Shown: in pieces, positions 1 to 64,000 of the stretch
Layout: every line of letters starts with the position of its first letter
Numbering within the stretch: position 1 is the stretch's first letter
Source of the DNA: Geodermatophilus sabuli
Lineage (GTDB): Bacteria; Actinomycetota; Actinomycetes; Mycobacteriales; Geodermatophilaceae
NCBI RefSeq assembly: GCF_010686765.1
Contig: NZ_JAAGWF010000020.1
Span: 62,001-126,000, forward strand
DNA length: 64,000 nucleotides
Direction: 5' to 3'
Notes under the pieces: generated by a model
The model's database searches: none
Seen by the model: only the letters and a program-made list of their open reading frames with translations
What the model was told of the DNA's origin: nothing
Translations under genes and position numbers: made by a program

Positions 1-358
1 TGCGGTCGGCCTCGGCCTGCGCCTGGGTCAGGGCCTCCTCGGCGGCGAGGTAGGCCGCACCCGCGGCCTCGGCCTGGACACCGAAGCGCTCCAGCTCGCC
101 CTCGGCGGCGGCCACCAGCGCGGCGATCCGGCCGACCTCGGCGGCGACGGCCTCCTGCGTCGTCTGCGCCTCCCCGAGCTGGGAGTCGGTCGGGTTGGGC
201 GGCGGCGCCGGCGCGGCGCCGGCGGGGGCGATGGTGCCCAGGAGCACGGCGCCGGTGACGGCGCCGGCCAGGGTGATCCGCAGCGCCCGCGTCCGCGGAC
301 GGCGTCCCGGGCCCCCGGTGGGGTCGGACGCGCGCCGGTGGGGACGGCTGAGCAGCAT
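1..358 (-). CDS. Secreted coiled-coil protein, N-terminal part (NlpC/P60-type hydrolase likely)
   Basis: The visible 119 codons are the N-terminus; the rest lies outside the window. A basic start is followed by a hydrophobic segment (about residues 27-48) ending in an Ala-rich cleavage-like site, so it should be exported. After a short Pro-rich stretch an Ala/Glu/Gln-rich region begins that looks like the coiled coil found ahead of the catalytic domain in actinobacterial NlpC/P60 peptidoglycan hydrolases. The catalytic domain is not visible, so the enzyme class is inference. The ATG has AGGGAG six bases upstream. Confidence 0.6.
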   Translation of the reverse strand, partial: MLLSRPHRRASDPTGGPGRRPRTRALRITLAGAVTGAVLLGTIAPAGAAPAPPPNPTDSQLGEAQTTQEAVAAEVGRIAALVAAAEGELERFGVQAEAAGAAYLAAEEALTQAQAEADR

Positions 359-526
359 GACGCTCCCTGGGGAAGAGGGGAGTGGAGTCGGCGCAGCGTC
401 GCATCGTCACGCCAGGTGACAAAGCCAACACGCGGCACAGTGGTCACACTGCGCTCGTCAGCCCGCCCGGTCCACTTCTGTCCCTCTTGTTGTCGTCACC
501 CGTCGGGGTGACCTTGAGGGCTGCCG

Positions 527-1342
527 TCAGCTTTCTGGAGAAGGCGACCGTTCCAGTTCCGTCGTCAGCTCCGCGAGCTCCGCACCGCCGGCCATCAACC
601 GGGTGATCTCCTCGACGCTGACCTCGCCCTTCGCGAAGTCGCCGAGACTGCGCCCCCGGCCGAGCAGGAGGAAACGGTCCCCCACGGGGTGCGCGTGGTG
701 GGGGTTGTGCGTGATGAAGACCACACCCACCCCCCGGTCGCGCGCCTGGCTGATGTAGCGCAGCACGATGCCGGCCTGCTTCACCCCCAGCGCCGACGTC
801 GGCTCGTCCAGGATCAGCACCCGCGCACCGAAGTGGACGGCGCGGGCGATGGCCACCGACTGCCGCTCCCCGCCGGAGAGGGTGCCCACGGGCTGGTCGG
901 GATCGCGGATGTCGATGCCCATGGCCAGCAACTCCCGGCGCGTCGTCTCCTTGGCCGTCGCGGAGTCGAACCGGCGGAACGGGCCGCGGCCGCGCGTGGG
1001 CTCGGCGCCCAGGAAGAAGTTCCGCCAGATGGCCATCAGCGGGATCATCGCCAGGTCCTGGTAGACGGTGGCGATCCCGGCGTCGAGGGCGTCCCGGGGA
1101 GCACCGAAGGACACCGGCGCCCCGTCGAGCAGCACCTCGCCGCGGTCGGGCGGGTGCACCCCGGCGAGGACCTTGATCAGCGTGGACTTGCCCGCCCCGT
1201 TGTCCCCGAGCACGCAGGTCACCTCGCCCGCGCGGACGGTGGTGCTGATGCCGTCGAGGGCGATGACCGAGCCGAAGTCCTTGCCGACGCCCCGGAGCTC
1301 CAGGAGCGGTGCCGCGCCGCTCCCCCGCACCGCGTCGGTCAC
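527..1342 (-). CDS. Sugar-type ABC importer, single-domain ATPase
   Basis: A 271-residue ATP-binding subunit energising the permease encoded just upstream. It has an intact Walker A (GDNGAGKST, near residue 46), a Q-loop (VYQDL), the signature LSGGERQ, Walker B ([10 protein letters not shown]) and an H-loop His in FITHNPHH. It carries one nucleotide-binding domain, like FrcA-type proteins, not the two-domain RbsA/XylG form. The GTG start overlaps the permease stop (GTGA), so the genes are translationally coupled. A paralogue of the same length near 31 kb has lost several of these motifs. The substrate is not identifiable. Confidence 0.92.
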
Positions 1343-2388
1343 CGCCGGGCCGCCTCGGCGTAGCGCCGGACCAGCCGGTTGGCGAGGACGGCGAGCAGCA
1401 GCATGACGCCGAGGAAGAAGTAGAACCAGTCCGCGTCCCACCGCAGGTAGACGATGCCCAGCTGCGTCATCCCGAAGATCAGCGCACCGAGGGACGCCCC
1501 GACGGCCGAGCCGAACCCGCCGGTCAGCAGGCAGCCGCCGATGACCGCCGCGACGATGTAGATCAGCTCCTGGCCGATGCCGGTGTTGGCCTGCACGGAG
1601 GTCAGCCGGACGGCGAGGGTGACGCCGACGAACCAGGCCGCGGTCGCCGTGGTCATGAACAGGGTGATCGTCGTCCGCCGGGCCGGGACGCCGACGTTGC
1701 GGGCGGCCACCTCGTCCCCGCCGGTGGCGAACACCCAGTTGCCGAACCGGGTGCGCAGCAGCACCCAGGTGGCCAGGGCGGTGGCCAGCACCCACCACAG
1801 GACAGCCACCCGGAACTCCACGCCGGCGATCTCCAGGCGGGAGGCGAACACCCACTCCGCGCTGCCGTAGCCCGCCGCCCCGGCGATCCCGGCCGCGGTG
1901 ACCGTGCCGGTGAACAGCTTGGTCAGGCCCAGGTTGAGGCCCTGCAGCATGAGGAAGGTGCCCAGCGTGATGATGAAGCTGGGCAACCCGGTGCGGGTCA
2001 CCAGCCAGCCGTTGAGGAACCCGATGGCCAGCGCCACCACGAGGGCGACGGCGATCGCCAGCCAGATGTGCTGCTCGAACTCGACGGCGACGATGCCGAC
2101 CGTCAGCGCCGTCGTGCCGGTCATGACGCCGGCGGACAGGTCGAAGTGGCCGCCGATCATCAGCAGCGCGACCGCGACGGCCATGATGCCCAGCGTCGAG
2201 GCGGGGTCCAGCCAGTTCGCCACCCCGGACAGCGACCGGAACACCGACGACTGCAGGGCGAAGAACGCGAAGATCACCACCGCGCCGATGAGGGCGCCGA
2301 GTTCCGGCTTGACCAGCAGCCGGCGCAGCGGGCCGACGGCGGCCAGGCGCTCGTCGGCCCGCCGCGGAGCCTCCGTCGTGGCGCTCAG
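1339..2388 (-). CDS. Sugar-type ABC importer, permease (RbsC/XylH family)
   Basis: A 349-residue integral membrane protein with the alternating hydrophobic segments of ribose/xylose-type permeases and the conserved GGHFDLS and [12 protein letters not shown] stretches. It forms the channel of the importer with the lipoprotein and ATPase on either side. The start is odd: no ATG, GTG or TTG lies in frame near the beginning. The best candidate is a CTG overlapping the binding-protein stop (CTGA), which gives an N-terminus the same length as the paralogue near 30 kb. A later GTG would remove the first membrane segment. The function is firm; the start is less so. Confidence 0.88.
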
Positions 2389-3368
2389 CGGGTGCCGGCC
2401 GAGGCCAGGTCGGCGATGGCGTCGACGTTCTGCGCGTCGACGATGCCGGGGCCGGTGAGCACCGGCTGCCCGCCCCCGACGGTGTTCAGGTTCTCCGCGT
2501 ACAGCTGGAGCATCACGATCGGCAGGTAGCCCTGCTCGTACTGCTGCTGGTCGACGGCGAAGGAGATGTCGCCGCCCTGGATGCCGGTGATGACGTCCTG
2601 GTTGAGGTCGAAGGTGGCCACCTGCGCGTCGGAGCCGGCGTCGGAGACGGCGGCGACCGCCACCGCGGCCACCGCGGAGTTCAGGGTGAGCACCCCGTCG
2701 ATGGTCGGGTCGCTCTGCAGCTGCGAGGTGATCGTCGACTGCGCGGACTGCAGGTCGTTGATGTCCACCTGCAGCGGGGTCAGCTGACGGCCCAGCCCCT
2801 CGGCGGCGCCGCCGCAGCGCTGCTCGTGGCCGATGTTGCCGGCCTCGTGGATGACGCAGAGGACGTTCTGCGCGCCGTCGGCGGCGAGCCGCCGGCCGGC
2901 GCCCTGACCGGCGATCACCTCGTCCTGGCCGACGTGGCCGATGGCGCCGAACTCCGCCGACCGGTCGCCGCCGGAGTTGATCGTGACCACCGGGATGCCG
3001 GCGTCGACGGCCGCCTGGATCGAGTCCTGGAGCGCGTCGGGGTTGGCCATGGAGACGACGATGCCGTCGACGTCCTGGTTCACCGCGGCGTCGATCAGCT
3101 GGGACTGGCGCTGCGGGTCGCCGTCGCTCTGGTAGTCCACCGACACCCCGAGGTCCTCCCCCGCCGCCTCGGCGCCGTTCTGCACGACGTCCCAGAAGGC
3201 GTCGCCGGCCGAGCCGTGGGTCACCACGGAGAAGGACAGGTCCCCGCCGTCCCCGCCGCCCGAGCCATCCCCGCTGTCGGCGGTGGCACTGCCGCCGTCG
3301 GTGGTGCAGGCGGAGAGCAGCAACGGCGCCGCGACCGCGAGAGCCAGCAGTCGCCTGGGTGCAGCCAT
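2385..3368 (-). CDS. Sugar-type ABC importer, substrate-binding lipoprotein
   Basis: A 327-residue periplasmic-binding-protein-type receptor (Peripla_BP_4 family). The N-terminus is a lipoprotein signal ending in LSAC, followed by a Gly/Asp/Ser linker. The mature part has the family look: a [11 protein letters not shown] start, a [13 protein letters not shown] lobe and a [11 protein letters not shown] hinge. It should capture a sugar or polyol and deliver it to the downstream permease. The ATG is preceded by GGAGGA. It is first in a three-gene operon with overlapping ends. The ligand cannot be read from sequence. Confidence 0.92.
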
Positions 3369-3397
3369 GGGTCCTCCGTGGGCCAGCGGGGGTGTGC

Positions 3398-3408
3398 GAT
3401 CCAGGATC
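3398..3408. promoter_or_regulatory. GATC palindrome upstream of the sugar ABC operon
   Basis: GATCC-A-GGATC is a perfect 11-base palindrome 30 bases upstream of the importer's first gene. Read on the minus strand it contains GATCCTGGA. The same 9-mer occurs on the plus strand at 3477-3485, just before the vdh -10 box. This could be a shared operator for the two divergent units; that is inference from two copies. Confidence 0.3.
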
Positions 3409-3491
3409 ATGCCCGCCCGCCCGGTCGGCCGGACGACGGACCCGCGTCCTGCCCGCCATCGAGCACCCGGTCGGGCGATCCTGGACCGTCC

Positions 3492-3497
3492 TACGCT
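3492..3497 (+). promoter_or_regulatory. -10 box TACGCT, leaderless vdh start
   Basis: TACGCT ends six bases before the GTG of the valine dehydrogenase gene, so the transcript should begin at or next to the start codon. No Shine-Dalgarno sequence precedes the GTG, which fits. Confidence 0.6.
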
Positions 3498-3503
3498 CGG
3501 ACC

Positions 3504-4568
3504 GTGGACGTTCTCGGCTCGGGTCACGAACAGGTCGTCTTCTGCTCCGACCCCGGCTCCGGCCTCCGGGCGGTCATCGCGATCTACTCGACGGCGCTGG
3601 GCCCGGCGCTGGGCGGCACGCGGTTCCACCCCTACCCGACCGAGGAGGCGGCGGTCGCCGACGCCCTCGCGCTGTCGAAGGCGATGGCCTACAAGAACAG
3701 CCTGGCCGGCCTCGACCTCGGCGGCGGCAAGGCGGTCATCATCGGCGATCCGCACACCGACAAGACCGAGGCGCTGCTGCGCGCCTACGGCCGGTTCGTC
3801 GAGTCCCTGGGTGGCCGGTACCTGACCGCCTGCGACGTCGGCACCCACAACGCCGACCTCGACGTCGTGGCCCGCGAGACCCGGTACGCGCACGGCCGGT
3901 CGGAGGCCTACGGCGGCTGCGGGGACTCCTCGGTGCTGACCGCCTACGGCGTCTTCCAGGGCATGCGGGCCGCCGCCGAGCACCGCTGGGGCAAGCCCTC
4001 GCTGGCCGGGCGCACCGTCGCGGTGGCCGGCGTCGGCAAGGTGGGCAGCTGGCTGGTCGACCGGTTGGTCGAGGACGGCGCCGACGTGGTGGTCACCGAC
4101 GTCGACGCGGCCGCGGTGGAGCGGGTCCTCGCCCGCCACCCCGCCGTGGACGCCGTGGACGACACCGCGACGCTGGTGCGGACGCCGTCCGACGTCTACG
4201 CCCCCTGCGCCCTGGGCGGCGCACTGGACGACGAGACGGTCGCCGCCCTGGAGGCGGAGATCGTCTGCGGTGGCGCGAACAACCAGCTGGCGCACGAGGG
4301 CACCGCGGAGGCGCTGCTGCGGCGCGGCGTCCTCTACGCCCCGGACTACCTGGTCAACGCCGGCGGGGTGATCCAGGTGGAGGACGAGCGGCACGGGTTC
4401 TCCTTCGCCCGGGCCGAGGCCCGGGCCGCGGGCATCTTCGACGTGGCGCTGAGGGTCTTCCGCGCGGCCGACGAGCAGGGGACCTCACCGGCCGCCGCCG
4501 CCGACCGGCTGGCCGAGGAGCGCATGGCTGCGGTCGGCCGGCTGGCCACCATCCGCCTGCCGCGCTGA
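3504..4568 (+). CDS. vdh: Valine (Leu/Phe/Val) dehydrogenase
   Basis: A 354-residue NAD-dependent amino acid dehydrogenase that oxidatively deaminates branched-chain amino acids. It closely follows Streptomyces Vdh: GHEQVVFC near the start, an [11 protein letters not shown] block, the KAMAYKN and [10 protein letters not shown] lysine regions, the Rossmann motif [11 protein letters not shown] and the [12 protein letters not shown] block. The GTG start is chosen because a TACGCT -10 box sits six bases upstream. It diverges from the sugar importer. The last 17 codons recur as an isolated fragment 1.35 kb downstream. Confidence 0.92.
4512..4562 (+). repeat. Direct repeat, copy A (3' end of vdh)
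   Basis: This 51-base stretch, the last codons of vdh, recurs at 5860-5910 with 46 of 51 bases identical. Weaker similarity continues about 20 bases further with a 3-base gap. The two copies bracket the secreted His/Asp-rich gene and a lower-GC stretch. Confidence 0.85.
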
Positions 4569-5106
4569 ACCCCCGGCGCCGGGACGCCCACCGTCTCGTT
4601 CCTCCGCGGCGCCGTGGATGCAGGTCGCAGTCAGCGCCATTCCCCACTGCGGGCAGTGCGGAATGACGCCAGCCGCCCGTCCCGGCCCCGGTGGTATCGA
4701 GTCCCGGGATCGTGCACACGCAGTGGAGACGCGCCCACCGAGAGTCGAGAAATGGCGTCGCCCGATGCTGTCCGCGAGTAATGAGACCCACCCGCGATCA
4801 CGCGCAGGAATTCGTCGATCGCGGGGTGCAATTGCCGACGGGGGCCGAGGTCGCGCCGGTCCCACATCGGGCCCGACATGCGGCACCGCCCACCAGTGGG
4901 AGCGTCGCGGCGGCCGCGTCCGCCCCGACCACCGTGGTGCTCCGAGGCCGCGCGCCCACTCGGTCGCAGGTCGCCGGTCCGACCATTGTCCGGGTCGAGG
5001 GTCGGGTGAGGGAATGTCGGGAAATGTATTCTTCCGTTACTGCACGGTATCGGTGACAGTTGTCGCGCCATGCTCCATCCCCACACAGTCACCCCGAGGA
5101 AAGCTC
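4569..5106. other. Gene-free, lower-GC stretch after vdh
   Basis: I see no credible coding frame in these 538 bases. Hand counts give 36/60 G+C at 4741-4800 and 37/60 at 5041-5100, clearly below the surroundings. It holds an inverted repeat near its start and a possible TATTCT -10 box at 5027-5032 for the following gene. Confidence 0.6.
4638..4665. terminator. Inverted repeat downstream of vdh
   Basis: Two 13-base arms (CATTCCCCACTGC and GCAGTGCGGAATG) match at 12 positions around a 2-base centre. Its place 70 bases after the vdh stop suits a terminator. There is no T-tract, and an operator for the downstream gene is also possible. Confidence 0.45.
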
Positions 5107-5766
5107 ATGCGACGTAGCTTCACGGTCTCGGCCGTAGCCGCCACCATCATCGGGCTCGGCACCACGCCCGCGCTGGCGCACGACGGGAACGGAGACGAGG
5201 ACAGGCACGGGCGCGGCGGGTTCGTACCGGTCGAGGAGATCGTCCCGGACTACTACGCGCCGGTCACGTTCGACGCATGCGGCGACACGATCACCATGGA
5301 GACCGGGGACGTGCGCCAGGTGGTGGCACGTCAGACCGTGTCGGCGGACAGCGTCTTCACGGAGTTCAGGGGCGGTTGGACGGTCGACCTCGTCCGCCAC
5401 TCCGACCACGCCAGGATCGACGAGCTGGACATCTCGGGCGCGGGCTCGGACGAGACCCGCCCCGACGGGATCTCCATCTACCTGGAGGGGCCGTCCATCC
5501 TCTTCCCGATGGACGACCTCCAGCGCCAGGCGATGAGGGACGCCGGGATCGAGACCGACCTCGCTTACTACGAGCGCGGCGTGGTCGAGATCGAGGTCGC
5601 GCTGGACGCCGCGGGTGTGCCCGTCTCGGAGGAGTGGACCCGGGTCGACGCCCGTATCCGGGACCTGTGCACGCAGTTCGACAGGGACGACGACCACCGT
5701 GACGACCGGCACCACCGCGACCACGCGCGCACGCACCACGAGGGCAAGACGCACCACCGCGGCTGA
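5107..5766 (+). CDS. Secreted His/Asp-rich protein of unknown function
   Basis: 219 residues. The signal peptide is clear: MRRS, a hydrophobic core and a PALA-type cleavage site near residue 24. The mature protein begins with a charged HDGNGDEDRHGRGG stretch and ends in a tail of about 30 residues dominated by His, Asp and Arg, which could bind divalent metals. Two Cys (near 58 and 198) could form a disulfide. I do not recognise the central domain. GAGGAAAG precedes the ATG. The gene is alone between two copies of the vdh 3' end in lower-GC DNA, which suggests acquisition. Confidence 0.75.
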   Translation: MRRSFTVSAVAATIIGLGTTPALAHDGNGDEDRHGRGGFVPVEEIVPDYYAPVTFDACGDTITMETGDVRQVVARQTVSADSVFTEFRGGWTVDLVRHSDHARIDELDISGAGSDETRPDGISIYLEGPSILFPMDDLQRQAMRDAGIETDLAYYERGVVEIEVALDAAGVPVSEEWTRVDARIRDLCTQFDRDDDHRDDRHHRDHARTHHEGKTHHRG

Positions 5767-5781
5767 CCCGCTGACGGACCG

Positions 5782-5813
5782 CAGCGCCGGACCACGCCGG
5801 GGGTCCGGCGCTG
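5782..5813 (+). terminator. Terminator hairpin after the secreted protein gene
   Basis: A perfect 12-bp stem (CAGCGCCGGACC / GGTCCGGCGCTG) around an 8-base loop, 16 bases after the stop codon. Confidence 0.75.
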
Positions 5814-5859
5814 TGCCGCGTACAGAGGGGGCGCGGGCGTCGGGCCCGGGGGCCCCGCA

Positions 5860-5910
5860 GCCGAGGAGCGCATGAGGGCGGTCGGCCGGCCGGCCACCAT
5901 CCACCTGCCG
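5860..5910 (+). repeat. Direct repeat, copy B (orphan vdh 3' fragment)
   Basis: A fragment matching the final codons of vdh at 46 of 51 positions, without the rest of the gene and with the stop region altered. Sequence before it does not resemble vdh, so this is a short end duplication and not a decayed full copy. Confidence 0.85.
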
Positions 5911-6019
5911 CCGACCCGCGGTGCTGGGACCAAGGACCCCTCCCAACGGGCCCGCGAGGGCGCACTCTCGTACCACCCGAGCAGCGGGGATCCTCTCCTC
6001 GGGACGACGGGGTGTCCAC

Positions 6020-6202
6020 ATGAACGATCTGATGACCACTGCCCGTTGCCCCCGGTGCGGAGACGTCGCGGCAGTCGGCTGGACCTGGTGGGAGGACCCG
6101 CCAGGCGCCCGTGCCGTCGAGTACGTGTGCCCCGGCTCCTGTGACCTGACGGCGGAGGAGCTCGTCGTCAGGTTCCCCGAGATGCACCGCTGGGACTTCT
6201 GA
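6020..6202 (+). CDS. Small CxxC zinc-ribbon-like protein
   Basis: 60 residues with CPRC near residue 10 and a second cysteine pair (CPGSC) near residue 39, a spacing suggestive of a single zinc ribbon. Trp residues and an acidic C-terminus (ending in HRWDF) complete it. I do not recognise a family. The ATG is preceded by a GGGGTG that could be a weak ribosome site. A longer in-frame start upstream would add low-complexity sequence overlapping the vdh-like repeat region. Confidence 0.6.
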   Translation: MNDLMTTARCPRCGDVAAVGWTWWEDPPGARAVEYVCPGSCDLTAEELVVRFPEMHRWDF

Positions 6203-6596
6203 CCCCTCCCCGCGCCGGACGTCGCCGAGGGGTCGTTCGTCACTGTGACGCACCGACCGGAGCCGACCCTGGGCCCGGACCACCGCAGGCGCGGGCCCGG
6301 TCGGGACGCGCCGTCCCGCGGTGGTACCGGTCCACGGCTTCTCCGACGACCGAGGGCGGCAGGAGAGCAGGCGACGAGGGCCCCGGCCCGCTGACCGGCA
6401 GCGGTCCGGAGGCCGTGTCCGGAGCCGCACGTGCCCTGGGAGCGACCCCGGTCGGGCGACAGCAGGGGGAGACCCGTGCCCGCCCTCCGTCCGTGTCGTA
6501 AGCTCGGTCGAGACACAGTCACTCAGTCGGGGTCGCCAGGCGGGCCGTCCAGCCCGGAGCTGGACTCCCGGACTCCGTAACGAGGGGGTCGAGCCG
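6203..6596. other. Gene-free stretch upstream of the DUF3073 gene
   Basis: 394 bases without a convincing gene. The only element I can support is a possible TAAGCT -10 box at 6499-6504, which would give the DUF3073 gene a leader of about 90 bases. Confidence 0.5.
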
Positions 6597-6818
6597 ATGG
6601 GGCGCGGCCGAGCGAAGGCCAAGCAGACACGCGTGGCCCGTGAGCTCAAGTACAGCTCACCGAACACCGATCTCTCTGCGCTGCAGAAGGAGCTCGCCGG
6701 ATCCACGCCGTCCTACACCGCCCCTCCCCGGGCGACGGACGACGACGAGGACGACGACGAGTTCGTCGACCGCTGGGCGGACGACGACACGGACGACGAC
6801 TGGGCAGCCAGCCGTTGA
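6597..6818 (+). CDS. DUF3073 family protein
   Basis: 73 residues matching the actinobacterial DUF3073 pattern: a basic MGRGRAKAKQTRVARELKY start, an NTDLSALQKEL block and a highly acidic tail rich in Asp and Glu. Function is unknown; the basic head and acidic tail suggest a nucleic-acid or protein contact. AGGGGG lies a suitable distance before the ATG. Strong hairpins follow it and separate it from the convergent purM. Confidence 0.85.
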   Translation: MGRGRAKAKQTRVARELKYSSPNTDLSALQKELAGSTPSYTAPPRATDDDEDDDEFVDRWADDDTDDDWAASR

Positions 6819-6845
6819 CCACCACCTGAACAGCACGGTCTGACC

Positions 6846-6884
6846 ACGAGGACACCGCGGCCCCCGGGGCCGCGGTGTCCTCGT
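6846..6884. terminator. Bidirectional terminator between the DUF3073 gene and purM
   Basis: A 17-bp perfect stem (ACGAGGACACCGCGGCC and its complement) around a 5-base C/G loop, 28 bases after the DUF3073 stop and downstream of convergent purM. Confidence 0.8.
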
Positions 6885-6919
6885 CATGGCCAGACCCCGT
6901 GCGCTCGGCGGTCCAGCGA

Positions 6920-6945
6920 CCGGGCACATCCGCGGATGTGCCCGG
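6920..6945 (-). terminator. Perfect 26-base palindrome after purM
   Basis: CCGGGCACATCCG is followed directly by its exact complement, with no loop bases, 10 bases beyond the purM stop. It probably forms a terminator hairpin. Confidence 0.65.
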
Positions 6946-6954
6946 CCGGACCCG

Positions 6955-8013
6955 TCAGCGGTAGTCGCCGACCAGCTCCGCGGCGGCGCCCTCGGCCGGC
7001 CGCGGACGCACCGTGCCGGCGACCCAGGCCGGCACACCGCGGGAGCTCAACGTCCCCACGACGGCGTCGGCCACGTCCGGGGCGATCGCGGCGACCATCC
7101 CGACGCCGCAGTTGAACGCCCGCTCGGACTCCGCGCGCGGCACCCCGTGCTCCTCGAGCAGGCCGACCGCGGCCGGCAGGGCCCAGGTGCTCCGGTCCAG
7201 CACGGCCGCCAGCCCGTCGGGGACGACGCGGGCGGTGTTGCCGGCCAGCCCGCCCCCGGTGATGTGCGCGAACGCGTGCACGGCGTCGACGCCGAACTCA
7301 GCCACGAGGGCCAGGCAGTCCAGCGCGTAGATGCGGGTGGGCTCCAGCAGGACGTCGCCCAGGGGGCGGTCCAGCCCGGCCGGGGTGGCGGCGAGGTCCA
7401 GGCCCGCGGCGGCCACGACCCGGCGGACCAGGCTGTAGCCGTTGGAGTGGAAGCCGGAGGAGGCCATCGCCACCACGACGTCACCCTCCCGGACCCGCTC
7501 GGGGCCGAGCACCGCGTCGGCCTCGACGACCCCGACGGCGGTCGCGGCCAGGTCGTAGTCGTCGGGTGCCATCAGGTCCCCGTGCTCGGCGGTCTCCCCG
7601 CCGACGAGCGCCGCGCCGGCCAGCGTGCAGCCGGTCGCGATGCCGGTGACGATCGCGGCGATGCGCTCGGGCACCACCCGACCGCAGGCCACGTAGTCCT
7701 GGAGGAACAGGGGCTCGGCGCCGCAGGCCACCAGGTCGTCGACGACCATGGCGACCAGGTCGATCCCGACGGTTTCGTGCCGGTCCAGCTGGCGGGCCAG
7801 GGCGATCTTCGTGCCGACGCCGTCGGTGGAGGAGGCGAGCAGCGGCGCCCGGTACTTCGCGGTGTCCAGCGCGAAGAGACCGGCGAACCCGCCGAGCCCA
7901 CCGACGACCTCCGGCCGGTTCGTCCGCTCCACCGCCGACCGCATGAGGGTGACGGCCCGCTCACCGGCATCGATGTCGACGCCGGACGCGGCGTAGGTGA
8001 ACGGCTGGCTCAC
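6955..8013 (-). CDS. purM: Phosphoribosylformylglycinamidine cyclo-ligase
   Basis: 352 residues. It closes the imidazole ring in purine synthesis, converting FGAM to AIR with ATP. Family markers are TYAASGVDIDAG at the N-terminus, STDGVGTK, GGETAEHGDL, SSGFHSNGYSL and AHITGGGLAGN. The GTG start overlaps the purF stop (GTGA), so it is the second gene of a purF-purM operon and probably coupled to it. Length is normal for the family. Confidence 0.95.
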   Translation of the reverse strand: MSQPFTYAASGVDIDAGERAVTLMRSAVERTNRPEVVGGLGGFAGLFALDTAKYRAPLLASSTDGVGTKIALARQLDRHETVGIDLVAMVVDDLVACGAEPLFLQDYVACGRVVPERIAAIVTGIATGCTLAGAALVGGETAEHGDLMAPDDYDLAATAVGVVEADAVLGPERVREGDVVVAMASSGFHSNGYSLVRRVVAAAGLDLAATPAGLDRPLGDVLLEPTRIYALDCLALVAEFGVDAVHAFAHITGGGLAGNTARVVPDGLAAVLDRSTWALPAAVGLLEEHGVPRAESERAFNCGVGMVAAIAPDVADAVVGTLSSRGVPAWVAGTVRPRPAEGAAAELVGDYR

Positions 8014-9548
8014 GGCCGGGCGAGGGCGTCGTCCGCACCGCCGGGGACGGCGGCGCTGCCGGCCTGCCGGCCGGTCCACCCGCTCACCGCGCGGCGCTCG
8101 ATGCCCTCAAGGACGTGCTTGCCCAGGACCTCGGTCTCCCCGAGCGGGATCGGGTAGTGGCCGGTGAAGCAGGCCGTGCACAGCCGGTTGACCGGCTGCT
8201 CGGTGGCGGCGATCAACCCCTGCTCGGAGACGTAGGCCAGCGAGTCGGCGTTGATGGAGGCGCGCACGCCGTCGACGTCCAGGCCGTTGGCGATCAGCTC
8301 GGCCCGGCTGGCGAAGTCGATGCCGTAGAAGCACGGCCACTTGACCGGCGGCGAGGAGATCCGCACGTGCACCTCGACCGCCCCGGCCTCGCGCAGCATC
8401 CGGATCAGTGCCCGCTGCGTGTTGCCGCGCACGATGGAGTCGTCCACGACCACCAACCGCTTGCCGCGGATGACGTCGCGCAGCGGGTTGAGCTTCAGCC
8501 GGATGCCCAGCTGCCGGATGGTCTGGCTGGGCTGGATGAAGGTGCGGCCGACGTAGGAGTTCTTGACCAGGCCGAGCCCGTAGGGGATGCCGCTCGCCTC
8601 GGCGTACCCGACGGCGGCCGGGGTGCCCGACTCCGGGACCGGGATCACCAGGTCGGCGTCGGCCGGGTGCTCCCTGGCCAGCCGCCGGCCGATCTCCACG
8701 CGCGCCGCGTGCACGCCACGGCCGGAGATCGTGGTGTCGGGTCGGGCCAGGTAGACGTACTCGAAGACGCAGCCCTTCGGTTCGGCCGGGGCGAAGTGCT
8801 GGCTGCGCAGCCCGTCCTCGTCGATGGCGATGAGCTCGCCGGGCTCGACCTCCCGGACCACCGAGGCGCCGACGATGTCCAGCGCCGCGGTCTCGCTGGC
8901 CACCACCCAGCCCCGCTCGAGCCGGCCCAGCACCAGCGGCCGCACGCCCTGCGGGTCCCGGGCGGCGTAGAGGGTGGTCTCGTCCATGAAGGTGAAGCTG
9001 AACGCGCCGCGCAGCTTCGGCAGCACCTCCATCGCGGCGGCCTCGACCGGCAGGTCCGGATGGGCGGCGATGAGGGCGGTGACCAGGTCGGAGTCGGTGG
9101 TGGCCGTGAACACCCCGGAGACGCCGGCGTCGGCGGCCTGCACGGCCAGCTCCGCGGTGTTGACCAGGTTGCCGTTGTGGCACAGCGCCAGGCCCGTGCC
9201 GGCGACGGTGGTGCGGAACGTCGGCTGGGCGTTCTCCCACGTCGACGCGCCGGTGGTCGAGTACCGGGTGTGCCCGACGGCGAGGTGGCCGCGCAGGCTG
9301 CCCAGCGTCGGCTCGTCGAAGACCTGGCTGACCAGCCCGAGGTCCTTGTAGACGACGACCGAGGCACCGTCGGAGACGGCGATCCCGGCGGCCTCCTGAC
9401 CGCGGTGCTGGAGGGCGTACAGACCGAAGTAGGCCAGCTTGGCGACCTCCTCCCCCGGCGCCCAGACCCCGAAGACGCCACAGGCGTCCTGGGGACCGGG
9501 AGACTGGGGATCGAGGTCGTGCGTCAGCCGTCCATCACCGCGAGGCAC
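8010..9548 (-). CDS. purF: Amidophosphoribosyltransferase
   Basis: 512 residues. It catalyses the committed step of purine synthesis, PRPP plus glutamine to phosphoribosylamine. The catalytic Cys23 follows a 22-residue propeptide (DA-CGVFG), so the precursor is expected to be cleaved to expose the N-terminal nucleophile. The glutaminase domain (YALQHRGQEAAGI, CHNGNLVNT) is followed by a phosphoribosyltransferase domain with the PRPP loop VVVDDSIVRGNT. The GTG start has TAGGCT six bases upstream and no Shine-Dalgarno, so it is probably leaderless. It is first in the operon with purM. Confidence 0.96.
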   Translation of the reverse strand: MPRGDGRLTHDLDPQSPGPQDACGVFGVWAPGEEVAKLAYFGLYALQHRGQEAAGIAVSDGASVVVYKDLGLVSQVFDEPTLGSLRGHLAVGHTRYSTTGASTWENAQPTFRTTVAGTGLALCHNGNLVNTAELAVQAADAGVSGVFTATTDSDLVTALIAAHPDLPVEAAAMEVLPKLRGAFSFTFMDETTLYAARDPQGVRPLVLGRLERGWVVASETAALDIVGASVVREVEPGELIAIDEDGLRSQHFAPAEPKGCVFEYVYLARPDTTISGRGVHAARVEIGRRLAREHPADADLVIPVPESGTPAAVGYAEASGIPYGLGLVKNSYVGRTFIQPSQTIRQLGIRLKLNPLRDVIRGKRLVVVDDSIVRGNTQRALIRMLREAGAVEVHVRISSPPVKWPCFYGIDFASRAELIANGLDVDGVRASINADSLAYVSEQGLIAATEQPVNRLCTACFTGHYPIPLGETEVLGKHVLEGIERRAVSGWTGRQAGSAAVPGGADDALARP

Positions 9549-9554
9549 TTCCCG

Positions 9555-9560
9555 AGCCTA
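9555..9560 (-). promoter_or_regulatory. -10 box TAGGCT, leaderless purF start
   Basis: TAGGCT lies six bases before the purF GTG, the spacing expected for a leaderless transcript. It directly abuts the terminator hairpin of the upstream unit. Confidence 0.6.
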
Positions 9561-9561
9561 C

Positions 9562-9589
9562 CCGGGTCCGGGCCCCGCCCCGGACCCGG
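9562..9589 (-). terminator. Terminator between the formaldehyde-oxidation pair and purF
   Basis: A perfect 11-bp stem (CCGGGTCCGGG / CCCGGACCCGG) with a 6-base loop, 16 bases after the stop of the metallo-hydrolase gene. Confidence 0.8.
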
Positions 9590-9604
9590 CGAGGGGGATC
9601 ACGG

Positions 9605-10234
9605 TCACTCCACGTTGCGCGTCTCGGCGGCGACCGTCGTGTCGTCGCCGTGGCCGGTCCGGACCACGGTGTCGCCGTGAAGGGTGAGCAGCCGCGACCG
9701 GATGGACGCGACGATCGTGGGGTGGTCGCTGTAGGAGCGGCCGGTCGCGCCGGGGCCGCCGCAGAACAGCGTGTCGCCGGTGAACACCGTCGTGAGGTCG
9801 GGCGCGTGCAGGCAGGTGCTGCCCGGCGAGTGCCCGGGTGTGTGCAGCGCCGTCAGCGTCGTCCCGGCGACGGTGAACCGGGTGCCGTCGACCAGGTCGG
9901 CGTCCGGGGCGGCCACCACTCCGGCCCGCCCGCCATCCCCGTACACGACGTCCCAGAGCATCCGGTCCTCGGGGTTGAACCAGATCGGCGCGCCGGTCGC
10001 CTCGCGCAGCGCCACCGCGGCGGTGATGTGGTCGTTGTGCCCGTGGGTGAGCACGATCGCGGTCACCGTCCGGCCGCCGATCGCCTCGAGGATCGGTTCC
10101 GCGCGGTGCGGAGCGTCGATGACGAGCACCTCGTCGTCGTCCCCGACCAGCCAGACGTTGTTGTCGACGTCGAAGTCCTGCCCGTCGAGGGAGAAGACCC
10201 CGGACACGACGGTCTTGTCGATCCGAGCGGCCAT
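9605..10234 (-). CDS. Metallo-beta-lactamase-fold hydrolase, partner of mycothiol formaldehyde dehydrogenase
   Basis: 209 residues with the fold's metal site THGHNDH (near residue 65), HTPGHSPGS, FTGDTLF and the final GHGDDT. The ATG shares one base with the stop of the S-(hydroxymethyl)mycothiol dehydrogenase gene (TGATG). The same pairing occurs in mycobacteria (Rv2259-Rv2260). A glyoxalase-II-like thioesterase hydrolysing S-formylmycothiol to formate and mycothiol is a reasonable proposal for this partner. The hydrolase fold is clear; the substrate is inference. Confidence 0.85.
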   Translation of the reverse strand: MAARIDKTVVSGVFSLDGQDFDVDNNVWLVGDDDEVLVIDAPHRAEPILEAIGGRTVTAIVLTHGHNDHITAAVALREATGAPIWFNPEDRMLWDVVYGDGGRAGVVAAPDADLVDGTRFTVAGTTLTALHTPGHSPGSTCLHAPDLTTVFTGDTLFCGGPGATGRSYSDHPTIVASIRSRLLTLHGDTVVRTGHGDDTTVAAETRNVE

Positions 10235-11319
10235 CAGAAGACGACCACCGAGCGCAGGACCTCGCCCTCGTGCATCTTCTCGAACGCCGTCTCGACGTCG
10301 TCGATGCCGATCGTCTCGGAGACGAAGGCGTCGAGGTCGAAGCGGCCCTGCAGGTACAGGTCGATCAGCATCGGGAAGTCCCGGGAGGGCAGGCAGTCGC
10401 CGTACCAGGAGGACTTCACCGCCCCGCCCCGCCCGAAGACCTCGATCAGCGGCAGGGTCAGCTGCATGTCCGGCGTCGGGACGCCGACCAGCACCACCCG
10501 GCCGGCCAGGTCGCGGGCGTAGAAGGCCTGCTCGAACACCTTCGGGTGGCCCACGGCGTCGATGGCGACGTCCACCCCGAAGCCGCCGGTGTGGGCCTTG
10601 ATCGCCTCGACCGGGTCGGTCTCCCTGGAGTTGACCGTGTGGGTGGCGCCCATCCCGCGCGCCCACTCCAGCTTCCGGTCGTCGATGTCCACGGCGATGA
10701 TCGTCGACGCGCCGGCCAGCTTCGCCCCGGCGATCGCGGCGTCCCCGACCCCGCCGCAGCCGAAGACGGCCACGCTCTCCCCGCGCTGGACCGCGCCGGT
10801 GTTCATGGCCGCACCGACGCCGGCCATGACGCCGCAGCCGAGCAGTCCGGCGGCGGTCGCCGGCGCGGCCGGGTCGACCTTGGTGCACTGACCGGAGTGG
10901 ACCAGCGTCTTCTCCACGAACGCGCCGATGCCCAGCGCCGGGGACAGCTCGGTGCCGTCGGCCAGCGTCATCTTCTGCGTGGCGTTGTGGGTGTTGAAGC
11001 AGTACTGCAGCTGACCCTTGCGGCAGGCCCGGCACTCACCGCACACCGCCCGCCAGTTCAGGATCACGAAGTCGCCGACGGCGACGTTCGTGACCCCCTC
11101 CCCGACCGCGGCCACGACGCCGGCGGCCTCGTGACCGAGCAGGAACGGGTACTCGTCGTTGATGCCGCCCTCGCGGTAGTGCAGGTCGGTGTGGCACACC
11201 CCGCACGCCTGGACGTCGACGACCGCCTCACCCGGACCGGGATCGGGGACGATGATCGTCTCGACGGTGACCGGTGCACCCTTGCTGCGGGCGACGACGC
11301 CCTTCACCTCGTAGGCCAT
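10234..11319 (-). CDS. mscR: S-(hydroxymethyl)mycothiol dehydrogenase
   Basis: 361 residues, a zinc-dependent medium-chain dehydrogenase. It oxidises the mycothiol adduct of formaldehyde and can reduce S-nitrosomycothiol in mycobacteria. Catalytic zinc ligands are in GVCHTDLHY and LGHEAAG. The structural zinc site is the four-Cys stretch [15 protein letters not shown], and the NAD-binding motif is GCGGVGDAA. The TAGGCT box six bases before the ATG implies a leaderless transcript. Its presence implies mycothiol as the main thiol, as in other Actinobacteria. Confidence 0.93.
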
Positions 11320-11325
11320 GCCGGG

Positions 11326-11331
11326 AGCCTA
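11326..11331 (-). promoter_or_regulatory. -10 box TAGGCT, leaderless mscR start
   Basis: TAGGCT ends six bases before the mscR ATG and no ribosome site is present. Confidence 0.6.
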
Positions 11332-11504
11332 TGCCGGGCCACGGACGGGTGACCCGGCGCGGCCCGCTGGTTGAGTTCGCAACGATCCGGTCTCGTTCGC
11401 CGCGCGGGCCCGGGAGGCCGGACGTACCGTTCGCGCGGGTCTGTGACCGTGCGCACGGCCTGTTCGCCGGGGGAACCCGGCTCCCCTCGACCGGAGGTCC
11501 GTCC

Positions 11505-12923
11505 GTGGCAGTACCGAGCTTCCTGGCCCGCGAGCGCATCGTGGCCCGTCCCGGCTTCAACCGGTGGTTGATCCCCCCGGCCGCCCTGGCGGTCCACCTG
11601 TGCATCGGCCAGGCCTACGCGACGAGCGTCTACAAGAGCGCGCTCGTCGAGCACTTCGACTCGAGCCTGACGGCGATCGGCATCATCTTCTCGATCGCGA
11701 TCGTCATGCTCGGCATCTCCGCGGCGCTGTTCGGCACGTGGGTCGACCGGAACGGTCCCCGGGCAGCCATGTTCACCTCTGCCTGCTTCTGGGTGTCGGG
11801 CTTCCTCGTCGGCTCCCTCGGCATCGCGACCGAGCAGCTGTGGTTGCTCTACCTCGGCTACGGCGTCCTGGGCGGCATCGGCCTGGGCATCGGGTACATC
11901 TCGCCGGTCTCGACGCTGATCAAGTGGTTCCCCGACCGCCCGGGCCTGGCCACCGGCATGGCGATCATGGGCTTCGGAGGTGGCGCGCTCATCGCCTCGC
12001 CGCTCTCCCGCCAGCTGATGGACTTCTACGACCCCGAGTACGACGGCACGGCCGGGACGGTCCCGAGCGGCGGCGCGGTGGCCGCGCTCTTCCTCACCCT
12101 GGGCCTGCTCTACCTGCTCTTCATGATGTTCGGGGCGTTCATCGTCCGGGTCCCCGCCGACGACTGGAAGCCCGACGGCTTCGACCCGTCGACGGTCAAG
12201 CAGAAGGCCCTGGTCACCACCGAGAGCGTCTCGGCGAGCAACGCGATCAAGACGCCGCAGTTCTGGCTGCTCTGGACCGTGCTCTTCTGCAACGTCACCG
12301 CGGGGATCGGCATCCTCGAGCAGGCCAGCCCGATGATCCAGGACTTCTTCCGGGAGGGCGGGACGTCGACGGTCGCCGTCACCGCCGCCGCCGGCTTCGT
12401 CGGCTTGCTGTCGCTGTTCAACATGGGCGGCCGGTTCGTCTGGTCCTCGACGTCGGACTACATCGGGCGCAAGCCGATCTACATGGTGTACCTGGGGGTC
12501 GGTCTCGTGCTCTACGTGCTGCTGGCCACCGTCGGCAGCAGCGCCACCTGGGTCTTCGTGATCCTCGCCGCGATCATCATCTCGTTCTACGGCGGCGGTT
12601 TCGCGACCATCCCGGCCTACCTGCGCGACCTGTTCGGCACCTACCAGGTCGGCGCCATCCACGGCCGGCTCCTGACCGCCTGGGCGGCCGCCGGTGTGGC
12701 CGGTCCGCTGATCGTCAACGGCGTCCTGGACACCCAGGGCACGCCGGGCGAGCTGGTGGCGGCCAACTACCGGCCGGCGCTGTTCATCATGGTCGGCCTG
12801 CTCGCCGTCGGGTTCATCGCGAACCTGCTGGTCAAGCCGGTCGCCAGCAAGTGGCACGAGCCGAAGTCCGCCACCTCCGGCGCCGCGGGCGCCCCGACCC
12901 ACGAGCGGAGCGCCGCCCGATGA
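11505..12923 (+). CDS. OFA-family MFS transporter (oxalate/formate antiporter-like)
   Basis: 472 residues with twelve hydrophobic segments and OFA-type sequences: VHLCIGQAYATSVYK in the first helix, WVDRNGPR in the first loop, GYISPVSTLIKWFPDRPGLATG and FWLLWTVLFCNVTAGIG. It probably exchanges small carboxylates across the membrane; formate or oxalate is a family-based guess. GGAGG lies upstream of the GTG. The stop overlaps the start of a 50-residue membrane protein (ATGA), as seen for other transporters of this group. Confidence 0.88.
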   Translation: MAVPSFLARERIVARPGFNRWLIPPAALAVHLCIGQAYATSVYKSALVEHFDSSLTAIGIIFSIAIVMLGISAALFGTWVDRNGPRAAMFTSACFWVSGFLVGSLGIATEQLWLLYLGYGVLGGIGLGIGYISPVSTLIKWFPDRPGLATGMAIMGFGGGALIASPLSRQLMDFYDPEYDGTAGTVPSGGAVAALFLTLGLLYLLFMMFGAFIVRVPADDWKPDGFDPSTVKQKALVTTESVSASNAIKTPQFWLLWTVLFCNVTAGIGILEQASPMIQDFFREGGTSTVAVTAAAGFVGLLSLFNMGGRFVWSSTSDYIGRKPIYMVYLGVGLVLYVLLATVGSSATWVFVILAAIIISFYGGGFATIPAYLRDLFGTYQVGAIHGRLLTAWAAAGVAGPLIVNGVLDTQGTPGELVAANYRPALFIMVGLLAVGFIANLLVKPVASKWHEPKSATSGAAGAPTHERSAAR

Positions 12924-13072
12924 GCACCACCATGTCGAAGGACCCGGCCGGTCAGCAGCCCACGCACACGCCCACCGGGCTGATCGCGCTGGCCTGGACG
13001 CTGGTCGGCGTCCCGCTGGTCTACGGGCTGTACCAGACGGTCAAGACGGCCAGCTCGCTGTTCGGCGGCTGA
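12920..13072 (+). CDS. MFS transporter small subunit
   Basis: 50 residues: a polar N-terminal third, then one hydrophobic segment (GLIALAWTLVGVPLVYGLYQT), ending soon after. It overlaps the OFA transporter gene by four bases (ATGA), so the two are made together. Small single-helix proteins coupled to OFA-type transporters are an annotated family. It may stabilise or assist the transporter; its mechanism is unknown. Confidence 0.8.
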   Translation: MSTTMSKDPAGQQPTHTPTGLIALAWTLVGVPLVYGLYQTVKTASSLFGG

Positions 13073-13092
13073 GCCGCCACTGCCGCACTCCG

Positions 13093-13130
13093 CCGCGCCC
13101 CGGCCGTCCACCCGGACGACCGGGGCGCGG
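13093..13130 (+). terminator. Terminator after the OFA transporter operon
   Basis: An 11-bp perfect stem (CCGCGCCCCGG / CCGGGGCGCGG) topped by a second short stem (CGTCC / GGACG), 20 bases after the stop. Confidence 0.75.
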
Positions 13131-13140
13131 TGCTGTGTCG

Positions 13141-13173
13141 CGGGGGGCGCTGCCCACGGGCTGCCGCCCCCCG
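13141..13173 (-). terminator. Hairpin after the purS-purQ-purL-SCP2 operon
   Basis: A 9-bp perfect stem (CGGGGGGCG / CGCCCCCCG) with a 15-base loop directly beyond the last stop of the minus-strand purine operon. Confidence 0.6.
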
Positions 13174-13175
13174 GG

Positions 13176-13556
13176 TCACTGGCGCAGCGGGGGGAGGGGC
13201 AGGTGCGGCGACAGGTCGGCCCGGTTGCCGCTGGCGCTGATGCTCCCGGCCGCGACGGCGTCGTCCCACGTCAGGCGGCCGCTGGCCAGCCGCAGCCAGG
13301 TGGCGGCGTCGGTCTCCACGACGTTGGGCGGCGTCCCCCGGGTGTGCCGCGGCCCCGGCACGCACTGGACGGCGACGTGCGGTGGCACCCGCAGCTCGAC
13401 CGAGCGGCCGGGCACGTGCTGGGCCAGCCAGCGGGCCGACGTCTTGACCGCGGCACCGACCACCGCACGGGGTGGCCGGTCGCCCGCGCCGGTCAGCCAC
13501 GGCAGGGTGGGGGCGACGGCGGCCCGCAGCTCCTCGGCGGAGATGGGGGCCGCCAT
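13176..13556 (-). CDS. Sterol-carrier (SCP2-like) family protein
   Basis: 126 residues, of the type commonly found directly after purL in Actinobacteria and annotated as sterol carrier family protein. The body includes [14 protein letters not shown] and a C-terminal [27 protein letters not shown] stretch that resembles the SCP2 helix-turn ending with a threshold [13 protein letters not shown]. The ATG overlaps the purL stop by one base (TGATG). The role is unknown; co-transcription with purine genes is suggested by the overlap. Confidence 0.8.
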
Positions 13557-15922
13557 CAGCTGGTCGGGACGGTCCCCGCGGGGACGGTGCCGACGGCCGC
13601 CTCAGGGCTGCCGAACAGGGCAGGGAGGGTCGCGGTCCAGGCGGCGCGCAGCTCGGCGAGGGGCAGCTCGGGCAGCCCGCCGACCACGAGGGCATCGCCT
13701 CCGGTGGTGCCGAGCTCGGTCACCGGCACGCCGGCGAAGTCCGCGGTGTCCTTGACCGCCTTGGGGTCGGACGTCGTGACCAGCGCCCGCGCCGTCGACT
13801 CGCTGAAGAGGGCGGTGAACGGGTCGCCGTCCAGGTGCAGGCGCGCGCCGACGCCGTACCGCAGCGCCGACTCGGTGAGCGCCTGCGCCAGGCCGCCGTC
13901 GGCGAGGTCGTGCGCCGAGCTGACCAGCCCCTCCCGGCCCAGCGCCGCGAGCAGCTCGCCGAGGGACCGCTCGGCCGCCAGGTCGACCGCGGGCGGCCGC
14001 CCGCCGAGGTGGCCGTGGACGACCGACGCCCAGGCCGATCCACCGAACTCCGGCCTGGTCGCACCGAGCAGCAGGACCGTCTCCCCCGCCGTCCGCCAGC
14101 CGGTGGGCACCCGCTTCCGGACGTCCTCGTGCACGCCGAGCACGCCGATGACCGGCGTCGGGTTGATCGCGACGTCCCCGGTCTGGTTGTAGAGACTGAC
14201 GTTCCCACCGGTCACCGGCAGGCCGAGCTCGCGGCAGCCGTCGGCCAGACCGCGCACGGCCTCGGCGAACTGCCACATCACCTCCGGCTCCTCCGGGGAG
14301 CCGAAGTTCAGGCAGTTGGTGACCGCCAGCGGGCGGGCGCCGGAGACCGCGACGTTGCGGTAGGCCTCGGCCAGGTTCAGCTGGGTGCCGGTGTAGGGGT
14401 CCAGCCGGGCGTGGCGGCCGTTGCCGTCGAGGGACAGCGCGATGCCGCGGTGGCTGTCCTCGTCGATCCGGAGCACGCCGGCGTCGTCGGGCTGGGCGAG
14501 CACGGTGTTGCCGCGCACGTAGCGGTCGTACTGCTCGGTGACCCAGGTCTTGTCGGCGCCGTCGGGGCTGCTGACGACGGCGAGCCAGTGGGCCTGCAGC
14601 TCGGCGCCGGTCGTGGGGCGCGGGAGCCGGGCGGGGTCGTCGGCCTGGAGCGCGTCGAGGTCGGCCGGGCGCTGCATCGGCCGCTCGTACACCGGGCCCT
14701 CGTGCGCGACGGTGCGCGGCGGGACGTCGACGATCCGCTCGCCGTGCCAGTCGACGGTGAGCCGGTCGCCGTCGGTGACCTCACCGATGACGGTGGCCAG
14801 CACGTCCCACTTCGCGCAGACGGCGAGGAAGTCGGCCACCTTGGCGGGCTCGACGATCGCGCACATGCGCTCCTGCGACTCGCTCATCAGGATCTCGGCG
14901 GGCGTGAGGGTGCTGTCGCGCAGCGGGACGGTGTCGAGGTCGACGTGCATGCCGCCGGTGCCGGCGCTGGCCAGCTCGGACGTGGCGCAGGACAGGCCCG
15001 CGCCGCCGAGGTCCTGGATGCCGGTGACGAGGTCCTGCTGGAAGATCTCGAGGCACGCCTCGATGAGCAGCTTCTCGGTGAACGGGTCGCCGACCTGGAC
15101 GCTGGGGCGCTTGGCCGGGCCCTCGGCGTCGAACGTCTCGCTGGCGAGCACGCTCACGCCGCCGATGCCGTCGCCGCCGGTGCGGGCGCCGAACAGGATC
15201 ACCTTGTTGCCCACGCCCTCGGCCTTGGCCAGCCGCACGTCCTCGTGCTTCATCACGCCGACGCACAGCGCGTTGACCAGCGGGTTGCCCGCGTAGCAGT
15301 CGTCGAAGAGCAGCTCCCCGCCGATGTTGGGCAGGCCCAGGCAGTTGCCGTAGCCGCCCACGCCGGAGACGACGCCGGGCAGCACGCGGGCGGTGTCGGG
15401 CGCGTCGGCCCGGCCGAAGCGGAGCGAGTCCATGACGGCGATCGGCCGCGCGCCCATGGTCAGGATGTCGCGCACGATGCCGCCCACACCGGTCGCCGCG
15501 CCCTGGTAGGGCTCGACGTAGCTCGGGTGGTTGTGCGACTCGACCTTGAACGTCACCGCGTAGCCGTCGCCGACGTCGACCACCCCCGCGTTCTCACCGA
15601 TGCCCACCAGCAGGGCGTCGCTGGGCGGCAGGTCCCCGAACTGGCGGAGGTGGACCTTGGAGCTCTTGTACGAACAGTGCTCGCTCCACATGACGCTGTA
15701 CATCGCCAGCTCGGCGGTGGTGGGGCGGCGGCCGAGGATGTCCTTGATGCGGGCGTACTCGTCGGCCTTCAGACCCAGTTCGGCGAACGGCTGCTCGTCG
15801 TCGGGGGTGCTGGCGGCGAGGGCGACCGTGTCGAGCTGGTGCCGCAGCCGGCCCGGGCCGGTGTCGAGGTCGGAGAGCCCCGCGGTCGCGCTGGCCTGCC
15901 CCGCCGTCTGGTCCGCGCTCAC
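13556..15922 (-). CDS. purL: Phosphoribosylformylglycinamidine synthase, large subunit
   Basis: 788 residues, the small-type PurL that works in a complex with PurQ (ammonia source) and PurS to convert FGAR to FGAM with ATP. Characteristic parts are [52 protein letters not shown] and the C-terminal [10 protein letters not shown] and [12 protein letters not shown] blocks. The GTG overlaps the purQ stop (GTGA). It lies in the operon purS-purQ-purL-SCP2. Confidence 0.96.
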
Positions 15923-16590
15923 GCGTCGACGACCGCCTTCAGGATGCTGGTGAAGAACCCCAGGCCGTCCGTGCTCGGGCCGGTGAGGTCCTCGACCGCG
16001 TGCTCCGGGTGCGGCATCAGGCCCACGACCCGGCCGTCCTCACTGGTCACCCCGGCGATGTCGCGGCTGGAGCCGTTCGGGTTGCCGTCGACGTAGCGGA
16101 ACGCCACCCGCCCCTCGCCCTCGAGGCGGTCCAGGTCGTCCGGCGACCCGACGTAGCGCCCCTCGCCGTTCTTGACCGGGATGACGATGCGCTGGCCGGT
16201 CGAGTAGGCGGACGTCCAGGCGGTGTCGGCCCGCTCGACGGCCAGCACCTGGTCGCGGTTGCGGAAGTGCAGGTGGCTGTTGCGGGTCAGCGCGCCGGGC
16301 AGCAGGCCGGCCTCGCAGAGCACCTGGAAGCCGTTGCAGATGCCGAGCACCGGCATGCCGGCGCGGGCCCGGTCGATGACGTCGCGCATCATCGGCGCCC
16401 GCGCGGCGATCGCGCCGGCCCGCAGGTAGTCGCCGTAGGAGAAGCCACCGGGGAGGACGACGGCCTCGACGTCCCGGAGGTCGTGGTCGGCGTGCCACAG
16501 CGCGACCGGGTCGGCTCCGGCCAGACGGATCGCGCGCGCGGCGTCGACGTCGTCCAGGGAGCCCGGGAAGGTGATGACACCGATGCGCAC
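15919..16590 (-). CDS. purQ: FGAM synthase, glutaminase subunit
   Basis: 223 residues, a class I glutamine amidotransferase supplying ammonia to PurL. The catalytic Cys is in GICNGFQ (residue 85), with [17 protein letters not shown] upstream and the His-Glu pair in [10 protein letters not shown] near the C-terminus. The GTG start lies 10 bases after the purS stop, and the end overlaps purL. Confidence 0.96.
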
Positions 16591-16600
16591 GATTGCTCTC

Positions 16601-16840
16601 TCAGTCGGTGGTGAGGTGCAGCTCGACGTCCTCGATGACGGGGTTGGCCAGCAGCGTCTCGGCGATCTGCTGGAGCTCGGCCTCGTCGGGGGTGCCGTCG
16701 ACCTCGAGGACGAAGTGCTTGCCCTGCCGGACGCTCGTGATGCCGTCGTGCCCGAGCCGGCCCAGGGCTCCGAGCACCGCCTGACCCTGGGGGTCGGAGA
16801 TCTCCGGCTTGAGGACGACGTCGACGACCACCCTGGACAC
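16601..16840 (-). CDS. purS: FGAM synthase, PurS subunit
   Basis: 79 residues, the small structural subunit bridging PurL and PurQ. The family pattern is [19 protein letters not shown] at the start, [15 protein letters not shown] in the middle and [10 protein letters not shown] at the end. The GTG start is preceded by GGGAG; longer in-frame starts would only add low-complexity sequence. First gene of the operon. Confidence 0.94.
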
Positions 16841-16913
16841 GGCTCCCGAGGGTACCCGGGCGCCCGCGCCGCCTTCCCGCCCGCCGACGGTGTGCGCCGA
16901 TGCGCGCGCCGGA

Positions 16914-16961
16914 CCATGCGACGTCGTGGCCATCAGCTGTGGATCGCCACGAGTGCGCAGG
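16914..16961. repeat. Palindromic repeat, copy 1 (after the DUF559 gene)
   Basis: An imperfect inverted repeat about 20 bases beyond the DUF559 stop. It shares the words CCATGCG, TCGTGGCC and GCCACGAGT with the palindrome at 17913-17961, in the same arrangement. It probably acts as a terminator and belongs to a dispersed repeat family. Confidence 0.6.
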
Positions 16962-16981
16962 GTTCACCGGGCCTCGGCGGC

Positions 16982-17851
16982 TCACAGGCCGAGCGCGGCC
17001 CGGATGGCCGCCAGCACCTGGTCCGGACGACCCAGCACGTCGGCGGAGGTGAACCGGAGGACCGTCCATCCCGCCAGCACCAGACCGTTCTGCCGGCGGA
17101 GGTCGTCCACGAAGACCTTCCGCTCCCGGTGGCCGTCGCCGTCGAACTCCACGAGCACCAAGCGGTCCGGCCACGCGAGGTCCACCCGGCCGACGAACCG
17201 CCCGGCGATCCGGATCTCGTGCTGGAGGACGGGCCGGGGCAGGCCGGCGTCGTGGATCGACCAGCGCAGCACGGACTCCATCGGCGAGCCCGCCAGCGCG
17301 TCCGCGCACGGCGCCACCCGCCGGGCGGTCGCCACTCCGCGCCGGCCGGCCGCACGGCGCAGGATCGCGGGGAACTCGTCCTCCGGGAACCCCCGGGCCA
17401 GCATCTGGTCGCTCACCGCGAGCAGCGCGCCAGCGGGCACGACGGCGGCGAGCTCGATCCACGTGCGGCTCGGTGAACTCACCAGGACGCCGTGCCGACG
17501 TCGGGTCTCCGCAGCGGGCACTGCCGAGTAGTGGATGCGGCGGTCACGGCGGTGGCGGAGGCGAGCCTCCGGCCGGACCGTGAGGTGCACCCGCCGGTCG
17601 TCCCGCACCAGGGGGACCTCGAAGCCCCAGAGCCGCGCCGCCGTGAGGTGGCTGACCACGGCGTCGTCCGGGGCGCCGAGCAGCACCGCACGCACCCGGT
17701 CGAGCTCGTCGGCCAGCCGCGGCAGGTAGGTGTCCCGGGAGAGGCGGACGACGTCACGGTGTCTGAGCTGCCAGTCGGTGATGCCCCTCGCGCGGGCCCC
17801 CGACCGGTCGAGCGGTCCGGTGACGCGCGGCGGCACGGGTGGGGTCGGCAT
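16982..17851 (-). CDS. DUF559 (Vsr-like nuclease fold) protein with AbiEi-like N-terminus
   Basis: 289 residues. The C-terminal third has the DUF559 look related to very-short-patch endonucleases: VDLAWPDRLVLVEFDGDGHRERKVFVDDLRRQNGL with Asp, Glu and a downstream Asp-Lys/Arg arrangement, then WTVLRFTSADV. The N-terminal part (RGITDWQLRHRDVVRLSRDTYL) resembles the winged-helix region of AbiEi-type proteins common in actinobacterial DUF559 genes. Its role is unknown. It sits between purS and purC, each side bounded by related palindromes. The ATG used gives a conventional length; a start further upstream would read through the palindrome. Confidence 0.78.
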   Translation of the reverse strand: MPTPPVPPRVTGPLDRSGARARGITDWQLRHRDVVRLSRDTYLPRLADELDRVRAVLLGAPDDAVVSHLTAARLWGFEVPLVRDDRRVHLTVRPEARLRHRRDRRIHYSAVPAAETRRRHGVLVSSPSRTWIELAAVVPAGALLAVSDQMLARGFPEDEFPAILRRAAGRRGVATARRVAPCADALAGSPMESVLRWSIHDAGLPRPVLQHEIRIAGRFVGRVDLAWPDRLVLVEFDGDGHRERKVFVDDLRRQNGLVLAGWTVLRFTSADVLGRPDQVLAAIRAALGL

Positions 17852-17912
17852 GGCCAGGAGCGTGCCGACCCAGGGGCCCACCGCCGGGCGTCGTCCACAG
17901 GCCGCCGGCGGA

Positions 17913-17961
17913 CCATGCGGACTCGTGGCCGTCAGCGCGTGATGGCCACGAGTCCGCATGG
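17913..17961. repeat. Palindromic repeat, copy 2 (after purC)
   Basis: An 18-bp perfect inverted repeat (arms CCATGCGGACTCGTGGCC and its complement) with a 13-base loop, 17 bases beyond the purC stop. It probably terminates the purB-purC operon. It resembles the imperfect palindrome at 16914-16961. Confidence 0.75.
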
Positions 17962-17978
17962 ATCGGCACGCCGGCGCC

Positions 17979-18836
17979 TCAGGTGAACGGGGTGCCGGTG
18001 AGCCGTTCGTAGGCCGTGACGTAGCGCTCGCGGGTCGCCTCGACCACGTCGGCGGGCAGTTCCGGCGGCGGGGAGACGCGGTCCCAGCCGGACGACGTCA
18101 GCCAGTCGCGGAGGTACTGCTTGTCGAACGAGGGCTGCGCCGCCCCCGGCGACCACAGGGTCGCCGGCCAGAACCGGGACGAGTCAGGGGTGAGCACCTC
18201 GTCGCCCAGCACCAGGTCCGGTCCGTCGAGGCCGAACTCGAACTTGGTGTCGGCCAGCACGATGCCGGCGTCGAGCGCGATCTCCGCGCCGCGGCGGTAC
18301 AGGGCGAGGGTCAGCTCGCGCAGTTCCTCGGCCCGCGGGGCGCCGACGGCGGCGGCGACCGCCGCGAAGTCGATCGCCTCGTCGTGCTCCCCCACCTCGG
18401 CCTTGGTGGACGGCGTGAACACCGGCTCGGGCAGCCGCGACCCCTCGACCAGGCCGGCGGGCAGCGGGACGTCGCGGATGGAGCCGGTGCGCTGGTACTC
18501 CACGGTGCCCGACCCGGACAGGTAGCCCCGGGCCACGCACTCGACCGGCAGCATCGTCAGCCGTCGCACGAGCATGGCCCGCCCGGCGACCGACGGCGGC
18601 ACGTCGGTGGCGCTGACCAGGTGGTGCGACGCCCCGAACGAGGCGAGCACCGGCGTCAGCTGCCCGAACCACCACACCGACAGCGCGGTCAGCACCCGCC
18701 CCTTGTCGGGGATCGGCGTGGGCAGCACGGAGTCGTAGGCCGAGATGCGGTCGGAGGCCACCAGGAGCAGCCGGTCGGCGCCCGCGTCGTAGACCTCCCG
18801 GACCTTCCCCCGGGCGACCAGCGGCAGGTCGAGCAT
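17979..18836 (-). CDS. purC: SAICAR synthase
   Basis: 285 residues. It joins CAIR and aspartate with ATP to give SAICAR. Markers are GKVREVYDAGADRLLLVASDRISAYD near the start, ECVARGYLSGSG, the EVGEHDEAI stretch and LADTKFEFGLD. The ATG shares a base with the purB stop (TGATG), so it is the second gene of a purB-purC operon. Its product is two steps before the purB substrate. Confidence 0.95.
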   Translation of the reverse strand: MLDLPLVARGKVREVYDAGADRLLLVASDRISAYDSVLPTPIPDKGRVLTALSVWWFGQLTPVLASFGASHHLVSATDVPPSVAGRAMLVRRLTMLPVECVARGYLSGSGTVEYQRTGSIRDVPLPAGLVEGSRLPEPVFTPSTKAEVGEHDEAIDFAAVAAAVGAPRAEELRELTLALYRRGAEIALDAGIVLADTKFEFGLDGPDLVLGDEVLTPDSSRFWPATLWSPGAAQPSFDKQYLRDWLTSSGWDRVSPPPELPADVVEATRERYVTAYERLTGTPFT

Positions 18837-20143
18837 CAGGACAGCGCCGCCAGCCGGTCGAACAGCGGGCCCAGCCGCTGCACGTACCGCTCGGGCCGGC
18901 AGATCTCGTCCAGCCGCGCCTCGTCCAGGGCGACGCCCGAGGCGGCCGCCCGTGCCCGGAGCGTCTCGCGGAACGGCGTCCCGGTGTTCCAGGTCTCCAT
19001 GGCCGAGGACTGCACCAGCGCGTAGGCGTCCTCGCGGGACAGGCCGCGCTCCACGACCTCGAGCAGCACCGACGAGGTGTAGATCAGCCCGCCGGTGGAC
19101 TCCAGGTTGTCCCGCATCCGCTGGACGTCGACCACCAGGTTCTCGACCAGTCCCGTGGTCAGGTGCAGCAGGTAGTCGGTGGTGATGGCCGCATCGGGGA
19201 GGAAGACCCGCTCGGTGGAGGAGTGCGAGATGTCCCGCTCGTGCCACAGCGGGATGCCCTCCATCACCGGGACGACGGCGGCGCGCACCACCCGGGCGAG
19301 GCCCGCGATCCGCTCCGAGCGGATCGGGTTCTTCTTGTGCGGCATCGCGCTCGAGCCCTTCTGGCCCGAGCCGAACGCCTCCGACAGCTCCCGCACCTCC
19401 GTGCGCTGACCGTGCCGCACCTCCAGCGCGACCGTCTCGCAGACCGTCGCGATGATCGCCAGCGCGGCGACCCACTCGCTGACGGAGTCCCGGAGCACCA
19501 CCTGGGTGGAGGCGTCGGCCGGGCGCAGGTCCAGCGCCCGGGCCACGTCGACCTCCACCGAGGGGTCGATCAGCGAGTACGTGCCGACGGCGCCGGAGAT
19601 GGCCACCACGCCGACCCGCTCGCGGGCCGCCCGCAGCCGGTCGCGGGAGCGGGCCGCCGCGAAGGCGATGTCGGCGACGCGGTGACCCCAGACGTCGGGC
19701 TCGGCGTGCACGCCGTGGGTGCGGCCGACCTTGATGGTGTCGCGGTGGGCCAGCGCGTGGTCGCGCAGCACCGCCACGAGCCGGTCCATGCGGGCCAGCA
19801 GCAGGTCGGTGGCCTCGGTCAGCTGGACGGCCAGGGCGGTGTCGAGCAGGTCCGAGGACGTCATGCCGTGGTGGACGTAGGCGGCCGCCGAGCGCGGCGA
19901 CGTGTTGTCGGCCCAGGCGGTGAGGAACGCGATGACGTCGTGCTGGGTCGTCTCCTCGATCTCCGCCACCCGCTCGGGCGTCGGCGGGGGCGCGGCGCGC
20001 ACCGGCTCGACGACGTCGGCGGGGACCCGCCCGGCGGCCGCGTGCGCCTCCAGGACCAGGGTCTCCACCCGGCACCACAACTCGTACTTGTGCTGGTCGC
20101 TCCAGACCCGGCCCATCTCGGGGAGCGTGTAGCGCTCGATCAT
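18836..20143 (-). CDS. purB: Adenylosuccinate lyase
   Basis: 435 residues, fumarase/aspartase superfamily. It cleaves SAICAR to AICAR and adenylosuccinate to AMP. The superfamily signature SSAMPHKKNP is present near residue 260, with HHGMTSSDLLDTA and GRTHGVHAEP upstream supplying the catalytic His regions. It is first in the two-gene purB-purC operon and diverges from the AI-2E-family gene. Confidence 0.96.
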   Translation of the reverse strand: MIERYTLPEMGRVWSDQHKYELWCRVETLVLEAHAAAGRVPADVVEPVRAAPPPTPERVAEIEETTQHDVIAFLTAWADNTSPRSAAAYVHHGMTSSDLLDTALAVQLTEATDLLLARMDRLVAVLRDHALAHRDTIKVGRTHGVHAEPDVWGHRVADIAFAAARSRDRLRAARERVGVVAISGAVGTYSLIDPSVEVDVARALDLRPADASTQVVLRDSVSEWVAALAIIATVCETVALEVRHGQRTEVRELSEAFGSGQKGSSAMPHKKNPIRSERIAGLARVVRAAVVPVMEGIPLWHERDISHSSTERVFLPDAAITTDYLLHLTTGLVENLVVDVQRMRDNLESTGGLIYTSSVLLEVVERGLSREDAYALVQSSAMETWNTGTPFRETLRARAAASGVALDEARLDEICRPERYVQRLGPLFDRLAALS

Positions 20144-20246
20144 CGGGGTACCGCCTCGGACTGTTCAGCTCGTCGCAGCACGGGACCATCCTCCCGCAGG
20201 GCTAACGTGATCATGGACGGCCCCTACTGCCCGGCGGAGGTGCGCA

Positions 20247-21674
20247 ATGCTGCAGCGGGCCAATCACCTGGCCGCGCGGGCCCGCGAGCGGATCCGCGCC
20301 GCCCGGGAGCACGACCCGCACGGCTGGCCGGAGCGCGACGACGATCGCGCGATCCTCGTGCACGACGACGTCCCCGCCGACCTCGCGGCCGACGCAGCGG
20401 ACTCCGGGGACGACGGCGCCGACCGGCCGCCGCTGGGCAGCCCCGAGCCCGGCGCTCCGGACCTGGACGGCCCGATCGGCCCGGGGGGTGTCAGCGGTCC
20501 GCCCTCCGGGGGCCGCCCGCACCGTGGGGGCCAGCACGCCCGCCGGCTCACCGGCGGCGACCGCCGCACCCCCGACGACGTCGCGGTCGTCCCCACCGGG
20601 CTGCGGGTCGCGGCGGCCTGGTCGTGGCGGGTCATCGCGGTGATCGCCGGCCTGTACGTGCTGCTCTACGCCGCCGCCTACGTCGCCGTCGTCGTCGTCC
20701 CGGTGTTCGTGGCGCTGCTGCTCGCCGCGCTGCTGCAGCCCGGGGCGGCCTCCCTGGTGCGGCACGGCTGGCCGCGGTCCCTGGCCGCCTTCGCCATGCT
20801 GGTCGTCGGCCTCGGCGTCGTGGCCGGGATCATCACGCTGGTCATCGAGCGGTTCACCGCCGGCTTCTCCGACCTCGCCGACCAGGTCAGCCAGGGCCTC
20901 ACCCAGATCCGCGACTTCGCCGTCGACACCTTCCCGATCAGCCAGCGGCAGATCGACGAGGCGGTCACCGCCGCCCAGGACGCGCTGGTCGCCAACCAGG
21001 ACACCCTGACCTCCGGGGCCATCACCACCGCCGCGACCGTCGGCGAGGTGTTCACCGGCATCGTCCTCGCGCTGTTCACGCTCTTCTTCTTCCTCAAGGA
21101 CGGCCGCTCCATCTGGCTCTGGCTGGTCGGCCTGTGCCCCGCCGACGCCCGGGCCTACATCGACGAGGCCGCCCGCCGGTCCTGGCGCACGCTCATCTCC
21201 TACGTGCGGGCCACGGTCGCGGTGGCCCTGGTCGACGCGGTCGGCATCGGCATCGGGCTGGCGATCCTGCAGGTGCCCCTGGTGATCCCGCTGGCCGCGC
21301 TGGTCTTCCTGGGTGCGTTCATCCCGATCATCGGGTCGTTCCTCGCCGGCTCGGTGGCCGTGCTGGTGGCGCTGGTGGCCAAGGGCCCGATCACCGCCCT
21401 GATCGCGCTGGCCGTCGTCGTGCTCGTCATGCAACTGGAGGGGCACGTCCTCCAGCCGCTGCTGCTGGGCCGGGCGGTGCGGGTGCACCCGCTGGCCATC
21501 GTGCTGGCGATCGCCGCCGGCCTGCTCATCGCCGGCATCTTCGGTGCGCTGATCGCCGTGCCCACGGTCGCCTGCGTCAACGTCGCCGGCACGTACCTCT
21601 CCCGCCGGCACGACGGGCCCCGCCCGCCCGAGCCGCGACCGGACCGGGCCCGGCCGGCGGTCACCGCGGAGTAG
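20247..21674 (+). CDS. AI-2E family transporter
   Basis: 475 residues. After an unusually long polar N-terminus (about 125 residues, rich in Asp, Arg, Gly and Pro) come the membrane segments typical of the family, including the LFFFLKDGRSIWLW loop, the LGAFIPIIGSFLAG segment and LEGHVLQPLLLGRAVRVHPL. Family members are permease-like proteins, some linked to autoinducer-2 export or Na+/H+ exchange. The substrate here is unknown. GGAGG stands seven bases before the ATG. Confidence 0.88.
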   Translation: MLQRANHLAARARERIRAAREHDPHGWPERDDDRAILVHDDVPADLAADAADSGDDGADRPPLGSPEPGAPDLDGPIGPGGVSGPPSGGRPHRGGQHARRLTGGDRRTPDDVAVVPTGLRVAAAWSWRVIAVIAGLYVLLYAAAYVAVVVVPVFVALLLAALLQPGAASLVRHGWPRSLAAFAMLVVGLGVVAGIITLVIERFTAGFSDLADQVSQGLTQIRDFAVDTFPISQRQIDEAVTAAQDALVANQDTLTSGAITTAATVGEVFTGIVLALFTLFFFLKDGRSIWLWLVGLCPADARAYIDEAARRSWRTLISYVRATVAVALVDAVGIGIGLAILQVPLVIPLAALVFLGAFIPIIGSFLAGSVAVLVALVAKGPITALIALAVVVLVMQLEGHVLQPLLLGRAVRVHPLAIVLAIAAGLLIAGIFGALIAVPTVACVNVAGTYLSRRHDGPRPPEPRPDRARPAVTAE

Positions 21675-21697
21675 GAGGAGGCCCGACCGCGCCGCGG

Positions 21698-22798
21698 TCA
21701 GGAGCCGTCGGGGGCGAACTCGTCGGTGATCCAGTCGCTGGGGTCCTCCCCCGCCGCGACGATGCCGGCGTCGACGAGCTCGTCGTAGGTCGCCTGCCAG
21801 GTGTCGGGGTTGGTCTCGACCACCCGGTCGAGTCCGTCGGCGGTCCAGGCGTCCACGAAGAAGGTGAGCGCCTCCGCGGCCACCTCCCGGTCGGCGAACG
21901 AGGGCACGTCGTAGGCGGAGGAGATGGAGTCGATCGTCTCGGTGAAGCCGTTCGCCTCGTCCTCGACCATGAAGGCGATGGCCTGCTCGATGGCCCGCGT
22001 GAAGCGGCGCAGCTGGTCGGCCTTGGCCTCGTCCGCCGCCTGGTCCCGGGAGGTCATGTACAGCTGGTTGCCCGACTCGATGAAGTCGCTCGGCGCGAAG
22101 GCGACCGCCTCGGGCTGCTGCTTCTCCAGCGTCAGCGCGGTGTCCAGGGAGACGACGAAGCCGTCGATGCGACCGCTGAGGACGAGCTCGAACACACCCG
22201 GCGCGAGCCCGACGGCCTGGCGCTCCACCGAGTCGCGGGGGACGTCGGCGGAGGCGAGGACCAGGTCCAGGGTCTTCTCGCTGGTCCCGCCGATGGACGG
22301 CAGGCCCATCGTCGTCCCCTCGAGGTCCTCGGGGGTCTCGATCGGCTGGCGCGAACTGGAGATGAAGCGCAGCAGCCCGCCACCCTTCTCCACCGAGCCG
22401 ATGTTGAGCAGCGGCGCGTCGCGGGTCACGATCGCGTCGATCGTCTCGATGTCGCCGACCCGGGTGAGCAGCGCGCCCTCGGCGATGACCGTGTTGATCG
22501 CGGGCGCCGAGCCCTGCGTCTCCTCGAAGGTGACGTCGAGCCCCTGCTCCTCGAAGAAGCCCATGGTGTCGGCGAGCAGCTCGGCCGAATTGGAGATGCT
22601 CCCGACCGGGATCACGTTCAGGAAGGTGATCTCCTGCAGCTCGGCGGCCGCGCCACTGCCGTCGCCCCCACCCTCCTCAGCCGGGTCGTCGCTGCCGCAG
22701 GCGGCGACCAGGGCGACGCACAGACCGGCCGAGGCGAGGCGGGCGCGGCGGCGCAGTGCACCGCCCGGTCGGCCGTGCGTGGACGTGGCACCGGACAC
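21698..22798 (-). CDS. ABC substrate-binding lipoprotein, NMT1/nitrate-sulfonate type
   Basis: 366 residues. A basic N-terminus and hydrophobic segment end in a lipobox (LVAAC) followed by an acidic/Gly linker. The mature part reads like SsuA/TauA/ThiY-type receptors: MGFFEEQGLDVTFEE, a GDIETIDAIV lobe and EDLEGTTMGLPSIGGTSE. No permease or ATPase is adjacent, so it is an orphan receptor. The second of two GTGs was chosen because an AGGGAG lies five bases before it; the first GTG abuts that site. Confidence 0.85.
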   Translation of the reverse strand: MSGATSTHGRPGGALRRRARLASAGLCVALVAACGSDDPAEEGGGDGSGAAAELQEITFLNVIPVGSISNSAELLADTMGFFEEQGLDVTFEETQGSAPAINTVIAEGALLTRVGDIETIDAIVTRDAPLLNIGSVEKGGGLLRFISSSRQPIETPEDLEGTTMGLPSIGGTSEKTLDLVLASADVPRDSVERQAVGLAPGVFELVLSGRIDGFVVSLDTALTLEKQQPEAVAFAPSDFIESGNQLYMTSRDQAADEAKADQLRRFTRAIEQAIAFMVEDEANGFTETIDSISSAYDVPSFADREVAAEALTFFVDAWTADGLDRVVETNPDTWQATYDELVDAGIVAAGEDPSDWITDEFAPDGS

Positions 22799-22876
22799 GG
22801 GCACTCCCTCTCCTCGCGTGACGCCGCGCACCGCGCGACACCGGGAGGGTAACGGGGGTCACACCGGCCACTCGGG

Positions 22877-24148
22877 TCAGTCGACGGCGATCCGGCCCTC
22901 GACGGCGGCCAGCGCGATGTCGGTGCGCCACTGGGCGTCGGCGAGCCGGACGCCGGCGACCCGCTCGTAGGCCAGCTGCCGGGCGGCGGGCAGGTCGTCC
23001 CCGACCGCGGTCACCGCCAGCACCCGGCCGCCGGCGGACCGGACCGTCCCGTCGGGACCGATCGTCGTGCCCGCGTGCAGCACGCCCTCGCCGTCGGCGC
23101 CGGTGACCGGGTCACCGGTGCGCGGCCGCTCGGGGTAGCCGGGGGCGGCCACCACGACGGTGACGGCCGCCCCGTCCCGCCAGCGCAGCGGCGGATGGGC
23201 GGCCAGCGTGCCGGTGGCGGCCGCGTGCAGCAGCCGTCCCAGCGGCGTCTCCAGCAGCGGCAGGACGACCTGCGTCTCCGGGTCGCCGAAGCGGGCGTTG
23301 AACTCCACCACCCGGACGCCGCGCGAGGTGAGCGCCAGACCGGCGTAGAGCAGCCCGGAGAAGGGCTCGCCGCGACGGGCCAGCTCGTCGACGGTCGGCT
23401 GCAGCACGGTGGCCAGCACCTCCTCGACCAGGCCCGGCGGCGCCCACGGCAGCGGCGCGTAGGCGCCCATCCCGCCGGTGTTGGGGCCGGTGTCGCCGTC
23501 GTCCCGGCGCTTGGCGTCCTGGGCCGGCAGCAACGGGAGCACCGTCGTCCCGTCGGTGACGGCGAACAGCGACACCTCGGGTCCGTCGAGGAACTCCTCG
23601 ACCAGGACGGCGCCGCCCGCGTCGAGCACCCGCAGGCCGTGGGCGAGCGCGGCGTCCCGGTCAGGGGTGACGACGACGCCCTTGCCGGCGGCCAGCCCGT
23701 CGTCCTTCACCACGTACGGCGCCCCCTGGCCCGCCGCCGACGCCTCGTCCAGCGCCGTCTCCAGCTCGGCCGGCCCGCCCACCGGCCAGGAGCGCGCGGT
23801 CGGCACCCCCGCGGCGGCCATCACGTGCTTGGCGAAGGCCTTGCTGCCCTCGAGCTGCGCGGCCTGCGCCGAGGGACCGAAACAGGCGATGCCGGCGTCC
23901 CGGACCGCATCGGCGGCTCCGGCCACCAGGGGGACCTCGGGGCCGACGACCACGAGGTCCGCGTGCCAGGAGCCGGCCAGCGCGGAGACGGCGACGGGGT
24001 CGGAGACGTCGAGGGGCATGGCCTCGGCCACCGACCGCGTGCCGGCGTTCCCTGGCGCGCAGGCCAGGGCGCTCACCGCCGGGTCGTTCTGCAGAGCGAC
24101 GCACAGGGCGTGCTCCCGGGCTCCGGAGCCGATCACGAGCACGCGCAC
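22877..24148 (-). CDS. purD: Phosphoribosylamine-glycine ligase
   Basis: 423 residues, ATP-grasp enzyme joining phosphoribosylamine and glycine to GAR. Markers are VIGSGAREHAL at the start, LVVVGPEVPLVAG, FGPSAQAAQLEGSKAFAK, PYVVKDDGLAAGKGV, NTGGMGAYAP and FNARFGDPETQ. The GTG is eight bases from a TAGGGT box with no ribosome site, so it is probably leaderless. It lies 35 bases after rsgA on the same strand. Confidence 0.96.
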   Translation of the reverse strand: MRVLVIGSGAREHALCVALQNDPAVSALACAPGNAGTRSVAEAMPLDVSDPVAVSALAGSWHADLVVVGPEVPLVAGAADAVRDAGIACFGPSAQAAQLEGSKAFAKHVMAAAGVPTARSWPVGGPAELETALDEASAAGQGAPYVVKDDGLAAGKGVVVTPDRDAALAHGLRVLDAGGAVLVEEFLDGPEVSLFAVTDGTTVLPLLPAQDAKRRDDGDTGPNTGGMGAYAPLPWAPPGLVEEVLATVLQPTVDELARRGEPFSGLLYAGLALTSRGVRVVEFNARFGDPETQVVLPLLETPLGRLLHAAATGTLAAHPPLRWRDGAAVTVVVAAPGYPERPRTGDPVTGADGEGVLHAGTTIGPDGTVRSAGGRVLAVTAVGDDLPAARQLAYERVAGVRLADAQWRTDIALAAVEGRIAVD

Positions 24149-24156
24149 GGTCGGCG

Positions 24157-24162
24157 ACCCTA
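24157..24162 (-). promoter_or_regulatory. -10 box TAGGGT, purD
   Basis: TAGGGT in the 35-base gap between rsgA and purD, eight bases before the purD GTG. It would give purD its own leaderless transcript. Confidence 0.5.
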
Positions 24163-24183
24163 CCCATCGGCGGCGGGGGCGAC

Positions 24184-25203
24184 CTACCGCAGCCGATTGG
24201 GCTGTGACCGCACGGCCCGGGCGAAGGCGCGGACGCGGGCGTGCTCGGCGGCCCGGGCCCGCGCGTCGGCCCGCAGCTCCTGCCGCCGGGCCTCGGTCTG
24301 CAACTTGCGCCAGGCGGTGTAGCGAGCCGGATCCAGCCGGCCGTCGCTGATGGCGGCGGCGACGGCGCAGCCGGGCTCGGTGCGGTGCGCGCAGTCGCGG
24401 AACCGGCAGCGCGCGGCGAGCTCGGCCACGTCGGCGTAGGTCGCGTCGATCCCCTCGTCGTCCACCAGGCCGAGCTCCCGCATGCCGGGGGTGTCCACCA
24501 GCAGGCCGCCGCCGGGCAGCAGGTGCAGCTCGCGGGCGGTCGTGGTGTGGCGGCCGCGCCGGTCCTCCCGGACCTCGCGGGTCGCCGCGACCGCGGTCCC
24601 GGCCAGCGCGTTGGCCAGGCTCGACTTGCCGACCCCCGACGGTCCGACCATCGCCGCCGTCCGGCCCGGGCCCACCACGGCCCGGACCGCCTCGATCCCG
24701 GCGCCCGTGACGGCGCTCACGGCGAGCACGTCGACGCCCAGGGCGTCCTCGGCCACCTGGCTCACGGCGGCGGGGACGTCGTCGCACAGGTCGGCCTTGG
24801 TGAGGACGACGACGGGCGTGGCACCGCTGCCCCAGGCGACGGCCAGGTAGCGCTCGACCCGCCGCAGCCGGGCCGGGCCGCCGAGCGCCTCGACGACCAG
24901 CACGGCGTCGAGGTTGGCGGCCACCACCTGGGCGTCCGAGGTGCGGCCGGCCATCACGCGGGTGAACGCGGTGCGGCGGGGCAGCACCGCGACCGCCAGT
25001 TCACCGCGCAGCGCCACCCAGTCGCCCACCGCCGGCCCGGTGCCGGCCAGCAGCGCCGAACCCGGAGCCGCCCGCAGCTCGCCGTCCCCGGTGAGGACGG
25101 TCAGCCGCCCGCGGTCGACCCGGGCGACCCGGCCGGGCGCGCAGCCGGCCGGCAGCTCGGCGGCACGCTCGGGCGTCCAGCCCAGGGATGAGAGTTCCGT
25201 CAC
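24184..25203 (-). CDS. rsgA: Small-subunit ribosome maturation GTPase
   Basis: 339 residues, circularly permuted GTPase acting late in 30S assembly. An OB-fold N-terminus is followed by the G motifs in permuted order: VLTKADL (G4), a GPSGVGKSS P-loop (G1), the RGRHTTT stretch (G2) and DTPGMREL (G3). The zinc-binding tail follows as C-RFRDC-H-RTEPGC. The GTG start has no clear ribosome site. It diverges from the phosphodiesterase gene. Confidence 0.94.
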   Translation of the reverse strand: MTELSSLGWTPERAAELPAGCAPGRVARVDRGRLTVLTGDGELRAAPGSALLAGTGPAVGDWVALRGELAVAVLPRRTAFTRVMAGRTSDAQVVAANLDAVLVVEALGGPARLRRVERYLAVAWGSGATPVVVLTKADLCDDVPAAVSQVAEDALGVDVLAVSAVTGAGIEAVRAVVGPGRTAAMVGPSGVGKSSLANALAGTAVAATREVREDRRGRHTTTARELHLLPGGGLLVDTPGMRELGLVDDEGIDATYADVAELAARCRFRDCAHRTEPGCAVAAAISDGRLDPARYTAWRKLQTEARRQELRADARARAAEHARVRAFARAVRSQPNRLR

Positions 25204-25307
25204 GCCGACATGGTGGCGCGCAGGTCAGCGGCCTGTCCTCCCAATTGTGCCGCACGCGACCCGGCGCGTTCGCGTTCTGTTCAGGTGGCTGCGGTGTCCT
25301 CTAGGTC

Positions 25308-26354
25308 ATGCACGCGAGCGAGTCGCTGGCAGTCCGCCCGGCGACCGGCCTTCCCCGTCCCGTCATCGTGGGTCACCGCGGCGCGTCCGCGTACCGGCCC
25401 GAGCACACCCGCGCCAGCTTCGAGCTGGCCATCGACCTGGGCGCCGACCTCGTCGAGCCCGACGTCGTGGTCAGCCGCGACGGGGTCCTGGTGGTCCGGC
25501 ACGAGAACGAGCTGTCCCGGTCCACCGACGTCGCCGGCCGGCCCGAGTTCGCCGACCGGCGGACCACCCGTCTGGTCGGCGACCGGCAGCGGGAGGGGTG
25601 GTTCACCGAGGACTTCACCCTGGCCGAGCTGCGCACCCTGCGGGCCGTCGAGCGGATGCCCGGCCTGCGACCGCTGAACACCACCTACGACGGCCGGTTC
25701 GGCATCCTGACCCTCGCCGAGGTCGTCGAGGTGGCCCGTCGCCGCTCCACCCCCGAGCGCCCGGTGCGCGTCCTCGCCGAGCTGAAGAAGCCGACCTGGT
25801 TCGGCGCGCACGACCTCCCCATGACCGAGCTCGTCGCCGCCGAGCTGCGCCGGCTGGGCGCCGACACCGCCGACGGGTCGGTCGTGCTGCAGTCGTTCGA
25901 CGCGGCGGCGCTGCGGCAGCTCCGGGCCACCCTGGGACCGGCCGGCCCGACGATGCTGCAGCTGGTCGACGACGGCGCCGGGGACGACGCCCTGATCACC
26001 CCGGCCGGCCTGCGCGAGGTCAGCACCTACGCCCAGGGGATCGCGCCGAGCCGCCACCGGATCCTGCTGCGCGACGCGGAGCAGGCGCTGACCGGCGTGT
26101 CCGACCTGATCTCCCGGGCGCACCGGGCGGGCCTGCTCGTGACGCCGTGGACGCTGCGCCCGGAGAACGCCTTCCTCCCCGTGCACCTGCGCCGCGGGGA
26201 GGACCCGATCGGGCCCGGCGACATGCAGACCGAGGCCCGGCTGCTGCTGGCGCTGGGCGTCGACGGGCTCATCACCGACGCTCCCGACGTGGCCGCCCTG
26301 GCCCGCGCGGAGCTCTACGACACCGCGGCCGAGGTCCCCGCCGTCCGGAGCTGA
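25308..26354 (+). CDS. Glycerophosphodiester phosphodiesterase
   Basis: 348 residues, GDPD family. It hydrolyses glycerophosphodiesters to glycerol-3-phosphate and an alcohol. Metal and catalytic residues are in VGHRGASAYRPEHT (near residue 25), the LVEPDVVVSRDGVLVVRHE strand and the later AELKKP glutamate. The end (GVDGLITDAPDVA) closes the TIM barrel as expected. No signal peptide is seen, so it is probably cytoplasmic. A terminator hairpin is shared with convergent purA. Confidence 0.92.
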   Translation: MHASESLAVRPATGLPRPVIVGHRGASAYRPEHTRASFELAIDLGADLVEPDVVVSRDGVLVVRHENELSRSTDVAGRPEFADRRTTRLVGDRQREGWFTEDFTLAELRTLRAVERMPGLRPLNTTYDGRFGILTLAEVVEVARRRSTPERPVRVLAELKKPTWFGAHDLPMTELVAAELRRLGADTADGSVVLQSFDAAALRQLRATLGPAGPTMLQLVDDGAGDDALITPAGLREVSTYAQGIAPSRHRILLRDAEQALTGVSDLISRAHRAGLLVTPWTLRPENAFLPVHLRRGEDPIGPGDMQTEARLLLALGVDGLITDAPDVAALARAELYDTAAEVPAVRS

Positions 26355-26384
26355 GGTGGGCCGCTGCCGCGGCGCCGCTGTCGG

Positions 26385-26410
26385 GGCGCCGCTGTCGGGG
26401 CAGCGGCGCC
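26385..26410. terminator. Shared terminator of the phosphodiesterase gene and purA
   Basis: A perfect 10-bp stem (GGCGCCGCTG / CAGCGGCGCC) with a 6-base TCGGGG loop, abutting the purA stop. The left arm plus loop also occurs as an immediate tandem copy just before. Confidence 0.8.
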
Positions 26411-26411
26411 C

Positions 26412-28383
<1,972 letters not shown>

Positions 28384-29600
28384 CCGCCGCGGGGTCCGCC
28401 GGGACGGCCGGCGTCCCGGGGCCGTCGGCGCCGACCGCCCGCAGCGCGCGCCGGCCCGGCCCCGCCGCCAGCCCGCCCAGCGCCAGCCCGATCGCGCCCA
28501 GGACGAGGATCGGCACGCCCGTCCGCAGCGCGTCCCCGCTGGTGAGGGCCAGCACCGTGGGGACGACGAACCCCGCGTAGACCGGCAGGTAGAACGCCGA
28601 GAGCAGGGCGCCCCGCCGGTCGGGCGGGGCCACCCGGTCGCAGACCGAGACGCCGGCGGCCATGGCCAGGCCCTCGGCCACCCCGATGACCAGGCAGGCG
28701 GGGAGCACCCACGGCCAGCCCCCGGGCTGCACCGCGAGGAAGCCGAGGACGCAGCCGCCCGCGGCCAGCCCCGCCGACAGCGGACCGGCCCGGCCCGGAC
28801 CCACGCGGGCCGCCCACGGCGACACGAGTGCCGCGCTGCCCTGCACCAGCAGCGCCGAGACGCCGACCAGCACGAAGACCGCACCGAACCCGGCCTCGGC
28901 GACCAGCAGCGGGAAGACGGTGAGCGACAGCACCGCGTACGTGTAGACCAGCAGCCCGACCGGCAGCAGGTAGAGCCAGTACGCCCGCCGGGCCACCGCG
29001 GGCACGCCGAGGGCCAGCCGGCCGGGCCGCCGCTCGGTCACCGTCTCGGGCAGCCCGGCCAGCGCCAGCAGGCCCAGCAGCAGCAGGACGACGACCGGCA
29101 CCAGCGCGGACACCCCCGGCACCGGCGCCCACTGCACGAGCGCCCCGGACACCAGCGGGCCCAGGGCGAACCCGGTCGTCATCGCCGCGCTCGCCCGCCC
29201 GGCGGACCGGCGTACCTCCTCGTCGTCCCGGGCGAGCTCCCGGAGCCACACCGTGCCCACGGTGAAGACCGCGCCGGAGGCCAGCCCCTGCGCGATCCGG
29301 CCGACGACGAGGGGCAGCACACCCCACCAGTGCGCCGAGACGAGCACGCCCGTGCACAGCAGCGCCGCCGCGACCCCGCCCAGCACGACCGGCCGCCGGC
29401 CGTCCCGGTCCGACCACGGCCCGCCGAGCAGCAGGGAGGGCACCAGGCCGAGGGCGTAGGCGGCGAAGAACAACGTGAGCACGAGCGCCCCGAGCCCCAG
29501 GTCGTCGGCGTAGCGCAGCAGCAACGGCGACGGCGCCTGGGTGCTGCAGGCCGTCGCGAACAAGGCGAAGGTCAGTCGCCCGCGGCCCCCCACGCCGCGC

Positions 29601-29606
29601 ACCTTA
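29601..29606 (-). promoter_or_regulatory. -10 box TAAGGT, MFS gene
   Basis: TAAGGT seven bases before a GTG; it overlaps an earlier in-frame GTG and so argues for the later start. Confidence 0.5.
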
Positions 29607-29689
29607 GGGGTCCCCCGCCGGGAGTGCCCGGGTCGTGGACACTGAGCACATCCCCTCCCCGAGGAGGCCCCGCTGCCGACGTCCTGCCC

Positions 29690-30760
29690 GTGCCCGTGAC
29701 CGCCGACGGGCTGCCCTCGTTCGGCCCCCAGCCGGCCGCGCTGGCCCCTGCCCGCGGACGGCGGGTGCTCGACCGGGCACTGGCCCGCCCCAGCCTGGCG
29801 GCCATCGTCGGCCTGGTCGTCGTCCTGCTGTTCTTCGGCCCCCAGGCGCCCGGGCTGTTCAGCAGCGGCGGGCTGGCCAGCGTGCTGGACTCCGCCGCGC
29901 TGCTGGGCATCGGCGGGGTCGCGGTGGCACTGCTGCTGGTCTCCGGGCAGTTCGACCTGTCCATCGGCATGGTGGCCGTGGGCAGCGCACTGCTCACCGG
30001 GGTGCTGGTCGTCGAGGCGGGGTGGGGCGCGTGGCCGGCGCTGCTGGCCTCCCTCGTCGCCGCGCTGCTGGTGGGGCTGGTCAACGGCTGGCTCGTGGTC
30101 GCCACCGGACTGCCCAGCTTCCTGGTCACCCTGGCGACGTTCCTGGTGCTGCAGGGGGCGGCGCTGGCCGGCGTCCGGTCACTCACCCGGTCGGTCCGCG
30201 TGGACGGCGTCGACGCCGCCGCGGGGTGGTCGTCGGTGACCACCGTCTTCGGCTCCACCGTGCAGGTGGGGGACGGACGGTTCCGCATCGCGCTGCTCTG
30301 GTGGCTGACGCTGACGCTGTGGGCGACCTGGGTGCTGTGGCGCACCCGCTTCGGCAACGCCGTCTTCGCCGTCGGCGGCGCACCGCGCGCGGCCCGGGAG
30401 CTCGGTGTTGCCGACCGGCGGACGACGATCGTCCTCTTCTGCTGCACCGCCGCCGCGGGCTGGCTGATCGGCACCCTGGGGGTGGTCCGGATCGGTGGGG
30501 TCCAGGGCACCACGGGCCTCGGGACGGCGATCGAGTTCGTCGTCGTGGCCGTCATCGGCGGGTGCCTGCTCACCGGCGGCTACGGCTCGGCGATCGGCGC
30601 CGCCATCGGCGCGCTGGTCTACGCCACCGCCCGTCAGGGGGTCGCGCTGGCCGGCTGGGACCCGCGCTGGTTCGAGGCCTTCCTCGGCGTCCTGCTGCTC
30701 GTCGCGCTGCTGACCAACGGCGTGGTGCGCGGGCGGCTGCGGGCGGTGCCACGGTCGTGA
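29690..30760 (+). CDS. Sugar-type ABC permease, paralogue without binding protein
   Basis: 356 residues, the same family and layout as the permease at 1339-2388. Shared blocks include VSGQFDLSIGMV against the other's [50 protein letters not shown] and [19 protein letters not shown]. Eight or more membrane segments are visible and no obvious break. No binding-protein gene is next to it. The GTG start is uncertain: GAGGAGG lies about 20 bases upstream, and a second in-frame GTG follows two codons later. It overlaps the ATPase gene (GTGA). Confidence 0.88.
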   Translation: MPVTADGLPSFGPQPAALAPARGRRVLDRALARPSLAAIVGLVVVLLFFGPQAPGLFSSGGLASVLDSAALLGIGGVAVALLLVSGQFDLSIGMVAVGSALLTGVLVVEAGWGAWPALLASLVAALLVGLVNGWLVVATGLPSFLVTLATFLVLQGAALAGVRSLTRSVRVDGVDAAAGWSSVTTVFGSTVQVGDGRFRIALLWWLTLTLWATWVLWRTRFGNAVFAVGGAPRAARELGVADRRTTIVLFCCTAAAGWLIGTLGVVRIGGVQGTTGLGTAIEFVVVAVIGGCLLTGGYGSAIGAAIGALVYATARQGVALAGWDPRWFEAFLGVLLLVALLTNGVVRGRLRAVPRS

Positions 30761-31572
30761 CCGAGGCGGAGACGCTCCCGGCACCGGTGCTCGAGCTGCG
30801 CGGGCTGAGCGTCCACCACGGCAGCGTCGCCGCGCTGGCCCGGGCGAGCGCCGCCTTCCGCGCCGGTCAGATCACCTGCGTCCTCGGGGAGAACGGCTCG
30901 GGCAAGTCGACACTGGTCTCGGTCCTCTCCGGCCTGTGCCGGCACGACGAGGGCAGCCTGCTGCTGGACGGCCGGCCGGTCCGCTTCCGGTCGCCCCGCG
31001 CCGCCCGCGCAGCCGGGATCGCCACCGTCTGGCAGGACCTCGCGGTGGCCCCGCTGCTGTCGGTGTGGCGCAACTTCTTCCTCGGTGCCGAACCGACGCG
31101 CGGGGCGTGGCCGCTGCGCCGGCTGGACGTCGCCCTGGCGCGCGAGACGACGGTGCGGGCCCTGGCCCGGGTCGGCGTCCCCGGGATCGACCCCGACCAG
31201 CCGGCGGCCGCACTGCGGGCCGGCGAGCGACAGACCCTGGCCGTCGCCCGTGCGCTGCACTTCGGCGCCCGTGCGCTGCTCATCGACGAGCCGATCGCCC
31301 CGATGACCATCGCGCAGCACACCCTCGTCGGGCAGGCCGTGCTGTCGGCCCGGGCGCAGGGGCTGGCGATCGTCGCGGTGACCAACAACCCGCGCTACGC
31401 GCACCTCGTCGGGGACCGGTTCCTGCTGCTCGCGCACGGCGCGGTGGCCGGCAACCTGACGCGTGAGGACGTCGATGCCGACGTCCTCACGCGCCTGATG
31501 GCAGGGGGCGAGGAGCTGACCGCGCTCACCACCCGGTTGCGGCAACTGCACCCGGAGCTCGACGACCGCTGA
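30757..31572 (+). CDS. Sugar-type ABC ATPase paralogue with degenerate motifs
   Basis: 271 residues, the same length as the ATPase at 527-1342 and clearly homologous ([37 protein letters not shown]-like end). Walker A (GENGSGKST) and Walker B Asp-Glu (LLIDEP) remain. The signature LSGGERQ has become LRAGERQ, the D-loop SALG has become APMT, and the H-loop His is Asn (VTNNPRYAH). These positions are needed for ATP sandwiching and hydrolysis in the family. It may be impaired, regulatory, or on the way to loss. The reading frame itself is intact. Confidence 0.88.
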   Translation: MTEAETLPAPVLELRGLSVHHGSVAALARASAAFRAGQITCVLGENGSGKSTLVSVLSGLCRHDEGSLLLDGRPVRFRSPRAARAAGIATVWQDLAVAPLLSVWRNFFLGAEPTRGAWPLRRLDVALARETTVRALARVGVPGIDPDQPAAALRAGERQTLAVARALHFGARALLIDEPIAPMTIAQHTLVGQAVLSARAQGLAIVAVTNNPRYAHLVGDRFLLLAHGAVAGNLTREDVDADVLTRLMAGGEELTALTTRLRQLHPELDDR

Positions 31573-31602
31573 CAGCGGGCTCCGACTGCGAGGCCGCCTG
31601 CG

Positions 31603-31746
31603 TCAGGTGAAGACGCTGACCCCGCCCGGCCCGACGAGCAGGCCGACCACGATCAGCACGATCCCCCACAACATCTGCTTTCGGACGATCGCCAGGATGC
31701 CGGCGATGACCAGGACGACGGCGATGATCCAGAGCACGGTCTCCAC
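31603..31746 (-). CDS. GPGG-motif small membrane protein
   Basis: A 47-residue protein with two hydrophobic segments separated by a short basic turn (IVRKQM) and ending in LLVGPGGVSVFT, the motif that names this small family. GGAGG stands six bases before the GTG. A TACGCT box at 31792-31797 is followed by a hairpin (GCGCCCGG arms) in the leader. Function unknown. It is convergent with the ATPase paralogue. Confidence 0.85.
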   Translation of the reverse strand: METVLWIIAVVLVIAGILAIVRKQMLWGIVLIVVGLLVGPGGVSVFT

Positions 31747-31870
31747 GACGGACCTCCGGTGCCAGGCGCCCGGGCCGGGCGCGGGCCACAGAGCGTAGCC
31801 GCCATCGGGTAAAACCGCACGTCAGCCGCTCACGGACCGTGAATGCTCGATGCGGGAGGGTGTGCCGGCC

Positions 31871-32293
31871 TCAGGCCGCGAGCGTCGGGTCGCAGTCGCG
31901 CAGCAGCTGGGTGCAGCGTGCCTGCTCGTCGTGCTCGCCGATCGCCTCGGCCGCCCGGGCCAGCGCCGTGACACACCGCAGGAAGCCCCGGTTCGGCTCG
32001 TGCGACCACGGCACGGGACCGAAGCCCTTCCAGCCGTTGCGACGCAGCGCGTCCAGGCCGCGGTGGTACCCGGTGCGCGCGTAGGCGTAGGCCGCGATCG
32101 TGTCCTCCAGCGCCCGCTCGGGCCGGTCGAGGGCCTGCTCGGCCAGCGCCGCCCAGGCCGCGCTGACCGTCGGGTGGTGGGACGCGACCTCGGCCGGCGG
32201 GTTCCCGGCGGCCAGCTCCGCGTCCGCCTCGGGGTTGGGCGGCAGCAACGTGGCCGGTGGCTCGCCCAGCAGGTTGTGGTGTCCGTGCGTCAC
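31871..32293 (-). CDS. DUF3151 family protein
   Basis: 140 residues with the family's pattern: NLLGEPPATLLPPNPEAD, ASHHPTVSAAWAALAE and TGYHRGLDALRRNGWKGFGPVPWSHEPNRGFLRC. Function unknown. It starts one base after the fba stop and belongs to the same transcript, a pairing conserved in Actinobacteria. A perfect 13-base palindrome (TCACGG-A-CCGTGA, 31830-31842) lies beyond its stop. Confidence 0.88.
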   Translation of the reverse strand: MTHGHHNLLGEPPATLLPPNPEADAELAAGNPPAEVASHHPTVSAAWAALAEQALDRPERALEDTIAAYAYARTGYHRGLDALRRNGWKGFGPVPWSHEPNRGFLRCVTALARAAEAIGEHDEQARCTQLLRDCDPTLAA

Positions 32294-32294
32294 G

Positions 32295-33329
32295 TCAGCC
32301 GCCCTGGGACTGGCCGGCCGACAGCAGGTCCTCGCAGGCCTGCACGATGCGGGCGGCCATGCCCGTCTCGGCGGCCTTGAGGTAGCTGCGGGGGTCGTAG
32401 GCCTTCTTGTTGCCGACCTCGCCGTCGATCTTCAGCACGCCGTCGTAGTTGGCGAACATGTGGCCGGCGATCGGCCGGGTGAAGGCGTACTGGGTGTCGG
32501 TGTCGACGTTCATCTTGACCACGCCGTAGGACAGCGCCTCGCGGATCTCCTCCGGCGCCGAGCCCGAGCCGCCGTGGAAGACCAGGTTGAACGGCTTGGC
32601 GCCGTCCCCGAGGTTGAACTCCTTGGCCACGATGGCCTGGCCGCGCTCCAGCACGTCGGGCCGCAGCTTGACGTTGCCCGGCTTGTAGACGCCGTGCACG
32701 TTGCCGAAGGTCGCCGCGAGCAGGTAGACGCCGCGCTCGCCGAGGCCGAGCTGCTGGGCGGTGCGCAGGAAGTCGCCGTCGGCGGTGTACAGCTTCTCGT
32801 TGATCTCGGCGACGACGCCGTCCTCCTCGCCGCCGACGATGCCGATCTCCAGCTCGAGCACGATCTTGGCGGCCGCCGACCTCTCCATCAGCTCCTCGGC
32901 GATCTGGAGGTTCTCGGTGAGCTCGATCGCCGAGCCGTCCCACATGTGCGACTGGAACAGCGGGTCCTGGCCGGCGTCCACCCGGTCCCTGGACAGCGCG
33001 ATCAGCGGGCGGACGTAGCCGTCCAGCTTGTCCTTGGGGCAGTGGTCGGTGTGCAGCGCCACCTGCACCGGGTACCGCTCGGCGACCACGTGCGCGAACT
33101 CGGCCAGCGCGACCGCGCCGGTGACCATGTCCTTCACCTTGGTGCCGGACGCGAACTCCGCACCGCCGGTGGAGAACTGGATGATGCCGTCACTGCCCGC
33201 GTCGGCGAACCCGCGGAGCGCGGCGTTGACCGTCTCCGAGGAGGTGCAGTTGATCGCCGGGTACGCGAAGCCGCCCTCCTTGGCCCGGCTGATCATGTCG
33301 GCGTAGACCTCAGGGGTCGCGATGGGCAT
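32295..33329 (-). CDS. fba: Fructose-bisphosphate aldolase, class II
   Basis: 344 residues, zinc-dependent aldolase of glycolysis and gluconeogenesis. Markers are INCTSSETVNAALRGF, the metal-binding HTDHCPKDKLDGYVRPL, ELEIGIVGGEEDG, HGVYKPGNV and HGGSGSAPEEI. GGAG precedes the ATG. The start lies inside the last 20 bases of the pentapeptide-repeat gene. Confidence 0.96.
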   Translation of the reverse strand: MPIATPEVYADMISRAKEGGFAYPAINCTSSETVNAALRGFADAGSDGIIQFSTGGAEFASGTKVKDMVTGAVALAEFAHVVAERYPVQVALHTDHCPKDKLDGYVRPLIALSRDRVDAGQDPLFQSHMWDGSAIELTENLQIAEELMERSAAAKIVLELEIGIVGGEEDGVVAEINEKLYTADGDFLRTAQQLGLGERGVYLLAATFGNVHGVYKPGNVKLRPDVLERGQAIVAKEFNLGDGAKPFNLVFHGGSGSAPEEIREALSYGVVKMNVDTDTQYAFTRPIAGHMFANYDGVLKIDGEVGNKKAYDPRSYLKAAETGMAARIVQACEDLLSAGQSQGG

Positions 33330-34005
33330 CCGGGGCACTCCTGTCGTCGCGGTTCGGCGCGTGCTCGGCGGCCAGTATCCCGCCGGGCCCGCGGACGGCG
33401 ACACCCGCCGTCCGGTGCCGCTGTCCGACGCGCAGGCCGAGCGCGGTCACCAGCGCGACCGCCTGGGCCACGTCGACCTGCGCGCCGGCCAGCACGACCT
33501 CCCGCGGGTCGAGGCCGCCGAGGTCCGAGCCGCGCAGGTCGGCGCCGGACAGGTCGGCGCCGGTCAGGACGGCGGCCGACAGGTCCAGGTCGGTGAGGAC
33601 GGCCCGGGTGAGGACGGCGTCGGCAAGGTCGACCTCCCGCATCCGGACGCCGGTCAGCGTGGCGCGGTGCAGGTCCGCGGCGGCCAGCGAGACGAACGAC
33701 CAGTCGCCGCCGTCCACGGTGAGCAGGTCGAACGTGCAGCGGTCGAACCGGCTGCCGACGAGCTTGCACCCGGTGAACGTCGCCTGGGCGAAGGAGCAGC
33801 CGGTGAAGGTGCAGGTCACGAAGGCGGCCTCGGTGTGCCGCGAGAGGGTGAAGCGGCAGTCGCGGAACACGCAGTCGGTGAAGACGGCGCCGTCGTCGGT
33901 GGTCTCGGACAGGTCGACGCCGCTGAAGAGCGTCCCGCTGTACTCCCGGCCGGAGAGGTCCTCGCCGTACCAGTCCTCTCCGCGGACGTCCGCTGCGGTC
34001 GCCAC
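33310..34005 (-). CDS. Pentapeptide-repeat protein
   Basis: 231 residues. Runs of A(D/N)Lxx-type units (for example VLTDLDLSAAVLTGADLSGADLRGSDL) and the Phe-centred FTDCVFRDCRF and FTGCSFAQATFTGCKL runs predict a right-handed quadrilateral beta-helix. Function unknown; some relatives mimic DNA and protect gyrase, but nothing here points to that. GTG starts immediately after the stop of the flavin reductase gene. The C-terminus overlaps fba. Confidence 0.88.
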   Translation of the reverse strand: MATAADVRGEDWYGEDLSGREYSGTLFSGVDLSETTDDGAVFTDCVFRDCRFTLSRHTEAAFVTCTFTGCSFAQATFTGCKLVGSRFDRCTFDLLTVDGGDWSFVSLAAADLHRATLTGVRMREVDLADAVLTRAVLTDLDLSAAVLTGADLSGADLRGSDLGGLDPREVVLAGAQVDVAQAVALVTALGLRVGQRHRTAGVAVRGPGGILAAEHAPNRDDRSAPDAHRDP

Positions 34006-35358
34006 TCAGCCCTGCTCGACGCGGCTGGCCACCCGGGCGGCGACGATCACCGGGTCGTAGGTCGGTGAGAACGGCGGGGCGTAGGACAGGTCCGACCCGG
34101 CGAACTCCTCGGCGGTCATCCCGGCCCAGATGGCGGTGGCGAGGACGTCGATCCGCTTGCCGCTGCCCGGCCCTCCGACGATCTGCCCGCCGAGCAGCTG
34201 ACCCGAACCCACGTCGCTCACCAGCTTCACCGCGATCGGGTCCGCGCCGGGGTAGTAGCCGGCGCGCGTGGTGCCCTCGATCGTCTCGGTCCGGAACTCG
34301 TACCCGGCCCGCTCGGCCTCGGCGGTGGACAGGCCGGTGCGGGCGATCTCCAGCTCGCCCACCTTGGTGAGCGCGGTGCCGAGGACGCCGGCGAAGCGAG
34401 CCGCCCGCCCCCCGATCACCGAGCCGGCCACGCGGCCCTGCTTGTTGGCGTGCGTGCCGAGCGCGATGTGCGCGGCCTCGCCGGTGAGCCGGTGGTGCGT
34501 CTGGGCGCAGTCGCCGGCCGCGAACACCTCCGGGTGCGACCGGCTGCGCTGCGTGCGGTCGACGTCGACGGCCCCGGTCACCCCGAGCTGCAGCCCCGCC
34601 GCCTCCGCCAGCGCCACCTCCGGGCCCATGCCCAGCCCGAGGACGACGAGATCGCAGGGGTAGCTGCCGGCGTCGGTGCGGACGGCGCGCACCACGCCGT
34701 CGGCGTCGGTCTCGATCTCGCGCACCGGCTGGTCGGTCTGCATCTCGATGCCCATGTCGCCCATGGCCTTGCAGACCCGCTCGCCCATGTCCGGGTCCAG
34801 CTGCGTCATCGGCAGCGGATCGGCGAGCACCACGGTGACCTGCAGGCCGCGGGCGTGCAGCACGTCGGCCATCTCCAGCCCGATGTAGCCGCCGCCCAGG
34901 ACGACCGCGCGGCGGGCGCCCGCAGCCACCGCGGCCCGGATGTCCGCGCCGTCGGCGAGCCGGTGCACCCCGTGCACGCCGCCGGCGTCCAGGCCGGGCA
35001 CGGGCGGCCGCAGCGGCCGGCCGCCGGTGGCCACCACGAGTGCGTCGTAGCCGAGGACCTCGCCCGCCCCGGTCGTGACCGTGCCGGCGTCGAGGTCGAT
35101 CGCCTCGGCCCGGGTGCCGGTCCGGACGCCGATGTCCTGCGCGGCGAACTGGCCCGGCGTGCGGGCGATCAACGCGTCGCGGTCGGACACCACGTCGCCG
35201 ACCCAGTAGGGGATGCCGCACGCGGAGAAGGAGACGTCGGGGCCCTGCTCGAGGACCGTGATGGCCAGGTCACCGGCCGGCCGCAGCCGCCGGGCCTGTG
35301 CCGCCGCGGACATGCCCGCCGCGTCGCCGCCGATGACGAGCAGCCGTTCTGCGCTCAT
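34006..35358 (-). CDS. FAD/NAD(P)-dependent disulfide reductase (CoA-disulfide reductase/NADH oxidase type)
   Basis: 450 residues. The FAD motif VIGGDAAGMSAA is at the start. The active-site Cys lies in SFSACGIPYWVG (near residue 47), the single-Cys arrangement of CoA-disulfide reductases and water-forming NADH oxidases. A second nucleotide motif (VLGGGYIGLEMA) and a dimerisation domain (HIALGTHANKQGRVAG onward) follow. Substrate is not certain. It is followed directly by the pentapeptide-repeat gene. Confidence 0.9.
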   Translation of the reverse strand: MSAERLLVIGGDAAGMSAAAQARRLRPAGDLAITVLEQGPDVSFSACGIPYWVGDVVSDRDALIARTPGQFAAQDIGVRTGTRAEAIDLDAGTVTTGAGEVLGYDALVVATGGRPLRPPVPGLDAGGVHGVHRLADGADIRAAVAAGARRAVVLGGGYIGLEMADVLHARGLQVTVVLADPLPMTQLDPDMGERVCKAMGDMGIEMQTDQPVREIETDADGVVRAVRTDAGSYPCDLVVLGLGMGPEVALAEAAGLQLGVTGAVDVDRTQRSRSHPEVFAAGDCAQTHHRLTGEAAHIALGTHANKQGRVAGSVIGGRAARFAGVLGTALTKVGELEIARTGLSTAEAERAGYEFRTETIEGTTRAGYYPGADPIAVKLVSDVGSGQLLGGQIVGGPGSGKRIDVLATAIWAGMTAEEFAGSDLSYAPPFSPTYDPVIVAARVASRVEQG

Positions 35359-35434
35359 GGGTGCAGCGTGTCACCCCCCGCCGACGGGCCGCGTGCCCAC
35401 GCGCAGCAGGTCCACCGGGCGGGTGGCGGCACGG

Positions 35435-36850
35435 TCAGGCCCGGTCCGGCGCTCCGTCGCCGGCCCGCCGCAGGACCTTGCCGGGGTTGAGCAGTCCGGC
35501 GGGGTCGAGCGCGGTCTTGATCGAGCGGTGCACGTCGAGTGACACGGGGCCGATCTCGCGCTCCAGCCAGCCCACCTTCAGGTTGCCGACCCCGTGCTCG
35601 CCGGTGATCGTGCCGCCGAGGGAGAGGCCCAGTTCCAGGATGTCGTCGAAGGCGGCGAAGGCCCGGTCGCGCTGGTCGGCATCGGCCGGGTCGAAGCAGA
35701 TGGTCGGGTGCATGTTGCCGTCGCCGGCGTGGCCGACGACGCCGATCGTGAGGTCACGCGTGACCGCGATGGCGTCGCAGCCGTCGAGGAAGGCGGCGAT
35801 CCGCGAGCGCGGTACGGCGACGTCGTCGATCAGCGTGCTGCCCAGCTGCTCCAGCGCCGGGAGGACCATGCGCCGGGCGGCCAGCAGCAGGTCGCCCTCG
35901 GCGGGGTCGTCGGTGGTGTGCACCAGGTCGGCGCCGGCCTCCCGGCACAGCTGCGCCAGCGCCTCGATCTCGCGGGCGGCGGCCTCGCCGCCGCTGTCGG
36001 ACTGGGCGACCAGCAGCGCGTGGGCGCCCCGGTCGAGGTCGGCGCGCAGCAGGTCGTCGACCGCGCAGATGCAGGTGTTGTCCATGACCTCGAGCAGGCT
36101 CGGCACCAGGCCCGTCGTCACCACCCGCTCCACGACCTCACCGGTCTGCGCGGTGGTGGCGAAGGTGGCCACGAGGGTCACCGGCCGCTGCGGCGCCGGA
36201 CGCAGCGCCAGGGTCGCCTCGGTGATCACGCCGAGGGTGCCCTCCGAGCCGACGAACAGCCGGGCGAGGTCGTAGCCCGCGACGCCCTTGACCGTGCGCC
36301 GTCCGGTGCGCAGCACCCGCCCGTCGGCGAGCACCACCTCCAGGCCCAGCACGTAGTCGGTGGTGACGCCGTACTTCACGCAGCACAGGCCGCCGGAGTT
36401 GGTGGAGAGGTTGCCGCCGATCGTGCACCAGTCGTAGCTGGAGGGGTCGGGCGGGTAGAACAGCCCCGAACCGGCGACGGCGTCCCGCAGGGCCTTGTTC
36501 ACCACCCCGGGCTGGACCACCGCCAGCCGGTCGGCCGGGGAGACCTCCAGGACGGCGTCCATCCGGGTCATCACCAGCGTGATCGCGCCGTCCACCGCGT
36601 TGCTGGAGCCGGCCAGCCCCGACCCGGCGCCGCGCGGCACCACCGGGATGCCGTGCCGGGAGGCGATCTGCATGACCGCGACCACGTCGGCCGTGCGACG
36701 GGGCAGGACCACCGCGGCGGGGGTGCCGGCCTCGGCGAGCATGGCCTGGTCACGGGCGTAGGACGCCGTGACGTCGGGGTCGGTCAGGACGCTGTCGTCA
36801 CCGAGCGCGTCGACCAGCTCGGCCGCCCACGCCGTCGTCACGGTGGTCAC
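35435..36850 (-). CDS. FAD-linked oxidase, glycolate/D-lactate dehydrogenase type
   Basis: 471 residues, GlcD-like. The FAD-binding region includes VPRGAGSGLAGSSNA and SYDWCTIGGNLSTNSGGLCCVKYG. The C-terminal domain has HAGDGNMHPTICFD and GTITGEHGVGNLK, as in D-lactate and glycolate dehydrogenases. No GlcE/GlcF partners are adjacent. The start was taken at a GTG six bases after a TACGGT -10 box; another GTG two codons earlier abuts that box. A perfect palindrome upstream probably binds a regulator. Confidence 0.9.
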   Translation of the reverse strand: MTTVTTAWAAELVDALGDDSVLTDPDVTASYARDQAMLAEAGTPAAVVLPRRTADVVAVMQIASRHGIPVVPRGAGSGLAGSSNAVDGAITLVMTRMDAVLEVSPADRLAVVQPGVVNKALRDAVAGSGLFYPPDPSSYDWCTIGGNLSTNSGGLCCVKYGVTTDYVLGLEVVLADGRVLRTGRRTVKGVAGYDLARLFVGSEGTLGVITEATLALRPAPQRPVTLVATFATTAQTGEVVERVVTTGLVPSLLEVMDNTCICAVDDLLRADLDRGAHALLVAQSDSGGEAAAREIEALAQLCREAGADLVHTTDDPAEGDLLLAARRMVLPALEQLGSTLIDDVAVPRSRIAAFLDGCDAIAVTRDLTIGVVGHAGDGNMHPTICFDPADADQRDRAFAAFDDILELGLSLGGTITGEHGVGNLKVGWLEREIGPVSLDVHRSIKTALDPAGLLNPGKVLRRAGDGAPDRA

Positions 36851-36856
36851 CGTCAC

Positions 36857-36862
36857 ACCGTA
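36857..36862 (-). promoter_or_regulatory. -10 box TACGGT, FAD-linked oxidase
   Basis: TACGGT six bases before the chosen GTG, with the palindrome at 36876-36898 covering where the -35 region would be. Confidence 0.5.
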
Positions 36863-36875
36863 CGTCGCCGCCCCC

Positions 36876-36898
36876 GATGATCAGGTCACCTGATCATC
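36876..36898. promoter_or_regulatory. Operator-like perfect palindrome before the FAD-linked oxidase
   Basis: Arms GATGATCAGGT and its exact complement surround one central C. It covers the expected -35 position of the oxidase promoter, so a bound dimer should repress. GntR/FadR-type regulators of lactate or glycolate use are a plausible class; no regulator gene is adjacent. Confidence 0.6.
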
Positions 36899-36930
36899 CC
36901 GGCCGCGACCTCAGCACTGCCCCGTCCGGA

Positions 36931-36955
36931 GAGGGGTGGGGAGGACGGGGTCCTT
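36931..36955 (+). repeat. G-rich dispersed repeat, copy 1 (after pyrE)
   Basis: GAGGGGTGGGGAGGACGGGG then TCCTT, directly beyond the pyrE stop. The AGGAC-GGG-GTCCT core can form a hairpin. Near-identical copies are at 37541-37566 and 41034-41058. Confidence 0.7.
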
Positions 36956-36957
36956 CC

Positions 36958-37572
36958 TCAGTCGAGGCCGAGGTCGGCGAGGGTGAACGCGGCGCGGTAC
37001 TCCAGCCCGGCCTGCTCCACCGCGGCCCGCCCGCCCCTGTCGACGATGACCGCGACCGCGACCGGCTCGGCGCCGGCCTCCCGCAGCGCCTCGACCGCGG
37101 TCAGGGGGCTGGACCCGGTCGTGGAGACGTCCTCGACCACGAGCACGGCGCGGCCTGCGACGTCCGGGCCCTCGATCCGCCGCTGCAGGCCGTGCGCCTT
37201 GCCGGCCTTGCGCACGACACAGGCGTCGAGGAACCCCTCCCCGGACGCCGCGGCGTGCAGCATCGCCGTGGCGACCGGGTCGGCACCGAGGGTGAGCCCG
37301 CCGACGACGTCGTAGCGCAGGTCACCGGTCAGCTGCCGCATCACCCGGCCGACCAGCGGGGCGCCCTCGTGGTGGAGGGTCAGCCGGCGCATGTCGATGT
37401 ACCAGTCGGCCTCGCGCCCCGAGGAGAGCGTCACCCGCCCGTGCACCACGGCCAGCTCGACGATGAGCTCGAGCAACCGGTCGCGGTCGGGCAGCGAAGC
37501 CCCGCCCCAGGGCCCCGCCCCGGCCCCCGCCCCGAGGGACGAGGGGTGGGGAGCGAGGGGGTCCTTGTCCAT
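36958..37572 (-). CDS. pyrE: Orotate phosphoribosyltransferase
   Basis: 204 residues. It joins orotate to PRPP in pyrimidine synthesis. The PRPP-binding loop VLVVEDVSTTGSS is near residue 142, with SSGREADWYIDMRRLTL and GGLTLGADPVATA before it. The family-like part begins near residue 29 (DRDRLLELIVELA). The preceding residues are Gly/Ala/Pro-rich and encoded largely by a dispersed repeat. The ATG has TAGGGT six bases upstream, suggesting the extension is really translated. Confidence 0.93.
   Translation of the reverse strand: MDKDPLAPHPSSLGAGAGAGPWGGASLPDRDRLLELIVELAVVHGRVTLSSGREADWYIDMRRLTLHHEGAPLVGRVMRQLTGDLRYDVVGGLTLGADPVATAMLHAAASGEGFLDACVVRKAGKAHGLQRRIEGPDVAGRAVLVVEDVSTTGSSPLTAVEALREAGAEPVAVAVIVDRGGRAAVEQAGLEYRAAFTLADLGLD
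37541..37566 (+). repeat. G-rich dispersed repeat, copy 2 (inside pyrE 5' end)
   Basis: Matches the copies at 36931 and 41034 apart from a few bases and one inserted base. It encodes, on the minus strand, residues 3-11 of PyrE (KDPLAPHPS). Confidence 0.65.
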
Positions 37573-37578
37573 GGGCCG

Positions 37579-37584
37579 ACCCTA
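37579..37584 (-). promoter_or_regulatory. -10 box TAGGGT, leaderless pyrE start
   Basis: TAGGGT ends six bases before the pyrE ATG and no ribosome site is present. Confidence 0.55.
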
Positions 37585-37642
37585 CTGAGGCCGCCGGCCG
37601 CCGTCCGCCCCGTGGTCGGACGGCGGCCCGGGGGCCGGCGGA

Positions 37643-38326
37643 TCAGGAGGCGGCCGGGGCCAGCACCTGGTCGATGATGTAGACCGTCGCGTTCGCCGTC
37701 TGGACGTTCCCGCAGATCACCGACGCCGGGGCAGCGCCGACGACGGTCTGGTCGGCGGCCAGGGTGAAGGCCTCACCCGAGCCCTCGACGGTGACCTCGT
37801 CGTTGTTCAGCGTGGTGTGCGTGCCGGCCAGCTGGTCCGGGGTGAGCCGGCCCGCGATGACGTGGTGGGTGAGCACCGCGGTCAGCTGCGGGGTGTCGGC
37901 CAGCAGGGCGTCGAGCGCGTCGGCGGGTACCGCCTCGAAGGCCGGGTTGGCCGGGGCCAGCACGGTGATGTCCTCGGTCGTGTTGAGGGTGTCGACCAGG
38001 TTGGCCGCCTGCACCGCGGTGACCAGCGTGGACAGCACCGGGTTGTTGCTGGCGGCGGTGGCCACCGGGTCGTCGGTCATGCCGGTGAAGCTGCCCTCGC
38101 CGTCGGCGGGGACGGCGGAGCAGGCAGCGCCGAACGGCTCGTCGGAGGCCGCCGGGGTGGCGCTGCCGTCCATGCTGCTCTCCGGCGCGGACGACGAGCT
38201 GGTCGAACCGCCTTCAGCGGCGGCGACGGTGTCCGAGCCGGTGTCGTCGGATCCACAGGCGCTCAGGCCGAGGGCGAGGGTGGCGGCGGTGGCCAGCAGG
38301 ACGCCGCGGGTCAGGGTGTTCGTCAC
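37643..38326 (-). CDS. Fasciclin-domain lipoprotein
   Basis: 227 residues. A lipoprotein signal ends in GLSAC, followed by a long Ser/Thr/Asp/Gly linker. A single fasciclin domain runs from about residue 95: NPVLSTLVTAVQAANLVDTLN, ITVLAPANPAFEAVP, LTHHVIAGRL and the final ANATVYIIDQVL. It resembles mycobacterial MPT83/MPT70. It is surface-anchored with an adhesive or structural role inferred. AGGAG precedes the GTG. It follows the molybdoenzyme gene on the same strand. Confidence 0.92.
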   Translation of the reverse strand: MTNTLTRGVLLATAATLALGLSACGSDDTGSDTVAAAEGGSTSSSSAPESSMDGSATPAASDEPFGAACSAVPADGEGSFTGMTDDPVATAASNNPVLSTLVTAVQAANLVDTLNTTEDITVLAPANPAFEAVPADALDALLADTPQLTAVLTHHVIAGRLTPDQLAGTHTTLNNDEVTVEGSGEAFTLAADQTVVGAAPASVICGNVQTANATVYIIDQVLAPAAS

Positions 38327-38430
38327 GGTGGGTCTCCTTGATCGACGTGCGTGCGACATCGTCCCCGACCCCTGGCTGAGGGGTCGGCGACCACGCCTGC
38401 GGCCGGCGGCCGAGACGGGGTTGAGGGGGT

Positions 38431-38450
38431 GGCCGGATGCGCGTCCGGCC
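38431..38450 (-). terminator. Hairpin after the molybdoenzyme gene
   Basis: A 7-bp stem (GGCCGGA / TCCGGCC) with a 6-base loop directly beyond the stop. A second hairpin (CCGACCCCT / AGGGGTCGG, 38365-38387) follows. The fasciclin gene may therefore have its own promoter. Confidence 0.55.
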
Positions 38451-38454
38451 GGAT

Positions 38455-40107
38455 TCAGGTGGCGGTCACCAGGATCGAGTGCAGTCCGGTGGCCCCGGAG
38501 GGGAACGGGCTGGCGCGCTCGGCGGTCTGCACCTCGCCGTCGGCCGTGGTGGCCCGGACGGTGAGCTGGTAGGAGCCGGGGGCGAAGTCGTAGGGCAGCA
38601 TCCACTGTCGCCAGAGGTCGGCGTCCACCTCGGGCGACAACTGCGCGGGCAGCCAGTCGCCGTCCTCCACCCGGACCTCCACGGCGGCGATGCCACGGGT
38701 CTGCGCCCAGGCGACCCCCGCGATGGCCCGTCGTCCGGCGGGGAACCGGCGGAGCGGAGCCGGGGTGTCGATGCGTGCGGCCACCCGGATCGGCCCCTCG
38801 GCGGCCCAGTCGCGCTGGACCCAGTAGGCGTCGACGGCGTCGAAGGTGGTGGCCTCGATGCCGACCAGCCACTTGCACGCCGACACGTAGCCGTAGAGGC
38901 CCGGGACGAGCATCCGCAGCGGGAAGCCGTGCTCGACCGGCAGCGGCTCGCCGTTCATGCCGACGGCCAACATGGCGTCCTCGACCTGCAGGGCCGAGCG
39001 GGTCGGCGCGCCGATCGTCATGCCGTCGCTGGACCGGCACAGCAACTGGTCGGACTGCGGCCACACGCCGTGCTCGCGGAGGAACGGGCCGAGCGGGACG
39101 CCCAGCCAGCGCGCGGTGCCGGCCAGTCCGCCCCCGACCTCGTTCGACACGCAGGTCAAGGTGATGTCGCGCTCGATCAGGTCGCCGCGACCGAGCAGGT
39201 CGTCGAGGGTGAGCGTCCGCGGCGCATCGAACATCCCGGTCAGGGTCAGCCGGTGGTCTGCCGGCCGCAGCTGCGGCACGGTGATCGCGGTGTCGACGCG
39301 GTAGAAGTCGCGGTTGGCGGTGAACAGCGGGGTGAGCCCGTCGACGCCGGGGGCGAGGTCCGCGCCGGCCGGCAGCGGCGCGGCGGGCGAGGCGGGGGCC
39401 GGGAGCACGAGGTCCGACCGTGCACCGCCGACGTCGAAGCGGCGCAGCAGCAGCCGGCCTCCCCCGCCGGTGACGACGGCGGCGCCGAGCGCGGCCCCGC
39501 CGGCGAGGAAGAAGCGGCGCCGGTCCAGCCCCGCGCCCTTGCGGTCGCCGGCGCCCAGGGCGTCGCGCAGCCGCACCAGCAGCGGGACGCCGTCGTCGGC
39601 CGGTACGCCACGTCCGGGCGGGAGAGCGGTCAGGGGCTCGAGCAGGAGCAGCAGGGCGACCACCCCGGCGCCCGCCCCGGCCAGCGAGGGCAGCGCGTCC
39701 AGCGGTCCGCCGGCCGGTCCGGTGACGGCGGCGAGTGCGCCCAGAACGCCGAAGAGCGCGATGCCGGCGACGCCCACCCAGCGCCGCCGCAGTGCGACGA
39801 CGCCGAGCACCGCCGCGGCCACCGCGACGAGCACCAGGGTGCCGACGACGAGGGCGACCTTGTCCTTGTCACCGAAGGTGGCGATCGCGAACTGCTTGAC
39901 CGGCTCGGGGGTCAGGGTGATGACGGTGTCGCCCACCGCCACCACCGGCGAGGACTGCGGGCCGATCAGCGCGGCCACCAGCTCGCCGACGCCCAGCGCC
40001 ACCGCCGCGGCGAGCAGCCCGGCCAGCGCCGCCAGCGGCCGGCGGCCACCGTTCGGCGGTGTCCGGGGGCCGACGGCGGGCGCCGGAGCCCGCTCCGTGG
40101 TGGTCAT
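38455..40107 (-). CDS. Membrane/Tat molybdopterin oxidoreductase, sulfite-oxidase family
   Basis: 550 residues. The N-terminal 170 residues hold about four hydrophobic segments, then an internal twin-arginine-like motif (LDRRRFFLAGGAALGAA). The catalytic domain follows outside the membrane: the molybdenum-ligand Cys in LTCVSNEVGGG, LCRSSDGMTIGAPT, GFPLRMLVPGLYGYVSACKW and a C-terminal dimerisation domain (RGIAAVEVRVEDGDWL). The electron acceptor and substrate are unknown. Its neighbour is a fasciclin lipoprotein, a common pairing in Actinobacteria, often with SigK/RskA, which are not next to it here. Confidence 0.9.
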   Translation of the reverse strand: MTTTERAPAPAVGPRTPPNGGRRPLAALAGLLAAAVALGVGELVAALIGPQSSPVVAVGDTVITLTPEPVKQFAIATFGDKDKVALVVGTLVLVAVAAAVLGVVALRRRWVGVAGIALFGVLGALAAVTGPAGGPLDALPSLAGAGAGVVALLLLLEPLTALPPGRGVPADDGVPLLVRLRDALGAGDRKGAGLDRRRFFLAGGAALGAAVVTGGGGRLLLRRFDVGGARSDLVLPAPASPAAPLPAGADLAPGVDGLTPLFTANRDFYRVDTAITVPQLRPADHRLTLTGMFDAPRTLTLDDLLGRGDLIERDITLTCVSNEVGGGLAGTARWLGVPLGPFLREHGVWPQSDQLLCRSSDGMTIGAPTRSALQVEDAMLAVGMNGEPLPVEHGFPLRMLVPGLYGYVSACKWLVGIEATTFDAVDAYWVQRDWAAEGPIRVAARIDTPAPLRRFPAGRRAIAGVAWAQTRGIAAVEVRVEDGDWLPAQLSPEVDADLWRQWMLPYDFAPGSYQLTVRATTADGEVQTAERASPFPSGATGLHSILVTAT

Positions 40108-40169
40108 GACAGGTCTTCGTGCTCAGCGGCCGTTCGGGTTCAGCCGCCGGGTGACGATTCGATGACGGC

Positions 40170-40805
40170 TCAGCGCACCCCGGCTGCCCGGCGCCACCCC
40201 ATGGCCTTGTACCACTCGGTGGACGGCCGCCGGGCCAGCAGCACGACACCCGCGATCGCCAGGACCATCTGGAACAGCGAGAGGCCGGTGAGGAAGCCGG
40301 TGCTCGGCTGCGCCAGTGCGGACAGACCGCCGACGACGCTCAGGCCGCCCAGCACGAACAGCACGATCCGGGCCCAGTTGCGGCCGTTCCAGGCGAACCA
40401 GATGAACAGGGCCTCGAGCGCCACGAAGAGCAGCCCGATCACGGCGCTGGCGACCAGCACGGCCTGGACGGCGTCCTCCGACACCGACACCCCGGACCGC
40501 GCGAGCTCGGCGTCGATGATCGCGTCGAAGCTGGCGAAGGTCACCACCGCCCCGATCAGCCCGAGGACCAGGTTGGCGATGAAGGCGCCGACGCCGAAGC
40601 GCACGGTGTCCGGCCGCGGCGGGGCCTCCTGGGGAGCGTGTCCCGGAGCCGAGGGGGCGGGACCGTAGCCGTACTGCCCGGGTGGCGGCGGGGCCTGCCA
40701 GTTCTGCTGCGGCGGCTGCCAGCCCTGCGGCGGAGGCGGTTGCCACCCCGGCGGCGGGGCCTGCCAGCCCTGCTGTGGGTCGTGCCCGCCCTGCCCTGAC
40801 GTCAT
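40170..40805 (-). CDS. Pro/Gln-rich tailed four-helix membrane protein, unknown function
   Basis: 211 residues. The first 65 are a Pro/Gln/Trp-rich low-complexity tail (repeated GWQPPP/QNWQAPPPP units). Four hydrophobic segments follow (FIANLVLGLIGAVVTFA, VLVASAVIGLLFVALEALFIWFAW, IVLFVLGGLSVVGGLSALA, LFQMVLAIAGVVLLA). No enzyme motif is visible. Such tails occur in actinobacterial membrane proteins of unknown role. GGGAGCGG before the ATG supports the start. Confidence 0.8.
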   Translation of the reverse strand: MTSGQGGHDPQQGWQAPPPGWQPPPPQGWQPPQQNWQAPPPPGQYGYGPAPSAPGHAPQEAPPRPDTVRFGVGAFIANLVLGLIGAVVTFASFDAIIDAELARSGVSVSEDAVQAVLVASAVIGLLFVALEALFIWFAWNGRNWARIVLFVLGGLSVVGGLSALAQPSTGFLTGLSLFQMVLAIAGVVLLARRPSTEWYKAMGWRRAAGVR

Positions 40806-41033
40806 GTCCGCTCCCTGTCCAGCCCGTTCCGTGTCGGCGCGATGGTCACCCAGCACGCGACCCCGGGCCAGCACCTCACCCGGATCGAAACCGGATCGTG
40901 CCGTGGGGCCGGCGGCCACCGGCCGGCCCCCGCAGCCCTGCCGGGAGCCTGGCGGCCCCCTGCAGGGCCCCACCGCGAGCGTGCGAGCGGTAGGAGCAGG
41001 GAGGCCCCGTCCCGGGTCCCGCCCTGAGCCTGC

Positions 41034-41058
41034 GAAGGGTGGGGAGGACGGGGTCCTC
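41034..41058 (+). repeat. G-rich dispersed repeat, copy 3 (after clpB)
   Basis: GAAGGGTGGGGAGGACGGGG then TCCTC directly beyond the clpB stop; a 7-bp hairpin (GGAGGAC / GTCCTCC, 3-base loop) could terminate transcription. The rest of the 255-base gap to the next gene is GC-rich without a visible gene. Confidence 0.7.
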
Positions 41059-41060
41059 CG

Positions 41061-43646
41061 TCAGCCGCGGGAGACGGTCAGCCCCTCCTCGGCCAGGTCG
41101 TCGGGGGCGTCCACCAGGACCGGGTCGCCGTCCCGGATGTCCCCGCTCAGCAGCCCCTTGGCCAGCTGGTCACCGATCGCGGACTGCACGAGCCGGCGCA
41201 GCGGCCGGGCCCCGTAGACCGGGTCGAACCCGTTGAGCGCCAGCCACTCCCGCGCCGCGTCGGTCACCTGCAGGGTCAGCCGGCGGGCGGCCAGGCGGCG
41301 GGCCAGCACGCCGACCTGGATGTCGACGATGCCGGCCAGCTCCTCGCTGCCCAGGGCGCGGAAGACGACGACGTCGTCGAGCCGGTTGAGGAACTCCGGC
41401 TTGAAGTGCGTCCGGACGACGTCCATCACCGCCTGCCGGCGGCGCTCCTCGGGCACCGACTGGTCGGCGATGATCTGCGAGCCGAGGTTGGAGGTCAGGA
41501 TCAGGATGGTGTTCCGGAAGTCGACCGTCCGCCCCTGCCCGTCGGTGAGCCGGCCGTCGTCGAGCACCTGCAGGAGGACGTCGAAGACGTCCGGGTGCGC
41601 CTTCTCCACCTCGTCGAGCAGCACGACGGTGTACGGGCGCCGCCGTACCGCCTCGGTGAGCTGGCCGCCGGCCTCGTAGCCGACGTAACCGGGCGGGGCG
41701 CCGACCAGGCGGGCCACCGAGTGCTTCTCCGAGTACTCGCTCATGTCGACGCGGACCATCGCCCGCTCGTCGTCGAAGAGGAACTCCGCCAGCGCCTTGG
41801 CCAGCTCGGTCTTGCCGACGCCTGTCGGGCCGAGGAACAGGAACGACCCGGTCGGCCGGTCGGGGTCGGCCACCCCCGACCGGGCCCGCCGGACGGCGTC
41901 GGCCACCGCCCGGACGGCGTCGGGCTGCCCGACGACCCGGTTGGCGAGCTCCTCCTCCATCCGCAGCAGCTTCTGGGTCTCGCCCTCGAGCAGCCGGCCG
42001 GCGGGGATGCCGGTCCAGGCCTGGACGACCTCGGCGATGTCGTCGGGGCCGACCTCCTCCTTGAGCATGGAGTCCCCACCGGCGACCGACGCCTCGGCCT
42101 CGGCCAGCGCCTTCTCCAGCTGGGGGAGCCGGCCGTATCGGAGTTCGGCCACCGTGGCGAGCTCGCCGTCCCGCTCGGCCCGCTCGGCGTCGCTCCGCGC
42201 CCGCTCCAGTTCCTCCTTGATCTGCTGGATGCGGACGATCGCGCCCTTGTCCTGCTGCCAGCGGGCGGTCAGCTCGTCGAGCTGCTGCCGCTTGTCGGCC
42301 AGGTCCGCGCGCAGGGCGTCGAGCCGCTGCGCGGAGGCGGGGTCGCCCTCCTTAGCCAGCGCCATCTCCTCGATCTCCAGCCGGCGGACGGCCCGCTCCA
42401 CCTCGTCGACCTCGACCGGCCGGCTGTCGATCTCCATCCGCAGCCGGCTGGCCGCCTCGTCGACGAGGTCGATGGCCTTGTCCGGCAGGAAGCGGGCGGT
42501 GACGTACCGGTCGGACAGGGTGGCCGCGGCGACGATCGCCGCGTCGGTGATGCGGACGCCGTGGTGCACCTCGTAGCGCTCCTTGAGCCCGCGCAGGATG
42601 CCGATCGTGTCCTCGACCGAGGGCTCGCCGACGTAGACCTGCTGGAATCGGCGCTCCAGGGCCGGGTCCTTCTCGATGTGCTCGCGGTACTCGTCGAGGG
42701 TGGTCGCGCCGACCATCCGCAGCTCGCCGCGGGCCAGCATGGGCTTGATCATGTTGCCGGCGTCCATCGCCGAGTCCCCGGAGGCCCCGGCGCCGACGAT
42801 GGTGTGCAGCTCGTCGATGAAGGTGATGACCTCACCCTCGGCCTCGGTGATCTCCTGCAGGACGGCCTTGAGCCGCTCCTCGAACTCGCCGCGGTACTTG
42901 GCGCCGGCGACCATCGAGGCGAGGTCGAGCGCCATCAGCCGCTTGCCCTTGAGGCTCTCGGGGACGTCACCGGCGATGATCCGCTGGGCCAGTCCCTCGA
43001 CGATCGCGGTCTTGCCGACGCCGGGCTCGCCGATCAGCACCGGGTTGTTCTTGGTGCGCCGGGAGAGCACCTGGACGACGCGACGGATCTCGGTGTCCCG
43101 CCCGACGACCGGGTCGATCTTGCCCTCGCGGGCCCGCTCGGTGAGGTCGACGGCGTACTTCTGCAGCGCCTGGAAGGTGCTCTCCGGGTCGGCGTTGGTG
43201 ACCTTGCGGTTGCCGCGCACGGTGCGGAAGGCGGCCAGCAGGGCGTCGCGGGTGGCGCCGGAGCTGGTGAGCACCGCGCCGGCCTCGCCGTCGGCGCCGG
43301 CGAGACCCACGAGCAGGTGCTCGGTGGAGATGAACTCGTCGCCCAGCGCGCTGGCCTGCTCGCCCGCCGCGTTGAGCACCCGCAGCAGCTCGCGCGAGGG
43401 CGCGGGTGCCGGGACGGTGGCTCCGCTGACGCTGGGCAGCCGCCGCAACGCCGCCTCGGTCTTGGCGCGGATGTCGGCGGTGTCGGCCCCCACGGCCTTG
43501 AGCAGGGGACCGGCGATGCCGTCGGTCTGCTCGAGCAGGGCGGCGAGCAGGTGCAGGGGCTCCAGGGACGCCTGGCCCCGGTCGACCGCGAGCCGCTGGC
43601 CCGCGGCGATCGCTTCCTGCGAACGGGTGGTGAGCTTGCTCTGCAT
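41061..43646 (-). CDS. clpB: ATP-dependent chaperone ClpB
   Basis: 861 residues, the disaggregase that works with DnaK. An N-terminal Clp repeat domain ([16 protein letters not shown]) is followed by NBD1 with Walker A GEPGVGKT, a long coiled-coil M domain (about 400-520, Glu/Arg/Leu-rich) and NBD2 with Walker A GPTGVGKT and the [14 protein letters not shown] stretch. The ATG is set by the family N-terminus MQSKLTTRS. An HspR-type inverted repeat lies about 70 bases upstream. Confidence 0.97.
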
Positions 43647-43716
43647 GGTCGGTCGTGACGCCTCTCCGGGAAGTGGGCCGGGGACCCGGCCGGGGTTGTC
43701 GCCAGATCCAACGGGT

Positions 43717-43747
43717 CCGAGGTTGAGTCTGTTCCACTCAACCTCGG
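43717..43747. promoter_or_regulatory. HAIR operator (HspR box) upstream of clpB
   Basis: Perfect 12-base arms CCGAGGTTGAGT and ACTCAACCTCGG with a 7-base spacer. The core TTGAGT-N7-ACTCAA matches the HspR-associated inverted repeat. HspR is encoded in this window, so clpB should be part of its regulon. Confidence 0.85.
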
Positions 43748-43833
43748 GCGGCACGCTGTGTTCGTGACGCCCGGCGCGTCCCCCGTCCGTGTCACCGGCG
43801 CACCACCGGGGCTCTCGGGGTGGCCCGCCGTCC

Positions 43834-43839
43834 TAGACT
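43834..43839 (+). promoter_or_regulatory. -10 box TAGACT, leaderless OhrR-like gene
   Basis: TAGACT six bases before the ATG of the MarR/OhrR-type gene; CCGAGG lies between and could also act as a weak ribosome site. Confidence 0.5.
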
Positions 43840-43845
43840 CCGAGG

Positions 43846-44289
43846 ATGACCCGACTGCCGGCTCCGAGTGCAGTCCTCGAGGACCAGCTGTGCTTCGCGC
43901 TCTACGCCGCCTCGCGGGCGATGACGGCGCGCTACCGGCCCATGCTCGACGCCATCGGGCTCACGTACCCGCAGTACCTCGTGATGATGCTGCTGTGGGA
44001 GAAGGACGACCAGACCGTCGGACAGCTCGGCGCGCGGCTCTCGCTCGACAGCGGCACGCTCTCCCCTCTCCTCAAGCGGCTCACCGCCGCGGGCCTGGTG
44101 ACCCGCCAGCGCCGGCTCGAGGACGAACGCTCCGTGGCCATCTCGCTCACCGACGCCGGCCGGGCCCTGCGCGACCACGCGGAGGCGATCTCCGGCGAGA
44201 TGATCTGCGCGATCGACCTCGATCGCGAGGAGTTCGCCGACCTCCGGTCCAAGCTGAACCTGGTCACCGATCGGATCAGCCAGGCCTGA
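43846..44289 (+). CDS. MarR-family regulator, OhrR type
   Basis: 147 residues, winged helix. LEDQLCFALYAASRAM near the N-terminus has the Cys (residue 16) that senses organic hydroperoxides in OhrR proteins, with the conserved LTYPQYLVMMLLWE helix next. The recognition region DSGTLSPLLKRL and wing RLEDERSV follow. It lies 76 bases upstream of an OsmC-family peroxidase gene, the typical target. Confidence 0.9.
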   Translation: MTRLPAPSAVLEDQLCFALYAASRAMTARYRPMLDAIGLTYPQYLVMMLLWEKDDQTVGQLGARLSLDSGTLSPLLKRLTAAGLVTRQRRLEDERSVAISLTDAGRALRDHAEAISGEMICAIDLDREEFADLRSKLNLVTDRISQA

Positions 44290-44365
44290 CCTCCGCCCCG
44301 AGAGGTTGCGGACGACCGACCGGGGTAGCCGGACGGGGACCAACCCATCGCCGGAAGGAGCTCGC

Positions 44366-44800
44366 ATGCCCACCCGCACCGCCCGCACCGCCTGGAACGG
44401 CACCCTGCAGGAGGGGTCCGGCCAGGTCGAACTCAGCAGCTCCAAGGTCGGCACCTACGAGGTCTCGTTCCCCAAGCGCGCGGCCGACGAGGCCGACGGG
44501 ACGACCAGCCCCGAGGAGCTGATCGCCGCTGCGCACTCCGCCTGCTACGCGATGGCCCTGTCCGCCGAGATCGGCAAGGCCGGGGGCACCCCTCAGGCGC
44601 TCGAGGTGTCCGCCGACGTGACCCTGGGCCAGAAGGACGGCGCCCCGACGATCACCGGGATCACCCTCACCGTCCGCGGTGAGGTCGAGGGCCTCGACGC
44701 CGCCGGCTTCGACGAGGCCGCGCAGGCAGCCAAGGTCGGCTGCCCGGTCAGCAAGGCCCTCGCCGGCGTGGACATCACCCTGGACGCCTCGCTCGACTGA
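44366..44800 (+). CDS. OsmC-family peroxiredoxin
   Basis: 144 residues. It reduces organic hydroperoxides with thiols. The first redox Cys lies in AHSACYAMALSAE (near residue 60) and the second in AKVGCPVSKAL (near 125). The sequence around the first Cys looks more like OsmC than Ohr. GGAAGGAG precedes the ATG. Control by the adjacent OhrR-type protein is likely. Confidence 0.92.
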   Translation: MPTRTARTAWNGTLQEGSGQVELSSSKVGTYEVSFPKRAADEADGTTSPEELIAAAHSACYAMALSAEIGKAGGTPQALEVSADVTLGQKDGAPTITGITLTVRGEVEGLDAAGFDEAAQAAKVGCPVSKALAGVDITLDASLD

Positions 44801-44828
44801 GAGAGGACCACCCCCTGCCGCAGGGGGC

Positions 44829-44863
44829 CGACGGCCCGCCCCTGGGTCAGGGGCGGGCCGTCG
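44829..44863. terminator. Strong bidirectional terminator after osmC
   Basis: A perfect 16-bp stem (CGACGGCCCGCCCCTG / CAGGGGCGGGCCGTCG) with a 3-base loop, serving the OsmC gene and the convergent DHA2 exporter gene. Confidence 0.85.
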
Positions 44864-44875
44864 TCGTCGGTGGGG

Positions 44876-46477
44876 TCAGCGGCTGCGGGCCATCCGCTCG
44901 TCACCGCTCTCGGTGCGCAGGGCGATCTCCCGGATGAACACGATTGCAGCCACCGCGACCACGCCGAGGACGGCGGAGATCAGGAAGATCCGCCCGGTCG
45001 CGTCGCCGTAGGAGACCTGGATCAGGTTGCGGATCGGCGCCGGCGCGTCGGCGAGGTCGGCCAGCCCCAGGTCCCCGGACCCGGCCGCCTGAGCCGCACC
45101 CGGCGTCCCGGCCAGGCCCTGGGCGATGAGGTCACCCACCCGGCTGCTGAGCACCGCGCCGAGCACCGAGACGCCGATCGTGCCACCCAGCGAGCGGAAG
45201 AACGCGACGGCGGAGCTCGCGGCCCCGAGGTCGCGGGCCGCCACGGTGTTCTGCACCGCCAGGACCAGGTTCTGCATGGTCATGCCGATGCCGACGCCGA
45301 GCACGAAGAGGAAGACGCCGAGCAGCACGAGGTTCGTCTCGTGGTCGATCGTGGACAGCAGCCCGAAACCGGCGACGACCAGCAGCGAGCCCGCGACCAG
45401 GAACCGCTTCCACCGTCCGGACCGGGTGATCAGGATGCCCGAGACGGTCGAGGAGAGCAGCAGGCCGGCCACCATCGGGATGGTCAGCAGCCCCGCCGCC
45501 GTCGGCGAGTAGCCGCGCGAGATCTGCAGGTACTGGCCGAGGAAGACCGACGAGCCGAACATCGCCACGCCGATCGCCATGCTGGCGAGGATGGCCAGCG
45601 TCGTCGTCCGGTCGCGGAACAGCCGCAGCGGGACGATCGGCTCGGAAGCCCGCGTCTCGGTGACGAGGAAGGCCACGACGGCCAGCAGGCCGCCACCGAC
45701 CATCAGGGCCGTCTCCAGCGACCACCAGGGGAAGGTGCCGCCGGCGAGGGTGACCCAGATGAGCAGCGCCGAGACGCCGGCGGTGAGGAACGTGGCGCCG
45801 AGGTAGTCGATGTGCACCTCGCGCTTGGTCACCGGCAGGTGCAGCGTGCGCTGCAGCAGGACCAGCGCGACGACGGCGAAGGGCACGCCCACGTAGAACA
45901 CCGACCGCCAGCCCAGCCAGCTGGTGTCGACCAGGACGCCGCCGATGAGCGGGCCACCGACCGTGGCCACGGCCATGACCGCGCCGATCAGGCCGGAGTA
46001 CCGGCCGCGCTCGCGGGGGCTGATCATCGCGGCCATCGCGATCTGCACGAGCGCCTGGATGCCGCCCAGTCCCAGGCCCTGGAGCACCCGCCAGGCGATC
46101 AGCGTCTCCACCGACTGCGCCAGGCCGGCCAACATCGATCCGACGATGAAGACGACGATCGAGATCTGGATCAGCAGCTTCTTGCTGAACAGGTCGGCGA
46201 GCTTGCCCCAGATCGGCGTCGAGGCGGTCGAGGCCAGCAGCGTCGCCGTGACGACCCAGGTGTACTGGCTCTGGCTGCCGCGCAGCTCGGTGATGATCGT
46301 CGGCAGCGCGTTCGAGACGACGGTCGAGGACAGGAACGCCACGAACATCGCCAGCAACATCCCGGACAGCGCCGAGAGGATCTGCCGGTGGGTCATCCGG
46401 CCCTGCTGCTCGGCGGGCGCGACGTCCGGCGCGGGAGCCGGTGCGGCCGCGGCGCGGGCGTCGATGGTGCTGGTCAT
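44876..46477 (-). CDS. MFS transporter, DHA2 (EmrB/QacA) family
   Basis: 533 residues with fourteen hydrophobic segments in the DHA2 pattern. FLSSTVVSNALPTI in helix 1, the WGKLADLFSKK loop and RVLQGLGLGGIQALVQ in helix 4 are characteristic. It is a proton-driven exporter, probably of drugs or other amphiphiles. AGGAG precedes the ATG. The gene lies 47 bases after a MarR-type gene on the same strand, which carries its own operator. Confidence 0.93.
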   Translation of the reverse strand: MTSTIDARAAAAPAPAPDVAPAEQQGRMTHRQILSALSGMLLAMFVAFLSSTVVSNALPTIITELRGSQSQYTWVVTATLLASTASTPIWGKLADLFSKKLLIQISIVVFIVGSMLAGLAQSVETLIAWRVLQGLGLGGIQALVQIAMAAMISPRERGRYSGLIGAVMAVATVGGPLIGGVLVDTSWLGWRSVFYVGVPFAVVALVLLQRTLHLPVTKREVHIDYLGATFLTAGVSALLIWVTLAGGTFPWWSLETALMVGGGLLAVVAFLVTETRASEPIVPLRLFRDRTTTLAILASMAIGVAMFGSSVFLGQYLQISRGYSPTAAGLLTIPMVAGLLLSSTVSGILITRSGRWKRFLVAGSLLVVAGFGLLSTIDHETNLVLLGVFLFVLGVGIGMTMQNLVLAVQNTVAARDLGAASSAVAFFRSLGGTIGVSVLGAVLSSRVGDLIAQGLAGTPGAAQAAGSGDLGLADLADAPAPIRNLIQVSYGDATGRIFLISAVLGVVAVAAIVFIREIALRTESGDERMARSR

Positions 46478-46524
46478 GGTGCTCCTGAGCGGTTGAGAGG
46501 GTTCAGCGGTGCGCGGACGCGCGG

Positions 46525-47001
46525 TCACGACGCGACGCGGGAGAGGGCGGGGGCGGGCGCGGCGCGGTCCAGGTCCCCGGCGAGCCGGTCGAGCAGCTCA
46601 CCGAGCAGCCGGGCGTCGTCCTCGCTCCAGTCGGCCAGGGCCGCGGTGGCCCAGTCCGAGCGGAGCGCCCGGGCGTCGGCGAGGGCGGCGGCGCCCGCGC
46701 CGGTGAGGTGCAGCAGGCTGGCCCGCCCGTCGCGGGGGTCGGGACGGCGCTCGATGTGGCCGGAGCGCTCGAGGACGGCCAGCTGACGGCTGGCCACCGA
46801 CACGTCCACGCCGGCGCGGGCAGCCAGCGCGCTGCACCGCTGCTCGCCGTCCGTCTCGAGGGGGACCAGCAGCGACCAGCCGTACGAGGGCAGGTCGCCG
46901 TTGACGGCGTCGGCAGCCCGGACGCTCAGGAGCCGGCCGGTGCGCAGGATGCGCGCCACGCCGGCGGTGAGCCGTTCGCAGGTCTCGCGGGTGATCGGCA
47001 C
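46525..47001 (-). CDS. MarR-family regulator of the DHA2 exporter
   Basis: 158 residues. Winged helix with the recognition helix in RAGVDVSVASRQLAVLERSGHIERRPDPRDGRASLL. It is first in a two-gene unit with the exporter, so it is probably its ligand-responsive repressor. The GTG with GAGGAAG five bases upstream was preferred. A further upstream ATG would place the operator inside the coding sequence. The promoter lies inside two inverted-repeat arms. Confidence 0.9.
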   Translation of the reverse strand: MPITRETCERLTAGVARILRTGRLLSVRAADAVNGDLPSYGWSLLVPLETDGEQRCSALAARAGVDVSVASRQLAVLERSGHIERRPDPRDGRASLLHLTGAGAAALADARALRSDWATAALADWSEDDARLLGELLDRLAGDLDRAAPAPALSRVAS

Positions 47002-47025
47002 GGGTCTTCCTCGCCACAGGGGTAC

Positions 47026-47067
47026 TTGCAGACCGCAACCATACATCCGTTTGGTTGTGGTCTACAA
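47026..47067 (-). promoter_or_regulatory. MarR operator overlapping the exporter operon promoter
   Basis: Two 16-base arms (TTGCAGACCGCAACCA and TGGTTGTGGTCTACAA) are inverted copies with 14 matches, 10 bases apart. The promoter lies within: -35 TTGTAG (47062-47067) and -10 TATGGT (47038-47043), 18 apart. Each arm is itself a near-palindrome of the type TTGTnGnnnACAA, so two dimers may bind. Confidence 0.8.
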
Positions 47068-47094
47068 CTGTTGTGACGGAGGAGACTCCTGTGG

Positions 47095-47580
47095 TCAGCG
47101 GCGCGCGGCGTCCTGGGGGTCCTGGCGCTCGGCGCCCTCCCGGGCCTCGCCCATCCGGTTGAGCCGGCCCAGCAGCTCACCGAGGACGACGACGTCCTGA
47201 GCCGGCCAGTCGGCCAGGTCGGCCTCCCAGCGGGCGCGACGGGCCTCGCGGATCCCGGCCAGGCGGGCGGAGCCCTCCGCGGAGGTGCGCAGCACCTGCG
47301 CGCGCCCGTCGGCGGGGTCGGGCTCACGGGTGACCAGGCCGAGGTCGACCAGCGTGGCGACCTGCCGGCTCACCGTGCTCTTGTCCAGCCCGAGTCGACC
47401 CACCAGGTCGCTCGCCCGCAGCGGGCCGGCGTCCTGGAGGAGGGCGAGCAGCCCGTAGGCGGCGCCGTCGAGGTCCGGGTGCAGCTCCCGCGACAGGCGC
47501 GCCGAGATCGCCCGCGACCGGCGCAGCAGCAGCCCGATCTCCCGCTCGACGCGGACGAAGGCCTCGTGCTCGGCGGTCAC
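47095..47580 (-). CDS. MarR-family regulator, fifth gene of the dnaK operon
   Basis: 161 residues. HTH part DLVGRLGLDKSTVSRQVATLVDLGLV and wing REPDPADGRAQ. The GTG overlaps the hspR stop (GTGA), so it must be translated from the same transcript. The Ser/Gln of the recognition helix is the same as in its neighbour (residues SRQLA/SRQVA) and the two are moderately similar overall. Its ligand and target are unknown. Confidence 0.88.
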   Translation of the reverse strand: MTAEHEAFVRVEREIGLLLRRSRAISARLSRELHPDLDGAAYGLLALLQDAGPLRASDLVGRLGLDKSTVSRQVATLVDLGLVTREPDPADGRAQVLRTSAEGSARLAGIREARRARWEADLADWPAQDVVVLGELLGRLNRMGEAREGAERQDPQDAARR

Positions 47581-48032
47581 CGGTCGTCCCGCGGCCGCCA
47601 GACGACCAGCGCGGACGTCGACGGGCGCAGCGGCACCAGGTCGCGGCCGAAACCGGCGCGGACGGCGGACTCGGCGGCCATGGTCCGGGTCTCGGCGAGC
47701 TCCAGCGCGGCGAGCAGCTCGTGCACCCGCTGCTGCAGCGCCTCGACCTGCGACTCGAGGTCGATGATCCGCTTGATGCCGGCGAGGTTGACGCCGTCCT
47801 CCTGGGACAGCCGCTGCACCTCGCGCAGCAGCTCGACGTCCCGCGGGCTGTACCGGCGGCCGCCGCCCGCCGTCCGGCCCGGGCTGACCAGCCCGAGCCG
47901 GTCGTACTGGCGCAGCGTCTGGGCGTGCATGCCGGCCAGTTCCGCGGCGACCGAGATGACGAAGACCGGCGCGTCCTCGGCGACCGACCGCCCGACCTCG
48001 CGGCGCGGGCGGTCGGGGTCGGCGGCGGTCAC
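47577..48032 (-). CDS. hspR: Heat-shock repressor HspR (MerR family)
   Basis: 151 residues. MerR-type DNA-binding domain ([46 protein letters not shown]) and a Leu-rich dimerisation helix. HspR binds HAIR sites and represses the chaperone genes, with DnaK as co-repressor in Streptomyces. Matching sites lie before clpB and, less perfectly, before dnaK. The GTG overlaps the dnaJ stop (GTGA). Confidence 0.94.
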
Positions 48033-49234
48033 CGCGCGTTCCCCTGGACGGCGGCGGTGATCGCCGGCCGCGGGTCGCCCAGCTCGGCCTCGAGCACCTT
48101 GACCGCCTCCTCGGCGGCCGCGGACAGCCGCTTGGGCACGGCCACCTCCACCGTCACCAGCAGGTCGCCGGAGCGACCCTTGCCGGGCACGCCCCGGCCG
48201 CGGACCCGCAACGTCTGGCCGCTCGCCGTCCCCGGCGGCACCTTGAGGCTGACGTTGCCGTCCAGCGTCGGCACGGTCAGCGTCGCCCCGAGGGTGGCCT
48301 CGGCGAAGGTGATCGGCACGGTGAGGGTCAGGTCGCTGCCCCGGCGGCCGAACAGGTCGTGCCCGGAGACGTGCACGACGACGAACAGGTCGCCGGCCGG
48401 TCCTCCGCGGCGGCCCGGCGCACCCTTGCCGGCCAGCCGGATCCGCTGCCCGTCCTTGACGCCGGCCGGGATCCGCACCGTGATGGTGCGGGTCTGCGTG
48501 GTGACGCCGTTGCCGGCGCAGGTCGGGCACGGGTCGTCGACCACCTGGCCGGTGCCCCGGCAGTTGCGGCACGGCTCGGAGAAGGCGAACGCGCCCTGGC
48601 TGCGGCTGGTGACGCCGGCCCCCTGGCACACCGGGCAGGTGTGCGGGCTGGTCCCGGGCTTGGCTCCGCTGCCGGCACAGGTCGGGCAGGTGCCGGGGCT
48701 CTGCATCCGCAGCGGCACGGTCACCCCGAGGACGGCCTCGTCGAAGGAGAGGGTCGCTTCGGTCTCGACGTCCTGACCGCGTGCCGGGCCGGACGCCGCC
48801 TGGCTGCGCGCCCGCGCGGAGCCGGCACCGCCGCTCCCGAACAGGCCGCCGAACAGGTCGCCCAGCCCGCCGGCCCCGGCCCGGCCCGCGCCGCCGCCGC
48901 CCGCGGCCCCGAACAGGTCGCCGAGGTCGAAGGGCTGCCCGCCGCCTCCGCCGGGGAAGCCCCCGGGGAACCCGGCCCGGGCACCGGCGCCGCCGGCGCC
49001 GAAGAGCCGGCGGGCCTCGTCGTACTCGGCCCGCCGCTTGGTGTCCGAGAGCACGTCGTAGGCCTCGGAGACCTCCTTGAACTTGGCCTCGGCGTCGGCG
49101 TTGCCCGGGTTCTTGTCCGGGTGCAGGTCCCGGGCCAGCTGCCGGTAGGCCTTCTTGATCGCCGCGGCGTCGGCGTCCTGGGCGACGCCCAGAGCGGCGT
49201 AGTAGTCCTTCTCGATGAAGTCCCGGGTGCTCAT
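48029..49234 (-). CDS. dnaJ: Chaperone DnaJ
   Basis: 401 residues. J domain with the HPD motif ([12 protein letters not shown], near residue 38), an extensive Gly/Phe-rich linker, four CxxCxGxG repeats ([32 protein letters not shown]) and a C-terminal substrate-binding region. It works with DnaK and GrpE encoded upstream. Second DnaJ genes are common in Actinobacteria; this is the operon copy. Confidence 0.96.
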
Positions 49235-49253
49235 CGGGCGCCCCCTCCCTGGT

Positions 49254-49939
49254 TCAGTCGGACGCCGGTGCGGCGTCGCCCGGCTGCGCCGGCGCCGCCT
49301 CGGGGGCTCCGCCGTCGCCCGCCGCCGGGGACTCCGGATCGGTGACCGCCACCATCGCCGTCCGCAGCACGCGGTCGCCGCGACGGAAACCCTGCCGCAG
49401 CACCGTCGTCGCGGTGGGGACGTCGACGTCGGCCGAGGTGTCGTGCATGACGGCCTCGTGCAGCGCGGGGTCGAACGGGTCACCGGCCACGCCGAAGCCC
49501 TCGACGCCCAGCCCGTCGAGCAGGCCCAGGACGCGGTCGGCGACGACCTTGAAGGCGCCGGTCAGGTCGCCGTGGTCGCGGGCCCGCTCGATGTCGTCGA
49601 CGATCGGGAACAGCTGGGCGGCGAACCGCTCGGCGGCCTGGTCGACCACCAGCGTGCGGTCCCGGTCGATCCGCCGGCGGTAGTTGGCGTACTCGGCCGT
49701 GACCCGCTGGAGGTCCTCGGTGCGCTCCGCCAGCTGGCGCGACAGGTCGTCGTCGGCCGCCACCGGCGCCGGGCCGGCTGCGGTCTCGTGCTCGGTCATC
49801 TGCTCCCCTGGGAGTTCGGTGCCCGGGCGGGCGCCGGCCGGCTGGTCGCCGGCCGGCACCCGCACGGTGCCGCTGGTCGGATCGATGCGTCGCTTGTCGC
49901 GGATCACGACCCGCGGCGTCTCCTCGCCCTGCGGTCCGG

Positions 49940-49943
<4 letters not shown>
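49254..49943 (-). CDS. grpE: Nucleotide exchange factor GrpE
   Basis: 229 residues. The first 70 are variable and polar. The core follows as a long coiled helix ([17 protein letters not shown]) and the beta domain ([36 protein letters not shown]). It releases ADP from DnaK. The ATG overlaps the dnaK stop (ATGA). Confidence 0.95.
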
Positions 49944-51814
<1,871 letters not shown>

Positions 51815-51881
51815 GGAGATGGCCTCTCTTCCGTGTGCCGTGGGGTGGTACTGGTCCGTCTCAGGAGCTGAGGGACGTCGC

Positions 51882-51902
51882 CTTGCGCGTGGTCCGCTCA
51901 AC
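51882..51902. promoter_or_regulatory. Degenerate HAIR operator upstream of dnaK
   Basis: CTTGCGC and GCTCAAC separated by 7 bases fit the HAIR layout with two mismatched positions. On the minus strand the TTGAGC half could also serve as the dnaK -35 element. The other 400 bases between dnaK and the Fe-S reductase hold no gene that I can support. Confidence 0.65.
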
Positions 51903-52236
51903 TTTCCTGCCCACCCTAACGGCAGCCCCCGGAGAACTGTTCCCGGGGCCGAGACCCCGGCCCTCCTCGCGCGGCTTCCGATGACCAGGGGACCGATCAT
52001 CGGCGACCGGGCCCGCGGGGTGGGCGGGCCGTGGCGGGGTGGCCGCGCCCTGCCCACATCGTGGTTACCGGCGAGTAGCCTCTCGGTCCGGGCAGCTATC
52101 GTGCGAGCGCGGGCACCGGTGTCCGCGGCGGTCCGCCGCCGGCTCCCGGGCCGGTCACGACGACGGCGAGCGCGCTCCCGCCGTCCCGGCGGGTGGGGGA
52201 TCAACCGACGCCGACAGGCGTCCGGGAGGGAAATCG

Positions 52237-54525
52237 ATGGGCCCCTTGCAGGTCGTCCTGGGGACGGTCAGCGTCCTGTTCCTGGTGGTGGCCTCGGTGA
52301 TGGCCTACCGGGCGGTGCGCGCGATGGTGCGGATCATCCGGATCGGCCAGCCCGACGACACCCGCTTCGGCCCGGTGCGGTCCCGGCTGAAGACGCTGCT
52401 GGTCGAGTCGCTCGGGCACACCCGGATGCTCAAGTGGTCGACCATCGGCGTGGCCCACTGGTTCGTCTTCGTCGGCTTCTACGGCCTGTTCCTCACCCTG
52501 GTCGAGGCGTTCGGCGAGGTGTGGGACCCCTCCTTCCACCTGCCGCTGATCGGCGAGTGGTTCCTCTGGAACCTGTTCGCCGACGTCATCGGCACCGGCA
52601 CGGTGCTCGGGATCGTCTACCTGATCTACCGGCGCCAGCGGGACCACCCCCGCCGTCAGGGCCGCGCGAGCCGCTTCGCCGGCACGAACGAGGGGCGCGG
52701 CTACTTCGTCGAGGCCGTCGTCCTCACCGTCGGCGTCTGCATCCTGCTGATCCGGGCGCTCAAGGTCTCCTCCGACCTGACCGACGCGCCGGCCTGGTCG
52801 CACCCGATCTCCGGCGCGCTGGCCACCGTGCTGCCCGACAGCCCCGACCTGCTGTCGGTCGTCGCGTTCGTCAAGATCGTCGTCTCGCTGGTCTGGCTGG
52901 TCGTCATCAGCCGGATCCTGAACATGGGCGTCGCCTGGCACCGGTTCAGCGCCTTCTTCAACATCTACTTCAAGCGCGAGGACGACGGCAGCGTCGCGCT
53001 GGGCCCGCTGCAGCCGATGACCAGCGGCGGCAAGGCGATCGACTTCGAGGACCCCGACGAGGACGCCGTCTTCGGTCGCGGCAAGATCGAGGACTTCACC
53101 TGGAAAGGCCTGCTGGACTTCACCACCTGCACCGAGTGCGGGCGGTGCCAGAGCCAGTGCCCGGCGTGGAACACGGGCAAGCCGCTCAGCCCGAAGATGG
53201 TGGTGATGGACCTCCGCGACCACCTGTACGCGAAGGCCCCCTACCTGCTGGGCGAGAAGACCGCCTCTGAGACCGCACCGGACTACGACGTCCTCGAGCC
53301 CTCCGACGAGCAGGTCTGGGCATCGGGGTACGCCCGCATCGAGGGCACCAACGACGCCCAGGCGCACCGCCCCCTCGTCGGCACCCTCGAGGAGGGCGGG
53401 GTCATCGACCCCGACGTCCTCTGGAGCTGCACCAACTGCGGCGCCTGCGTCGAGCAGTGCCCGGTCGACATCGAGCACGTCGACCACATCGAGGACATGC
53501 GCCGCTACCAGGTGCTGATCGAGTCCAACTTCCCCTCCGAGGCCGGCGTGATGCTGCGCAACCTGGAGAACCGCGGCAACCCCTGGGGCGTCCAGGCCAG
53601 CACCCGCGACGAGTGGATGCGCGACCTGGACTTCGAGGTGCAGGTCGCCGACGGCCCGCTGGACTACGACATCGAGTACCTGTTCTGGGTCGGCTGCGCC
53701 GGCGCCATCGACGACCGCGCCAAGAAGGTCACCAAGGCCGTCGCCGAACTGCTGCACACCGCGGGCGTCGAGTTCGCCGTCCTCGGGTCGGGGGAGACCT
53801 GCTCCGGTGACCCCGCGCGCCGCCTGGGCAACGAGTTCGTCTTCCAGATGCTGGCCCAGGAGAACGTGGCCACCCTCGACGGCGTCTTCGAGGGCCGGGT
53901 GCCGGGGATGCGCAAGATCGTGGCCACCTGCCCGCACTGCTTCAACTCGCTGAGCAAGGAGTACCCGCAGGTGGGCGGCCACTACGAGGTCGTGCACCAC
54001 ACCCAGCTGCTCGGCCAGCTGGTGGCGGAGGGCCGGCTCACGCCGGTCACGCCGGTCGACCGCAAGGTCACCTACCACGACCCGTGCTTCCTCGGCCGGC
54101 ACAACAAGGTCTACACCCCGCCGCGGGAGATCCTCGACTCCGTCCAGGGCCTCACCACCCAGGAGATGCACCGGTGCAAGGACCGCGGCTTCTGCTGCGG
54201 AGCCGGCGGTGCGCGGATGTGGATGGAGGAGAAGATCGGCAAGCGGATCAACGTGGAGCGCACCGAGGAGGCGCTCGAGCTCGATCCCGACGTCATCTCC
54301 ACCGCGTGCCCGTTCTGCATCACGATGCTCAGCGACGCACTCACCACCAAGAAGCAGAACGGTGAGGCCGGCGAGCACGTCGAGGTGCTCGACGTCAGCC
54401 AGATCCTGCTCCGCTCGCTCGCTCCCGTCGGCGCGCCCGGCACCGAGGCGGGGGCCGACGTCGGCAGGCTGGCCGACGACGTGGCGGGCACCGGCTCCGC
54501 GGCCACGGAGCACGGCCCGCAGTAG
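52237..54525 (+). CDS. Membrane-bound Fe-S reductase (heterodisulfide reductase/CCG family)
   Basis: 762 residues. The N-terminal 250 carry about five membrane segments with several His ([18 protein letters not shown]), possibly haem or quinone contacts. Two [4Fe-4S] motifs follow, [12 protein letters not shown] and [12 protein letters not shown]. The C-terminal part has two Cys-rich domains of the heterodisulfide-reductase type (VGCAG...[17 protein letters not shown]...GFCCGAGG). It resembles mycobacterial Rv0338c. It should pass electrons between quinone and a soluble donor or acceptor, not identified. GGGAGGG precedes the ATG. Confidence 0.92.
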
Positions 54526-54659
54526 GAGGACCGCGGGGCCGCCGATGGTTGCGCCGCGGCAGAAGGACCTCCTCGCCCCCCACCGCTCGCCAGCTCGCGG
54601 CGGGCCCCTGCGAGGAGGCCGACCACGACGGGGCCCGGGTGGCGAGGGACCATCGTCGG

Positions 54660-55967
54660 GTGTCCTCCGCCGCCGACGCGCCACCGGCCCCGACCGGCAG
54701 CCGGGAGCTCGCGCTGATCGGCGCGGCGATCGTGCTGACCGCATTGAACCTGCGGACCGCGGTCACGAGCGTGGGCCCGGTGCTGGAGGAGCTGCAGGAC
54801 GGTCTCGGGCTCTCCAGCGGCCTGGTCGGTGTCGTGACGACGCTGCCGGTGCTCTGCTTCGCCGGCATCGGCTTCGCCGGCCCACTCCTCACCGCTCGGT
54901 TCCGCGACGCGCACGTCCTGGGCGCCGCCCTGGGCGCCATGGCGGCCGGCCTGGTGCTGCGTGCGGTCACCGACTCCTTCGGCGGGTTCGTGGCGGGCAC
55001 GGTCGTGGCCATGACCGGGGGAGCGCTGGGGAACGTGCTCCTCCCGGGCCTGGTGAAGCGGTACTTCCCCACTCGGACCGGCCTGCTGGTCGGCGCCTAC
55101 AGCACGGCCATGACGGTGGGCGGCGCCGCCGCCGCGGTGGTGACCCAGCCGATCGCGGATGCGGCGGGCCCGGGTGGGTGGCGCTGGGCCCTGGGCATCT
55201 GGTCGGCCCTCGCGCTGGTCGCCGCCCTCTCGTGGCTGGCGGTGCGAGCCCGGCCGGGGGCGCGCGGCCGCGCGGTGCGCGCCGTCCGGATGCGCTCGCT
55301 CGCCCGCAGCCGGCTCGCGGTCTGCTTCTCGCTGTTCTTCGGCTCGCTGACGACGCTCGCCTACATCGTCATGGGCTGGTCGGCCCAGTACCTGCGGGAC
55401 GCCGGGCTGAGCCCCGCGACGGCCGGGCTGATGCTCGGCATCAACTCCCTCGCGGTCATCCCGCTCAACGCCACCATCCCCTCGCTGGTGGTGCGCCCCG
55501 GCCTGCAGCGCCCGCTGCTCCTGGTCCTGATGGCGGGCTACACCACCGGCTTCGCCGGGCTGATGGCCGCACCGCTGGTGGTGCCCTGGCTGTGGATGGT
55601 CCTGATCGCGGTCGGGATGGGCACGTTCCCCATGGTGCTCACCCTGCTCGGGCTGCGCGCCCGCACGCCGGAGACCACCGCCGCCCTGGCCACCGTCGCC
55701 CAGGGGGTCGGGTACCTGCTGGCGGCTGCCGGTCCGCTGCTGGTCGGGCTGCTGCGGGGATCCGCCGGCGGCTACACCGGGATGTTCGTCGTGGTCGCCG
55801 TCGCGCTGGTCGGCGCCCTGGCCAGCGGCTGGGTGGTCACGCGGCAGACGTACGTGGACGACGAGGTGCCCGGCTGGTCACCGGCGTCCACGGGCGGCCG
55901 GGTCGTTGCCCGAGGAAACGACCCGCTCGTCCCCGGCGCCGAGCACGGGGGGACGATCGTCGGGTGA
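54660..55967 (+). CDS. MFS transporter, CynX/NimT-like, first of a tandem pair
   Basis: 435 residues with twelve hydrophobic segments. Characteristic parts are LNLRTAVTSVGPVLEELQ in helix 1 and [28 protein letters not shown]. The following gene encodes a close paralogue. Relatives move cyanate, nitroimidazoles or other organic anions; the substrate here is unknown. The GTG was chosen because upstream sequence is low-complexity, and a GACCATCGTCGGG stretch before it matches the GACGATCGTCGGG before the second gene's start. Confidence 0.85.
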   Translation: MSSAADAPPAPTGSRELALIGAAIVLTALNLRTAVTSVGPVLEELQDGLGLSSGLVGVVTTLPVLCFAGIGFAGPLLTARFRDAHVLGAALGAMAAGLVLRAVTDSFGGFVAGTVVAMTGGALGNVLLPGLVKRYFPTRTGLLVGAYSTAMTVGGAAAAVVTQPIADAAGPGGWRWALGIWSALALVAALSWLAVRARPGARGRAVRAVRMRSLARSRLAVCFSLFFGSLTTLAYIVMGWSAQYLRDAGLSPATAGLMLGINSLAVIPLNATIPSLVVRPGLQRPLLLVLMAGYTTGFAGLMAAPLVVPWLWMVLIAVGMGTFPMVLTLLGLRARTPETTAALATVAQGVGYLLAAAGPLLVGLLRGSAGGYTGMFVVVAVALVGALASGWVVTRQTYVDDEVPGWSPASTGGRVVARGNDPLVPGAEHGGTIVG

Positions 55968-57283
55968 CCCGCACCGCCGACAGCCCGCCCGCGCCCCCCG
56001 ACGCCCGCCGCGGGCTGCTGCTCATCGGGACGGCGATCGTGCTCACCGGGTTCAACCTGCGGACGGCGGTCAACAGCATCGGCCCGGTGCTCGAGGAGAT
56101 CGAGACGGGGCTGGGCATCTCCAGCAGCGCCGCCGGGCTCATCACGACCATGCCGGTGCTGTGCTTCGCCGCGATCGGCTTCGCCGGACCACCGCTGGCG
56201 GCCCGCTACCGCGACGGGCACGTGCTCGCCGGCGCGCTGCTGGCGATGGCCCTGGGCCTGGTCGTGCGCGGGCTGGCCGGTCCGTTCTGGCTCTTCCTGG
56301 TGGGCACCGTGCTGGCGATGGTCGGCGGAGCCCTGGGCAACGTGCTGCTGCCCAGCCTGGTCAAGCGCTACTTCCCCCATCGGACCGGCCTCCTGGTCGG
56401 GGCCTACAGCACGGCCATGGCCGCCGGCGGAGCGGTCGCCTCCATCACCGCCGCCCCGATCGCCGCCGCCGCCGGTGCCGACGGCTGGCGCTGGGCGCTG
56501 GGCTGGTGGGCGGTGCTGGCGCTGCTGGCGGCCCTGCCGTGGCTCGCGGTGCCCGCCCGGCCGGGCGCGTCCCGCGACTCGCACGTGACCGTGCGGATGC
56601 GGTCCCTCGTGCGCAGCCCGATGGCGCTCGCGCTCGCCGTCTTCTTCGCCATGCAGTCCATGCAGGCCTACGTGCTGATCGGCTGGACGCCGCAGTACCT
56701 GCGTGACGAGGGGCTGTCGGCGGCCACCGCGGGGCTGCTGCTGGGGATCAACACGATCGTCGTGATCCCGCTGAACGCGGTGGTGCCGGCGCTGTCGGTC
56801 CGCCCGCACCTGCAGCGGCCCATGCTGGCCGGCTTCGGCGTCTGCTACGTCGTCGGGTGGCTGGGGCTGCTGCTGGCCCCGACCACCCTCCCCTGGCTCT
56901 GGATGAGCATCCTCGCCATCGGCCTGGGCACCTTCGCGATGGTGCTCACCCTCATCGGTCTGCGCGCCCGCACCCCGGAGACCACGGCCGCGCTGTCGAC
57001 CGTCGTCCAGGGCTGGGGGTACCTGCTGGCCGGCGCGGGCCCGCTGCTGGTCGGCGTCCTGCGCGGGGCCACGGGGAGCTACGCCGGGATGTTCGTCATC
57101 GTCCTCACGGGCGTCGCCGTGCTCATGGTGACCGGCTGGTTCGTCACCCGGCCACGGTTCGTCGACGACGAGGTGCCCGGCTGGTCGTCGGCCGGGCGGC
57201 ACGGTGACGTCATCGAGGTGGCCGGCACCGAACCGCCGGTCACCGTGCACGTCAGGGAGCCCGGCGGGTCTCCGCGCGGGTGA
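55964..57283 (+). CDS. MFS transporter, CynX/NimT-like, second of a tandem pair
   Basis: 439 residues, aligning along its whole length with the preceding transporter (for example [71 protein letters not shown]). Its GTG overlaps the first gene's stop (GTGA), giving translational coupling. The last 32 bases overlap the 3' end of convergent dcd. Two similar exporters made together may work as separate pumps of related substrates. Confidence 0.88.
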
Positions 57284-57839
57284 AGTTGCGGAACGAGCGG
57301 GACGGCGTGGGGCCGCGCTGGTCCTGGTACCGGGACCCGTACACCGCCGAGCCGTAGGGGTTCTCGGCCGGGCTGGTGAGCCGGAACAGGCACAGCTGGC
57401 CGATCTTCATCCCCGGCCAGAGGGTGATCGGGAGGTTCGCCACGTTCGACAGCTCCAGCGTGATGTGGCCGGAGAACCCCGGGTCGACGAACCCGGCGGT
57501 CGAGTGGGTCAGCAGCCCGAGCCGGCCCAGGGAGCTCTTCCCCTCGAGTCGCGCCGCCAGGTCGTCGGGGATGCGCACCACCTCGAGCGTGGAGCCCAGC
57601 ACGAACTCGCCGGGGTGCAGCACGAACGGCTCGTCCCCCTGCGGCTCCACCAGCGCGGTGAGGTCGTCCTGCTGCGCCGCCGGGTCGATGTGGGTGTAGC
57701 GCGCGTTGTTGAAGACCCGGAAGTACCGGTCCAGCCGCACGTCGATGCTCGAGGGCTGCAGCAACGCCTGGTCGTAGGGGTCGATGCCGAGCCGCCCCTC
57801 GGCGAGCGCAGCCGTGATGTCGCGGTCGGACAGCAGCAT
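57252..57839 (-). CDS. dcd: dCTP deaminase
   Basis: 195 residues. Family markers are [60 protein letters not shown] and the C-terminal [12 protein letters not shown]. Mycobacterial relatives of this type are bifunctional, giving dUMP directly from dCTP; whether this one does is inference. The TAGACT box seven bases before the ATG implies a leaderless transcript. Confidence 0.94.
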
Positions 57840-57846
57840 GCCGCGG

Positions 57847-57852
57847 AGTCTA
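57847..57852 (-). promoter_or_regulatory. -10 box TAGACT, leaderless dcd start
   Basis: TAGACT seven bases before the dcd ATG, no ribosome site. The remaining 190 bases up to the sensor gene hold no further visible gene. Confidence 0.55.
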
Positions 57853-58041
57853 GGGAGGCAGGGCCGACGCCCGGCCCCGGGCGAGTGTCTGAGGTGGGCG
57901 GCGGTGGGTTCCTGGCGGCCGGGCGGCGCCGGCCGCGGGGTACCGTCCCCTCCGGTGCCCGGCCCCCGGCCGGGCGATCGGGCGTCGCCGCGTGCCGGGA
58001 CGGCCCGGCCGTCCAGGAGCCGAGCGGAGGTGGCGCAGGTC

Positions 58042-60708
58042 GTGAGCGCGGGCCCCGACGGAGCACCGTCCCCCGCCGACGGGGGGCTGTTCCGGGACGG
58101 CGGCGAGAACGGCCGGCTGATGGCCGCGTTCGACTGGGCCGGCTCGCCGGTGGGCCCGGTCGCCGGGTGGCCGGCCAGCCTGCGGCACGCCGTCCGGACG
58201 GTGCTGGCCTCGCGCTTCCCGATGATCCTGGCGTGGGGAGCCGGCTACACCCAGTTCTACAACGACGCCTACGCCACGCTCATCGGCGCGAAGCACCCCG
58301 CGGCCATCGGCGCGGACCTCCGGGTCACCCTCGCCGAGGGCTGGGCCGCCCTCCAGGGGCCGGTCGAGCACGCCATGACCGCCCGCGAGGCGTCGTGGAT
58401 CCCGCAGCTGCTGCTCCTCCTCGAGCGGGCCGGCTACCGCGAGGAGACCTACTTCACCGTCTCCCACGCCCCCGCCTACGGGGACGACGGCCGGGTCGCC
58501 GGGATGCACGCGGTGTGCACCGAGGTGACCCGGCAGGTGCTGGCCGAGCGGCGGCAGCGGTTGCTGCACGACGTGGCGACGGCCGCGGGGCAGCAGCTCG
58601 GCGACGAGGCGGCCACGGTGAGGGAGATGACGGCCGCGCTGGCCGGGGACCCGCTGGACGTGCCGGTGGCCGCGGTCTACCTCAACACCCCCGACGAGCC
58701 CGGGCTCCGGCGCGCGGCCGCGATCGGCTGCGATCCGCAGGCGCTGCCCGAGAGCCTCTCCGGCGACGGTCGGCTGGCAGCCGCCGTGGCGGGCCTGGGT
58801 CTCCCGGGGGGCCCGTGGGGCGACCCGGTCACCGAGGCCGTCGTCCTCCCGCTGTCCGGCGGCGCAGGGGCCGACCGGGTCGGCGTGCTCCTGGTCGGCG
58901 TCAACCCGAACCGGGCGCTGGACGCCGAGTACCGCACCTTCCACGAGCTGCTCGCCGGGCAGTTCGCCGGCGCGGTGGGCAATGCCCGGGCCTACGCCGC
59001 GCAGCGGTCGCGGGCCGAGGCGCTGGCCGAGCTGGACCGGGCCAAGACGACGTTCTTCGCCAACGTCAGCCACGAGCTGCGCACCCCGCTGACCCTGCTC
59101 ATGGCCCCGATCGCCGACGCCCTCGCCGACGCCGGACCCGGGCTGCCGGCCGGCGTCCGGGACCAGCTCACCCTCGCCCTGCGCAACGGCCACCGGCTGC
59201 AGCGGCTGGTGAACGACCTGCTCGAGTTCGTCAGCATCGAGGCCGGCCGCGCGTCGGCGGTGCGCGTGGAGACCGATCTGGCCGCGTTCACCGCCGAGCT
59301 GGCCGGGGTGCTCCGGGCCGCCACGGAACGGGCGGGGCTGCGGCTCACCGTCGAGTGCCCGCCGCTGGGCCGGCCGGCGTTCGTGGATCCGCGGATGTGG
59401 GAGAAGATCGTCCTCAACCTGGTCGCCAACGCGGTGAAGTACACGTTCGTCGGCGGCATCGACGTCTCGCTGCGCGCCGCCGGTGACGCCGTCGTCCTGG
59501 AGGTGGCCGACACCGGGGTCGGCATCCCCGCCGCCGAGCTGCCGCAGCTGTTCGAGCGGTTCCACCGGGTCGCCGGCTCGCCCGCCCGCAGCCGCGAGGG
59601 CACCGGCCTGGGGCTGGCCCTGGTGCGCGAGCTGGTCACGCTGCACGGCGGCTCGGTGCGGGTGGACAGCGAGCCCGGCGTGGGCAGCACCTTCACCGTG
59701 ACCGTGCCGCTCGGCGCCCCCGACGCGCCCGCGGAGGGCCCGGCCACACCGTCGGACGCCGCGCGGGGAGCCGCGGTCACCCCGTGGGACGACGAGCTGG
59801 ACTGGTCCGCGGCACCGCCGGGACCGCCGGCCGGCGCCCCGCGTCCGGTCGTCCTGGTCGTCGACGACAACGCCGACATGCGCGCCTACCTGCGCCGCCT
59901 GCTGTCCCCCGAGTGGACGGTGCGGACGGCGGACGACGGCGTACCGGCGCTGGCCAGCATCGCCGAGATGCGCCCGGACGTCGTCCTGACCGACGTGATG
60001 ATGCCGGGGCTGGACGGCTTCGGCCTGCTGCGTGCCCTGCGCACCGACCCGGCGACCCGGGAGATCCCGGTGGTCATGCTGACCGCCCGGGCCGGCCAGG
60101 AGGCCGCGGTCGAGGGCTTCGACGCGGGGGTGGACGACTACCTGGCCAAGCCGTTCCAGTCCGCGGAGCTCGTCGCACGGCTGCGCTCGGTGCTCGGTCG
60201 AGGTACCCGGCGGGCGCCCGGCGTCCCGTTGCCGCCGCCCGCGCCGCCGGCCGGCCCGGCCTCCGGACCGGTGGCCACGCCGCCACGCCCCCGCGCCCCG
60301 GTGACGGTCGGGGAGCCACCCGCGCCGTCCGCACCGCCCCGGACCGTCACCGGTCACTGGCGCCTGCCGTCGGCGGGCTCGTCGGTCCCGGCGCTGCGCC
60401 GCCGGCTGCGGGCCCTGTTCGCCGACGCCGGACTGGACGATGACCGCGCCTACGACCTGGTGCTCGCCACCTGCGAGGCGGCGACCAACGCGATCGAGCA
60501 CGCCCAGGACCCGACCGAGCCGTTCATCGACGTCGCCGCCGAGGTGGTCGGCGGGCGGGTGGAGATCGCCGTCCGGGACTACGGCCGCTGGCGGGAGCGG
60601 GTGGCGAGCATGGACCGCGGCCGCGGCTCGATGCTGATGAGCGCGATCGGTGACATCACCGCCACGCCGAGCCCCGCCGGTACCACGGTGGTCATCCGCA
60701 GCCGCTGA
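58042..60708 (+). CDS. Hybrid sensor: PAS/GAF, histidine kinase, receiver and RsbW-like ATPase in one protein
   Basis: 888 residues, no membrane segment. A PAS-like start ([23 protein letters not shown]) and a GAF-like region are followed by a histidine kinase with His344 in [11 protein letters not shown], the N-box ([14 protein letters not shown]), ADTGVGIP and GTGLGLALV. Next is a receiver with DD, Asp651 in [17 protein letters not shown] and the YLAKPF lysine. After a long Pro/Ala/Gly linker comes a second ATPase fold like RsbW/SpoIIAB anti-sigma kinases ([29 protein letters not shown]). The second GTG was chosen as it lies nine bases after GGAGGTG. Together these suggest coupling of phosphorelay and sigma/anti-sigma control; targets are unknown. 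Confidence 0.88.
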
Positions 60709-60740
60709 CGCCGGCCGTGGTACCGGGCGGGGTGCGGCGC

Positions 60741-63134
<2,394 letters not shown>

Positions 63135-63268
63135 CGGATCTCCATCTGTCCGGAGGTGCGCCGTGGCGGTCGGGCGCCATCGGCGTGGTGGCGGCGACGC
63201 ACTGCTGTCTACCGGATGGGGGTGTCAGCCGGGTGGCACTACGCCCGTCCGGATGACCGCCGGAGCGC

Positions 63269-63679
63269 TCAGCGCAGCTCCTGGATGCGGATCATGTTCC
63301 CGGCCGGGTCGCGGACGGCGCAGTCGCGGACGCCGTAGTCCTGGTCGGTCGGCTCCTGGACGACCTCGGCACCGCCGGCCTCGAGCTCGGCGAAGGTCCG
63401 GTCGAGGTCCGGGGTGGCCAGGTTGACGCCGAAGTAGCTGCCCTTGGCCATCAGCTCGAGGAGGGTGCGCTTCTCGTCGTCGGTGAGGCCCGGGGTGGCG
63501 GTGGGCGGGTGCAGGACGATGGCCGTGTCGGGCTGGCCGGCGGGGCCGACGGTGATCCACCGCATGCCGCCGTACCCGACGTCGAGGCGGACCTCGAAGC
63601 CGAGCGTGTCGCGGAAGAAGGCGAGGGACGCGTCGGGGTCGCTGTGCGGGAGGAAGCTGGAGTGGATGGTGACGTCCAT
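63269..63679 (-). CDS. VOC-family (glyoxalase-like) protein
   Basis: 136 residues. Paired beta-alpha-beta modules: FLPHSDPDASLAFFRDTLGFEVRLDVGYGGMRWITV at the start and a second half with LDRTFAELEAGGAEVVQEPTDQDYGVRDCAVRDPAGNMIRIQEL. Metal ligands look incomplete compared with enzymes, so a binding or resistance role is as likely as catalysis. It starts five bases after the AraC-type gene stops. The uvrA-like gene follows. Confidence 0.88.
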   Translation of the reverse strand: MDVTIHSSFLPHSDPDASLAFFRDTLGFEVRLDVGYGGMRWITVGPAGQPDTAIVLHPPTATPGLTDDEKRTLLELMAKGSYFGVNLATPDLDRTFAELEAGGAEVVQEPTDQDYGVRDCAVRDPAGNMIRIQELR

Positions 63680-63684
63680 GTCGA

Positions 63685-64000
63685 TCACGCTAGAGAGGGC
63701 GCCGTGACCTGCGCTTCTCGATTCCTGACCGGTCTGGTCACCTGCTTGGCCACGCACGCCGGCAGCCCCGCCGTCGCCGCGGTCGCCGCGCGCCGGTAGA
63801 CGCTGGGCGGCACGCCGACCAGCTCGGTGAACCGGGTGCTGAAGGTGCCCAGCGACCCGCAGCCGACCGCGAAGCAGACCTCGGTGACGGTCAGGTCGCC
63901 CCGCCGCAGCAACGTCATCGCCCGCTCGACCCGCCGCGTCATCAGGTAGGCGTACGGCGACTCCCCGTAGGCGCGGCGGAACTCGCGGCTGAGGTGGCCG
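63685..64000 (-). CDS. AraC-family regulator, C-terminal part
   Basis: The window cuts the gene; the visible 105 codons include both helix-turn-helix units of an AraC/XylS domain: GHLSREFRRAYGESPYAYLMTRRVERAMTLLRRGDLTVTEVCFAVGCGSLGTFSTRFTELVGVPPSVYRR in shortened form, followed by a 26-residue tail. It lies at the start of an AraC-VOC-(UvrA) group on the same strand, so it probably controls the VOC gene. Confidence 0.88.
   Translation of the reverse strand, partial: GHLSREFRRAYGESPYAYLMTRRVERAMTLLRRGDLTVTEVCFAVGCGSLGTFSTRFTELVGVPPSVYRRAATAATAGLPACVAKQVTRPVRNREAQVTAPSLA

Follow-up and report, generated by a model that had tools for sequence, protein, structure and literature searches.

The window, a stretch of 64,000 nucleotides from Geodermatophilus sabuli, includes a complete vdh gene (3504 to 4568, forward strand) that codes for a 354-amino acid protein of the Glu/Leu/Phe/Val dehydrogenase family, with the Pfam domains ELFV_dehydrog_N and ELFV_dehydrog. 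When the 25 orthologues of the genus were aligned, the C-terminus of this protein looked native and no in-frame linker was found after the residues DERH. The end of the gene (4512 to 4563, forward strand) is found a second time at 5860 to 5911 on the same strand as a decayed vdh 3' end, the two copies forming an ungapped direct repeat with 47 of 52 identical nucleotides and a spacing of 1,348 bp. The recurrence of the vdh 3' end at this distance, as stated in the original prediction, was thus borne out, while the weaker similarity claimed past the repeat was not significant, as it was reached by 16% of 2,000 shuffled sequences. Compared in frame, the distal copy matches the vdh gene of the strain itself at 46 of 52 positions and those of other genomes at 44 of 52 at best, being only slightly nearer to the former, and no longer part of vdh was found in the window gap beyond the repeat. 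A protein search of the genome of the strain for the vdh end returned one place, although this search also misses the 52-nt copy; a 58-nt DNA match of 79% is located on another contig.

Repeats of this quality are rare in the window. When 3,000 random 52-mers were taken from it, only two had a match of at least 46 of 52 within about 2 kb downstream, and both sit near 55 kb, at a pair of similar ORFs. These adjacent transporter-like ORFs (54549 to 57283), presumably of the MFS type, show direct matches of 40 to 46 of 52; ARAGORN placed a tRNA-Trp, possibly a false call, at 54777 to 54872 inside the first of them.

The segment between the two copies contains one gene (5107 to 5766, forward strand) for a secreted His/Asp-rich protein of 219 amino acids, which had no Pfam match at 0.01 and which we consider as cargo. 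It is followed by a strong hairpin (5771 to 5823, forward strand; z −3.3), a possible terminator that lacks a T-run; a pattern scan found no T-run terminator after the gene. The single exported gene that had been proposed is thus present. No recombinase was seen among the listed ORFs of the segment when these were judged by eye, in agreement with the claim that it has no transposase or integrase. The segment was also said to be low in G+C, which was not supported: its content of 70.6%, as compared to 73.7% for the window, is unremarkable, with 10% of the equal-length windows being as low, although individual 60-base lines drop to 55–60%. Homologues of the secreted gene were found in 11 other genomes among 112 of the family, always elsewhere than at vdh, and in none of the 25 other genomes of the genus is the gene found at vdh. 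The possibility that the segment is syntenic in all relatives, which the original prediction had named as a way to disprove it, could be ruled out, and a cassette present at other sites with the same end repeat was rejected; the homologues lie away from the vdh ends found in these genomes. In Modestobacter sp. DSM 44400 (G104) a weak homologue shares a contig with vdh but is some 16 kb distant, on the opposite side of the gene.

The foreign DNA does not end at the distal copy. About 530 nt past it had no match in other gaps by blastn, and the copy is thus not at the outer junction. This second stretch, absent from the short ancestral gap, includes a gene for a small CxxC protein of 60 amino acids (6020 to 6202, forward strand) with only weak relatives elsewhere (21 of 112 genomes at E ≤0.001, that of the window strain included). 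The right limit of the insertion is marked by about 150 nt conserved before the next gene (6446 to 6596, forward strand), as defined by blastn to other enlarged gaps, and the gene itself (6597 to 6818, forward strand), which we take to be of the DUF3073 type, served as the downstream landmark in the surveys of relatives. Across the 26 genomes of the genus, the window insert had long matches only to homologues of the secreted gene and to the vdh end, and no cargo was found in common between it and the inserts of other enlarged gaps.

The sequences that follow the two copies differ in their relationship to the native locus. The roughly 50 nt after the upstream vdh stop resemble the empty-site flank of vdh in the nearest relative, G015 (4578 to 4623, forward strand; score 32, reached by 0 of 300 shuffles), which was the strongest among 24 flanks compared. 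To the sequence after the distal copy, in contrast, none of the 24 was similar. The native-looking end and the native-like flank together argue that the upstream vdh end is not at present supplied by an element, contrary to the original prediction. Since the native-like flank is found after the proximal and not after the distal copy, the reverse of what a simple integration model predicts, at least two later events would be needed.

The distance between vdh and the DUF3073-type gene was surveyed in relatives. It is 116 to 325 bp in 86 of 105 genomes from this and other genera; in the genus it is 156 to 261 bp in 15 of 25 genomes and 369 to 9,933 bp in the other ten, and in other genera it is 116 to 325 bp in 71 of 80 and larger in nine. 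One genome of the 26 in the genus (G021) was left out because vdh stops at the contig end. The 80 genomes from other genera are those remaining of 86 after removal of G042 (partial match), G094 (no match), and G059, G062, and G098 (match too near a contig end), with G104 being handled separately. By a single blastn test, five of the 25 genomes of the genus, including the window, have a second vdh 3' end, and the other 20 have none; the same test found none in the 80 genomes of other genera. In G104 a second vdh end is present on a different contig from the full vdh, which brings the total to six of 106 genomes. The gaps of the five are 1,575 to 9,933 bp long, that of G104 being split over two contigs, and the cargo differs, with one cargo common to two species. 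Five genomes other than that of the window thus carry both copies and lack the secreted gene, literally the situation that the original prediction had named as evidence against it, but other cargo lies between the copies, and this points to recurrent integration rather than against integration.

Fourteen genomes (five of the genus and nine of other genera) have an enlarged gap with no copy of the vdh end; therefore genes also enter the gap by other routes, and it is a hotspot even when no such copy is visible. Varied single genes occupy the gap in G009 and G010 (loci L047/L048), G005 (L049), G017 (L054), G019 (L058), and G016 (L060), and across these loci they code for a DUF1996 protein, an ANTAR/GAF regulator, a SnoaL-like protein, and two secreted-looking proteins. 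Three larger gaps from other genera (L136, L187, and L127) have long ORFs and no vdh-end copies; we assume that these ORFs represent an enolase-superfamily-like gene with a GntR-like gene, a P450-like gene, and one with no assignment.

In two of the six genomes with a second vdh end, a gene for a large serine integrase is located next to the native vdh end, and the two integrases are related. The gap of Geodermatophilus ruber DSM 45317 (G014) is 9.9 kb long and includes genes for a large serine integrase, a major capsid protein, a replication-initiator-like protein, a GDSL lipase, and a DUF6221 protein. The integrase, in which a Resolvase catalytic domain precedes a Recombinase domain (Pfam) and which belongs to the integrases of PHROG 95, begins about 35 nt from the second, native vdh end and reads away from it. 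That of G104 is 61% identical and lies within about 35 nt of the second, native vdh end of this genome. A 20-nt arm between integrase and vdh end was found, with one mismatch allowed, in two of 112 genomes, G014 and G104, and only there. The attP inferred by joining the arms is an imperfect palindrome in G104 (16 of 24; 1 in 2,000 shuffles), and its palindrome is not significant in G014 (11 of 24; p 0.48). A scan of genome contigs with the integrase pair found only G014 and G104, and among 397 genomes of the order at 1e-100 there was no further close integrase beyond that of G104 and three lower-scoring ones in the family. A search of viral contigs by two short peptide patterns returned no relatives of the pair, the attR arm was not found in those contigs either, and the replacement vdh end of G104 had no match in phage records. 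The end of contig 61 of G104 (L102) has an ORF that we take to be transposase-like and that may be why the assembly breaks within the element.

Four of the six genomes (G005, G010, G014, and G104) have an in-frame linker of 11 to 14 residues in the upstream vdh at the same exact codon, inside DERHGFSF, and the reading frame stays open in all four. The C-terminus after the linker differs from that of most species and ends in RGW or RDW in three of the four. The downstream copy is native: it has the usual end codon in G014, G104, G005, and G009, and in G005 and G009 it continues into a flank common to other species. In G014 and G104 the element thus carries an end of its target gene and the frame is kept, the feature that characterizes gene restoration. 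No integrase was found within the gap of G005 or G010. An AlphaFold2 model of the linker-bearing G. ruber protein, made from a two-row alignment, had a mean pLDDT of 52.7. We read the linker as a putatively translated attP half-site.

These observations are most likely explained by a family of serine-integrase elements that would use vdh as attB, cross over about 57 codons before its stop, and restore the gene; this reading is based on the related integrases beside native vdh ends, the in-frame linkers, and the replaced C-termini of the relatives. From this anatomy the following pathway can be proposed. Phage-like elements that encode a large serine integrase would use the vdh gene as attachment site, the integrase recombining a core around CACGG. 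Since the element would bring its own version of the last ~57 codons, vdh would be re-made with a short in-frame linker, and the displaced native end would stay at the far side of the element. In the window the equivalent of this probable core, placed by the G014 and G104 junctions within the codons for DERHG, is at 4392 to 4396 (forward strand) and is uninterrupted. That an element integrates at vdh and restores the end of the gene, as originally predicted, is well supported for the relatives, where integrase, linkers, and displaced ends are found. Some details differ, one of them being integration at the very 3' end, as the crossover would lie well inside the gene.

The pair formed by G009 and G010 shows how a linker-free state such as that of the window can arise. 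Their inserts share 1.2 kb at 91% with one gene, DUF1996 in G009; G010 has the linker and G009 has none, a short filler separating the native vdh end of the latter from the insert. In a tree built from the DNA of vdh, purM, and purF, G009 is sister to G012, which has an empty site, with G010 next. The simple reading is that the upstream vdh of G009 was probably replaced by a native copy; if strains with an empty site took part in such recombination, the state of G012 would be accounted for as well.

Of the four features by which membership in the element family was judged, the window has one, a displaced vdh 3' end in the gap between vdh and the DUF3073-type gene; an integrase gene beside this end, the linker, which to judge from G009 can be lost, and the attR arm are absent. 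We interpret the window as a more advanced form of the state seen in G009. We estimate a probability of about 0.6 that it is an old, repaired scar of the vdh-targeting family that holds one cargo gene. An old copy of the element would have been reduced to this gene and 52 nt of displaced vdh end, and the upstream vdh may have been swapped by homologous recombination for a clean native copy, an exchange that would have removed the linker, the left end of the element, and any integrase. The genome of the strain had no match to the serine integrase at 1e-30, and the attR arm motif is absent from the window even with three mismatches, the distal copy being truncated beyond that point. The suggestion that a small cargo was moved in trans found no support, as there was no sign of such movement, and for G005 and G010 the loss of part of a larger element by deletion is an equally good or better explanation.

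The main rival supposes a local event, in which end joining or illegitimate recombination brought foreign DNA into the gap and a 52-nt piece of the vdh end was copied as filler, no integrase taking part in the window strain. The native look of the proximal end and its flank, the distal copy being closest to the vdh of the strain itself, and the entry of other genes into 14 gaps with no repeats are all in keeping with it. It is weakened because none of those 14 enlarged gaps, which lack signs of an element, has such a copy; nor does any of the 86 short gaps, while five other genomes do have one at the same gene end, four of them with linkers and two with an integrase. The copy, moreover, is not at the outer junction, with ~530 nt of unmatched DNA beyond it. 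We thus regard filler copying as unlikely. Improbable to a greater degree is a second-hand capture, in which a stretch with the secreted gene, the decayed vdh end, and the CxxC gene was imported from the scar of another strain and came to lie some 50 nt past the stop codon of the native vdh; it accounts for the native proximal flank and for the distal copy being surrounded by foreign DNA, but no donor was present among the 26 genomes of the genus, where the long matches are those listed above. Chance similarity, for which G+C-rich sequence raises the background, or an ancient tandem duplication of vdh followed by deletion is hardly credible, given that comparable repeats came from the 55-kb transporter pair only and that the gap has no longer part of vdh.

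The repaired-scar reading turns a so far unexplained repeat into a testable history. The full element, the linker-bearing remnants, and the repaired scar can be seen as a graded series of how elements may leave single cargo genes behind. The family would provide a serine integrase for which a probable attB is mapped, within a gene of conserved neighborhood across an actinobacterial family, and a clear case where the attP half-site of a serine integrase would be translated. As a tentative generalization, on which we would place somewhat less than even odds, small phage-like elements of the Geodermatophilaceae carry the last ~57 codons of vdh and write an attP peptide of 11 to 14 residues into the enzyme, the hosts repair vdh and keep the cargo, and single accessory genes thereby accumulate at the locus, the window being an end state.

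The integrases share with the large serine integrases of actinophages the Resolvase and Recombinase domains and the assignment to PHROG 95 (e.g., 35% identity to that of Mycobacterium phage LastHope), but all 613 phage records matched were below 60% identity. In integration of the Bxb1 type, the attB of a serine integrase is likewise located within a host gene, groEL1, and the C-terminus of the gene product is altered; here a homologous replacement of ~57 codons would be supplied. The G014 element resembles capsid-bearing phage satellites in its size of less than 10 kb and in having genes for an integrase, a replication-initiator-like protein, and a major capsid protein; no terminase, portal, or tail gene was recognized among the eight G014 proteins compared to PHROGs; it may be a decayed prophage. 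A literature search found no paper pairing valine dehydrogenase with attB, and one on Geodermatophil-, integrase, and prophage returned, as far as titles and the opening of abstracts tell, none on vdh-targeting elements. That genomic islands can bring, within their attP, a substitute for part of the target gene is established (PMC10111431, PMC12884075). In those islands, as proposed here, site-specific integration takes place inside a protein-coding gene and the replacement keeps the gene whole (PMC10111431, PMC12884075). The family proposed here differs from them in its target, vdh, its serine integrase, and the in-frame linker of 11 to 14 residues in the enzyme. The target gene and the putatively translated linker mark it as a variant of the gene-restoring islands.
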